Source: Cyanobacteriota bacterium
GTDB taxonomy: Bacteria > Cyanobacteriota > Cyanobacteriia > PCC-6307 > Cyanobiaceae
Reading direction: 5' to 3'
Length of the DNA stretch: 64,000 bases
NCBI GenBank assembly: GCA_026389335.1
Contig: JAPLIB010000151.1
Location: 1 to 64,000 of the forward strand
Shown: in pieces, positions 1-64,000 of the stretch
How positions within the stretch are numbered: position 1 is the stretch's first letter
Layout of the letters: each line of letters begins with the position of its first letter
Program-made: the position numbers and the translations under genes
The notes under the pieces: generated by a model
Databases searched by the model: none
What the model saw: the letters and a program-made list of their open reading frames with translations, nothing else
Told to the model about the DNA's origin: nothing

Positions 1-67
1 CCTCAGGGCCCGCCAAAAGCAGGCCCAGGCCTGGTTCTCAAAGGTTGAGCTCCCAACGCGATCACGA

Positions 68-244
68 TCAACCCACCGTCACACTCCGCAGCTGGCTGTC
101 GCGTGAATCTCGCGGCTGAGATGTGTCGGGCAGCCAGGCGCCCGCCTGTATTGGAGCTCCCGTACCAACCGCCAAAAGGACCATCATCGCCACACCTAGA
201 GCCCAAAACCAGACCGACCGCCGAGACAGCGCCATCGCAACCAT
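68..244 (-). CDS. putative small exported protein (58 aa)
   Basis: Downstream Met of ORF 68..355(-): MVAMALSRRSVWFWALGVAMMVLLAVGTGAPIQAGAW... reads like a signal peptide plus short mature peptide. No recognised family. Confidence 0.3.
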   Translation of the reverse strand: MVAMALSRRSVWFWALGVAMMVLLAVGTGAPIQAGAWLPDTSQPRDSRDSQLRSVTVG

Positions 245-1351
245 GAATGAATGAGTACCCCCTTTAGCAACAGATTCGGAATACAAAAAGCTTCTGACCA
301 TCCAATGTGATGAAACCCAGGAGAAGCCAGGAAGTCCAATCTGAGCACAAATCAATGATCCCGTGATCCCAGGCCGTCATCGCTAGCGCGCAGACCTGGC
401 TGACAAGGCCTGGGCCCACTGGGCGGGGCAGTTGGCGGCCAGGCCACTGAACCGACCCAAGGCGCCAGGAACGCGGCCGACAACACCTCCTCTCGATCCG
501 GCTCGCTCCGTGGCTGATCACTAGCAAACGGCAGGATGGTGTCAATGCCGAAGTCTCTTAGGAGATCAGTTGCGGAGTCAATTTTGAAATCAGTGGTGAA
601 ATCGGCGACGTCGATCAGCACAGCGGCATGGCATGGATCCCTAGAGGTCTGCAGACCTGAGCTGGAGGCAAGCCAGCTCAGGCCTGAGGCGCTGATTGCA
701 GCTCAAACTGGATGAGCTTGGACAAATTCGCGCGGCTTTCCGCGGCCCAAAAAAGACAGAATAGCGCGGCATTTCCGATCACCCGCATCAGAACCTGACA
801 AGATCTTATACTGTTATCTTCCCTGGCCGAAGCTCCACTTTCTACCTCCGGATTTAGAAAAGTCTGCTACGCAGCTCCTATCTCGGACAGCCAGACATTC
901 AGAGTGCGAAATGGCCATCAGATCCATTCCGGCTCAGCAACCATTCAAGAGGACGGGAGAGACAAAACTCCCAGCACACTAAAGGCCTTTGACTTTTATT
1001 TGGGAATTTCACATCGACCAGGCAAGGCTCTGACGACTGCGAGGCGCCTGCTTCACGTCGCGGGGGAGACCATCAGAACCACGGGTCGTGCGATTGGATT
1101 GATCAAGCGCGACAGCTACCGGCTGAACAACGACCCAGCATCATGACGATGCCTTGACGATGCATTACTGGCTAGCGCCTTGGCAGCAAACAAGAATCAC
1201 TACTGTTAACTCCACGCACTCCAGGTCAGGCTTTCTGACCCATCCCAGCCACGAGCAGAAGTCTCTCGGCAGGGATCGCAGCCCATATCCAATCGTGAAC
1301 GGTCAGCTCGGACATCACCATCACAGTCCGCAGCGGATTGACTTGGTGGCG

Positions 1352-1363
1352 CCCCCCCCCCCC
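1352..1363. repeat. homopolymer C12 tract upstream of bioF
   Basis: Direct read of the sequence: ...gtggcgCCCCCCCCCCCCatcgc... Confidence 0.9.
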
Positions 1364-1536
1364 ATCGCATCACCAACCCCTGCGATCCGGCACGCGCCCT
1401 CCTGGCGCAGCCGCCAGCTCAGACTGACTGGCGTTCCTGCCGCCGGGACGTCCTGAGCCCCTCTCCTCTCCCCACCGGCGGCGCCGCTGCCACCGCTGCT
1501 GCTGCCAACGCTGCTGCTGCCACCGCCGCCCATGCG

Positions 1537-2769
1537 CTGTCCGCAGCGGCGGACGCCCCCTGGCGCCAGCAGCTGCGCAACGCCCTCGACGCCCTGCCGG
1601 CCGCGCGCCGCCGTCAGCTGCGCAGCCTGGAGCCAGCCGCCACCGCCGCGTTCCAGCCCCCCCAACTCGCCAGAACGCCCCTGCTGGATCTGGCCAGCAA
1701 CGACTACCTCGGCCTCAGCCGCCACCCCGCAGTGCTGGCCGCCGCTGCTGCCGAACTGGCCGTCAGCGGCCTAGGCGCCGGTGCTTCGCGGCTGGTCTGT
1801 GGCACCAGGCCAGTGCATCTGCAACTGGAAACCGAACTGGCCGCCTGGCTGGGGCGCGAGCGGGCGCTGCTGTTCCCCAGCGGCTTCCAGGCCAATCTCG
1901 CCGCGGTGTGCGCCCTGGCTGATCGCCACAGCCTGGTGCTGGCCGATCGCCTCATTCACCACTCGCTGCTGGCCGGCGTGCGCTGCAGCGGCGCCCGCCT
2001 GCAGCGCTTCGCCCACAACGACCCGGCCGACCTGGAGCGCCGCCTGCTGGCGGCCCGGCGCCAGCGGCCTTCTGGGCGGCTGCTGGTGCTGTGCGAAAGC
2101 TTGTACAGCATGGAAGGCACCAGTCCAGCACTGGCGACCGTGGCCGCCCTCTGCGCCCGCCACAAGGCGCCGTTGCTGGTGGATGAGGCCCATGCCCTGG
2201 GGCTGCTGGGTGCCGGTGGCCGCGGCCTGGCCCATGGCCTGGCGGAGGTGGCGATCGTGAGCGGCACCTTCGGCAAGGCCTTCGGCAGCGGCGGCGCCTT
2301 CCTGGCCGGCGATGGGCTGGTGGGGGAGTGGCTGCTGCAGAGCAGCGGCGCCTTCCGCTACAGCACCGCCCTCGCCCCGCCCCTGGCGGCCGGCGCCCTG
2401 GCGGCCCTCGGTCAGATCCAAGCCGACCCGCCAATGGCCGCGGCCCTGCTGGCGCGCGCCGAACGCTGGCGGCGGGGCCTGGCGGCAGCGGGCTGGCCCC
2501 GGCCCCCCGGCTTCGGACCGATCCTTTCGCTGCAGGTGGGGGAAGACGAGCAGGCGCTGCAGCTGCAGCAGCAACTCGAAATGGCGGATCTGCTCAGCGT
2601 CGCCATCCGACCACCCACCGTGCCCGCCGGCACGGCCCGGCTGCGGCTGGTGTTACGCCAGGATCTGCCCAGCGGCAGCCTGGCGCGCCTGCTGGCCGCC
2701 CTGGGCCCGCCCCCGGCTCCAGTCCCCTGCCGCCCCAACCTGCCCCGGGATCGCCATGTCAGCAGCTGA
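1537..2769 (+). CDS. bioF: 8-amino-7-oxononanoate synthase (BioF); 5' end uncertain
   Basis: Frame reads ...APWRQQLRNALDAL...LLDLASNDYLGLSRHPAV...GAGASRLVCGT...VDEAHALGLLG...GTFGKAFG, typical of PLP alpha-oxoamine synthases. The track ORF starts at 1732 (GTG), after the conserved LASNDYLGL motif, so the true start lies upstream. Start given here is a CTG placeholder. Confidence 0.9.
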   Translation: MSAAADAPWRQQLRNALDALPAARRRQLRSLEPAATAAFQPPQLARTPLLDLASNDYLGLSRHPAVLAAAAAELAVSGLGAGASRLVCGTRPVHLQLETELAAWLGRERALLFPSGFQANLAAVCALADRHSLVLADRLIHHSLLAGVRCSGARLQRFAHNDPADLERRLLAARRQRPSGRLLVLCESLYSMEGTSPALATVAALCARHKAPLLVDEAHALGLLGAGGRGLAHGLAEVAIVSGTFGKAFGSGGAFLAGDGLVGEWLLQSSGAFRYSTALAPPLAAGALAALGQIQADPPMAAALLARAERWRRGLAAAGWPRPPGFGPILSLQVGEDEQALQLQQQLEMADLLSVAIRPPTVPAGTARLRLVLRQDLPSGSLARLLAALGPPPAPVPCRPNLPRDRHVSS

Positions 2770-3472
2770 AGCCGCGGCCCTCCAGGTGATCGCCATGCAC
2801 GGCTGGTGCGGCGAAGCCTCCCACTGGCAACCGTGGCGCCGTCGCTTTGCCACCGCACACTGGCACTGGCAGAGCGGTGAACGCGGCTACGGCAGCGCCG
2901 AACCGCAGCTCCCGACCTGGCTGGAGCGGGCAGGGCGGCGAGTGCTGATCGGCCATTCGCTCGGGCCCCACCTGCTGCCGCCAGAGTTGTGGGCCGAGGC
3001 GGAGGCGGTGGTGCTGCTCGCCGGCTTCGGTCGCTTTGTGCCGGCCGGCCCCCCGGGTCGGCGCCTGCGCCGGGCCCTCTCGACGATGGAACGCCAACTG
3101 GACAACAGCGACAGCGCCCGGGCGATGCTGAGTCGCTTCCTCTGCCAGGCCGCTGCCCCTGATCCCGTTGAGCTGTCACCATCAGGGCCACTGCAGGGCC
3201 CCCTGGGGCCTGCCCAGCTCCTGAGGCTGCGCCGGGATCTGCAGCTGCTGAGCAACACCGAGGGCCTGCCTACGGGCTTTCCCCATGGCGCTCCGGTGTT
3301 GGTGGTGGAGGCAGCCCAGGACCAGATCGTGACGCCGGAGGCTCGGGAGTTGCTGCGCCAGGAACTGCCGAGGGCGGAGCTGGTGAGCCTGCCTGACGCT
3401 GGTCACAGCCTGCTGAGTGCGCCGGTACTGCCCCTGGTGCTGCCATGGCTGCAGCGCACCCTGGCGCCATGA
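2756..3472 (+). CDS. alpha/beta hydrolase, likely pimeloyl-ACP methyl ester esterase (BioH/BioK-like)
   Basis: MSAAEAAALQVIAMHGWCGEASHWQPW...VLIGHSLGPHLLP...VLVVEAAQDQIV...DAGHSLL. GHSLG nucleophile elbow and late Asp/His. Lies between bioF and bioC. Confidence 0.75.
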   Translation: MSAAEAAALQVIAMHGWCGEASHWQPWRRRFATAHWHWQSGERGYGSAEPQLPTWLERAGRRVLIGHSLGPHLLPPELWAEAEAVVLLAGFGRFVPAGPPGRRLRRALSTMERQLDNSDSARAMLSRFLCQAAAPDPVELSPSGPLQGPLGPAQLLRLRRDLQLLSNTEGLPTGFPHGAPVLVVEAAQDQIVTPEARELLRQELPRAELVSLPDAGHSLLSAPVLPLVLPWLQRTLAP

Positions 3473-4320
3473 CAGCGCCGCTGTTCGCTGAGGAAGCCGA
3501 CTCCAGCTTCAGCCAGCGGGTGCGCTTGGGCTTCGGCCGTCGGGCCGCCAGCTACGAGCCCCAGGCCCGTCTGCAGCAAGGGGTGGCCTGGCGGCTCGGG
3601 CGACTGTGCCGCGAGCTGCCCCTGCCGCCCGGCCCCATCGCCGACCTCGGCGCCGGCAGCGGCCTGCTCAGCCGTGCCCTGCTGGCCCAGCGCCCGCAAC
3701 TAGCGGAGTCGCCCCCGCTCCAGCTCGACCTCTGCCCCGAATTGCTGGCCCGCAATCCGCTCGCCGGCCCCAACAGCAGCCCCTGGGACCTCAACCAGGG
3801 CCTGCCGCCGAAGCTGGGCGAAGCCGCCCTGCTGCTGTCCAGTTTTGCCCTGCAGTGGCTTGATGCCCCAGCCGGCCAACTGGCCCACTGGAGCCGCTGC
3901 CTGGCACCCGGCGGCTGGCTGGCCATGGCGCTACCGGTGGCCGGCAGCTTCGAGGCCTGGCGGGCAGCGGCCAGCGCCGCTGGCGTGCCCTGCAGCGCCT
4001 TACCCCTGCCCCAGGCCGAAGCACTGATCGCGGCGGCCAGCGGCGCCGGCCTGGAGCTGCACCACAGCCAGCGGCTGCGCTTCAGCCGACCGGTGGAGGG
4101 TGGTCTCTCCACCCTGCGGCTGCTGCGTTCGCTCGGGGCCACCGCCAGCCGCCAACCGCCACTGACGGGCGGTGAGCTGCGCCGCCTCCTGGCCCACTGG
4201 CCCGCCGAGCCGCTGCTCTGGGAGGTGCTGCTGTTGATCGGGCGCCGGCCGCTGGAGTCTGAGGCCCACCGCAAAACTCGGCCCGCCATGCTGAACGCCA
4301 CACCACAGCTGCGGAGCTGA
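3469..4320 (+). CDS. bioC: malonyl-ACP O-methyltransferase (BioC)
   Basis: SAM methyltransferase motif (PIADLGAGSGLLSR), FALQWLD, position between esterase and bioD. Confidence 0.85.
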   Translation: MTAPLFAEEADSSFSQRVRLGFGRRAASYEPQARLQQGVAWRLGRLCRELPLPPGPIADLGAGSGLLSRALLAQRPQLAESPPLQLDLCPELLARNPLAGPNSSPWDLNQGLPPKLGEAALLLSSFALQWLDAPAGQLAHWSRCLAPGGWLAMALPVAGSFEAWRAAASAAGVPCSALPLPQAEALIAAASGAGLELHHSQRLRFSRPVEGGLSTLRLLRSLGATASRQPPLTGGELRRLLAHWPAEPLLWEVLLLIGRRPLESEAHRKTRPAMLNATPQLRS

Positions 4321-4326
4321 CAACCC

Positions 4327-4950
4327 ATGCGCCTGGTGGTCTGCGGCACCGACACCGACGTGGGCAAGACGGTGGTGAGTGCCCTGGTGGTGCAGGGCCT
4401 GATGGCCCGCTACTGGAAACCGGTGCAGAGCGGCCTGGAGGCTGGCGGGGACACCGAACGGGTGCGCCAGCTGCTGGCGCTGCCACCGCAGAGGGTCGTA
4501 CCGGAGGCCTACCGCCTCACCACACCGGTGTCGCCCCACTGGGCGGCCGAGCGCGATGGGGTCGTGATCGACCCGGCGCGACTGACCCTGCCGAGCGGCC
4601 ACGAGCCGCTGGTGGTGGAATGCGCCGGTGGACTGCTGGTACCGCTGAGACGCGACTGGCTGCAGATCGATCAGATCGCCCGCTGGGGCCTGCCGGTGCT
4701 GCTGGTGGCCCGCAGTGGTCTGGGCACCCTCAACCACACCCTGTTGTCGCTGGAGGCGCTGCGGCAGCGGGCGATTCCGGTGCTGGGCCTGGTGCTGAAC
4801 GGGCCGCCCCACCCCGACAATCCCCGCACCCTGGCAAGCCTGGGGGGCGTGCCGGTGCTGGCCGAACTGCCCTCGCTCGAGCCGCTCAGCGCCCAGGCCC
4901 TGGAGCGCCATTGGCACGCCAGCCTTCTCCCCCATACGCTGGGCCGATGA
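4327..4950 (+). CDS. bioD: dethiobiotin synthetase
   Basis: MRLVVCGTDTDVGKTVVSALVVQGL...YWKPVQSG...VVECAGGLLVPL; BioD hallmark motifs. Confidence 0.95.
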   Translation: MRLVVCGTDTDVGKTVVSALVVQGLMARYWKPVQSGLEAGGDTERVRQLLALPPQRVVPEAYRLTTPVSPHWAAERDGVVIDPARLTLPSGHEPLVVECAGGLLVPLRRDWLQIDQIARWGLPVLLVARSGLGTLNHTLLSLEALRQRAIPVLGLVLNGPPHPDNPRTLASLGGVPVLAELPSLEPLSAQALERHWHASLLPHTLGR

Positions 4951-5102
4951 ACAAACGTCAGCTTCTGATCAGCGGCGCCGTGGCGTTGGCCTGCGGGGCC
5001 ATCCTGGTGATCTTCACCGACATCGAAACAGGTTTCGTCCGCTGGGTGAACTGCGGCCCCCTGGGAGGACCGCAGGAGCATCGCTCCGAACTCTGTCGTT
5101 GA
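4947..5102 (+). CDS. small membrane protein (51 aa), ATGA overlap with bioD
   Basis: MNKRQLLISGAVALACGAILVIFTDIETGFVRWVNCGPLGGPQEHRSELCR; one TM helix; start overlaps the bioD stop. Track shows a longer ORF starting inside bioD. Confidence 0.6.
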   Translation: MNKRQLLISGAVALACGAILVIFTDIETGFVRWVNCGPLGGPQEHRSELCR

Positions 5103-5358
5103 ACCCGTCCGGGCGCTGCCCCCTGCCGTCGATGCCGCGCCACCGCTGCGGATAGTTTTTGGGCGACCCAGGCTCAGCAACCCACGGGATCGCCGGCCCG
5201 ATCCCCAGGGCATCACAGGCGACTGGAGTTGGTCGGCAAGCGGCACCTGGAGACGTTCCCCTGCATCAGCCTCACGCCAAGGGGCTCCTGGTGAGTTCGG
5301 GAGGGAACCGGGCCCGTCATCATTTCCAGGGTGTGCCCTCCCTGTCTGATCCCCCAGG

Positions 5359-6636
5359 ATGACCCCTTCCCCTGCCTGGCATCCCAACCTCTGGCACCCC
5401 ACCACCCAGGTGGCCCACTCCGAGCCGCCGCTGCGGGCGGTGCGCGGTGAAGGGGCACTGCTGGAACTCGACGACGGCCGCCGCCTGATCGACGCGATCA
5501 GCAGTTGGTGGGTCACCCTGCACGGCCACGCCGAACCCTCGATTGCCGCCGCCGTGGCCCTACAGGCCCGCACCCTCGAGCAGGTGATCTTCGCCAACTT
5601 CCGCCATCCCAGCGCCGAAACCCTGGCGGAGCGCCTCAGCGCCCTGAGCGGCCTGGAGCGGCTCTTCTTCTCCGACAACGGCTCCACCGCCGTGGAGGTA
5701 GCACTCAAGATCGCCTGGCAGTGGTGGCACAACCAGGGGATCACCCGGCCCCAGCTGATCGCCTTCGACGGGGCTTATCACGGCGACACCTTCGGCGCCA
5801 TGGCGCTGGGATCTCGCTCCCTGTTCTCGGCCCCATTCGCGCCGCTGCTGTTCGACGTCGCCCGCGCCCCCTGGCCCGCCACCTGGTGGGGTGACGAGGC
5901 AGTGGAGGCCCGCGAGGCGGCCGCCCTGGCCCAGCTGGAGCTGCTGCTGGGCCAACCGACGGCGGCGGTGATCCTGGAGCCCCTGGTGCAGGGGGCCAGC
6001 GGCATGGCGATGGTGCGGCCGGCCTTCCTGCGCCAGGTGGAGCAACGGGTGCGGGCCGCCGGCGCCCTGTTGATCGCCGATGAGGTGCTGACCGGCTTCG
6101 GCCGCTGCGGCGAGCTGTTCGCCTGCCGGCAAGCCGGCATCCGCCCCGACCTGATGGCCCTCTCCAAAGGGCTGACGGGGGGATTCCTGCCCATGGGGGT
6201 GACCCTGGCCAGCGAGGCCATCTATGCCGGCTTCACCAGTGAGGATCCTGGTCACACCCTTTTCCATGGGCACAGCTTCACCGCCAATCCCCTCGGCTGC
6301 GCCGCGGCCCTGGCCAGCCTCGATCTGCTGGAAGCCCGACCCGAGCGCCACCGCGGCATGGAGGAGCGCCACCGGCCGCATCTGGAGGCACTTGCCGGCC
6401 GGTGCAACGTGCGCCATCCGCGCCTGCTGGGCAGCATCGCCGCCTTCGACCTGGCCGTGGACAACCCCGGCTATCTCAATCCAGCCGGCCGGCGCCTGCA
6501 GAAGCTGGCCATCGCCCAGGGGGTGTTCCTGCGCCCCCTGGGCCACGTGGTCTACCTGCTGCCTCCCCTCTGCATCGACGACGAACAGCTGGCCCAGTGC
6601 TACGCCGCGATCGCCAGTGCCAGCACCCAACTCTGA
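5359..6636 (+). CDS. bioA: adenosylmethionine-8-amino-7-oxononanoate aminotransferase
   Basis: HPNLWHPTTQ..., ISSWWVTLHGHAEPSIAAAV, FFSDNGSTAVEVALKIAWQWWHNQG, LIADEVLTGFGRCGELFAC, ALSKGLTGGFLPMG. Confidence 0.96.
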   Translation: MTPSPAWHPNLWHPTTQVAHSEPPLRAVRGEGALLELDDGRRLIDAISSWWVTLHGHAEPSIAAAVALQARTLEQVIFANFRHPSAETLAERLSALSGLERLFFSDNGSTAVEVALKIAWQWWHNQGITRPQLIAFDGAYHGDTFGAMALGSRSLFSAPFAPLLFDVARAPWPATWWGDEAVEAREAAALAQLELLLGQPTAAVILEPLVQGASGMAMVRPAFLRQVEQRVRAAGALLIADEVLTGFGRCGELFACRQAGIRPDLMALSKGLTGGFLPMGVTLASEAIYAGFTSEDPGHTLFHGHSFTANPLGCAAALASLDLLEARPERHRGMEERHRPHLEALAGRCNVRHPRLLGSIAAFDLAVDNPGYLNPAGRRLQKLAIAQGVFLRPLGHVVYLLPPLCIDDEQLAQCYAAIASASTQL

Positions 6637-6670
6637 AGCTCTGGGCTTCGCCTGATGGCGAGGACAGCGC

Positions 6671-6937
6671 TCAGGGCCCGACCAGGATCGCGGCCTCCAC
6701 ATCGGCGCGGGTCAGGCCGTAAGGAAAGCGACGCACCCGCTCCGAACCATCGTGATGCCAGCGCACCTGAAGCTCCTCGATCCCCAGTTCGATGCGGGCA
6801 CTCCACTGAGGCCGATGCAGATCCCAGACCGCCGAGCGGGCCCGTTGCTGATGGGCGCCGAGCTGGCGCAACCACTCCTCCAAGGCCGGCAGGGGATGGT
6901 GATACAGGGGGGTGCGATCGGGCGGCAAGGTCGGCAT
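6671..6937 (-). CDS. DUF3143-like small protein
   Basis: MPTLPPDRTPLYHHPLPALEEWLRQLGAHQQ...WDLHRPQWSARIELGIEELQVRWH...RRFPYGLTRADVEAAILVGP; pattern recalled for cyanobacterial DUF3143. Confidence 0.65.
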   Translation of the reverse strand: MPTLPPDRTPLYHHPLPALEEWLRQLGAHQQRARSAVWDLHRPQWSARIELGIEELQVRWHHDGSERVRRFPYGLTRADVEAAILVGP

Positions 6938-6953
6938 CGGATCGCCGAAGGGT

Positions 6954-7487
6954 TCAGGGAGCTTGGCTCAGCACCGGCAAGGCTTGGTCCAGGGCGGCGG
7001 TCACCTGGCCCTGAGCCACGACGGGTTCGCTGCTGGGCCGGCCGGCGACAGCTGGCACCTCGACCCACCAGCTGGGCCGGGTCATCAACTCGGCGCCGCG
7101 GGCCCAGGCCAGACCCACCCCCAGCACCAGACTGAGCACCAGGGCCAGGGCCAGCAGCACCAGGGCGAACCACTCCCCACCCGAAAGGCTGCGGCGCACC
7201 GGGGCGGGCCGGGGCTGGAAGGCGGCGCCGGCCGGACTGGCGGGGGGGCTGAACACCACCGCCGGCCTCGAGAGCTGGCGCAGCCGCTCGTCATAGGAGC
7301 GGCGAGCCACAGGATCCCCGAGAACCCCATAGGCCTGGCGCACCTGGCGAAAGGCCAGCTCCGCCTCGCCCGCCGGCAGCGCGGTGGTATCGGGGTGATA
7401 GCGCTTGCTGAGGGCCCGGAAGGCCTGGCGCAGCTGCTCGGTACTGGCGTCGGCAGACACCCCCAGCAGCTCGTAATGGGTGGGCAT
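6954..7487 (-). CDS. J-domain protein with C-terminal TM segment
   Basis: Start placed at MPTHYELLGVSADASTEQLRQAFRALSKRYHPDTT (HPD motif); hydrophobic segment near the C-terminus. Confidence 0.85.
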   Translation of the reverse strand: MPTHYELLGVSADASTEQLRQAFRALSKRYHPDTTALPAGEAELAFRQVRQAYGVLGDPVARRSYDERLRQLSRPAVVFSPPASPAGAAFQPRPAPVRRSLSGGEWFALVLLALALVLSLVLGVGLAWARGAELMTRPSWWVEVPAVAGRPSSEPVVAQGQVTAALDQALPVLSQAP

Positions 7488-7634
7488 GGCCGTGAGATTA
7501 GGCAGGGCCGCTGGCCTGGGCAGGCGGGCTGGAGCGTCCCAGGGCTGGGGGGCCGTCAGCCAGGACGCTGGCGCCAACCCTCAGCCGCCGGCTGGGCATG
7601 ATCCTAAGGAGAACGAACACCCCAGCAAGCGCGG

Positions 7635-8399
7635 ATGGCTGCCAGCCCTGCCACCTCTGAGCCTCCAGCCGCCCTCTGGCAGACGCTGGGCTGGCAGCCG
7701 AAGCCCGAGCAGCTGGAGCAGCTCATCGCCCTGCAGATCGCCCTGCGCCAGGGGAACGAACGGGTCAACCTCACCCGCCTGGTTGAGGGGGATGACTACT
7801 GGATCGCCCAGGTTTTCGACAGCCTCTGGCCCCTGCTGCCCCTGCTGCAGGCAGAACGGGCCGGCGCCCAGGAGCCACTGCAGATCATCGACGTCGGCAC
7901 CGGCGGCGGTTTCCCGGGTCTGGCGATCGCCATCGCCCTGCCCACAGCCCAGCTCACCCTGGTGGATTCGGTCAGCCGCAAGGTGGATGCCGTGGCGGCG
8001 ATGGTGGCGGAGCTGGGCCTTCAGGGCCGGGTGAGCCTGCGCTGTGATCGGATCGAGCGCTGCGGTCAGGCGGCCAACTGTCGCGGCCGCTTCGACTGGG
8101 CCCTGGCCAGGGCCGTGGCCAGCGCCCCGGTGGTGGCCGAATACCTGGTGCCCCTTCTGCGGCCCGAGGGGCGGGCCCTGCTCTACCGGGGCCAGTGGAG
8201 CGCCGCCGATCAGGCCGATCTGGAAAAGGCTCTGGGCCCCCTGCGGGCCGCGATCGAGCGCACCATGCCCCTGGAGCTGCCCCACGCACGCGGCATCCGC
8301 CACGCCCTGGTGCTGCGACCGCTGGGCCCCTGTCCCCAGACCTACCCACGGGCCGTGGGCATGCCGGCCAAACACCCCCTCGGCGGCTCCAGCGGCTGA
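7635..8399 (+). CDS. rsmG: 16S rRNA (guanine(527)-N7)-methyltransferase RsmG
   Basis: QGNERVNLTRLVEGDDYWIAQVFDSLWPL...IIDVGTGGGFPGLAIAIALP...LVDSVSRKVDAV. Confidence 0.93.
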   Translation: MAASPATSEPPAALWQTLGWQPKPEQLEQLIALQIALRQGNERVNLTRLVEGDDYWIAQVFDSLWPLLPLLQAERAGAQEPLQIIDVGTGGGFPGLAIAIALPTAQLTLVDSVSRKVDAVAAMVAELGLQGRVSLRCDRIERCGQAANCRGRFDWALARAVASAPVVAEYLVPLLRPEGRALLYRGQWSAADQADLEKALGPLRAAIERTMPLELPHARGIRHALVLRPLGPCPQTYPRAVGMPAKHPLGGSSG

Positions 8400-8506
8400 T
8401 CCGGCACCCAGCCACTGGCACCTGGCGATGGGCCGCGGCCACCCAGCTGCTGGGCAGCGGCCGTAATGAGGATTGCCGGGCTACGGCGCTGGCTTGGGAA
8501 CGCCTC

Positions 8507-9742
8507 TCAGGGCTTGTCGCTGCCGGCCATGAGGCGCTGTTGCTTCTCTCCTCCGAGGCGCTCGCGCAGGCGCCGCAGCAGATCAGGGATCTCCTCGGCC
8601 CAGGGGCTGGCGACCAGAGCGGCCCGCAGCTCCTGCTCGCTCACCTCGCCATCGAGTCCGTTGGCGTTGTGGCCGGGAAACCAGTGCCCCCCCTCCCCCA
8701 GCAGGCCGTAGCGGGCCCGGCAGTAGGCCTCCAGGCCCCAGGCCTCGAGCAGGTTGTGCAGCCAGAGCAGCAGCGGCAGGTTGAGGCCGCCGGGGGTGGC
8801 CTCCCACGCCGGCAGCCCCTGCTCCCAGCTGGCCAGCCAGCGCGGGTCCAGGGCCTGGCGGCGGGCCGCCTCCAGGCGCTCCAGGATCGGCGGCAGCAGC
8901 TGGCTGGCCTGGGGCAGCAAGGCCACAGGGTCAAGGTGACGATCAAAGTCGCTGAGCCGCGCTGCGCCGACGCTGATCGTGTGAATGCCCGGGGCCGAGA
9001 GGCAGAAGAGATCGTTGAAGACGATCGGATGCAGCGGCTCGCAGAGCGCGCTGAAGCGCGGTGCCGGGGTGTGCAGATGGCCGCCCTTGTCGGTGGGGCT
9101 GATCACGAACACCCCCATGTCGTGGGCCATGGCCGCCTCCACGGCAGGAAGGTTGTCCTGGCGGATGAAGTACCAGTGGAGATTGATGTAGTCGAAGTCG
9201 TCGCTCGCGATCGCCGCGAGAATCACCGGTAAGGACGCATGGGTGGACAGACCGATGTGCCCCAGCCGGCCGGCGGCCTGCCAGCGCCGGGCCACCGCCA
9301 GGCAGCCTCCCGGCCGCAACACCTGCTCCAGCAGCTCGGCGTTGTTGACCCCATGGAATGCCAACAGATCAAGGCGCTCACCGCGGGCCTCGAGGCCCAG
9401 CCGCTCCACACTGAGGGCGAGTTGCTGCTCGAACACCGCCGGATCGGGTTGGGGCGGCAGCTTGGTCTGCAGGATGCGCTGCGGATCGGGCACCTCCCCC
9501 AGCAGCCAGCCCAGCTGGCGCTCGGAGCTGCCGTAGCCACGGGCGGTTTCGATGTGATGGGCACCGATCGCCACGGCCCGCTCGAGGATGGTGCGCAGGT
9601 TGTCCTGGCTGGCGGCGGTGATCTCGGCCGGCGGCAGGTCGCTCCAACTCTGCTGAAAGCGCATGCCCCCCAGGGAGAGAACCGGCATCGCCAGCTCAGT
9701 GCGGCCGAAACGACGGGTCGGGAGCGTCAAGGGCGCGGCCAA
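8507..9742 (-). CDS. aldo/keto reductase family protein
   Basis: LPTRRFGRTELAMPVLSLGGMRFQQSW...GAHHIETARGYGSSERQLGWLL...HFHGVNNAELL-type AKR motifs. Confidence 0.9.
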   Translation of the reverse strand: MAAPLTLPTRRFGRTELAMPVLSLGGMRFQQSWSDLPPAEITAASQDNLRTILERAVAIGAHHIETARGYGSSERQLGWLLGEVPDPQRILQTKLPPQPDPAVFEQQLALSVERLGLEARGERLDLLAFHGVNNAELLEQVLRPGGCLAVARRWQAAGRLGHIGLSTHASLPVILAAIASDDFDYINLHWYFIRQDNLPAVEAAMAHDMGVFVISPTDKGGHLHTPAPRFSALCEPLHPIVFNDLFCLSAPGIHTISVGAARLSDFDRHLDPVALLPQASQLLPPILERLEAARRQALDPRWLASWEQGLPAWEATPGGLNLPLLLWLHNLLEAWGLEAYCRARYGLLGEGGHWFPGHNANGLDGEVSEQELRAALVASPWAEEIPDLLRRLRERLGGEKQQRLMAGSDKP

Positions 9743-9744
9743 GG

Positions 9745-10218
9745 TCAGGGGAGCTGGATCGCTGCGGCCATCAACGCCGTGCTGGCACGGGGCAGGGTGC
9801 GCTTCGGCCGTGCCGGTGAGGGCACACCCAGGGGCAGGATCTCCTGCTGCTCCAGCTGGGCCTCGAGGGCCGGCAACTGCTCATACGCCACCCAGTGAAT
9901 GCAGTCCACCGGACAGGTATCGATCGCCTCCTGAATGCGATCGGTGCTGTCGCCGTCCTGGCGGATCGCCCGAGAGCGGCCCCAGGTGGACTCCACCAGA
10001 AAGGTGTTGCAGGCCACATGGGCGCAGTAGCGGCAGCCGATGCAGACCGCTTCATCCACCCAGACAGCCTTCTGCCGCAAGGCCCCACCCAGCACAGGTT
10101 CCAGACCGGTGGGCCCTGAGCCCGGCCCTGGGCTCACGACACGAAAGGCCAGGGCTGGATCCGTAACGAAAGATCCAGCTGCAGCCAGGGGATCAGCTGG
10201 ATCGGGGAGGGAGGCCAA
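9745..10218 (-). CDS. 4Fe-4S ferredoxin
   Basis: VWVDEAVCIGCRYCAHVACNTFLVE...AIDTCPVDCIHWV; CxxCxxC and CPVDC motifs. Confidence 0.88.
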   Translation of the reverse strand: MASLPDPADPLAAAGSFVTDPALAFRVVSPGPGSGPTGLEPVLGGALRQKAVWVDEAVCIGCRYCAHVACNTFLVESTWGRSRAIRQDGDSTDRIQEAIDTCPVDCIHWVAYEQLPALEAQLEQQEILPLGVPSPARPKRTLPRASTALMAAAIQLP

Positions 10219-10236
10219 GGGGGACAGTGCAGCGGT

Positions 10237-10629
10237 TCAGCGATCCCAACGGGTGACCACCAGTTCGATGCTGCCATCGAGCTGGTTGGTCTGCTCATTC
10301 ACCTCGAAGCCCTCCTCAGCGCTGGCGGCCAGAATCGTGCGCAGGGCATAGCGCTGGTGCAGCTGGGCCAGAAAGCGCTCGACCGGCACGGGCTGCTTCC
10401 ACAGATCCAGGTCGGTCACCAGCTCATAGCTGCCGCTATCGGCATTGAGACGGAAACCGATGTCGGCGCCGCCCTCCTGGGCGATCGCCAGCTCGGCGGT
10501 CACGGTCTGGCCGCGATAGCCGCGCACCTGCTGGCTGCCCTCCTGGGGCGGATGGCCCAGATCGGTGAGGGCGGCCACCAGGGTCTGGCGATCGCGCAAC
10601 TCGGTGGTGACAGTGCTGAAGTGCGACAT
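10237..10629 (-). CDS. DUF1257 family protein (Ycf35-like)
   Basis: MSHFSTVTTELRDRQTLVAALTDLG...QTVTAELAIAQEGGADIGFRLN; matches recalled Ycf35/DUF1257 N-terminus. Confidence 0.85.
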   Translation of the reverse strand: MSHFSTVTTELRDRQTLVAALTDLGHPPQEGSQQVRGYRGQTVTAELAIAQEGGADIGFRLNADSGSYELVTDLDLWKQPVPVERFLAQLHQRYALRTILAASAEEGFEVNEQTNQLDGSIELVVTRWDR

Positions 10630-10697
10630 CGGATCAGGGAAAACAAAAGATCAGGACAGTGGGGACAGGCTGGTGGGCTGAGTGCACGCCGCCGGAT

Positions 10698-10913
10698 TCA
10701 GGACGAACGCGGTAGGCCCAGGGCCTGATGCTCGTGCGCCGGGAGTTGCTGGCTCTGGAAGGCCTCGGCGGTGCTCCGCCGCTGCTGCACATGGCCAAGG
10801 CGGGCCTCGATCCGTTCAGTCAACGGCTCACAGCCCGTGCCCTGCACTCCTTCCACCAGCTCCTCCACCAACCCATCGGGCCGGATCCGGAAGCGGATGG
10901 TGCGCTGGGCCAT
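10698..10913 (-). CDS. DUF2997 family protein
   Basis: Start placed at MAQRTIRFRIRPDGLVEELVEGVQGTGCEPLTERIEARLG; DUF2997-like, adjacent to DUF1257. Confidence 0.75.
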   Translation of the reverse strand: MAQRTIRFRIRPDGLVEELVEGVQGTGCEPLTERIEARLGHVQQRRSTAEAFQSQQLPAHEHQALGLPRSS

Positions 10914-10975
10914 ACCCGATACCAACACGGAATGGCACAAGGTTAACGAGGTTGCTCCGGCGGTGGAGCCACCGG

Positions 10976-11788
10976 TCATTGCAGCAGTCCTTCATCCACC
11001 AGCGTCTGCAACCGTTCGAGCACCTCGGGCTGCTCCAGCTGCTCGAGGGCCAGGCGGGCCTCGTCGCGCACGCTGGGCTCGGCATCGTGGAGCATGGCGT
11101 GCAACAGCGATTCCACCACCTCCTGCTGACGGGGTTCAACCAGATCGGCATAGAGGCGGCCCAGCCCCCAGGCGCTGTTGCTGCGCACCGCCGGCTCACT
11201 GTCGATCCGCAGGCTGAGCAGCAGCTGGGAGGCGGCCGGATCGGCCTTGGCCGGCCCCGTACCGCCGGCATCCGCCAGCGAGCTCGCCGCCCAGAGGCGC
11301 ACGGCCGCCACATCCACCTGCAGGGAGCGAATCAGGGGATTGAGCACCGGAGCCTCGGGGTAATTGCCCAGGCTCCAGGCCACGGCCTTGCGCACGTAGC
11401 CGTTGTCATCGCCGGCCAGCAGGGCCAGCAAGGGCTCAACCCCGAGCGGATGGGGGTTGCGACCGAGGGCATAGACGGCACTCATCCGCAGAATCGGACA
11501 GCTGGCCGCCAGCAGGGGCAGCAGCAAGGGCACGGCCCGGGGATCCCGGTGTTCGCAGAAAATGCGCAGACCCTGCAGGCGCTGCTCCTGGGAACCGCTC
11601 AGCCAGGCGATGCCGGCATCACATTCGGCGGCCACCGCGTGGGCGCTCGGCGCAGCGGCATCGAGCTCATCAAGCGGGTCGCCCAGCAGCTCCTGCGCCA
11701 GCTCCAGGGCAAGCACCTCCGGATCGAGCACCAGATCGCCGGAGCTGTCAGGGAAAGGCAACGGATAAGGCTGGGCGTCGTCCGGCAT
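10976..11788 (-). CDS. HEAT-repeat protein
   Basis: Repeated helical units (RMSAVYALGRNP..., YVRKAVAWSLGNYPE..., VRLWAASSLADAGG..., VRSNSAWGLGRLYAD..., VRDEARLALEQLEQPE). Confidence 0.85.
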   Translation of the reverse strand: MPDDAQPYPLPFPDSSGDLVLDPEVLALELAQELLGDPLDELDAAAPSAHAVAAECDAGIAWLSGSQEQRLQGLRIFCEHRDPRAVPLLLPLLAASCPILRMSAVYALGRNPHPLGVEPLLALLAGDDNGYVRKAVAWSLGNYPEAPVLNPLIRSLQVDVAAVRLWAASSLADAGGTGPAKADPAASQLLLSLRIDSEPAVRSNSAWGLGRLYADLVEPRQQEVVESLLHAMLHDAEPSVRDEARLALEQLEQPEVLERLQTLVDEGLLQ

Positions 11789-11814
11789 GGGGCGAACCAG
11801 GTTCGCTGATTCTC

Positions 11815-11940
11815 TCAGCCCACCGGTGCCGGCGCCGCCATATCACCGGGAAGCCAGATGCGAGCACTCACGGCAAACAGGGCCAGGCCGAACATCAGCA
11901 CGATCGCGGCCGGCAGCAGGGTGGAGCGAAAGAACTGCAC
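11815..11940 (-). CDS. single-pass small membrane protein (41 aa, GTG start)
   Basis: Reverse-strand read (V)QFFRSTLLPAAIVLMFGLALFAVSARIWLPGDMAAPAPVG*; below the track's length cut-off. Confidence 0.5.
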   Translation of the reverse strand: MQFFRSTLLPAAIVLMFGLALFAVSARIWLPGDMAAPAPVG

Positions 11941-12252
11941 GGCGCCAGGATTCAGTGAAATTCATTCTGACCGGTGGAGGGTCCCCCTGGCCCACTTGCT
12001 CTAGCAGGCAATAACTGGCACGGCGGCGGCCAAGCGCCCTCCACGAGCCTGTGGCGACCGGCCCTCAGGGAGAACAGGCCCTTGCTCAGCGCGAAGACCG
12101 CATCCGTTTCAGCTTGTCCGTACCGAAGTTGATCCCGGGTGCAGGGCAGCGCTGATGTTGCAGCGCAGCGCGGCCCACCCCTCCGCCTTTGTGGGCGAGG
12201 ATCGGCGCGCACCTGGCTCCTAGCGTTCACCCCAGACACCGTCCGCTGCCTG

Positions 12253-13572
12253 ATGGCCCGTAGCCCTGAAACCGCGCCACCCCAGGCCCACCTGCCGGCC
12301 GCGGCACCGGGAAATGAACGGCAGCGGCTGGTGGCCGTGGCTGCAGAGGGCCTCGCCAGTGGCGCCCCCTTGAACATGGGCGGAAAGTTGCTGCAGGGCT
12401 GGCTGGCCAGCAGTGGCGTGCCCCTGGAGCTGATCGGGGTGATCCCGCAGCTGGCGGGGCTGCCCTATGCGTTCAAGTTCCTCTGGGCGCCGCTGCTGGA
12501 TCGCTGGCCGATCACCCGGCCCGATCGCCGCCGGGGCTGGATGCTGGTGCTGCAGCTTTGCCTGGTGGTGGTGCTGCTGCTGCTGGCCCTGGTTGCCACC
12601 CAGGCGCCCACGGCCGGCAGCCTGAAGCTGATCACGCTGATGGCCCTGGTGTTGGCCGCCGCCAGCGCCACCCAGGACATCGTGATCGATGCCTACCGCA
12701 CCGATCTGCTGCCGGAGAATGAGCGCGGCCAGGGCGCCGCCACCCACAACTTCGCCTACCGCACCGGCATGTTGCTGGTGAGCTCCGGCGGCTTCCTGCT
12801 GGCGGGCCGCTTCGGTTGGCCGGCCGCCTTCATCGGCTGTGCCGCACTGATGCTCCTGGTGGTGCCGTTCACGCTCGCGGCCCCCACCCTCAATCCGGTG
12901 CAGCATCCCGTCACCAGCCTGCGCCAGGCGGTGGTGGGGCCGGCCCGGGAGTTTCTGCGCCGCACCGGCGTCAACCAGGCGCCATGGTTGCTGATGTTGG
13001 TGCTGTTCTATCGCTGGCCCGATGGCCTGCTGGCCGCGCTCTCGATCGCCTTCCTCAAGCAGGAGGGCTTCAGCGACGCCCAGATCGGCCTGCTGGATGG
13101 CGGCTGGGCCATTGCCGCCACGATGATCGGCACCGTGATCGGCGGCGTGCTGTTCGCCCGGCTGGGCATCAACCGCTGCCTATGGCTCTTCGCCGCGGTG
13201 GGGGCGGCCGGAAACCTCGGCTACGCCGCCCTGGCGCGCTTCGGTGGCGGCCTGCCGGGGCTGATGGCAGCCGTGAGCTTGGAGAACATCTCCAGCGGCA
13301 TGGTGGGAGCCGGGTTCGTCGCCCTGCTGATGAGTCTGTGCAATCCCCGTTTCTCGGCCACCCAGTACGCCCTGCTCTCCGGGGTCTACGCCTTCAGTCG
13401 CACCCTGCTGGCCCTGCCCTCCGGCTGGCTGGCGCTGCGGCTGGGCTGGAGTGGCTACTTCCTGGCCACGGCCCTGGCGGCCCTGCCGGCTTTCCTGTTG
13501 ATGGCCCGCCTGGTGCCCTGGAACGGAGACAGGTGCCTCGGGGCCTTTGATCCCGCCCGCGACGCCACCTGA
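12253..13572 (+). CDS. MFS transporter, AmpG/PAT-like
   Basis: GAPLNMGGKLLQGWLASSGVPLELIGVIPQLAGLPYAFKFLWAPLLDRW, SATQDIVIDAYRTDLLP; multiple TM segments. Track ORF begins at 12139; internal Met preferred. Confidence 0.85.
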   Translation: MARSPETAPPQAHLPAAAPGNERQRLVAVAAEGLASGAPLNMGGKLLQGWLASSGVPLELIGVIPQLAGLPYAFKFLWAPLLDRWPITRPDRRRGWMLVLQLCLVVVLLLLALVATQAPTAGSLKLITLMALVLAAASATQDIVIDAYRTDLLPENERGQGAATHNFAYRTGMLLVSSGGFLLAGRFGWPAAFIGCAALMLLVVPFTLAAPTLNPVQHPVTSLRQAVVGPAREFLRRTGVNQAPWLLMLVLFYRWPDGLLAALSIAFLKQEGFSDAQIGLLDGGWAIAATMIGTVIGGVLFARLGINRCLWLFAAVGAAGNLGYAALARFGGGLPGLMAAVSLENISSGMVGAGFVALLMSLCNPRFSATQYALLSGVYAFSRTLLALPSGWLALRLGWSGYFLATALAALPAFLLMARLVPWNGDRCLGAFDPARDAT

Positions 13573-13591
13573 GCAGGCCACCCCAGGCGGA

Positions 13592-19090
<5,499 letters not shown>

Positions 19091-19183
19091 TCAGCGTGGT
19101 CAGCGCGCAATGAAGAAAATCTGGGAAGGAAGCTGGGGGGAACCCACGGCGTCGTGACGCCGATCACGGTCAGGTAGCGGTGC

Positions 19184-21088
19184 TCATGCGGCGGCCACGG
19201 AAGCAATGATCGTGCTGTTAATGACGACACGACCGACGGTGGTGAGCAGATAGCGACTGATCAGGGCACCGTCTTCATCGAAACGGTCACGGCGATATTT
19301 CCACTGCTCGACGCGGGTGCCGTCGCTGAGGGTTTCGGCCGATTGCGGCTCCTGGTCCTCGTCGTCGCTTTCAACCTCGCCGGTGAACCGCACCCAGATC
19401 CAGTCATGCAGGGTGAGGTACTTCTCCTCAAAGGCAGCGATCACATCGTCGAGGTCGGCGAAACTGCGGCTGCGATCTCCATAAGCAGGACGTTTGGCAC
19501 CAGGCTGCTCGGCGGTGAGGTAATAAGCACCGAGCACCATGTCCTGGGACGGCGTGATGATCGGCTCGCCGGTGGCGGGCGAAAGGATGTTGTTACTGGC
19601 CAGCATCAACATGCGAGCTTCCGTCTGCGCCTCGATCGCCAGAGGCACGTGCACGGCCATCTGGTCACCGTCAAAGTCAGCGTTGAAGGCCGGGCACACC
19701 AAGGGGTGGAGCTGGATGGCCCGACCATCGACAAGCTTGGGCTCGAAGGCCTGGATACCGAGGCGGTGCAGCGTCGGAGCCCGGTTGAGCAGGATCGGAT
19801 GGCCTTCGATCACCTCCTGAAGCACCTGCATCACTTCGTCGTCGGCACGCTGGATCAGCTTCTTGGCAGCCTTGATGTTGTTGACGATGTTCTGGCGAAT
19901 CAGGCGATGGATCACGAAAGGCTGGAACAGCTCGATCGCCATTTCCTTCGGCAGACCGCACTGGTGCATCTTGAGCTTGGGGCCCACCACGATCACCGAA
20001 CGGCCGGAGTAGTCGACCCGCTTGCCGAGCAGGTTCTGGCGGAAGCGACCCTGCTTGCCCTCGATGATATCGCTGAGCGACTTCAGGGCCCGATTGTTGG
20101 CGCCGACCACGGTGCGGCCGCGGCGACCGTTGTCAATCAAGGCATCGACCGCCTCCTGCAGCATCCGTTTCTCGTTGCGGACAATGATCTCGGGAGCGAG
20201 GATCTCCTGCAGACGCGCCAAGCGGTTGTTGCGGTTGATCACCCGCCGGTAGAGATCGTTGAGGTCGCTGGTGGCGAAACGGCCGCCATCAAGCTGCACC
20301 ATCGGCCGCAGATCGGGCGGAATCACCGGGATCACATCCAGCACCATCCACTCGGGGCGGGCGTTGGTGGCGATGAAGTTGTCGATCACGCGCAGGCGCT
20401 TGATCAGCTTGGCCCGCTTCTGACCCTTGCTGGCGGCGATTTCCTCACGCAGCTGCTCCGCAATCGCAGTGAGTTCAAGGTCTTCAAGTAACTGCTTGAG
20501 CGCCTCGGCACCGATGCCGACAACGGGCTCATTCTCAATCTCGGAATCTTCGGCGAAGATCTGGTCTTCGATTTCAAGCCACTCATCTTCGGTGAGCAGC
20601 TGCTTGTAGGTAAGATCTTTATGGTCGCCCGCGTCGAGCACCACGTAGCAGTTGAAGTAGACGATCTGCTCCACATCCCGCAAGGGCATGTCAAGCAGAA
20701 TCGCCACATAGCTGGGAATCCCCTTCAGATACCAGACGTGGGACACCGGCGCCGCCAGCTTGATGAAGCCCATGCGATGGCGACGCACCCGGCTCTCGGT
20801 GACCTCAACGCCGCAGCGCTCACAGACAATGCCGCGGTGGCGCACCCGCTTGTATTTGCCGCAATGGCATTCCCAGTCCTTGGAAGGGCCGAAGATCTTC
20901 TCGCAGAACAGCCCGTCCATTTCGGGCTTGAGGGTGCGGTAGTTGATCGTCTCCGGCTTGGTGACTTCACCCACCACCTGACCGTTGGGCAGGGTGCGCT
21001 GGCCCCACTGCATGATCCGCTCGGGGGAAGCGAGCGTGATCTTCACGTAGTCGAAGTGGTTTTCGGTGCGGAGATTGCTGTTGGACAT
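19184..21088 (-). CDS. rpoC1: DNA-directed RNA polymerase subunit gamma (RpoC1)
   Basis: [25 protein letters not shown]...CEKIFGP...[15 protein letters not shown]. Start set at the internal Met of the track ORF. Confidence 0.98.
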
Positions 21089-21130
21089 GGCGGCGGACTG
21101 GCGGTGAGAGGGGAAAGCGTGAGGCAATCA

Positions 21131-21149
21131 GGCCCCGCCTAGCGGGGCC
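21131..21149. other. perfect inverted repeat GGCCCCGC-CTA-GCGGGGCC between rpoB and rpoC1
   Basis: 8-bp perfect stem with 3-nt loop, read directly. Confidence 0.8.
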
Positions 21150-21161
21150 CCCGAGCGGCGA

Positions 21162-24452
<3,291 letters not shown>

Positions 24453-24749
24453 ACGGTGAACCTGCGGGACGGATGGACGGGGCCTGGAGCGGAGGTCGAC
24501 CGGCGGGGCCGGCGTTGAGACTGGACCGGCGGATAGTCCGGGGCCAGCTCTGGTCATGCGAAGAGGCGCATCAGCCCCGACCGATCCCCCTGGCAGGCAG
24601 GGGAAGGAGGAAGGGGCGTGCGCCTATCGAGCTCGCCGCGAGGAGAGCAGGGTCATGACGAACAGTCGCCTTTTGTTCTCTGATGGCAGGGGTGCTGCCA
24701 TACGGTTGGAGAGCAAGGTTGCTGCCGCGGGTTGGGAAGGCAGGGATAC

Positions 24750-24777
24750 TGCCGTAATCGACGGTGCCGTAATCGAC
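24750..24777. repeat. direct repeat of tgccgtaatcgac (2 copies, 15-bp period)
   Basis: actgccgtaatcgacgGTGCCGTAATCGACaaa, read directly upstream of rpoB. Confidence 0.7.
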
Positions 24778-24812
24778 AAAGGGAGCGTTTCCACTTCCAG
24801 GCCAATGAACCA

Positions 24813-25964
24813 TCATACAACGTCGTTGGACAGCCTGAACAGCCTGTGGGCGTTGGTGGTGCTGGCGCGGGCCACCTGCTCCAGGCTTTCGCCGCGCAGC
24901 TCGGCGACGCGCTCGGCGACGCTGAGCACATACGCCGGCTCGTTGCGCTTGCCGCGGCGGGGCACCGGTGCCAGGAAGGGGCAGTCGGTTTCCACCAGAT
25001 AGCGATCGGCGGGCACCTGGCGGGCGCATTGATGGGTGGCCTCGGCCTTGAGAAAGGTGACGGTGCCACTGAAGCTGATGTAAAAACCCAACGCCAGGAA
25101 GGCCTCCATCTCGGCCGGAGTGCCACCCCAGCAATGCATCACTCCCCCAGGACAGCGGCCTGAGGCCCCTCGGGATCGCAGCTCAACCAGCATGGGCTCA
25201 GCCGCATCGCGGCAGTGAATGATCACCGGCAGATCCAGCTCCAGAGCCAGATCCAGCTGGGGCCGCAGCATCTGCAACTGCTCCTCCAGATTGCTTTGGC
25301 GGAACAGATCCAGGCCCAGTTCACCGATGGCCACAACGCGTCGATCGGCCTGGGCGGCCTGGCGCAGCACCGCCACGGTGTCGCTCTGCCAGTGGCCGCT
25401 GTCGAGCGGGTGGACGCCGACTGCGTAGCGCAGCTCCGGAAAGCGATCGGCCAGAGCCCGGATCGCCGGGATTTCAGCCGGCTCGACGCAGGCATGCACC
25501 AGGGCGGTGACCCCGGCCTCGCGCCAACGGGCACTGACGGCATCGAGGTCGTCGTCGAAGTTACGGAAGATGAGATGGCAGTGGCTGTCCACCAGAGGGG
25601 CCATCGGCCTGGGAGCTGGCAGCGGCGTCTCAGCCAGCTGGTTGCCTGGAACCGGGGCCGCGTCGGCGAGGGGCAACGGGGAGAGGGGCGGGCCGCTGGC
25701 CATGGGCGGGGAGGTGAAGAAATGGTGAGCCGCTGGCTGGGAAGCCCTGGGGCTAACGACGTCAGAATCAGGCATCGCATGATCACCTGATCTGGCAGCG
25801 GCTGGCCCCTTGATAGACGCCCTCAACACAATCTGGGGGTCACCCCAGGATCTGATCAAGGGGGAACGGGGATGCTTCCCAGGCTGTGCTCGCCAGCAGG
25901 CCCAGAACCAGCAGGACTCCCATACCGCTGCACCACCGACCCGCTGATCAGGAGGTGCGCCCAA
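24813..25964 (-). CDS. TatD family hydrolase; true start probably internal (MAPLVDSHCHLIF)
   Basis: LVDSHCHLIFRNFDDDLDAV, AIGELGLDLFRQSNLEEQLQMLRPQLDLALELDLPVIIHCRDA, LVETDCPFLAPVPRRGKRNEPAYV. Confidence 0.93.
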   Translation of the reverse strand: MGAPPDQRVGGAAVWESCWFWACWRAQPGKHPRSPLIRSWGDPQIVLRASIKGPAAARSGDHAMPDSDVVSPRASQPAAHHFFTSPPMASGPPLSPLPLADAAPVPGNQLAETPLPAPRPMAPLVDSHCHLIFRNFDDDLDAVSARWREAGVTALVHACVEPAEIPAIRALADRFPELRYAVGVHPLDSGHWQSDTVAVLRQAAQADRRVVAIGELGLDLFRQSNLEEQLQMLRPQLDLALELDLPVIIHCRDAAEPMLVELRSRGASGRCPGGVMHCWGGTPAEMEAFLALGFYISFSGTVTFLKAEATHQCARQVPADRYLVETDCPFLAPVPRRGKRNEPAYVLSVAERVAELRGESLEQVARASTTNAHRLFRLSNDVV

Positions 25965-26167
25965 CCTCTGGCAATGGCTGGTCGCAACACGATCAGATGC
26001 AGATGCCTACGTTTCGGGAGGGTAAGCGGCCGAACCAACGGAGCAACCGGGGTTTGAATACTGAACCACCAGCATCAACCGCGCCAGAGCATCAGGTCGC
26101 ATGGATCAAGCATGGAGCCGATCGCGAAAGAAAGCTGGCTCTTGCAAGCCTTCCTACCAGTAGCGCG

Positions 26168-26186
26168 CAAAACAAAAAGCCCGAAG
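26168..26186 (-). terminator. possible Rho-independent terminator (GGCC-TTCG-GGCT followed by T-tract on minus strand)
   Basis: Plus strand ...caaaaagcccgaaggccaa...; short stem, UUCG tetraloop, T5. Confidence 0.4.
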
Positions 26187-26417
26187 GCCAAATCCAGCAC
26201 CTGGATTGACCTGGCCGAAACCATTGTCCAGGGTCCCGGCTTGCCACTCCCCGATAGGGCCGGCTAGCACATGAACGAACAAGTACCAGGTAAACCGAGT
26301 ACAGCTTCCAGATCAAGGCCTGCCCGACACGTCACCAAAGGCGTTCGGGCGGCTAGCGATAAGGCCCGGCACCCGAAACGGCCAGGCCCGTTGAGTCAGA
26401 GCTTGAGGCGCTGGCCT

Positions 26418-26800
<383 letters not shown>

Positions 26801-26829
26801 TAGCCTCGGATTTCCCAGCCCCAGCCCCC

Positions 26830-28179
26830 TTGAGCATGTCCAGTCCCGCTGCCGGCCCCCGGGCCGAAACCGGTGCCGACACTCCTGTTCTGGTGATCGA
26901 ATTGCTGCGGGATGCCGCCCAGGCCCGCGTTCGGCTCGAGGCGATCGCCGAACGCACCGGCGGCGCCCGACTACGGCAGGAAGAACAGCTGGTGGCGGAA
27001 ATCCTTGAACAAGTGCGCGGCGGCGGGGATCGGGCTCTCCTGGAGCTCAGCGAGCGCTTCGATGGGGTCCGGCCCGATCCGCTGCGGGTGCCGAGCGAGC
27101 GGCTGCTCCAGGCCTGGGAGGGCACCAGCCCCTCCCTGCAGGCGGCCCTGCAGCTCGCCCATGGGCGCATCCTGAGCTTCCATCAGCAGCAGCTGCCGGC
27201 CGATCTGGCCATCACCGGGCCCTATGGCGAACGGCTCGGACGCCGCTGGCGGCCGGTGGAGCGGGCTGGGCTGTATGTGCCCGGCGGCCGAGCCGCCTAC
27301 CCGAGCACCGTGCTGATGAACTCCGTACCGGCGACCGTGGCCGGGGTCGAGCGGCTGGTGATGGTCACCCCCCCGGGTCCCGGCGGTGTGCCCAACCCGA
27401 TCGTGCTGGCGGCTGCCCACCTGGCCGGCGTACGCGAGGTGTACCAGGTGGGCGGTGCCCAGGCGATCGCCGCTCTGGCCTACGGCACCGAATCCATTCC
27501 CCAGGTTGACGTGATCAGTGGCCCGGGCAACCTCTGGGTCACCCTGGCGAAGAAGGCCGTCTACGGCCGGGTGGGAATCGACTCCCTGGCGGGCCCCAGC
27601 GAAGTGCTGGTGATCGCTGACCACAGCGCCCGGCCAGACCAGGTGGCCGCTGACCTGATGGCCCAGGCGGAACACGACCCGCTGGCGGCGGCGATTCTGA
27701 TCACCACCGATGAGGCCCTGGCCGCTGCCGTACCGGCGGCGATCGCAGCCCAGCTGGAGCATCATCCCCGCGCCGCCATCACCCGCCAGGCTCTGGAGGA
27801 CTGGGGCCTGATCGTGGTCTGCGACGACCTCAGCACCGCCGCCAGCCTCAGCGACAGCTTCGCGCCGGAACACCTGGAACTGCTGGTGGAGGACCCCGAA
27901 CCCCTGGCCGAACGCATCCGCCATGCCGGGGCGATCTTCCTCGGGCCCTGGAGCCCGGAAGCGGTGGGCGACTACCTGGCCGGGCCGAATCACACCCTGC
28001 CCACCAGCGGCACCGCCCGCTTCGCCGGCGCCCTGAGCGTGGAAACCTTCCTACGCCACACCAGCCTGATCCACTTCAACCAGGCCGCCCTGGAGGCCAC
28101 CGGGCCGGCCGTGGTGGAACTGGCTGAGAGCGAGGGGCTGCACAGCCACGCCGAGTCCGTGCGGCGGCGACTGGGCTGA
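26830..28179 (+). CDS. hisD: histidinol dehydrogenase
   Basis: [95 protein letters not shown]. Confidence 0.97.
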
Positions 28180-28690
28180 ACCCCCGCGGCGAAGGGAGGG
28201 AGACAGGGGCGGCACCGGTTAAACCGCCGTGCGACGGCGTTGGCGCCACCACCGGCTCAGGAGGCATCTTTCCCCTCTTCACAGCTGTTCATCATCCCCA
28301 GGGTGACAAAACGCAGCAAGGCGAATCAGGAGCGCAAACAGCCCCCCTTTCTCCGCTTCGAGCCGCCTTTGGAGGCAGGATCAGCTCACCATTGAAGGAT
28401 GTCAGGCGCTGTGGCGCGCGGCGTAAGGACGGGCCATCCTGCAGCCAAAGGCGAGCCGCTCCATAACCCAGCTGGCACCAAATCAGTCGGCGCTGACTGG
28501 CGTCCGTGCCCGTGATGGTGCCTACAGCTGACCACCATGAATCTCGCCAAGACCATCAGCCTGAATTCCAGACCCAGGGAGCAATTGCAGGATCAGAATT
28601 TAACCGAAGTCAAGCAATCAAGCAGGATTTGACTGCAAAGTGCGACCCGAAATTGGGGATTCCAACCCAACAGCAAGACCTCGAGACTGA

Positions 28691-29146
28691 TCAGGAGATC
28701 GGGAAAAAATCAGCGGTTGGGGCGGCACTGATCACCAGCTCGCCACTCAGGTGGGGCTCAACCCAGGCCCACCAATCCTTGAAGTGGCTCGTCTCCAGGT
28801 GATCCTTGAGGGCCAGCTCCGAGGGCCAGGTCTCCACAAAGACATAAGTGCCCGGATGTTCGATATCAGCGTTGCAGGAATAGCTGGTCACCGGGTCCTT
28901 GGCACGGGTGATGGCAGCGAGGGCCAAGGTCCGACGTTCGAAGTCCTGCTGTTCCGATGGATTGAGGTTCATCGGCAGTCGTCCCACGACCCGAATCGGC
29001 TCAGCCGTGTGTTCCACACCCGGCGCCGCCAGGCTGGCCGTCGGCTGGACCAGCAGCAACAAGGCCGCCATCACCAGACTGGACAGCAGCCAGCCCAGGG
29101 AAGCCGCCGCGCGAGACCCTGGAGAGCGGGAAGAAGAACTGGCCAT
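28691..29146 (-). CDS. exported antibiotic-biosynthesis-monooxygenase-like (ABM, ferredoxin-like fold) protein
   Basis: Signal-peptide-like N-terminus; VVGRLPMNLNPSEQQDFERRTLALAAITRAKDPVTSYSCNADIEHPGTYVFVETWPSELALKDHLETSHFKDW. Confidence 0.7.
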   Translation of the reverse strand: MASSSSRSPGSRAAASLGWLLSSLVMAALLLLVQPTASLAAPGVEHTAEPIRVVGRLPMNLNPSEQQDFERRTLALAAITRAKDPVTSYSCNADIEHPGTYVFVETWPSELALKDHLETSHFKDWWAWVEPHLSGELVISAAPTADFFPIS

Positions 29147-29404
29147 AGGGATTGACTGGCGGCAGTGCCAATGGAGGTAAGCATCTTATCGAGCCGAAGC
29201 ATCCCCACCAGCCAATCAATCAGCAAACGAGCAGCAGCCAGCCCGGAACCCTGGGCCCAGGGATTGGCGCGCCGGAAGCCGTTCCCAGGGGCTGGACGCC
29301 GATCACGCAGCAAAGGGTGAAGACGGCGCCAAGCAGCCCAGACATCAACCGCCCAACCCCCAGCAGCCCACTGGTCAGCACCGCCTACCGGTCTTGGCTA
29401 CGCC

Positions 29405-30118
29405 TCAGCGCTTCACCAGATCCCGCACCCCTGGCACTCCCTCCACAATCTCTCCCACCAGCACCTGGTCGGTGAGGTTCACGAACAGGCCGTTCTCCAG
29501 CACCCCCGGCAGGTTGTTGATCTCCTGCTCCAAGGCCACCGGATCGCTGATGCCGCCGGCGAACTTCACATCCAGCACCAGGTTGCCCTGATCGGTCACC
29601 ACCGGACCGGCCTTGCGCACGGCCATGCGCAGCTGGGCGTCGCCGCCCAGCGCCCCCAACTCGCCCTGCACCTGGCGCCAGGCGCCGGGCAGCACCTCCA
29701 CCGGCAGCAGGAAACCCAGATTCAGCGTCTGCACCAACTTGCTGCTGTCCACCACCACCACGAAGCGCTCGGCGCGGCGCGCCACCAGCTTTTCCTGCAC
29801 GTGACAGGCGCCGCCGCCCTTGATCAACTGAAAGGAGGGATCCACCTCATCGGCGCCATCAATCGCCAGATCAATGTGCTCAATCGCATTGAGGCTCTTG
29901 AGCGGAATGCCGAGCTCAGCGGCCAGCACTTCGCCCTGGAACGAGGTGGTCACACCGACGATGTCCTTGAGCTCTCCGCTCAGCAACTTGGCGCCGAGAC
30001 CGTGAATCATCAGGGCGGCAGTGGAACCAGAGCCCAGTCCCACCACCATGCCGTCACGGATCTGCTCGACGGCCGCCGCCGCTACAGCCTGCTTCATGCG
30101 GTCCTGCAGATCGGCCAT
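29405..30118 (-). CDS. rpiA: ribose-5-phosphate isomerase A
   Basis: [74 protein letters not shown]. Confidence 0.96.
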
Positions 30119-30166
30119 GACGTCCTCTTCAGAGGTGGCTGACGGTAGCAAGCGTGGCGCTCTGGC

Positions 30167-32241
<2,075 letters not shown>

Positions 32242-32321
32242 CCGGGTTTGCCGTCCTGCCGCCGTCAGGATTCTGATCCGGTCCGAGCGGCCTAGGTTGC
32301 CCGCAGTGATCGTTGCCGGCC

Positions 32322-32618
32322 ATGCCGTCCATTCCCCCAGGCGCGCGTCAGCGCTGCAACCTCTGCCAGGTGGAAATCCAGGGGATGGTGGGAGGCAAGG
32401 ATCTGGTGCACTTCAGCCAGGGAGCGCCCGGCACCAGGGCCAAGCTCTGGGCCAGGGTCTGCCAGTACCTGCGCAGCCCGGAACAGTGCAGCCAGTGCCT
32501 CAACCAGGATCCGACCCTGCGCGGTGAGGTAACCAGCAACGATTACTACGCCGAAGCTCCGATCCTCGATGTGGCCGCCAGCCTCGGCCTGCCGGCGGAA
32601 CCCGATCCCTTAGGGTGA
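32322..32618 (+). CDS. hypothetical protein with Cys pairs, conserved-looking
   Basis: MPSIPPGARQRCNLCQVEIQGMVGGKDLVHFSQGAPGTRAKLWARVCQYLRSPEQCSQCLNQD; CxxC...CxxC. Confidence 0.6.
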   Translation: MPSIPPGARQRCNLCQVEIQGMVGGKDLVHFSQGAPGTRAKLWARVCQYLRSPEQCSQCLNQDPTLRGEVTSNDYYAEAPILDVAASLGLPAEPDPLG

Positions 32619-32622
32619 ATCC

Positions 32623-32647
32623 GTGCCCCGCGGGCACAACCCTTTTT
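32623..32647 (+). terminator. probable Rho-independent terminator
   Basis: GTGCCC-CGC-GGGCAC followed by aaccctttttc, just after the ORF ending at 32618. Confidence 0.6.
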
Positions 32648-32804
32648 CTGACGCCATCGCCCCGGTTGGGGACGGTTGAGCCAGGCAGGGGCAGTTGCAC
32701 GACTGCAGGTCCGGCGGGGTCAGCCCTCCCGCCCAGAATCCCCGTTCGTCGTCTTGCCCCAGTCCTCTCCCAACAGCTCCACCGAGGGCACCGACCGTGA
32801 GCTG

Positions 32805-33320
32805 ATGGGCTCCAGTCCTGTGGCCGAGGTCCCTGGCTCCGTCGGCCCAGCCCTGGCAGGACTGGACGCAGCCCTGATGGAGCTGGCACGCGGGGTGACC
32901 ATTGGCTCGGAACTCACCGTGGTGGGAATCCATATGCTCAGCCATCGCATCCCGGTGACGATTCAGGTACTGGTGCAACGGGCCGATGGTGTCGATGTGA
33001 ACCTCGATGAATGCGCCAACGTCAGCGCCCCCCTGGGAGAGGCGCTGGAGGCCTCGGGCCTGCTCAACTTCGCCTACGTGTTGGAGGTCAGCAGCCCCGG
33101 CATCGGCGAAGAGCTGGCATCCGATCGGGACTTCACCAGTTTCCGCGGCTTCCCGGTGGCCGTGCTGCGCCACAGCGACGGCGCTGAGCAGCAGCGCGAA
33201 GGCCTGCTGCTAGGGCGGGATGAATCCATGGTGCTGCTCAACGTGCGCGGCAGAACTGTGCGCATTCCCCGCGAAGAGGTGTTGCGCGTGCGACTGATCT
33301 GCCCCACCGACGACTCCTGA
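32805..33320 (+). CDS. rimP: ribosome maturation factor RimP (start approximate)
   Basis: VVGIHMLSHRIPVTIQVLVQRADGVDVNLDECANVSAPLGEALEASGLLNFAYVLEVSSPGIGEELASDRDFTSFRGFPV; precedes nusA. Confidence 0.92.
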   Translation: MGSSPVAEVPGSVGPALAGLDAALMELARGVTIGSELTVVGIHMLSHRIPVTIQVLVQRADGVDVNLDECANVSAPLGEALEASGLLNFAYVLEVSSPGIGEELASDRDFTSFRGFPVAVLRHSDGAEQQREGLLLGRDESMVLLNVRGRTVRIPREEVLRVRLICPTDDS

Positions 33321-33378
33321 ACCAGCCCAGCAACAACGGCGAACCCCCTGCTCCCTCTCCCCTGCTCCCTGCGAATCC

Positions 33379-34965
33379 ATGGCTCTGGTTCTGCTCCCCG
33401 GTCTCAATAACCTGATCGAGGACATCAGCGACGAGAAGAAATTGCCGACCCAGGTGGTGGAAGCTGCCCTGCGTGAAGCCCTGCTCAAGGGCTACGAGCG
33501 CTACCGCCGCACCCTCTATCTGGGCATCAGCGAAGATCCTTTCGAAGAGGACTACTTCAGCAACTTCGATGTAGCCCTCGATCTCGAAGAGGAGGGCTAT
33601 CGTGTTCTGGCCAGCAAGATCATTGTCGAGGAAGTTGAAAGCGACGATCACCAGATCGCCATCGAGGAGGTGCGCCAAGTGGCTGAGGATGCCCAGATCG
33701 GCGACACCGTTGTGCTGGATGTCACCCCTGAAAAAGATGATTTCGGCCGCATGGCCGCCGCCACCACCAAGCAGGTGCTGGCTCAGAAGCTGCGTGACCA
33801 ACAACGCCGCATGATCCAGGAAGAGTTCGCCGACCTTGAAGATCCTGTGCTCACCGCTCGGGTGATCCGCTTTGAACGCCAGAGCGTGATCCTGGGTGTG
33901 AGTAGCGGCCTGGGTCGGCCCGAAGTGGAAGCAGAACTGCCGCGTCGCGACCAGTTACCGAATGACAACTACCGGGCCAATGCCACCTTCAAGGTGTTCC
34001 TCAAGGAGGTGAGCGAGGTGGCCAGGCGCGGCCCCCAATTGTTTGTTTCCCGCTCTAATGCCGGCCTGGTGGTGTACCTCTTCGAAAACGAGGTGCCGGA
34101 AATCCAGGAGGGCTCAGTGCGGATCGTAGCTGTAGCACGGGAAGCCAATCCACCATCGCGAGCCGTGGGTCCCCGCACCAAAGTTGCCGTCGACAGCGTC
34201 GAACGCGAAGTGGACCCTGTCGGGGCCTGCATCGGTGCCCGCGGCTCCCGCATCCAGCAGGTGGTGAATGAACTGCGGGGCGAGAAGATCGATGTGATTC
34301 GCTGGTCTCAGGATCCAGGCCAGTACATCGCCAACTCCCTCAGCCCCGCCCGGGTCGAGATGGTGCGGCTGGTGGATCCGGAAGGCCACCATGCCCATGT
34401 GCTGGTACCGCCTGATCAGCTGAGCCTGGCCATCGGCCGTGAAGGCCAGAACGTGCGCCTGGCTGCCCGACTCACCGGCTGGAAGATCGACATCAAGAAC
34501 GCCCAGGAATACGACCAGGCCAGCGAAGACCACACCGTCTCCGGGTTGATCGCCCAGCGCCAGGAGGAGGAGGCCCTGCAGGCCGAAGCGGAAGCACGCC
34601 TGCAGATCGAGCAGGCCAACCGGGCTGAGGAAGATGCCCGCCTGCGCGAGCTCTATCCCCTCCCCGAAGATGAGGAAAACTACGACGAGCTCGAAGCCGG
34701 GGATCTCGGAGCAGACAATCTCGGAGCAGACAATCTCGGAGCCGAGGACATCGGCGCCGAGTCGGCCGCAACAGCGGACCCGGAAGAGGCCGTCGCCACG
34801 GAAACCGACGACGAAGCCCCTGACAGCGGCGAGAGCGAGGCCCAGGCCACCGTTGAGGGTGAAAGCGCAGCTGTCCCCGAGGCCCCAGGCGAGGCCAGCC
34901 TCGAAACCACGAGCGAGGCCAGCCTCGACATCACAAGCGAGGCCAGCCTCGACACGGCCCGGTGA
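33379..34965 (+). CDS. nusA: transcription termination/antitermination protein NusA with repetitive acidic C-terminal tail
   Basis: NLIEDISDEKKLPTQVVEAALREALLKGYERY, VDSVEREVDPVGACIGARGSRIQQVVNELRGEKIDVIRWS (KH), LAIGREGQNVRLAARLTGWKIDIK. Confidence 0.97.
   Translation: MALVLLPGLNNLIEDISDEKKLPTQVVEAALREALLKGYERYRRTLYLGISEDPFEEDYFSNFDVALDLEEEGYRVLASKIIVEEVESDDHQIAIEEVRQVAEDAQIGDTVVLDVTPEKDDFGRMAAATTKQVLAQKLRDQQRRMIQEEFADLEDPVLTARVIRFERQSVILGVSSGLGRPEVEAELPRRDQLPNDNYRANATFKVFLKEVSEVARRGPQLFVSRSNAGLVVYLFENEVPEIQEGSVRIVAVAREANPPSRAVGPRTKVAVDSVEREVDPVGACIGARGSRIQQVVNELRGEKIDVIRWSQDPGQYIANSLSPARVEMVRLVDPEGHHAHVLVPPDQLSLAIGREGQNVRLAARLTGWKIDIKNAQEYDQASEDHTVSGLIAQRQEEEALQAEAEARLQIEQANRAEEDARLRELYPLPEDEENYDELEAGDLGADNLGADNLGAEDIGAESAATADPEEAVATETDDEAPDSGESEAQATVEGESAAVPEAPGEASLETTSEASLDITSEASLDTAR
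34704..34956. repeat. short in-frame tandem repeats in the nusA 3' end
   Basis: LGADNLGADNLGAEDIGAE (15-bp units) and EASLETTSEASLDITSEASLDT (three ~27-bp units), read from the sequence. Confidence 0.8.
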
Positions 34966-35249
34966 GCGCCCGGATCCGGCGGCCGGTCTTGCGCCGCTGT
35001 GTGGCCTGCCGCAGCCTGCAGGATCGCCAGCTGCTCTGGCGGTTGATCCGTCAGGCGGATGGCAGCATTGCCCTCGACCTGGGAATGGGCCGTTCGGCCT
35101 ATCTCTGCCGGGATCGAGCCTGCCTCGAGGAGGCCAAACGACGCAAGCGACTGCAACGGTCGCTTCGCGCTCAGATTGCGGATTCCATCATCGCGACCCT
35201 CGACGCACGACTCGAGGGCAGCGACGCCGCAACCGCTAAGGCAAGATGA
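34962..35249 (+). CDS. YlxR family RNA-binding protein (DUF448)
   Basis: RRCVACRSLQDRQLLWRLIRQADGSIALDLGMGRSAYLCRDRACLEEAKRRKRLQRSLR; between nusA and infB. Confidence 0.9.
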   Translation: MSARIRRPVLRRCVACRSLQDRQLLWRLIRQADGSIALDLGMGRSAYLCRDRACLEEAKRRKRLQRSLRAQIADSIIATLDARLEGSDAATAKAR

Positions 35250-35358
35250 TCGCTGGCCGCAGTGTGCGTGCGGCCCGGTGGCACACCCGTTACCCCGTTC
35301 GGCGCCCCTGTGGCCCAGATCGGAGCTCACCCGTGGCCCCGCCCCTTCGGAGACCTGA

Positions 35359-38826
<3,468 letters not shown>

Positions 38827-38849
38827 GTCCACCTCACCCGGCCAGCGCC

Positions 38850-39881
38850 ATGAATGCCCGCAGCGAGCCCCTGATCTGGCTTCAGCTGATCGCTGTGGGG
38901 GTATGGCCGCTGGAGGCCTTGCTGCTGCTCTTGCTGCTGGCCGGCAGCGACCCTGGTCCACTGCCGGCCCTTGAGCGCCTGCTCTGCTGGGGCCTCGGTG
39001 GCCTGCTGCCGGCCTTGGTGCTCTGGCGGCGGCCGGCCGATGTCTGGTCCCTGCTGCTGCTGCAGATTCCCCTGAGAGCGCGACGGCCATTGCAGCAGCG
39101 GCTCAGTGCCCTGCAAGACGCCACCGCGACCAAGGCAGGCCTGGTGGGCGGTTCAGGGCTGCTACTGGTGCTGCTGTGGTGGAGTGATGAGCATGCCGCC
39201 CTTGCCGGCCAGCTCTCACCCCTGGCGGCGAGCCCCCGGCTGGTGGGACTGCTGCTGGCGGCCCTGCTGCTCGCCGTGATGCTGTGGCAATGGCAGCAGC
39301 TGCTGCAAACCCTGTGGCTGCTCAGTCGCAACCCTGGGGCCATCGCCGCAGCGACGCCGATGACCACCAAGGAGCTGGAGGCGAGTCGTCTCTGCCTGGG
39401 GCTGTCCTTGCTGTTGATCGATCCCTTGCCCGGTATTGCGCCTGAATCCCGCTCGCAGCCGAGCTCGGCCCAGCCAACCAGAGCCGAAGTCGGCGTCGCC
39501 GCAGCGGTCAGCAGCCGCAAGGCCAAGACCGCCCAACCATCCAGGCCAGGGCCTGCAGACCAGGTCACCGCCACCGGCAGCGAACCGCTCCGGCCATCCC
39601 CAGACCCGCTGGAAACGCCCTCTGCCACGGCCGCAACAGCTCCAACCAGCCGAAGCGAACTCGCCGACGCCCCCTCAGGCAGCACCCCAGCGGCCCCACC
39701 GGAACCAGCCCCCACGGAATCGCCAGGCCTGGAGCCGATCTACCCAGAGCCGCGAACCCATGGGTTGAGCACGGAGGCGGCGGGCATGGTCAAGACAACC
39801 ACTGCAGTTCCCGCCCCCAACGAAGGCACCGGCCAAGATCCAACAGCCTTTCCAGCAAGCAGCAGCGAGTCCAGCGACTGA
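38850..39881 (+). CDS. membrane-anchored protein with low-complexity Pro/Ala/Ser/Thr C-terminus
   Basis: MNARSEPLIWLQLIAVGVWPLEALLLLLLLAGSDPG...; several hydrophobic segments then a disordered tail. Track ORF starts inside infB. Confidence 0.6.
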   Translation: MNARSEPLIWLQLIAVGVWPLEALLLLLLLAGSDPGPLPALERLLCWGLGGLLPALVLWRRPADVWSLLLLQIPLRARRPLQQRLSALQDATATKAGLVGGSGLLLVLLWWSDEHAALAGQLSPLAASPRLVGLLLAALLLAVMLWQWQQLLQTLWLLSRNPGAIAAATPMTTKELEASRLCLGLSLLLIDPLPGIAPESRSQPSSAQPTRAEVGVAAAVSSRKAKTAQPSRPGPADQVTATGSEPLRPSPDPLETPSATAATAPTSRSELADAPSGSTPAAPPEPAPTESPGLEPIYPEPRTHGLSTEAAGMVKTTTAVPAPNEGTGQDPTAFPASSSESSD

Positions 39882-40031
39882 GCGCCACGCGTCATGGTTG
39901 CCAGCGTCATCGCCACCCGGCAACCCGGTGTTGCGTGGCGTTTCACACGAGCGGCAGACCACTGGTCGGGTCTGCTGAGGGGGGTTCAGCAGTCTCTTGA
40001 CCCTGGCACTCTGGACGCAAACCGGGGCTGT

Positions 40032-40313
40032 TCAGCCGTCGTCCCGGTTGCGGTCGAACCAGAGCAGGCTGCCGAAGATGGCGAAGGCAGAAATCTGGAT
40101 CAACAGATCGTTTGAAGCCAGCTCACCACCGGCGGAGGCCCGCAGCGCCATGGTGGCAAGGCCGACGCCAGCGGACGCCACCAGAGCAAACCAGAGGGCC
40201 CGGCGCAGACTGCGCCAGGGAGTGCGGGCCTCCAGCAGCAGTCGGCGGCGCAGCTCGGGATCCAGGGGCCTGGACGCCTCGGGATCGGACCCGGAACCGG
40301 GGCGTTTGGCCAT
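40032..40313 (-). CDS. DUF3493-like membrane protein
   Basis: LDPELRRRLLLEARTPWRSLRRALWFALVASAGVGLATMALRASAG; recalled DUF3493 pattern. Confidence 0.75.
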   Translation of the reverse strand: MAKRPGSGSDPEASRPLDPELRRRLLLEARTPWRSLRRALWFALVASAGVGLATMALRASAGGELASNDLLIQISAFAIFGSLLWFDRNRDDG

Positions 40314-40363
40314 CTGGCGTACAGGCTTGGTTCACAACGACCGGATGCTACTTTCAGAGCCAT

Positions 40364-40435
<72 letters not shown>

Positions 40436-41141
40436 TTCACGACCTCTCAACCCGGTAGCCCAGAACCTGCCGCGCCTGCTCCGCTTAGGGATCAAAAAGC
40501 AGCGAGACAGGTTGTTTCAATCTGCGTCGGCTTGTGCTGAGGTCACGCCCAATTTCTTGTCTCAAGAGAACACCCCCACCCCTCCTGCACAGCACCCATC
40601 CCCGGCAACCTTGAGCGCCAAGGCCAGCCCTGGGCCTGCAACTGGCCAACCAGCACAGCCACAAGCCAAACGATGGCAAGCAGCCGAAGAAGATGGCGCT
40701 CAAGCTTCCTGGGTCTAGGGATGGAGCAGCCGGCCGGCCCTGGCCGCAAAACCCGGGGCATGCTGATCACCGATAACGAGCCCGCTGGCGTCAGCACAGC
40801 GGACACGGAAACCCGCGGCAAGGTGAATCCATTGACGAGACAACCTATATGGTTGCAACAAGATTTAGACGATTCACAAAGACGATTCTCAAAGGCAATT
40901 CCCAAGATCAACTCACCAGCCCTGGAATCAAATTTACCTGACTGATAGCACTTTGCGAATCTATTTCACACCTCCTTCCTCAGTCCACCAACAGACGATC
41001 ACTTCAACCACGTCTGCAGGCAGGTGCGGCCTTGGCTTGGCGACCCTCCACAAACCTGGATCCATCCCCCAGCCAAGCCACGGCACTTCAAGCCATGGCG
41101 GAAGCGTCGGGACTCACTGGCATGATTGCCGCTCCAGCCCC

Positions 41142-42239
41142 ATGGACGCCTTGAAGCCGGAGCCTGCCCCCAGCCTTGAGCTCAAGGCCATCCAAAGGCC
41201 CGAACCGGGGTGGATCAGCGAGGTGCTGGGCACCACGATCCGTGCCATGGAAGTCCGAGCACTGGAATCCGGGAAAGGCTTTCAATCCACCACCTGGCAA
41301 CTGCTGCTCAGTTGCGATCCAGCCGACAGCGCCCCCCGCTCCCTGGTGCTCAAGAGTGAGACAGGCAACCCAGAGGCCAACGCCTTCACCCATCTCAATC
41401 GTTCCTTCCAACGGGAAATCGGTGTCTACAACCACCTGGTTCCCAGGCTGAAGAACCATCAGCCTGTGATCTACGGCTGTAGTGACAGCCAGCCTTGCTG
41501 GCTGCTGATGGAAGACCTGAGCCACCTGCGCAGCGGCGATCAGTTGCGGGGCATGACCCAGGCAGAAACCCTGGCAAGCCTCCGCAGCATGGCCGTTCTG
41601 CACGCCGAGTTCTGGCTCGATCCCCAGCTGGCACAACACGCCTGGCTGCCCGCCCATAGCTTCTGGTTCCAACGGCCGCAAGCGGATTTGATAGAGCCGT
41701 TTTTCGAGAATTACGACGTGCGCCTCGGGGTGACGGCCACCAAGATCTTGCGAGCCGTTCTGGAGCAGGGAGACGCCATTGACACGGCCTTATCTGAACG
41801 CCCCTGGACCCTGGTCCACGGGGATCTACGCGCCGACAACCTGCTGTTCGGTGGGCTGGACACAGCCCCAACCGCCACCATCATCGACTGGTCCTGGGCA
41901 TGCCGCAGCCTGGCCAGCATGGACATTGCCTTCCTGATTGGCGGCAGCGAACCGATCCGGCAGCGCCATGGCCATCTCGACGAACTCCTCAGCATCTGGC
42001 ATGGCACCCTCCTGAACCATGGAGTACACGACTACCCACTGATCGACGCTCGCCGGGATCTGCAGCTGGCAGCCCTGCGCTGCCTCACCACAGCGATCGC
42101 GATGTACAAGTTTCTGCTGGATTCAGGCGTCAGCGTACGCACGGCATTGTTTGTCGATCAGGCGATTCAGCGTCACAGTGCCTTTGTCTTGGAGCTGAAG
42201 GCCTGGGAGGCCCTGCCCGAGCGCGTGGCACTGAGCTGA
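41142..42239 (+). CDS. phosphotransferase/aminoglycoside-kinase-like family protein (EcKinase-like)
   Basis: CWLLMEDLSHLRSGDQLRGMTQAETLASLRSMAVLHAEFW, TLVHGDLRADNLLFGG...TIIDWSWACRSLASMDIAFLIGG. Confidence 0.75.
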   Translation: MDALKPEPAPSLELKAIQRPEPGWISEVLGTTIRAMEVRALESGKGFQSTTWQLLLSCDPADSAPRSLVLKSETGNPEANAFTHLNRSFQREIGVYNHLVPRLKNHQPVIYGCSDSQPCWLLMEDLSHLRSGDQLRGMTQAETLASLRSMAVLHAEFWLDPQLAQHAWLPAHSFWFQRPQADLIEPFFENYDVRLGVTATKILRAVLEQGDAIDTALSERPWTLVHGDLRADNLLFGGLDTAPTATIIDWSWACRSLASMDIAFLIGGSEPIRQRHGHLDELLSIWHGTLLNHGVHDYPLIDARRDLQLAALRCLTTAIAMYKFLLDSGVSVRTALFVDQAIQRHSAFVLELKAWEALPERVALS

Positions 42240-42517
42240 AAGCGCAGCTCCAGGGATTGGAGCCAGCACAACCGGAACTGACCGGTTTCAGCCTGAAATC
42301 AAGGGTTAGCGGGAAAAACCGCCAACCCCCAGGTCAAACGTCATGGCAGCCGCAGAATTCGGTCGCCGGGTGGCCCTGACCATCCCAGCGAAGCGCCTGA
42401 CGGCCCCGGCACTAGACCTATTTCTGAAAACGACAGGATTGCGGCTATCGCAGCTCTGAGCGCTGAATCAGCAGCCGATGACCGGTCGAGACCCTGTCAC
42501 CGACTGGACGTTCAGAT

Positions 42518-42883
42518 TCACTCCTCGTCGTCAGCACCAGCGGGCAACAGGCGGATCTGCTTGCGACCCAACTTGATCTCGAACTCGTCACCGGGCTGGA
42601 GATCGAGCATGGCGGTGTAGGCCTTGCCCACCAGCAGATTGCCGTTGCCCTGCACGGTGGCCGTGTAGCTGAGCTTGCGCCCCGCTTTGCCCACCGACTT
42701 GCCACCACCATCACCGAGGCTGACACCCTTGGCCTCAAGCAGCGCCTCATAGAAGGCTGTGAAGTTCAGCCGCTCTGAGCCATCCTTCTTGACGCTCACG
42801 TAGCCAGCGCTACGCACAAGGTCGGACTTGGAGGACTCGCCAAGCTCCTTGACTTTGGCCAGGAGATCAGAGCCTGTCAGCAT
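42518..42883 (-). CDS. cyAbrB-type AbrB family transcriptional regulator
   Basis: MLTGSDLLAKVKELGESSKSDLVRSAGYVSVKKDGSERLNFTAFYEALLEAKG...GKAYTAMLDLQPGDEFEIKLGRKQIRL. Confidence 0.9.
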   Translation of the reverse strand: MLTGSDLLAKVKELGESSKSDLVRSAGYVSVKKDGSERLNFTAFYEALLEAKGVSLGDGGGKSVGKAGRKLSYTATVQGNGNLLVGKAYTAMLDLQPGDEFEIKLGRKQIRLLPAGADDEE

Positions 42884-42999
42884 GATGAAAGGTAAGAAAA
42901 CAACCGCTGCCAACCTTACAGCCTGACCAGGAACTTGCCACCCCAAGCCCAGGCCAACCTGCCAGGCAAGCTAGCCGAGCTATTAAGGCTTTGTCAGGA

Positions 43000-43740
43000 T
43001 TAAGTGACTGCCTGCCCCGCCGCAATCACCGACCTCCGGTGGGGCAGATTGCCGAAATACTCCCGGGCAATGGCCAGCAGCGCCTCAGTACTGAGGCCGC
43101 CGTCATCCAGAGTTTCGATCCCAACAATCCGATCCACCAGCTCGCGATGGTGGGTTTCCAGATCGTGGAGCACCAACTGACGCATGTCATTGGCACCCCG
43201 ACCATGGCCCAGCAACAGCACGACATCGGCATCAGCGATGGCGGCGGCGATTCGGGCCAGATAATCGTGATCGACGGGTGCTCTCTGCCCGGCCTGATCG
43301 CGATCATGGCGATGGCTGAGATTCTGATCGGTACCCCAGATGCCATGGGGCTTGAGGACGGCGTGCTCCACCTCCTCTCCCTCCAGGCAGAACACATCGG
43401 TGTGGCGATGGTCAAGATGCAGAATCAGGCGACGACTTTGATCGCCCCTGGGGGCAGCTCCATCGGCCTCCGGGTGCTCGGGGCTGACGCCGGCCTCCTG
43501 CAACAGATGGCGAATGCGCATCACCGCTTCCGCATCAAGATCGGGCTGCCGCAGGCCACAGCTGGTATGGATCCAGGTTTCCTGACCTGCGGGCATCTGC
43601 AGGCGCAGACGCCGGTCACCCAGCTCGGTAACAGTCGCGCCCAGGGAACGGAAGAGGGCTTCCACCTTCGCCACCCGCACTCCATGCTGGAGGGGATGGG
43701 CATAGAGAGCCTGCAGCGTGCGCAGATGGTGGCGTTTCAT
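43000..43740 (-). CDS. HicA-like N-terminal region fused to a possible bacterial eRF1/baeRF-like C-terminal domain
   Basis: N-term HLRTLQALYAHPLQHGVRVAKVEALFRSLGATVTELGDRRLRLQMPAGQETWIH...AVMRIRHLLQEAGV; C-term DADVVLLLGHGRGANDMRQLVLHDLETHHRELVDRIVGIETLDDGGLSTEALLAIAREYF. Confidence 0.5.
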   Translation of the reverse strand: MKRHHLRTLQALYAHPLQHGVRVAKVEALFRSLGATVTELGDRRLRLQMPAGQETWIHTSCGLRQPDLDAEAVMRIRHLLQEAGVSPEHPEADGAAPRGDQSRRLILHLDHRHTDVFCLEGEEVEHAVLKPHGIWGTDQNLSHRHDRDQAGQRAPVDHDYLARIAAAIADADVVLLLGHGRGANDMRQLVLHDLETHHRELVDRIVGIETLDDGGLSTEALLAIAREYFGNLPHRRSVIAAGQAVT

Positions 43741-43809
43741 GGCGAGACAGCGACTGCCTGAAGGGCTGTCTTGACACTATCGAGATTGCATCAGGTTGAC
43801 CTGAAGGCC

Positions 43810-44100
43810 TTAACGTTCGAAGACCTGAATCGCGTACGGAAAGCCGTCACACCCTAATTCGATTTTCACCACATCCACCCAACCAAGGCCCAAGCGGTTG
43901 AGCTCGCCAGCAGCCCGCAGAGCCGCATCATGGGTATGGAAGAAATGGGCGCGATCCAGCTCCTCCACATCCAACAGGCGCTGATCATCTGCGGCAATGG
44001 CGAGGTATGCACCACCGACAATTCGCCGCAATACATAACGTTCCGCCTGGGTGCACTCCAACGGATGGGCAGGATCGATTTCAGTGGCCCAGAAATGCAT
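43810..44100 (-). CDS. hypothetical protein
   Basis: MHFWATEIDPAHPLECTQAERYVLRRIVGGAYLAIAADDQRLLDVEELDRAHFFHTHDAALRAAGELNRLGLGWVDVVKIELG; coding-like composition. Confidence 0.6.
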   Translation of the reverse strand: MHFWATEIDPAHPLECTQAERYVLRRIVGGAYLAIAADDQRLLDVEELDRAHFFHTHDAALRAAGELNRLGLGWVDVVKIELGCDGFPYAIQVFER

Positions 44101-44212
44101 GAAGTCACCCGGGTGCTGTCGCCGAACCAGAGACAGCAACCGTAGATCGCTGCTGCGCCCTTCAGCCGCAGGCCGCGCATGGCCCAATCCTCAGCGACAT
44201 CAAGCGCAGGCG

Positions 44213-44491
44213 TCAGAAATCAGCATCGCCGAATTCTTCGTTATCGCCCTCGTAAGGATCGAATTCACTCCAACCGGGACTGGCGTTCTGAAGCAGGCCG
44301 TACTGGGCGTCCTTGTCATTGAGGTAGGTGTTGCCCGTGGGCACCGTGTCGCAGCTGATGGAACCGTCTGAGCCATTGACACAGTTCTCAAACTGAATGC
44401 CCGCCCTGACTGCGGCCGGACCTGCCGCCAACAGCACCAGAAGGGTGAACAGCACTCCCGGCTGGGAAGGCTGGGGCAATCGCTTGGTCAT
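44213..44491 (-). CDS. exported hypothetical protein
   Basis: MTKRLPQPSQPGVLFTLLVLLAAGPAAVRAGIQFENCVNGSDGSISCDTVPTGNTYLNDKDAQYGLLQNASPGWSEFDPYEGDNEEFGDADF; signal peptide. Confidence 0.6.
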   Translation of the reverse strand: MTKRLPQPSQPGVLFTLLVLLAAGPAAVRAGIQFENCVNGSDGSISCDTVPTGNTYLNDKDAQYGLLQNASPGWSEFDPYEGDNEEFGDADF

Positions 44492-44545
44492 CGGAAGGGG
44501 AGGGAGGCCTGCTGGGATGATGGCAAGGCTTTCAGCACTGCAGGG

Positions 44546-44662
44546 ATGTACACCGATTGGACCGCTGTGATCCTGCTTCTGCTCACGGCAGCACCCCTGG
44601 CTGCCGTCGTGGCTACCACCGCCTTCTTCATCCTGCGGCAGAAGCAGAAGCAGCAACGCTGA
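44546..44662 (+). CDS. small membrane protein (38 aa)
   Basis: MYTDWTAVILLLLTAAPLAAVVATTAFFILRQKQKQQR*; below the track's length cut-off; overlaps the 3' end of the minus-strand zinc-finger ORF by a few bases. Confidence 0.4.
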   Translation: MYTDWTAVILLLLTAAPLAAVVATTAFFILRQKQKQQR

Positions 44663-44897
44663 TCCTGGGCACGAACAGGGTGTTCGAAGCCGGTCGCAGC
44701 AGCTGGCCCTGGCCAAGACATTCCAGGCAGGTGCGGTAACGCTGATCACCAAGCCGCAGCTTGCCGCTGCCGCCGCAGCGGTTGCAGGCTTCTGCACCAC
44801 TGGCGCCAGTGCTGGCACGGCTACTGGCAGCAAGCCGGCAATCGGAGCCGCTATTGCGATTGCCGTTGCCGATCGCAGTCAGCTGGGTAATGGTCAT
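44628..44897 (-). CDS. small DnaJ-type CxxCxGxG zinc-ribbon protein
   Basis: ACNRCGGSGKLRLGDQRYRTCLECLGQGQL: two CxxCxGxG motifs. Confidence 0.65.
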   Translation of the reverse strand: MTITQLTAIGNGNRNSGSDCRLAASSRASTGASGAEACNRCGGSGKLRLGDQRYRTCLECLGQGQLLRPASNTLFVPRISVAASASAAG

Positions 44898-44975
44898 GGA
44901 AGGAAGCCCTGACAAGGTCGTGTTCTGGTCTCCACACTGTGGCGCCAAAACCCCGTCCCGATCCAGGAGCTTTCC

Positions 44976-45959
44976 TTAAGCCTCACCAGCCTTGTGGCCT
45001 GGCTGGATCGTGCTTGGTCCTGCGTGAACTTTGGCGATCAGATCCGACATCTGCAGTTGCTGACACAGCTCCCGGGCGCTGAGGCGGCTGCCGCCGGGCA
45101 CCAACCCGAGACTGGCGGCTAGAAGCCCGATCACGCCCGCGCCATCGCTACCGCCCTGCCTGAGCCCTTCAAGGCCCTCGGCGGCAGCGCGCTTGCTGAG
45201 GCGCTGGCCCTGGGGATCGCGCCAGAGCGGCACATGCCAATAGTGCGGTGGCCCAGCACCCAGCACCGCCATCAGGGCCACCTGGGCGCCTGTGGAAGCC
45301 CAGAGATCATCGCCCCGCACCACCGCCGTTATGCCCAGGCTGAGCTCATCCACCGCCGTGGCCAAGTGATAGGCCACCAGGCCATCGGCGCGGCGCAGCA
45401 CCACATCGCCCACCTCGGTGGCGCCCTCGAGACAGCCCGGCCCCGGGGAAACCTCCGGCCAGCGGATGGCCGCATCAGGCAGTCGCAGGCGCCAACTGGG
45501 CAGTCGGCCCTGCTCCGGGCCCCAACCCAGAATTTTCTGGCGGCAGAAGCCGGGATACACCGTCAGCGCCCCGTGGGGCGCTGAAATGTCGGCCAGCAGC
45601 CGGCGGCTGCAGGCACAGGGGTAGAGGCTGCCGCCGCGGCGCAACGACGACAGAACACTGGCGTAGAGACCCCGACGGCGGCTCTGCAGCAGCGGCGGGC
45701 CATCCCAATCCAGCCCGAGCCACTGCAGATCGGCCTGGATCCGGGCCTCTGCGCCCGGGCGGTTGCGGGGCTGATCAAGATCATCGAGTCGCAGCAGCCA
45801 TTCGCCCCCTTGAATCCGGGCATGGAGCCAGCTCAGCAGCGCCGTGCGCAGATTGCCCCGGTGCAGATCGCCGGTGGGGGAGGGGGCGAAGCGGCCGCGA
45901 TAGCCCTGCTGCCGCCGGGCCAGGCCCGCCTGAAACAACTCCTGCAGATGCTGGGGCAT
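44976..45959 (-). CDS. gluQ: glutamyl-Q tRNA(Asp) synthetase
   Basis: GYRGRFAPSPTGDLHRGNLRTALLSWLHARIQGGEWLLRLDDLDQPRNRPGAEARIQADLQWLGLDWDGPPLLQS...QRLSKRAAAEG. Start moved downstream of a terminator overlapping the long ORF. Confidence 0.92.
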   Translation of the reverse strand: MPQHLQELFQAGLARRQQGYRGRFAPSPTGDLHRGNLRTALLSWLHARIQGGEWLLRLDDLDQPRNRPGAEARIQADLQWLGLDWDGPPLLQSRRRGLYASVLSSLRRGGSLYPCACSRRLLADISAPHGALTVYPGFCRQKILGWGPEQGRLPSWRLRLPDAAIRWPEVSPGPGCLEGATEVGDVVLRRADGLVAYHLATAVDELSLGITAVVRGDDLWASTGAQVALMAVLGAGPPHYWHVPLWRDPQGQRLSKRAAAEGLEGLRQGGSDGAGVIGLLAASLGLVPGGSRLSARELCQQLQMSDLIAKVHAGPSTIQPGHKAGEA

Positions 45960-46016
45960 GCCGGCCTGAATCGCCCCACGCAGAGGCTGGGCGGCGCCCA
46001 CCAGTTGGGCCCCATG

Positions 46017-46042
46017 AAAAAAGCGGTCCCCTGCGGGACCGC
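46017..46042 (-). terminator. canonical Rho-independent terminator for the HU gene
   Basis: Plus strand AAAAAA-GCGGTCCC-CTGC-GGGACCGC; on minus, an 8-bp GC stem followed by T6, downstream of the HU stop at 46086. Confidence 0.88.
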
Positions 46043-46085
46043 CAGAGCGGGTGGGCTCGTTCATCGCCAAACCCAACATCAGGGT

Positions 46086-46361
46086 TCAGCCCTGCACCCG
46101 GTCCTTGAACAGTTTGCCGGCCGTGAAGGCGGGAACACGCTTGGCGGGAATGGCGATCTTTTCACCGGTCTTGGGATTGAGACCCTGACGCTCGGAGCGG
46201 TCACGGGGTTCGAAGGAGCCGAAGCCCAGGATCGAAACCTTCTTGCCCTCCACCACCGAGTCGATGATGGTTTCAATGGCGGCGTCGACCACGAGGGAGA
46301 CGTCGGTTTTGGTGAGCTCGGTGCGGGCGGCAACGAGGTTGACGAGATCAGCTTTGTTCAT
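46086..46361 (-). CDS. HU family DNA-binding protein
   Basis: MNKADLVNLVAARTELTKTDVSLVVDAAIETIIDSVVEGKKVSILGFGSFEPRDRSERQGLNPKTGEKIAIPAKRVPAFTAGKLFKDRVQG. Confidence 0.97.
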   Translation of the reverse strand: MNKADLVNLVAARTELTKTDVSLVVDAAIETIIDSVVEGKKVSILGFGSFEPRDRSERQGLNPKTGEKIAIPAKRVPAFTAGKLFKDRVQG

Positions 46362-46589
46362 TGGACGGAAGTGCCTCCGGTCGTGCGGGGGTATCGGGAG
46401 TGGTGTCGGGGATGCGGTGGCCGCTGGGCAGCGGTGCGGAGAAGTCCCCGACCGCCTGTTGGATTCAGCGCGCCAATCGTATGGAGGTTGCCACAGGGCT
46501 GCAACCGAGAAAACCGCTGATCGCAATGGTTCTGGCCTTCAGAGCCATCCGCGGGGGCCAAAACCACCCTCCGCAGCCCGGTGATCCGG

Positions 46590-47477
46590 TCAAGCGGACA
46601 AGCCCGGATCGGGCTGCTGGAGGGCCTGAACCAGATCCAGACGGGCCAGGACATCGGCTCCTGCAGACACGAGTTTCTCCCCCTGCAGCGCCCCCAGACC
46701 GGCACCACTGGCGATCCAGTCGGGGGAGCCTGAGGGCAGCCATTGGCGCAGCTTTTCGACACTGCGCAGCTGTCGGGGCCAGTGAAAACAGCTGCGCCGC
46801 CGCAGGGGAGCGAGCTGCCGGGGTGCCAGCGGCACCAGCAGCCGACCACAGAACAGCCCATCCACCAGCCCGCCGCCAGCGGCAACGCTGCTCCCCGTGC
46901 TGATGGCGTCAGCGGCGAGGCGCACGTGCACGACGCAGGCGCCTGGACTCGGTCCCGGTGTCCACAGCAGGCGGACCCCCTGGGACAGCGTCCAATCCAA
47001 GGCAAACGTGGTGAGCAAAGCCACACCGGGCAGCAGATAGGCCTCCTGTTCCTGAACCAGCACCGGCCAACCCAACGCCTCCTGCCAGCGCCGGCAGCGC
47101 CCATGGCCGTCGCGACCGGTGAGCACGATCCAGCCGGAGCGGTGATGGCAGCGCTCCTGCACCAGCGCCAGATTGGCCCGGGTGAACGCCGGCACGTCTA
47201 TCAGCAGATCGCCAGCCCCCACCTCACACAACCAGGCACTTCCCCCCTGGGTATCCCGGTTGGGCGCGAACAGCCACAGCCCCGCCTGCACGCGCTGGGG
47301 GGGGCGTCCCTCCTCAATGGCCGAGCCGGTCACGGCGATTCCCTCGAGATCCCCCCATTGAACCCAGCCGCCGGCGGCTGCCGTGCCCACGAGCTCGGGG
47401 TCGGGCCGCGGGCTTAGCCTGGGTGAAATCTCTCCCGTGCCTCGTGTCGCCGATCCGGATCGGACACCCCTGGCCAC
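46590..47477 (-). CDS. MBL-fold-like hypothetical protein (start uncertain; long ORF overlaps glgX 5' end)
   Basis: GDLLIDVPAFTRANLALVQERCHHRSGWIVLTGRDGHGRCRRWQEALGWPVLVQEQEAYLLPGV resembles a degenerate metallo-beta-lactamase-fold protein. Confidence 0.6.
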   Translation of the reverse strand: MARGVRSGSATRGTGEISPRLSPRPDPELVGTAAAGGWVQWGDLEGIAVTGSAIEEGRPPQRVQAGLWLFAPNRDTQGGSAWLCEVGAGDLLIDVPAFTRANLALVQERCHHRSGWIVLTGRDGHGRCRRWQEALGWPVLVQEQEAYLLPGVALLTTFALDWTLSQGVRLLWTPGPSPGACVVHVRLAADAISTGSSVAAGGGLVDGLFCGRLLVPLAPRQLAPLRRRSCFHWPRQLRSVEKLRQWLPSGSPDWIASGAGLGALQGEKLVSAGADVLARLDLVQALQQPDPGLSA

Positions 47478-49525
47478 TGGGGGCCTCGCCCACCGCCACC
47501 GGCGTCAACTTCTCTGTCGTCGCCCCCCTGGCCACCCGGCTGGACCTGCTGCTGTTCGCCCATGGCCAGGCCAGCGAACCGGAGCAGGTGATTGAGCTGG
47601 ATCTGCAGCACCGCTCCGGCGACCATTGGCATGTGGAGGTGGAAGGGGTCGGCATCGGCTGTTGCTACGGCTATCGGGCCTTCGGTCCGCTGCAGAGCGG
47701 CAGCCACGGCTTCAATCCGTCCAAAGTGCTGCTCGATCCCTGCGCCCGGGCCATCGCCGGCTGGGAGGTCTACCAGCGAGGCGCAGCGATCGGGGCCGTC
47801 CCCAACACCGCCAGCTGCCTCAAGGGGGTGGTGACCGAGCGGGATCGCTTCGATTTCGCCAGCGCCCCCAGGCCTCGCCATCGCTGGCAGAAAAGTGTCA
47901 TCTATGAACTGCATGTCGGCGGCTTCACCCATGGTCCGGACTGCGGTGTCAGTCCGGATCGTCAGGGCACCCTGCTCGGCCTGATCGAGATGCTGCCGGC
48001 TCTGCAGGAGCTGGGGATCACGGCGATCGAATTGCTGCCGGTGATGGCCTTTGATCCTCAGGATGCCCCCGCCGGTCGCTTGAACCACTGGGGCTACAGC
48101 CCCTTGAGCTGGATGGCGCCCCATCCGGGCTATCTGGTCAGCGACGACCCGTTGCAGGGCCGCCAGGAAGTGCGCCAGCTGGTGGCGGCTTGCCACCGCG
48201 CCGGGCTCGAGGTGTTGCTCGACGTGGTCTACAACCACACCACCGAAGGCAGCCAGGCTGGCCCCACACTCAGCTGGCGTGGCTTCGGCGACTCCCTCTA
48301 TTACCACCAGAACAGCCGCGGCGATTATCTGGATGTGAGTGGCTGCGGCAACAGCATCGCGGCCAACCGTCCCCTGGTGCGGCACCTGATTCTGGAATCG
48401 CTGCGCTGCTGGGCCGTGGAACTGGGCATCGACGGTTTCCGCTTCGATCTGGGCATCGCCCTAAGCCGCGGCGAAGAGCTGGCGCCCCTGGAGACGCCTC
48501 CGCTGTTCGAAGCGATGGAGGCCGACCCGGAGCTGAGCGACCTCAAGATGGTGAGCGAGCCCTGGGACTGCGGCGGCCTCTACCGCATGGCGGACTTCCC
48601 GGCCCGGCGGGTCGCCAGCTGGAACGGGCGCTTCCGCGATGACCTGCGCCGCTTCTGGAAGGGCGACGACCGCAGTGTCTGGCCCCTCGGCCAGCGGCTT
48701 TCGGGCAATCCCGATCTGTTCGGAGGCCAGGCGGCCCCGATGGGCCGCACGATCACCTTCCTCACCGCCCATGACGGCTTCACCCTGGCCGATCTGGTCA
48801 GCTACGACCGCAAGCACAACCTGGCCAATGGCGAAAACGACCGCGATGGCGACAACCACAACAACAGCTGGAACCACGGCGTTGAAGGGCCCACCACGGA
48901 TCCAGCGGTGAACGCCCTGCGCGAGCGCCAGATCCGCAATCTGCTGAGTTCGCTGCTGCTGGCCCCTGGGGTGCCGATGCTGCTGATGGGGGATGAGGTG
49001 AAACGCAGTCAGGGGGGCAACAACAACACCTGGTGCCAGAACAACCCCCTGGGCTGGATGCACTGGCAACCCGATGCCGAGGACCTGGCTTTGCGCCACT
49101 TCGTCCGCCGCCTGATCGCCCTGCGCCAGCAGCTGGCCAGCCTGATCAATCCGGAGCAGCCCCTACCCGACACCCCCCAACGCCGCAACCATGAACAGGG
49201 CCAGCTCTGGCGGGAATGGCATGGCGTGGAACGGCAGAAGCCGGACTGGGCCAGCTGGTCCCACTGCCTGGCCTGGAGCCTGCACGATGCCCAGCACGGC
49301 CCGCTGCTCTGGTGCGGCATGAACGCCTTCTACAAGGCTATGCATTTCGATCTGCCACCCACCGCCACCGGCTGGTCGCGACTGATCGACACGGCCCTGC
49401 CGGCCGGGGAAGATCTGCCGCAGACGCCTGAGCCCTGGCTGCCCTCGGGCGTGCCCCTGGAGAGCCGCAGCCTGATCCTGATGGTGGCGGCGCCCCTGGC
49501 CGGCACGATCAGCCTGCCGGACTGA
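47423..49525 (+). CDS. glgX: glycogen debranching enzyme / isoamylase (GlgX-like)
   Basis: GATATGVNFSVVAPLATRLDLLLF, VIYELHVGGFTHGPDCGV, VLLDVVYNHTTEGSQAGPTLSWRG, DGFRFDLGIALSRGE, MLLMGDEVKRSQGGNNNTWCQNN. Confidence 0.93.
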   Translation: MKSLPCLVSPIRIGHPWPLGASPTATGVNFSVVAPLATRLDLLLFAHGQASEPEQVIELDLQHRSGDHWHVEVEGVGIGCCYGYRAFGPLQSGSHGFNPSKVLLDPCARAIAGWEVYQRGAAIGAVPNTASCLKGVVTERDRFDFASAPRPRHRWQKSVIYELHVGGFTHGPDCGVSPDRQGTLLGLIEMLPALQELGITAIELLPVMAFDPQDAPAGRLNHWGYSPLSWMAPHPGYLVSDDPLQGRQEVRQLVAACHRAGLEVLLDVVYNHTTEGSQAGPTLSWRGFGDSLYYHQNSRGDYLDVSGCGNSIAANRPLVRHLILESLRCWAVELGIDGFRFDLGIALSRGEELAPLETPPLFEAMEADPELSDLKMVSEPWDCGGLYRMADFPARRVASWNGRFRDDLRRFWKGDDRSVWPLGQRLSGNPDLFGGQAAPMGRTITFLTAHDGFTLADLVSYDRKHNLANGENDRDGDNHNNSWNHGVEGPTTDPAVNALRERQIRNLLSSLLLAPGVPMLLMGDEVKRSQGGNNNTWCQNNPLGWMHWQPDAEDLALRHFVRRLIALRQQLASLINPEQPLPDTPQRRNHEQGQLWREWHGVERQKPDWASWSHCLAWSLHDAQHGPLLWCGMNAFYKAMHFDLPPTATGWSRLIDTALPAGEDLPQTPEPWLPSGVPLESRSLILMVAAPLAGTISLPD

Positions 49526-49779
49526 CAGAGGTTCGGACTCACAGCTGCCCAGACTCCCCGCGGCTCGGAATGACAGTCGGATACCTCCGCGAACGCTGCC
49601 GCGGAGCGCGGGCAGGGCACGCGCGGCAACGCCCTCAGCCCCCTTGAGGTTGAACTCCGCGGCAGGAGACTGCTGACACCCGGTGCCGAAGCCAAGGGAT
49701 CGGGCTGGGTGATCGCCAGAAAGTCCGTCTGCAAGCGCTTCATCGACAGCAGCCTCAGCGGCAGCAGACGCGCCTGAAG

Positions 49780-49789
49780 TTTTTTTTTT
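49780..49789. repeat. homopolymer T10 (A10 on minus strand immediately after an ATG)
   Basis: Read directly: ...gcctgaagTTTTTTTTTTcatcagc. Confidence 0.85.
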
Positions 49790-50086
49790 CATCAGCAAGC
49801 TCCTAGCGCCAGAACGGAGATCGCGGACGGAAGGGATGTTTCGGACAGAACCGTTGCGGCGGCAGCGAGCCAGTTGGCGGCGTGGAAATCATCGCGGCAT
49901 TGGCGGCATGAAGGCCTCGGTGCGGACGTTCTCCCCTGCTGCCGCACGGGGCGCGGCCTGCACCTCGGTCAGCGCCACCCATGCCCCCGGTCTGAACCAG
50001 ACGCCCCTCAGCCGCCACGGTGCTGGCTGAAGATCAGGCCTGGGGCCAGACTCCCTGGCTTCAGACCCCCCACACAGCACCGGCCG

Positions 50087-52783
50087 ATGGGCCTTTCCCG
50101 ATCCGAATCGGCTGGCCAGGCGGCTGGCGCTGAAGCGGCCTGGAACTCCCGCTGCGAGCGACTGGCCGCCGTCCTGGTGGCGGCCGGCCGGGTGGTGCCG
50201 GGGCTGCGCAGGGATGGGGCAGGCGGCCTGCGGGCCCAGTGGTGGCCACTGCCCGCCGCCGAAGATCGTCCCTGGCTGGAGGCCCTGCTCGCTGCCGACG
50301 ACCTGCCCAGCCAGCTGCACCTGAGCGAGGCCCTGGCAGAGGCGGTGGATCGCCGCGTCCGCCAGCGCCTGCAGCGCCCAACCGCGAAGGAGCCGAAACC
50401 GTCCCCATCCAGAAGACGCGAGACCCTGCCGGAGGCCTGGCTGAGAGCCCTGGGCGCCGTCGATGCCGCCTTAGCCAATAGAGCCGATGCCAGCACTCAA
50501 GCCGCCTTGCTGGCAAGCCTCAGCGCCTGGGTGCGCCAGGGGATGGCGGCCAGCGGTGAACTGCAGCTGTGCCTGCGTTGTCATGAACCGGCCGATGGTC
50601 GCCACCGCCGCTGGACCGTGGAGCTGTTGCTGCGGCCAGTCGCCGATCCCAGCCTGCTGATGCCCCTGGCCGCCTTCTGGGCCGGCGAGAGTCCCTTCCC
50701 CGCCCATGCCTTCGAGGCGGTTCTGGGGCAGCTGGGCCTGCTGGTGCGTCTGGCTCCCGAACTGGATCAGCTGTTGGCGCAGGATGCACCGGCGTCGCTG
50801 CAGCTGGATGAGCCGGCCCTGGTGAACCTGGTGACCAGGCGCGCCGCCCTGCTCAGCGATGCCGGCTTCGCCCTGTTGCTACCGAGCGGCCTGCGCCAGG
50901 GGCAACGGTTGGGCCTGCGGGCACGCACCCTGGATTCCGGCAGCAGCCAGCGGCACAGCAAGGCGGCTCCAGCCGGTGGGGGCGCCGGCCTGGATCTATC
51001 GGCCCTGTTCCGGTTCGAATGGCAGGCGGTGCTCGGCGATCGGCCCCTCAGCGCCGCCGAGCTGGCCAGCCTGCAGCGGGCCGCCAGCCTGAAGAGGCCC
51101 CTGGTGCGCCTGCGGGGCCAATGGACCCTGCTCGATGCCGCCACCGTCGCCGGCTTGCTGCGCCTGACCGGCGAGCAGGACGAGGCCAGCGGCGCCGAGC
51201 TGCTGCGCGGCGGCCTCGGCCTCGAGCGGCTGGGACTGCCGCCGGAGCTGGAACTGGCCGGGGTGGAGGACGGCGGCACGCTGGGAGCCCTGCTGGCGGG
51301 TGATCTGCACCAACGGGCCGCAGCCCTGCCCACCCCGGAGGCGTTCGTCGGCGAGCTGCGGCCCTACCAGCAGCGCGGACTGGGCTGGCTGGTGTCCCTG
51401 GGTCAGCTGGGGCTGGGAGCCTGCCTCGCCGACGACATGGGCCTGGGCAAGACCGCCCAGCTGATCGCCTGCCTGCTGGCCGATCCCCTGGCAGCCCCGA
51501 CACTGGTGGTGGCGCCTATGACCCTGCTGGGCAACTGGCGAAGGGAACTGGAACGCTTCGCGCCGGGACTGGTGGTGGCTCTGCATCACGGCCCGGAGCG
51601 ACCCCGCACCGCCTCTGCCCTCAAGCGGGCGCTGAAGGCGCTCGGCCCCGGAGGCGTGCTGCTCTGCAGCTACGGGGTGCTCAGCCGCGACATCGCCTGG
51701 CTCAGGGCCCAGCGCTGGGGTCGGCTGGTGTTCGACGAGGCCCAGCAGCTCAAGAACCCATACACCGCCATGAGCAAGGCCGCCGCCGTCCTCAGCGCTG
51801 AACGCCGCATTGCCCTCACCGGCACGCCAGTGGAGAACCGCCTCAATGAACTCTGGGCCCTGCTGCATCTGCTCAACCCTGGCCTGCTGGGCAGCCTGGG
51901 GCAGTTCCGCCAGCGCTTTGCCCTGCCGATCGAACGGGATCACGACGCCACGGTGGCCGAACAGCTGCGCGCTCTCACCACCCCTTTCCTGCTGCGGCGC
52001 CTCAAGAGCGATCGCTCGATCGTGCCAGACCTGCCAGAGAAGATTGAGCAGACCGAGCTCTGCCAGCTCAGCGAGGAACAGGCCACCCTCTACCAGGCGG
52101 TGGCCGACGAACTGCTGGACCAGGCCGAGGCCAGTGATGGCATCACGCGCCAGGGTTTGGTGCTGGCTGGCCTCACCCGCCTCAAGCAGGTGTGCAACCA
52201 CCCCGCCCATTACCTGGACGACGGCACCGACCTGACTGGACGCTCCGGCAAATTGACGCGCTGCGAAGACCTGCTCGACGCGATTCTGGAAGCCGGCGAA
52301 AAGGTGCTGATGTTCACCCAGTACACCGCCTGGGGCGAGCGACTGGCGGCCCACCTGACCCGCCGCTGCGGCAGCGAGCCCCTCTGGCTCCATGGCGGCC
52401 TGGCCCGAACCCAGCGGGACACCATGGTGGCCCGCTTCGCCGCCGACGATGGGCCGCCGATCTTTCTGCTGTCGCTCAAGGCTGGTGGCACGGGCCTGAA
52501 CCTCACGGCCGCCTCCCACGTGATCCACTACGACCGCTGGTGGAATCCAGCGGTGGAAGATCAGGCCACGGACCGAGCCCATCGCCTCGGCCAACGCCGC
52601 AGCGTGCATGTGCACAAGTTGGTCTGTGGCGGCACGGTGGAGGAGGGCATTGATGCCTTGATCACCGGCAAGCGGCAGCTGGCCGAACTCGTGGTGGCCA
52701 GCGGCGAGCAGGCCCTCAGCCGCCTGTCCACCGAAGAACTGCGAGAACTGATCCGCCTGCGGGGCCAGGGGGAGCGGCCGTGA
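50087..52783 (+). CDS. SNF2-family DEAD/DEAH helicase (start uncertain; ORF opens at 49874)
   Basis: LRPYQQRGLGWLVSLGQLGLGACLADDMGLGKTAQLIACLLA, FDEAQQLKNPYTAMSKAA, LTGTPVENRLNELWALLHLLNPG, SLKAGGTGLNLTAASHVIHYDRWWNPAVEDQATDRAHRLGQ. Confidence 0.95.
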   Translation: MGLSRSESAGQAAGAEAAWNSRCERLAAVLVAAGRVVPGLRRDGAGGLRAQWWPLPAAEDRPWLEALLAADDLPSQLHLSEALAEAVDRRVRQRLQRPTAKEPKPSPSRRRETLPEAWLRALGAVDAALANRADASTQAALLASLSAWVRQGMAASGELQLCLRCHEPADGRHRRWTVELLLRPVADPSLLMPLAAFWAGESPFPAHAFEAVLGQLGLLVRLAPELDQLLAQDAPASLQLDEPALVNLVTRRAALLSDAGFALLLPSGLRQGQRLGLRARTLDSGSSQRHSKAAPAGGGAGLDLSALFRFEWQAVLGDRPLSAAELASLQRAASLKRPLVRLRGQWTLLDAATVAGLLRLTGEQDEASGAELLRGGLGLERLGLPPELELAGVEDGGTLGALLAGDLHQRAAALPTPEAFVGELRPYQQRGLGWLVSLGQLGLGACLADDMGLGKTAQLIACLLADPLAAPTLVVAPMTLLGNWRRELERFAPGLVVALHHGPERPRTASALKRALKALGPGGVLLCSYGVLSRDIAWLRAQRWGRLVFDEAQQLKNPYTAMSKAAAVLSAERRIALTGTPVENRLNELWALLHLLNPGLLGSLGQFRQRFALPIERDHDATVAEQLRALTTPFLLRRLKSDRSIVPDLPEKIEQTELCQLSEEQATLYQAVADELLDQAEASDGITRQGLVLAGLTRLKQVCNHPAHYLDDGTDLTGRSGKLTRCEDLLDAILEAGEKVLMFTQYTAWGERLAAHLTRRCGSEPLWLHGGLARTQRDTMVARFAADDGPPIFLLSLKAGGTGLNLTAASHVIHYDRWWNPAVEDQATDRAHRLGQRRSVHVHKLVCGGTVEEGIDALITGKRQLAELVVASGEQALSRLSTEELRELIRLRGQGERP

Positions 52784-53556
52784 GCGAGGCAGCGCCCACA
52801 ACGACCCGGCACAAACGGGGCGAGCCGCTGGCCAGCCAGTGGTGGTCGCAGCGCTTAACCAGCGTGTTGGAAGGCTATGGACTGGGACCCCGAATGGAAC
52901 GGGGCCGCCGCTATGCCCGCGGCGGCCGGGTGCGGGTTCTGGAGGTGAAGACAGGCCGACTGGAAGCCCGGGTGCAGGGGTCGCGGGCCACGCCTTACCG
53001 GGTGAGCATCCGCAGCAAGGCCCCAACCAAGGACCAGTGGCGCCAACTTGAAGCAGTGTTTGCCACGCGGCTCGGCTGGGCGGCACGGCTGCTGGCCGGC
53101 GAGCTGCCCACCGACCTGGAGGAGGCCTGCGCCGAGGCGGGTGTGGACCTGTTTCCGCACCACTGGAGTGATCTGGAAGTGCGCTGCGGTTGCCCGGATG
53201 ATGCCGAGCCCTGCAAACACATCGCCGCCGTTCTCTACGTGTTCGCCCAGCAACTCGACGAAGATCCCTGGCTGCTGCTGGCCTGGCACGGCCGCAACCG
53301 CGACACGCTGCTGAAGGCGCTGCGCCAGCGCTCCACCAACCCCGTTACCAGCGCAAGCCCCGAGGAACTGCCGCCATGGTGGCCACCGGGATTGCGGGCC
53401 AGGCCTGACCCCCGTACCAAGCCACCCGATCCCCTGCCACCCGACCCACCGGAGCGGGCGCTGCAACGGCTCGGACCGCTGGAGCTGCCCGCTGCCGGTG
53501 TGGATCTGGAACCACGCCTGGTGGCCCTGTACCGGCAGCTGCTGGGGCTGGGGTGA
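52780..53556 (+). CDS. SWIM zinc-finger protein
   Basis: VRCGCPDDAEPCKHIAAVLYVFAQQLDEDPWLLLAWHGRNRDTLL; start overlaps the helicase stop. Confidence 0.9.
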   Translation: MSEAAPTTTRHKRGEPLASQWWSQRLTSVLEGYGLGPRMERGRRYARGGRVRVLEVKTGRLEARVQGSRATPYRVSIRSKAPTKDQWRQLEAVFATRLGWAARLLAGELPTDLEEACAEAGVDLFPHHWSDLEVRCGCPDDAEPCKHIAAVLYVFAQQLDEDPWLLLAWHGRNRDTLLKALRQRSTNPVTSASPEELPPWWPPGLRARPDPRTKPPDPLPPDPPERALQRLGPLELPAAGVDLEPRLVALYRQLLGLG

Positions 53557-53907
53557 TCCGCTGGCCAAGTCCAAAACGGTTGCATCAAGTGGAGACCCTG
53601 ATCCTGAAGATCGCCACACGAATGGAGGTAGGTTCGATCACGGATGGGCCAAACCATGAACATCATGCGTCCGGGGCACACATCCGCAAACGCCGTCCTG
53701 TGGCCCAGCCGCAGACCGGCACAGTTGCAAGCCGGCAACAGCAGCAACACAACCGTCAAACAGCGGGGCCGCTACAACCACGCCAGGCGATGTTGGCGAC
53801 CATCCAGAGGCTCCTGGCATGAATCACCGGGTTTGTGGACGGATGGTCCAGGGCGCCAGAACAATCACCTGGCGCCCCACCTCTCGCACACACCCGGCTG
53901 AGACCTT

Positions 53908-55296
53908 ATGGCCGGCAAACGCAGCCTCACGACCACCAACCTTGAAAACCTCGGAGCAGCCACCCTTGCCGAGTTGCTGATCGAGGTGAGCTGCGGCAAT
54001 GCCGTAATCCAGCGACGCCTGCGGCTGGCCCTGGCCGCAGCTGAGGGAACGGAAGGCGCCGGTCAGGAGGTGCGCAAGCGCTTGGCGGCCATCGCCCGTT
54101 CCACCACCTTCGTGGATTCACGCAAACGCAAAGCCCTGGTGCTTGATCTGGAATCGCAACAGCGGGCCATTACCAGAACTATCGCCGCAGCCGACCAAAA
54201 TTTGGCCTTCGAGCTGCTGCTGCGCTTCCTGGAGCTCGCTGATGGGGTGATGGAGCGCTGCTCCGACAGCACCGGCACCGTAGTGGGAGTGTTCGAGCGG
54301 GCGGGTGCGGAGCTGGGAGCACTGGCAGACGCCACCGGCGTGAAGCCCGAAGCGCTGGCGGAGCAGGTGGCCGAGCTGCTGGCAGCAAACAGCTACGGCC
54401 AATTCGATCAACTCATTCCAACCATGAAGGACTCTCTGGGCGAAACAGGACTGCGACTGCTGCAGAATAACCAACGAATCAATAGTGGCAACCATCGCCA
54501 TAGCCAGCGGCAGATAGCCGAAGCCCTGGGTGATGTGGAGGCCTATCTGGGTCAGTTCGATGATCATCAGTTCAGCTGGCCAGACACGGCCGCCGAGGTG
54601 GCGAGGCAGCTGCTGGCGACTGGCAGACCGGAACAGGCGCTCACGATGCTGGCCAAAGCCGCCCAAGCCGCCACGAGCCAGCAGGCTCCCGCATGGGACG
54701 AAGCACACATCGCCGTACTAGACGCCCTCGGCCGAGGCGAGGAAGCTCAGCAGCAGCGCTGGAACTGCTTCAGTAGCAAGTTGTCGATACCCCATCTGCG
54801 TGCCTACTTGCAACGCCTGGAGGCCTTCGAGGATGTGGAGGCCGAAGAGCGGGCCCTGATGCTGGCCCAGGAGGATCCGAGGCCGCTGCTGGTACTGGAG
54901 TTCCTCGTGAGTTGGCCCGCCCTCTCCCGCGCCGCTCGCTACGTGATCGAAAACCGCAGAACCTGGAACGGTGAAGCGGTGGAGATCTACGGCCCAGCGG
55001 CCGAACGCCTCAGCGCCGAGCACCCGATCGCAGCCTCGCTTCTACTGCGGGCTATGGTGGTGTTTACGCTGGCAACAGGGCGCGTCAAGCGCTATCGCCA
55101 TGCCGCTGAGCAGCTGAGCACCTGTGAGCGACTGGCCACACGCATCGACGACTGGAAGGACATGGAGACGCACGCCAGCTTCATGGACAGACTGCAGGAA
55201 ACCCGGGAAACCAAGTGGACCTTTTGGAGATGGATGCAGCGACAAAGCGCCGAGCACCACGAGCATAAAGCGCAAGTGAATATCAAAAAAAGATGA
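53908..55296 (+). CDS. DUF6880-like helical repeat protein
   Basis: MAGKRSLTTTNLENLGAATLAELLIEVSCGNAVIQRRLRLALAA...FVDSRKRKALVLDLESQQRAI...AFELLLRFLELADGVMERCSDSTGTVVGVF. Confidence 0.7.
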   Translation: MAGKRSLTTTNLENLGAATLAELLIEVSCGNAVIQRRLRLALAAAEGTEGAGQEVRKRLAAIARSTTFVDSRKRKALVLDLESQQRAITRTIAAADQNLAFELLLRFLELADGVMERCSDSTGTVVGVFERAGAELGALADATGVKPEALAEQVAELLAANSYGQFDQLIPTMKDSLGETGLRLLQNNQRINSGNHRHSQRQIAEALGDVEAYLGQFDDHQFSWPDTAAEVARQLLATGRPEQALTMLAKAAQAATSQQAPAWDEAHIAVLDALGRGEEAQQQRWNCFSSKLSIPHLRAYLQRLEAFEDVEAEERALMLAQEDPRPLLVLEFLVSWPALSRAARYVIENRRTWNGEAVEIYGPAAERLSAEHPIAASLLLRAMVVFTLATGRVKRYRHAAEQLSTCERLATRIDDWKDMETHASFMDRLQETRETKWTFWRWMQRQSAEHHEHKAQVNIKKR

Positions 55297-55450
55297 AACT
55301 TCAGCCAGCAACGAGGCCCCAGAAACGAACAAGAAAACAAAACCAAAAGAGCAAACTCATTAAAAACAAGTACGGATCCTCAATACAAAAAAGCAACAGG
55401 CGCGAAGATAACACCAAAATCTCCAGCGCGACAATCACAATAATCCTAAA

Positions 55451-57526
55451 ATGAGCACAAACGAAATGCCGAACGAGGCCGGCCCAGGCAGAGCAAGATA
55501 CCGCAGCAAGCCAAGCATAAGAAGAAGAATAGCCGAAAAAATACGAGCAGAAAAAAGGACGCTACGGGGCCAGCTAGTCCTCAGTATATGGATAGGATTA
55601 GCGGGAATATTTGTACCACTTAACATAATTGATGGCATTCATGACGTGAATGTATCAGCTCAACGCACTGAAGCATCCCTGTCATTCTCGGGAAGCTTTG
55701 TATACCTGAGAGTCAAGAAATGGAGAAAAGAAATAAGAACACTACTCGAAACATTGGCCCTCAGCGGCTCCGTCAGAAACATGAACGAGAAGGAAACGAA
55801 GGCTCTGTTCGAAAAGACCAATGCACTGTTCCCATACAGATCACTCAGGCTCTGGGATGATAACGGGGACTTAGTTGCCGGGACTCATATAGACAAGGAG
55901 ATCGACAAAGGCTGGGCACTGCTTCACTCGAACTACATCCAATCAAGAGCAGGACGGCCAAGCTACGACATATACGGGAGATGCCTATCAGGCAACCCAT
56001 GCTATGTTGAAAGCATCCCCGTATACGCAGAAAAAACAAGAGAAGACTCGAAGAGACCCAACACGCCAATTGGTGTCATGAGCATTTCTATCGATCTTGC
56101 GGACACAGGCAAGGACTCTGAACTGACTGGAGCCTACGACATGGTAGCCAGAATACTTAGCGGCGGAGAGGCAAGAAAGTCTGATCATTCACCGTGGAAA
56201 ACGCCAATTTCACTACAGAATAAAGATTACGATGGCATGGAAATATTAATAGTAAGCAAAGAAGGTTATGTCATATTCCCAACGTCAGGAATAAATGATT
56301 ACATATCGCTGCAATCGCCAAAAGAGATCGCCAAAGGGCCATGGGGCCCGCTAGTAAAGGCGGGACTGAAAGCAACCAAAGAAGGAGACTTTAATGAAAT
56401 AAAAATAGAAGGAAAAGACTTTTTTGCATACACAAGAATCATTGATTCCGACTGGAATCTCGTCGCAATAAGCGACAAAAACTCAAGCTATCACTACGTT
56501 TACGACCAAATTTCCGAACAAATTATTTATCAATTGATAACTCTTATTGGTCTGACATTCGTAGCAATTATTATAAGCAGAAAAGCGGCGCAGCCGATTT
56601 TACTTGCAGCGACGGTTGTTAGGGAGTTTAGCAGAGGGAATTTTGAAGCGCGGATTAGCACTGTTAGGACAGATGAGATTGGACAGCTGCTCAAGGACAT
56701 CAACCAGACGGGGAGCAATCTTCGAGAGTTACTAATCAGTAAAATAAAACACGCTGCCACGGATGAACAGATTAAAACCGCAAAGAGTATACAAAAAAGT
56801 TTTATTGTTGACACACTGCCAACAACGAGAAAAATCGAACTAGTTGGAAGCTTTGACCCAGCATATGAAATTGGTGCCGACTGGTACGACGCCCTTGACC
56901 TTGGAGAAGTCACCTATATGATCATAGCTGATGTCTGCGACAAAGGTATCGCTTCAGCACTTTTTATGTCAGTTTTTCGCAGCCTGATTCGATATTCACT
57001 GTTAGACAAGAAAAACGAAGTTGGAGCAGAAGGGGTTCAGCTAACCCTGAAAAAAGTTGTAGCGCAAGTCAATGATTACATGGCGGCGAACCATGGAGAA
57101 TCGGCAATGTTTGCAACACTCTTCCTTGGCGCTTATAGCAGTGAAACCGAAGAGCTAAGCTATGTTTGCGCTGGGCACGAAATACCCGCCATAATTCGAT
57201 CCAAAGGAGTAATCGAAAAGCTAAAACCAACCGGTCCAGCAATCGGAATATTCACGAATACCGAGTACAGCGCAAACACAATCAACATGAGCGCCAACGA
57301 GATACTATTCATGTACACCGATGGGCTAGTCGATGCTCGATCGCCTTCAAACGCCTCCTGGGGAATAGATAGACTCTACAAAGTACTGGAAGATATCGAG
57401 CCCAAAGAAATAACAGCCAAAGAACTCATGAGCCGCGTATCAAGCGAAGTGAAGCACCATCGCCAAGATGCTGATCAATTCGACGACCTTACACTTTTAG
57501 TCATGAAGATAAACAAAACCGACTAG
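55451..57526 (+). CDS. membrane sensor phosphatase: extracytoplasmic Cache-like domain + HAMP + SpoIIE/PP2C
   Basis: Two TM segments (LSIWIGLAGIFVPLNIIDG; IIYQLITLIGLTFVAIII), HAMP-like RKAAQPILLAATVVREFSRGNFEARISTVRTDEIGQLLKDINQ, then AYEIGADWYDALDLGEVTYMIIADVCDKGIASALFM...LFMYTDGLVDAR. Confidence 0.92.
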   Translation: MSTNEMPNEAGPGRARYRSKPSIRRRIAEKIRAEKRTLRGQLVLSIWIGLAGIFVPLNIIDGIHDVNVSAQRTEASLSFSGSFVYLRVKKWRKEIRTLLETLALSGSVRNMNEKETKALFEKTNALFPYRSLRLWDDNGDLVAGTHIDKEIDKGWALLHSNYIQSRAGRPSYDIYGRCLSGNPCYVESIPVYAEKTREDSKRPNTPIGVMSISIDLADTGKDSELTGAYDMVARILSGGEARKSDHSPWKTPISLQNKDYDGMEILIVSKEGYVIFPTSGINDYISLQSPKEIAKGPWGPLVKAGLKATKEGDFNEIKIEGKDFFAYTRIIDSDWNLVAISDKNSSYHYVYDQISEQIIYQLITLIGLTFVAIIISRKAAQPILLAATVVREFSRGNFEARISTVRTDEIGQLLKDINQTGSNLRELLISKIKHAATDEQIKTAKSIQKSFIVDTLPTTRKIELVGSFDPAYEIGADWYDALDLGEVTYMIIADVCDKGIASALFMSVFRSLIRYSLLDKKNEVGAEGVQLTLKKVVAQVNDYMAANHGESAMFATLFLGAYSSETEELSYVCAGHEIPAIIRSKGVIEKLKPTGPAIGIFTNTEYSANTINMSANEILFMYTDGLVDARSPSNASWGIDRLYKVLEDIEPKEITAKELMSRVSSEVKHHRQDADQFDDLTLLVMKINKTD

Positions 57527-58557
57527 AGTTAGCAAGAAACAGAGTGTTTGCCAAAAATTCTTCAAAGGCACTGTTGTCTAAGCCATATACGTTCGGAACA
57601 CAGAGCGAGCATGCACCTTCTCTGCGCCCTAAGCCTGCTTTAATGAAACCGATCTCGATCAGATCAACGTCCTCAACGAGATCCAGGGCATCCGAATGTG
57701 GCGAAGAGATTGTAATCGCGCTTGGTGATTTCTACTAATAGCTATGTGCTCGGGACCCTGGGAAGCTGCCAGCACCGGCGAAATCTGGAGCGTTTCGCTC
57801 GGTGCCACAATGCGGTGCTCCACAAGGAGCTGGGGATGAACTGAAGCGGCCAGCGATAGATTCCGTCCAGTGGCTCCGCCACGCTGGCCTACGGCAAGGT
57901 GGACGCAACATCCTTCTGCAAGTAAACATGATGGCACTATGCACCGCCATCAACGACTGAACAATCCACCCAGACCTACGCCTGAGAATCAGATGAGGAT
58001 CACTTATTCGGCGAGGATTAAATAGGCGGCGCGTACGTAGTTGACGGCGGACAATCACTAGCGAGCAGTACTCAAGCAGCTGATAGGCAAACTCAATGGG
58101 GCGGGTTTGCTGAACCAAGCCGAGGATGAGCTGCAGAAACAGCAACCAATATTCAACGACTCAGGGAGCAGGGGGACGACAACATCCTGACAGCAAAATA
58201 CCAAATAAAAATCCTGGACCGCAAAGGTCGTAGCCACTTCCAGGGGAAACGGCAGATCCCACACATAGCAACGAATCAGGGGCCAGCAACCGTAGTTAAA
58301 TCAGCTGGAAACAAAGGCGAATACAATGAACGGCGCACATCAACGAATTCTGGTTAGTCAACAGCTAGATCATCGAAGTGAGCGAGACCGGTAGCTACAA
58401 AGAAGCCAAATACAGCCACCAAAAATCTGCTGAGGAGATGAGATTTCAATCGATCCAAACAAGGATGCAGTGCCGTGATGGATCACACAACGGCACTGCT
58501 AGCAATAGCTCGGAAAAACCGACCACGAAGCGGATCTAAAGCGTTGGCTTAAACCTG
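57527..58557. other. non-coding or decayed tract, no convincing intact gene
   Basis: Only short overlapping ORFs with low-quality translations between the phosphatase and the convergent cupin gene. Confidence 0.5.
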
Positions 58558-59436
58558 CTAAGACTTGGGATAGCAGGCCTCGCCGCGATCAAACAAGTCC
58601 TGTAATTCAGACAAGTGATCACCGGTAGCAGCAACAGGACCTCGAATGTTTCGATAATCAGCCCGGCCAACAAAACGCCCAGTTGGATCATGGGGTACAC
58701 CCCAGAGAGCAGTCTGCAAAGTTGTCGCCTGTGGACCAGGAAGATTCAAGGGTTTCGTCGAGCCATCAACATTATTGACACCATCAAACCAATTTGTCAC
58801 ACCATTTGCAGGAGTCCAAACGTTATAAAAACCACGGATTGACTGCTTTGCCTGTGATTCATTGTGCCAAAAATGAACAGTTCCTTTTGGAGAATAAGCG
58901 ATATCACCTTTCTTGAGAGTTATAGAACCCATCACGGGAACAGATGAATTAATGCCGGGCAGCTGACCAGGCTGAAGCGGATTATACTCTTTAGTTCCGT
59001 AAATCCGAAAATCAGAATCCTCAGTAACAAAAAACCATTCAGAGGAAGCAAAGTGGAAGTGAGGAGGGGGACCAGCATCATAAGGAGCGATAGTCTCGCT
59101 CAACTGGTAAAGCCCACAAGTGTCTTCAGGGGTCCGCAGCATAACAAGCTGATCGCCTCCCCCGGTTTGAAAAATGCGTGGCTTAGCAAGAAATTTCGGC
59201 ATAACAACATGTGTTTTGCTGTCCGGAAAATCGTAGACAATCCGCTCTGTAACACCTTTATTAATCAAAGGCGTGCGGGAAAAGCCAAAAACCTCAAAGA
59301 ACTGTGCGTAAACGGGCGAACCAATAGTTGCAGCAACTAGCAACCCGAACGCGAGAATCAATAAAAAGAACCGACGAGTTCCCAATAGCACCCTCAAACG
59401 GAATCTAGCAGTTAAACTTGAAGAAAAAATTGTCAT
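58558..59436 (-). CDS. secreted cupin-domain protein (cupin A)
   Basis: Signal peptide FFLLILAFGLLVAATIGSPVYA; APYDAGPPPHFHFASSEWFFVTEDSDFRIYG ... LKKGDIAYSPKGTVHFWHNES: HxH(x)nE...H cupin motifs. Confidence 0.85.
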   Translation of the reverse strand: MTIFSSSLTARFRLRVLLGTRRFFLLILAFGLLVAATIGSPVYAQFFEVFGFSRTPLINKGVTERIVYDFPDSKTHVVMPKFLAKPRIFQTGGGDQLVMLRTPEDTCGLYQLSETIAPYDAGPPPHFHFASSEWFFVTEDSDFRIYGTKEYNPLQPGQLPGINSSVPVMGSITLKKGDIAYSPKGTVHFWHNESQAKQSIRGFYNVWTPANGVTNWFDGVNNVDGSTKPLNLPGPQATTLQTALWGVPHDPTGRFVGRADYRNIRGPVAATGDHLSELQDLFDRGEACYPKS

Positions 59437-59931
59437 GTACTGGCAGTCAAATTAAAGAATAAAAGGAGGTGATGCGAGTGAAAGGCAGAAAAGATAAGCC
59501 ACCGCCACAAAGAAGTTCATGACGAATCATGGAGGGACAGAGCAGGAGCAAATTGTGATACTGGCAGCACATCAGTCAACCCCGTACTCAACTACTCCAC
59601 AAGGCGGATTTCCTGCACAATTCGGTCAGACACATCATTCTCGATGAATAGCCTGAGAATAGCAGGAACTGATAAGACGGTGAAACAGACACAGCGCCGA
59701 CTGGGTTGATGGCAAATCAAGGAAGCAGTATACAGCAGAACAAGACTTGCGACCGTGTCCAGATGTTGCAACACGAAATCTTTCTCGAGGGACGACAACA
59801 ATCTGAAAGACTCAGAAAAGGGATAACGAAAAAAGCATGGATTAACACACGAAAAAGGGAGAATGCTGACGATCACCAACAAAAAGTCTTGTATAACATT
59901 AAAATAAACAGAACACGAGAAGGGGAGAGGA

Positions 59932-60111
59932 GTGACGGACCGTAAAGGAGCCATGAAGTACATCCGAGAGTCATCGAATACCAAACAAAGAACTCTCACA
60001 GTGAAACTATCGGAACCGACATGGAACAAATTCCGAGCACTGACGATCCAGCCTCCAAGTGATTTAGGCGATGCGCTGATTCAAGCTAGCCCGGTCAGAG
60101 CAAGCATATGA
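59932..60111 (+). CDS. small ribbon-helix-helix-like protein (59 aa, GTG start)
   Basis: (M)TDRKGAMKYIRESSNTKQRTLTVKLSEPTWNKFRALTIQPPSDLGDALIQASPVRASI*; strong purine-rich SD (aggggagagga); ATGA overlap with the next ATG at 60108. Not in the track. Confidence 0.4.
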   Translation: MTDRKGAMKYIRESSNTKQRTLTVKLSEPTWNKFRALTIQPPSDLGDALIQASPVRASI

Positions 60112-60268
60112 ATGATAATGACAGCACAGAGTCTACTGAGGAAACAAGAGACTTCAAAAGAAAAACCAAACACTGCAGCCCGACCCGAAATCAAGCTTTA
60201 AGTTTTGCAACATTATCAGCAACGGTCGCCGTCATAGCTAACATAGAAAAATCCTTGTTGAACAGCAA

Positions 60269-60631
60269 ATGGGAGATTCAATCCCCGCAAATGCAGTGCT
60301 TGATGATGGTGATCTGCAGCAAGGCCTCAACAGCATCCATCCAGCATTTGGCGATCTGTGCACCCGCGTAGCAGGGGAGCTTTGGGGAACGCCACTGATA
60401 GACCAGGCCACAAAGGCCTTAATTACTATAGCCATAGATGTAGTCAACCAAGGACTTGATGGGCCGGGTTCCCCCTTCGAGGCTCACATCCGAATGGCAA
60501 TTAAGCAAGGCGTGACAATCGAGCAGATCGAAGAACTGCTACTTTTTACGTGTGCGTACGCGGGTTTCAATAAGGCAGCTGCTGGATTCGGAAAGCTCGC
60601 CGAAATCAAGCAAAGACTGGAAATGGACTAA
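60269..60631 (+). CDS. carboxymuconolactone decarboxylase-like protein
   Basis: HPAFGDLCTRVAGELWGTPLIDQATKALITIAIDVVNQGLDGPGSPFEAHIRMAIKQGVTIEQIEELLLFTCAYAGFNKAAAGFGKLAEI. CMD fold pattern; the usual CxxC is not evident. Confidence 0.85.
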   Translation: MGDSIPANAVLDDGDLQQGLNSIHPAFGDLCTRVAGELWGTPLIDQATKALITIAIDVVNQGLDGPGSPFEAHIRMAIKQGVTIEQIEELLLFTCAYAGFNKAAAGFGKLAEIKQRLEMD

Positions 60632-60670
60632 AAGATTAATAAACAACGCCACCACCCCGAACGACACACA

Positions 60671-61411
60671 ATGATCACAAAAATCATCAGCACTCTAATG
60701 GCTTGCTGCCTAAGTGCCATTTTGTCGCTAAGCTTGCTTGGAGCAAAACCTCAAGCAGTTTCTGCGCAAACATTAAATCTGGCATTTCCTGACTACACGC
60801 CAAGTCCAGAGCCAGAATTAATCGTTGGACCACCCGGAGAGCAGTTTACGTTTACTCGTACTGGCAGAAACACTGGCAATCGCTTCACCATGGCCGAAGC
60901 ACTAGTGCCACCTGGTTCAGGTCCACTTCCCCACTTCCACGAAGACTATGATGAATGGTTTTACTTCCCGAATGGCGGAATAACTCTGTTCGTAGATCCC
61001 AAACACACTTACAGTGATTTGAGCAAGATTCCAAATCAAACGGCACCTGGCGCCGACATCGAACTAATAGAGACAAAGCCAAAAAGTCTATATTATGTTC
61101 CTCGTGGACACGTCCATGGATTTTACAATAGCTCCAATGTCCCCGTCCAGATGACTTTTGTTTGGGCCCCAGAGAGAATCACCGATTACTTTCGAAATAC
61201 CGGCGAACAGGTCAAAGCCTTCCCGTCAGACTTCAAAGTAGATGCAACTCGGCTAGAATCGTTTGTCAAGGACGCGCCAATCTATGGAATTGACCAAAGC
61301 CAATATTTCATGCAATACATTCATACGATTAAACCGGCAACGGATGCGACGATCGCCCTCGACGATCACGTCGCTGGGCTTAAGGATTTACTGGCGACTC
61401 CGTTAAATTAA
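60671..61411 (+). CDS. secreted cupin-domain protein (cupin B)
   Basis: Signal peptide MACCLSAILSLSLLGAKPQAVSA; GSGPLPHFHEDYDEWFYFPNGGITLFV ... YYVPRGHVHGFYNSSNVPVQMTFVWAP. Confidence 0.88.
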   Translation: MITKIISTLMACCLSAILSLSLLGAKPQAVSAQTLNLAFPDYTPSPEPELIVGPPGEQFTFTRTGRNTGNRFTMAEALVPPGSGPLPHFHEDYDEWFYFPNGGITLFVDPKHTYSDLSKIPNQTAPGADIELIETKPKSLYYVPRGHVHGFYNSSNVPVQMTFVWAPERITDYFRNTGEQVKAFPSDFKVDATRLESFVKDAPIYGIDQSQYFMQYIHTIKPATDATIALDDHVAGLKDLLATPLN

Positions 61412-61520
61412 AGACCTTGCCGAGCACAAACATGCCAGGAAAAAGTAAGGCCAATACATTCAAAAACTCAAATACTATGTGACAAAAAGCTTAAAATTGT
61501 ACACCATCGCAAAGGATTCC

Positions 61521-61703
61521 ATGTCTGTATCCACCCTCGCAACAACTCTGATTGGAGGATTCTTGGTGGGTTTTGTCTTTTCAATTTTTAAGCTCCCATT
61601 ACCCGTGCCGCCGTTGGCAGGTCTCATCGCTGCTGGAGCCTGCTTGGGGGGATCTGCCACCTACCAAGCAGTACACTCGATGCTAGGAAGAGGAGTTCGA
61701 TGA
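61521..61703 (+). CDS. XapX-domain small membrane protein
   Basis: MSVSTLATTLIGGFLVGFVFSIFKLPLPVPPLAGLIAAGACLGGSATYQ; G-hydrophobic repeat plus P-x-P-x-PP XapX pattern. Confidence 0.75.
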   Translation: MSVSTLATTLIGGFLVGFVFSIFKLPLPVPPLAGLIAAGACLGGSATYQAVHSMLGRGVR

Positions 61704-61780
61704 GCTGAGATTTTTGCTATTTTATGTAAAGCCATTCAAAATCCAAGACGATCCCTTTCCCCCAACCACATTAAAAACCA

Positions 61781-62368
61781 ATGACAACCTCAAAAATTTT
61801 AGTACTCATCGAAGAGCACTACGACGAAACCGAATTCAACGTGTTCAACACATTTTTTCCTGGCAACAATTACGAAGTAGAATATGCATCCTATCTTTGG
61901 GATAATGAATCAATAGAATTTGAAGGAAATGATAAACAAAGCAAAGTCAAAGTCAGTCTGTGTGTTAGCAAAATTGATCTCAACGATTACAAAGGACTGA
62001 TTCTGATTGGCGGGTATGCCATGGATCGCCTTCGCTATGAAGCAAAGCTTTCAGGTGGTGAGAATAAGGCGCCAGCAGTTGAACTACTAAGGCAAGCAGT
62101 AAAGAGAATGGATGCTGGAAAACTTGCAATTGGCACAATTTGCCATTCACTTTGGCTATTCTGTGCAGATCCCAAGCTTCTGAAAGGACGAATGGTTACC
62201 TGCGCACACAACATCGTTTGTGATGTTGAGAATGCTGGCGGAAAAGTTATCATTGAAGATGGAGAAACGGTAGAAACATTTAGCGATGGACTACTAATTA
62301 CAGGTCGCCATCCAGGTGCAGTAGATGCATTCAACGACCTATTTCTTGAAACAATCCAAAAACTCTGA
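61781..62368 (+). CDS. DJ-1/PfpI superfamily protein
   Basis: KILVLIEEHYDETEFNVFNTFF...LILIGGYAMDRLRYE...KLAIGTICHSLWLFCADPKLLKGRMVTCAHNIVCDVENAGG...LLITGRHPGAVDAF; C-H nucleophile pair. Confidence 0.88.
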   Translation: MTTSKILVLIEEHYDETEFNVFNTFFPGNNYEVEYASYLWDNESIEFEGNDKQSKVKVSLCVSKIDLNDYKGLILIGGYAMDRLRYEAKLSGGENKAPAVELLRQAVKRMDAGKLAIGTICHSLWLFCADPKLLKGRMVTCAHNIVCDVENAGGKVIIEDGETVETFSDGLLITGRHPGAVDAFNDLFLETIQKL

Positions 62369-62413
62369 AACTTAATTCCTCACACTTAGGATTAAAAGAC
62401 AAAAGCATCCACC

Positions 62414-64000
62414 ATGAATTGCCTCGACTTCCCTTTTTCAGATTTGATCTCAGGCTACGTCACTGGCTATAATACTTTAGAAAGGATTGTTGACCTGACA
62501 ACATCTGATGGGCGAGAATATCGAGGCAAGCTTACCGATAATACCTATGCGAAACAAACACAAAATCTGCAAGAAGACTGGATAGATCGCGGCCAAGAAC
62601 TCGACAGACTACTAGTTCCCGGCCAAATGGTATTCGTATATGGAACTTTCTTTCCTGAGGAAGCCGTAAGCTTCGAAGTAAATTACATTGTATTTGCTGG
62701 CGAAGGGAGCGACGATTATCGTTACAAAGAAAAGAGTTGGTGGATAAGCCAAATTGACTCAATTGCTGCATCTTATCTCAAATGGCAATTCAATGCACCT
62801 AACGATGAGATTAATTACAAAAATTACAGAACACTAATTAGCCTTACGGGAGGGAAAAAAGACTCAGACTATCTACAGGAAACAGACACCATATCTCGAA
62901 TGGTGTATGGCATGGCTAGTGCCTATATGTTAACAGGCAAGGATGAATATCTCGAAGCCGCTGAAAAAGGAACAGATTATTTACGTCAAAAAATGCGGTT
63001 TGTTGATACAGATACAGGCCTTATTTATTGGTACCATGGCCAAAAGGTCAGCGCCGGGGGGCAAGAGCAAAAGTTATTGGTTTCTGAGTTTGGAGATGAC
63101 TATGACTGCATTCCTGCATATGAACAAATTTACGCCCTAGCGGGACCTATACAAACATACAGGTTGAACGGTGATCCGCAAATTCTAGATGATGCATCTA
63201 AAACAATCGACCTTTTTGACGAATGCTTTCGAGATAAGGATAAAGGGGGATATTATTCTCATGTGCATGCAGTTACGTTAAGCGCTCATGACGACTCCTT
63301 GGGCCGCAATAAAGCCAAGAAAAACTGGAATTCTGTAGGAGACCACGCACCGGCATATCTAATTAATTTATGGCTTGCAACTGAAGAGCCGCGCTACAAA
63401 GACATGCTAGAAGATACATTTGATACAATAGCCAAACATTTTCCTGACTACGAGAATAGTCCCTTCGTGCAGGAAAAGTTTTTTGACGATTGGTCAAAAG
63501 ATCAAACATGGGGCTGGCAACAAAACCGCGCAGTGGTTGGCCATAACCTGAAGATTGCATGGAATTTGATGCGTTTTCAGGCGATAAATCCTAAAGAAAT
63601 TTATCTAAAACTAGCTGAAAAAATCGCCACTTTAATGCCTGAAGTGGGCTATGATCTCCAACGATTCGGCTGGTATGATGTTGTGGAGCGTGTTCGTGAA
63701 TCCGGTCAAAAGTTTCATCGCTATGCTTGGCATGATCGCAAAGCATGGTGGCAACAAGAACAAGGTATTCTAGCCTATCTAATTTTACAAGGACATATTC
63801 CATCGAACCCTAAATACAAGCAGTATGCGGATGAGTCCGCGGCATTTTATAACGCATTTTTTCTTGATCACAATGACGGCGGTGTCTACTTCAATGTTCT
63901 TGCCAATGGCATCCCTTTCTTAATGGGTACCGAGCGATTCAAGGGTAGCCACTCAATGAGCGCATACCATTCTACTGAGCTATGCTTCCTCTCAACAGTC
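62414..64000 (+). CDS. AGE (N-acylglucosamine 2-epimerase)-like protein with extra N-terminal domain; truncated by window end
   Basis: Open for 529 codons from ATG 62414 with no stop: MNCLDFPFSDLISGYVTGYNTLERIVDLTTSDGREYRGK...ETDTISRMVYGMASAYMLTGKDEYLEAAEKGTDYLRQKM...WGWQQNRAVVGHNLKIAWNLMRF...KAWWQQEQGILAYLI. Absent from the ORF track because no stop lies in the window. Confidence 0.85.
   Translation, partial: MNCLDFPFSDLISGYVTGYNTLERIVDLTTSDGREYRGKLTDNTYAKQTQNLQEDWIDRGQELDRLLVPGQMVFVYGTFFPEEAVSFEVNYIVFAGEGSDDYRYKEKSWWISQIDSIAASYLKWQFNAPNDEINYKNYRTLISLTGGKKDSDYLQETDTISRMVYGMASAYMLTGKDEYLEAAEKGTDYLRQKMRFVDTDTGLIYWYHGQKVSAGGQEQKLLVSEFGDDYDCIPAYEQIYALAGPIQTYRLNGDPQILDDASKTIDLFDECFRDKDKGGYYSHVHAVTLSAHDDSLGRNKAKKNWNSVGDHAPAYLINLWLATEEPRYKDMLEDTFDTIAKHFPDYENSPFVQEKFFDDWSKDQTWGWQQNRAVVGHNLKIAWNLMRFQAINPKEIYLKLAEKIATLMPEVGYDLQRFGWYDVVERVRESGQKFHRYAWHDRKAWWQQEQGILAYLILQGHIPSNPKYKQYADESAAFYNAFFLDHNDGGVYFNVLANGIPFLMGTERFKGSHSMSAYHSTELCFLSTV

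Follow-up and report, generated by a model that had tools for sequence, protein, structure and literature searches.

The window, i.e. the whole stretch of 64,000 nt analysed here, covers the beginning of a contig of 77,796 bases (JAPLIB010000151.1) from a bacterium of the family Cyanobiaceae. Close to its right end lies an AT-rich block for which a preliminary description had listed seven genes. Six of them were confirmed with family support by searches against Pfam and NCBIfam. The exception was an RHH-like ORF (59932-60111), which matched no Pfam or NCBIfam model and had no relative among 201 genomes of the family (including ten other members of the genus) or in the fetched loci; for these reasons the proposed RHH regulator was dropped. 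The last gene, encoding a protein of the AGE superfamily, is truncated by the window end at position 64000 (the full protein comprises 610 aa), and the run of genes on the same strand continues beyond it on the contig. The features of the block and its surroundings are as follows.

55451-57526, plus strand: PP2Ca, membrane sensor phosphatase with HAMP and SpoIIE/PP2C domains (Pfam SpoIIE, E 9.6e-41; HAMP, E 3.4e-7)
58558-59436, minus strand: secreted cupin CUP1, divergent from the operon (Pfam Cupin_1)
60269-60631, plus strand: CMD-family protein, in the place of slr1853 (Pfam CMD, E 2.7e-12)
60671-61411, plus strand: secreted CucA-type cupin (PDB 2xl7, Sll1785/CucA, E 1.6e-28)
61479-61703, plus strand: XapX-like small hydrophobic protein, conserved in relatives (TIGR03510, E 6.7e-6, just under the curated cut-off)
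61781-62368, plus strand: DJ-1/PfpI protein, in the place of slr1854 (Pfam DJ-1_PfpI, E 7.9e-18)
62414-64246 (contig), plus strand: AGE-superfamily protein, in the place of slr1855 (Pfam GlcNAc_2-epim, E 2.5e-13)
64249-64575, plus strand: first STAS protein (Pfam)
64575-66692, plus strand: GlgX/isoamylase (Pfam)
66735-67067, plus strand: second STAS protein (Pfam)
67074-67541, plus strand: RsbW-type ATPase (Pfam)
67538-69553, plus strand: SpoIIE/PP2C phosphatase (Pfam)

PP2Ca shows 53% identity to the phosphatase in the equivalent place in genome G278. Between PP2Ca and CUP1, about 1 kb (57527-58557) contains no recognisable gene and has no relative in the fetched islands.

The icfG operon and its conservation

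Two STAS proteins, a GlgX/isoamylase, an RsbW-type ATPase and a SpoIIE/PP2C phosphatase are encoded in one run with the AGE and DJ-1 proteins. The intergenic gaps from the CMD gene onward range from -4 to 77 bp, which fits a single predicted operon. According to Pfam the kinase, STAS and phosphatase domains are complete, and the STAS proteins carry the SSAG motif. Because the content and order of the genes (CMD, DJ-1, AGE, STAS, GlgX, STAS, RsbW, PP2C) match those of Synechocystis slr1852-slr1861, the genes of the block are, as judged from this correspondence, the front (5′) half of the cyanobacterial icfG operon. The preliminary description had recognised no named pathway here, a view that does not hold once the partner-switching genes are included. 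The system is already known, and the layout found in the window is a rare variant carrying a gene related to cucA.

The content and role of the icfG operon are treated in PMC12329169 and PMC8670252, which present it, for Synechocystis, as a partner-switching cascade tied to the control of inorganic carbon and glucose. In PMC12329169, slr1856 and slr1859 are assigned to anti-sigma antagonists, slr1857 to an isoamylase, slr1860 to the IcfG phosphatase, and slr1861 to a kinase and anti-SigC factor; PMC3564720 names slr1853 as the gene of a CMD protein. Work by others in Synechocystis has shown that the RsbW-type kinase Slr1861 phosphorylates STAS proteins and that the IcfG phosphatase dephosphorylates Slr1856.

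The window operon and Synechocystis icfG (slr1852-slr1861/1862) share the complete series from CMD through DJ-1, AGE, STAS, GlgX, STAS and the RsbW-type kinase to SpoIIE/PP2C in one run. The slr1854 product is the DJ-1 protein of that series. In contrast to Synechocystis, the genes of a CucA-type cupin and a XapX protein stand between CMD and DJ-1, upstream there are an additional sensor phosphatase and a cupin gene in divergent orientation, and the slr1852-like gene is absent from the window operon and located on another contig of the same genome (C48).

At E 1e-30 or better, the AGE protein was found in 37 of 388 genomes of the phylum, corresponding to 30 of 142 genera. Its neighbours form a conserved set in relatives, in contrast to the scatter by which, according to the preliminary description, an incidental collection would be recognised. 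Within 8 kb of 40 AGE genes, GlgX-type genes were present in 36 and DJ-1 genes in 33 cases, CMD genes in about half (19-21) and STAS (23-24) and RsbW genes (22) in more than half, all of these counts being lower bounds because the simple gene caller missed some ORFs. Within the family, all nine loci of the icfG type had this core, except that one gene of L075 was overlooked by the gene caller. Furthermore, GlgX adjoins AGE in loci without the regulators (L020, L024, L029, L032 and L035-L040), so GlgX and AGE are also associated independently of them. A tree of the AGE proteins placed the icfG copies of picocyanobacteria in one fully supported clade and regulator-free copies from the same family (G346, G328, G295 and G261) in a separate one.

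The surroundings of the core vary. Beside it, G404 harbors two consecutive ORFs of 516 aa with the same N-terminus (L076 677-4251), by eye like a duplicated transposase. In G478, the stretch upstream of the core (L077 713-6729) encodes proteins that look by eye like another DJ-1/PfpI protein and a TPP-dependent decarboxylase, thus different accessory genes in the same place.

The AT-rich island and its origin

The low-GC block of the preliminary description is real, but its extent had been understated. The island comprises 14.7 kb (approximately 55300-70000) with a GC content of 44.9%, compared to 65.4% in the rest of the contig. Near 55.2 kb the GC fraction declines from about 0.64 to 0.53; it drops below 0.50 soon after and returns to more than 0.52 near 70 kb. 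Third-position GC is between 0.34 and 0.50 in island genes and between 0.60 and 0.85 in four contig genes outside. The island starts with the HAMP/SpoIIE phosphatase and includes five further genes past the window end. Directly to its right, a large PAS-GGDEF diguanylate cyclase is encoded on the minus strand (contig C114 70118-73054, corresponding to L004 15118-18054), and this gene is also present in L002.

L002 stems from an independent MAG and shows the same operon, with cupin and AGE proteins 96-97% identical to those of the window. Because this set of genes recurs there together with the PAS-GGDEF gene at the right flank, the AT-rich block is unlikely to result from contamination or misassembly.

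Ten other genomes of the genus lack the AGE gene, and an AGE protein of this type (at least 76% identity) occurs in 9 of the 201 family genomes. The five hosts G000, G278, G374, G291 and G209 differ in their flanking genes, except for generic matches between two of them. Together with the low GC content in hosts of higher GC, the differing flanks fit horizontal spread. Base composition and gene context thus suggest such a spread, and the island was probably acquired. An empty site could be demonstrated in none of the same-genus genomes because the flanking genes are not conserved: matches of the DUF6880 flank protein within the genus reach at most 58% identity, and the FIST-like flank protein has one match in one same-genus genome, unlinked to the DUF6880 match. 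A tRNA-linked insertion was considered as well, and no tRNA gene adjoins the island in the window.

The CucA-type cupin and its companions

Both cupins of the block had been described as secreted, which our analysis supports; the plus-strand protein is in addition a homolog of CucA, a relationship that had been missed. It matches Sll1785/CucA over residues 46-229, carries the HxH...E...H pattern of the metal site and has by eye a predicted signal-peptide-like N-terminus. CUP1 matches CucA weakly (E 1.8e-4) and over residues 77-194 only. It has relatives of its own in L003, G278 and G096, with 60-67% identity for the former two. An alignment of 13 cupins covering both types showed the HxH...E...H pattern without exception. 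The TRRFFLL motif of CUP1 was considered as a Tat signal, which would point to manganese loading of the kind known for MncA; this idea was rejected since L003, G278 and G096 do not share the motif. CucA itself is characterised in PMC4192464 as a periplasmic, Sec-exported copper cupin.

An arrangement with cucA and a XapX-like gene inside the icfG operon was found in only two of the 201 family genomes and in two partial MAG loci. CMD and XapX genes adjoin the CucA gene in the window and in G278, L002 and L003; of these, L002 begins within the CMD gene and the fetched stretch of L003 contains neither DJ-1 nor AGE. A XapX-like gene beside CucA is also seen in L003, L008, L022, L027 and L028. In Synechocystis, the cucA operon (sll1783-sll1785) is divergent from icfG, whereas the CucA-type gene of the window is inside the icfG operon. 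Common to both is an exported CucA-type cupin with the HxH...E...H pattern adjoining the icfG genes. The Synechocystis-like loci L022, L027 and L028 contain two CucA-type cupins divergent from icfG, accompanied by an ABM protein, a xylose-isomerase-like TIM barrel and an alpha/beta hydrolase; in L060, which continues L027, the CucA-type copy reaches E 1.1e-112 against Sll1785. Unlike the sll1783-sll1785 region, the window island lacks the companions of the ABM, TIM-barrel and alpha/beta-hydrolase types. In G278 and L003 such companions are located between CUP1 and CMD, and no relics of the CUP1-to-CMD genes of G278 were found in the window.

Contig C48 of the window genome harbors an alpha/beta hydrolase, a TIM barrel, an slr1852-like protein, HbpS-like proteins and a polysaccharide deacetylase near a tRNA-Gly gene. 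What the window shows thus seems to be a portion of a larger module, complete in G278, which in this lineage may have been split or may never have been joined. The set on C48 (L065 887-11722), which includes three HbpS-like proteins as well as WD40-like secreted proteins and ends near tRNA-Gly (11628-11698), consists of companions of cucA genes in relatives. Within the window and outside the AT-rich island, the minus strand at 28691-29146 encodes an ABM-like protein that probably carries an export signal and scores 131 bits against its L003 counterpart. A second GlgX-type paralog (477 bits) is encoded there on the plus strand at 47423-49525. A second CucA-type cupin of the same genome, 45% identical, is found on contig C89 (L050 6915-10500) behind another SpoIIE/PP2C sensor phosphatase.

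To our knowledge, CucA has no established role. A natural operon joining cucA with the icfG enzymes leads to the specific hypothesis that CucA acts in the same pathway as these enzymes. The window, G278 and L003 all have CucA between CMD and XapX in the same orientation, and L022, L027 and L028 carry the CucA and icfG sets as divergent neighbours. Moreover, the presence of CucA tracks that of AGE: by genus, their co-occurrence amounts to 6/7 against 30/142 (p 3e-4), while the genome-level figure of 8/10 against 37/388 is inflated by shared ancestry. Knockdown of cyabrB1 reportedly induces both the icfG and the sll1783 operons, to go by the title of Hishida et al. 2024. All these observations speak against an explanation that we consider unlikely, namely that the genes of the CucA-type cupin and XapX came along as passengers, forming a copper- or metal-related unit that ended up in the icfG operon and shares no function with it. 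Such a unit would accord with the CucA-type cupins away from icfG in G148, G191 and G312, with the second copy on C89, and with the fact that the CucA gene is missing from most icfG loci. As most icfG loci do without it, the cupin is not essential to the switch.

Proposed function and the AGE protein

With a probability of roughly 70%, we regard the locus as a picocyanobacterial version of icfG with a built-in CucA-type cupin, most likely a carbon-status switch joined to a set of sugar-processing enzymes. What this analysis itself provides are the gene order, the families and the domain content. In the proposed mechanism, an extracytoplasmic cue would be perceived by one or both membrane PP2C phosphatases, which would in response remove the phosphate from STAS1 and/or STAS2; following the example of Slr1861 and SigC, dephosphorylated STAS would then capture RsbW, whereby a sigma factor might be freed. 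On the metabolic side, GlgX may debranch glycogen or a similar glucan and the AGE protein may rearrange a sugar derived from it, with DJ-1 and CMD handling reactive side products. In the periplasm, the exported cupins could convert a related compound in a metal-dependent manner, and an extracytoplasmic-to-cytoplasmic route, as had been proposed, is possible. We know of no reaction for the enzymes encoded upstream of the icfG regulators.

Among the earlier ideas, that of an unusual sugar being processed agrees best with GlgX as the partner, and oxidative or carbonyl stress as the main role received no specific support. That the stretch ahead of the STAS genes serves mainly in carbonyl or peroxide detoxification, with DJ-1 as deglycase or glyoxalase, a peroxidase-like CMD and the cupins as metal proteins, is quite improbable: the DJ-1/PfpI and CMD families include such enzymes and PMC3564720 tabulates slr1853 and slr1854 among genes responding to ethanol, but the most constant partner of AGE is the GlgX-type enzyme (36/40 loci), a group of loci keeps GlgX-AGE without regulators, and the icfG phenotypes described in PMC12329169 concern inorganic carbon and glucose.

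The nearest solved relative of the AGE protein is a cellobiose 2-epimerase (PDB 5zig, E 3e-7), with which it shares the Pfam GlcNAc_2-epim fold family and both histidine motifs of the superfamily. In contrast to 5zig and its relatives, it has an N-terminal extension of about 100 residues and GHNxK instead of GHxxE, and with 24.1 of 800 bits it remains far below the EpiA equivalog cut-off. The GHxxE glutamate matters for catalysis in the AGE superfamily, so its replacement by lysine makes the ordinary epimerase reaction doubtful, which counts against the preferred reading of the locus, and the name epimerase, assigned by homology, should be held loosely. GHNxK was found in 38 of the 39 aligned AGE proteins with letters at this position, and this conserved motif provides a single residue bearing on whether the protein is an epimerase. 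Tentatively, the icfG AGE proteins might form a subfamily with a different activity, marked by the conserved lysine, which joins GlgX, DJ-1, CMD and the exported CucA-type cupin in an undescribed sugar pathway spanning periplasm and cytoplasm under control of the partner switch. If this were true, CucA would itself be one of the pathway's enzymes.

AlphaFold models of CUP1 and AGE, calculated from two-sequence alignments, reached mean pLDDT values of 34.6 and 35.8, respectively, and were discarded. In genome G191, the AGE gene is present in two pieces about 2.2 kb apart (L041 8283-12530), as if interrupted by an insertion.
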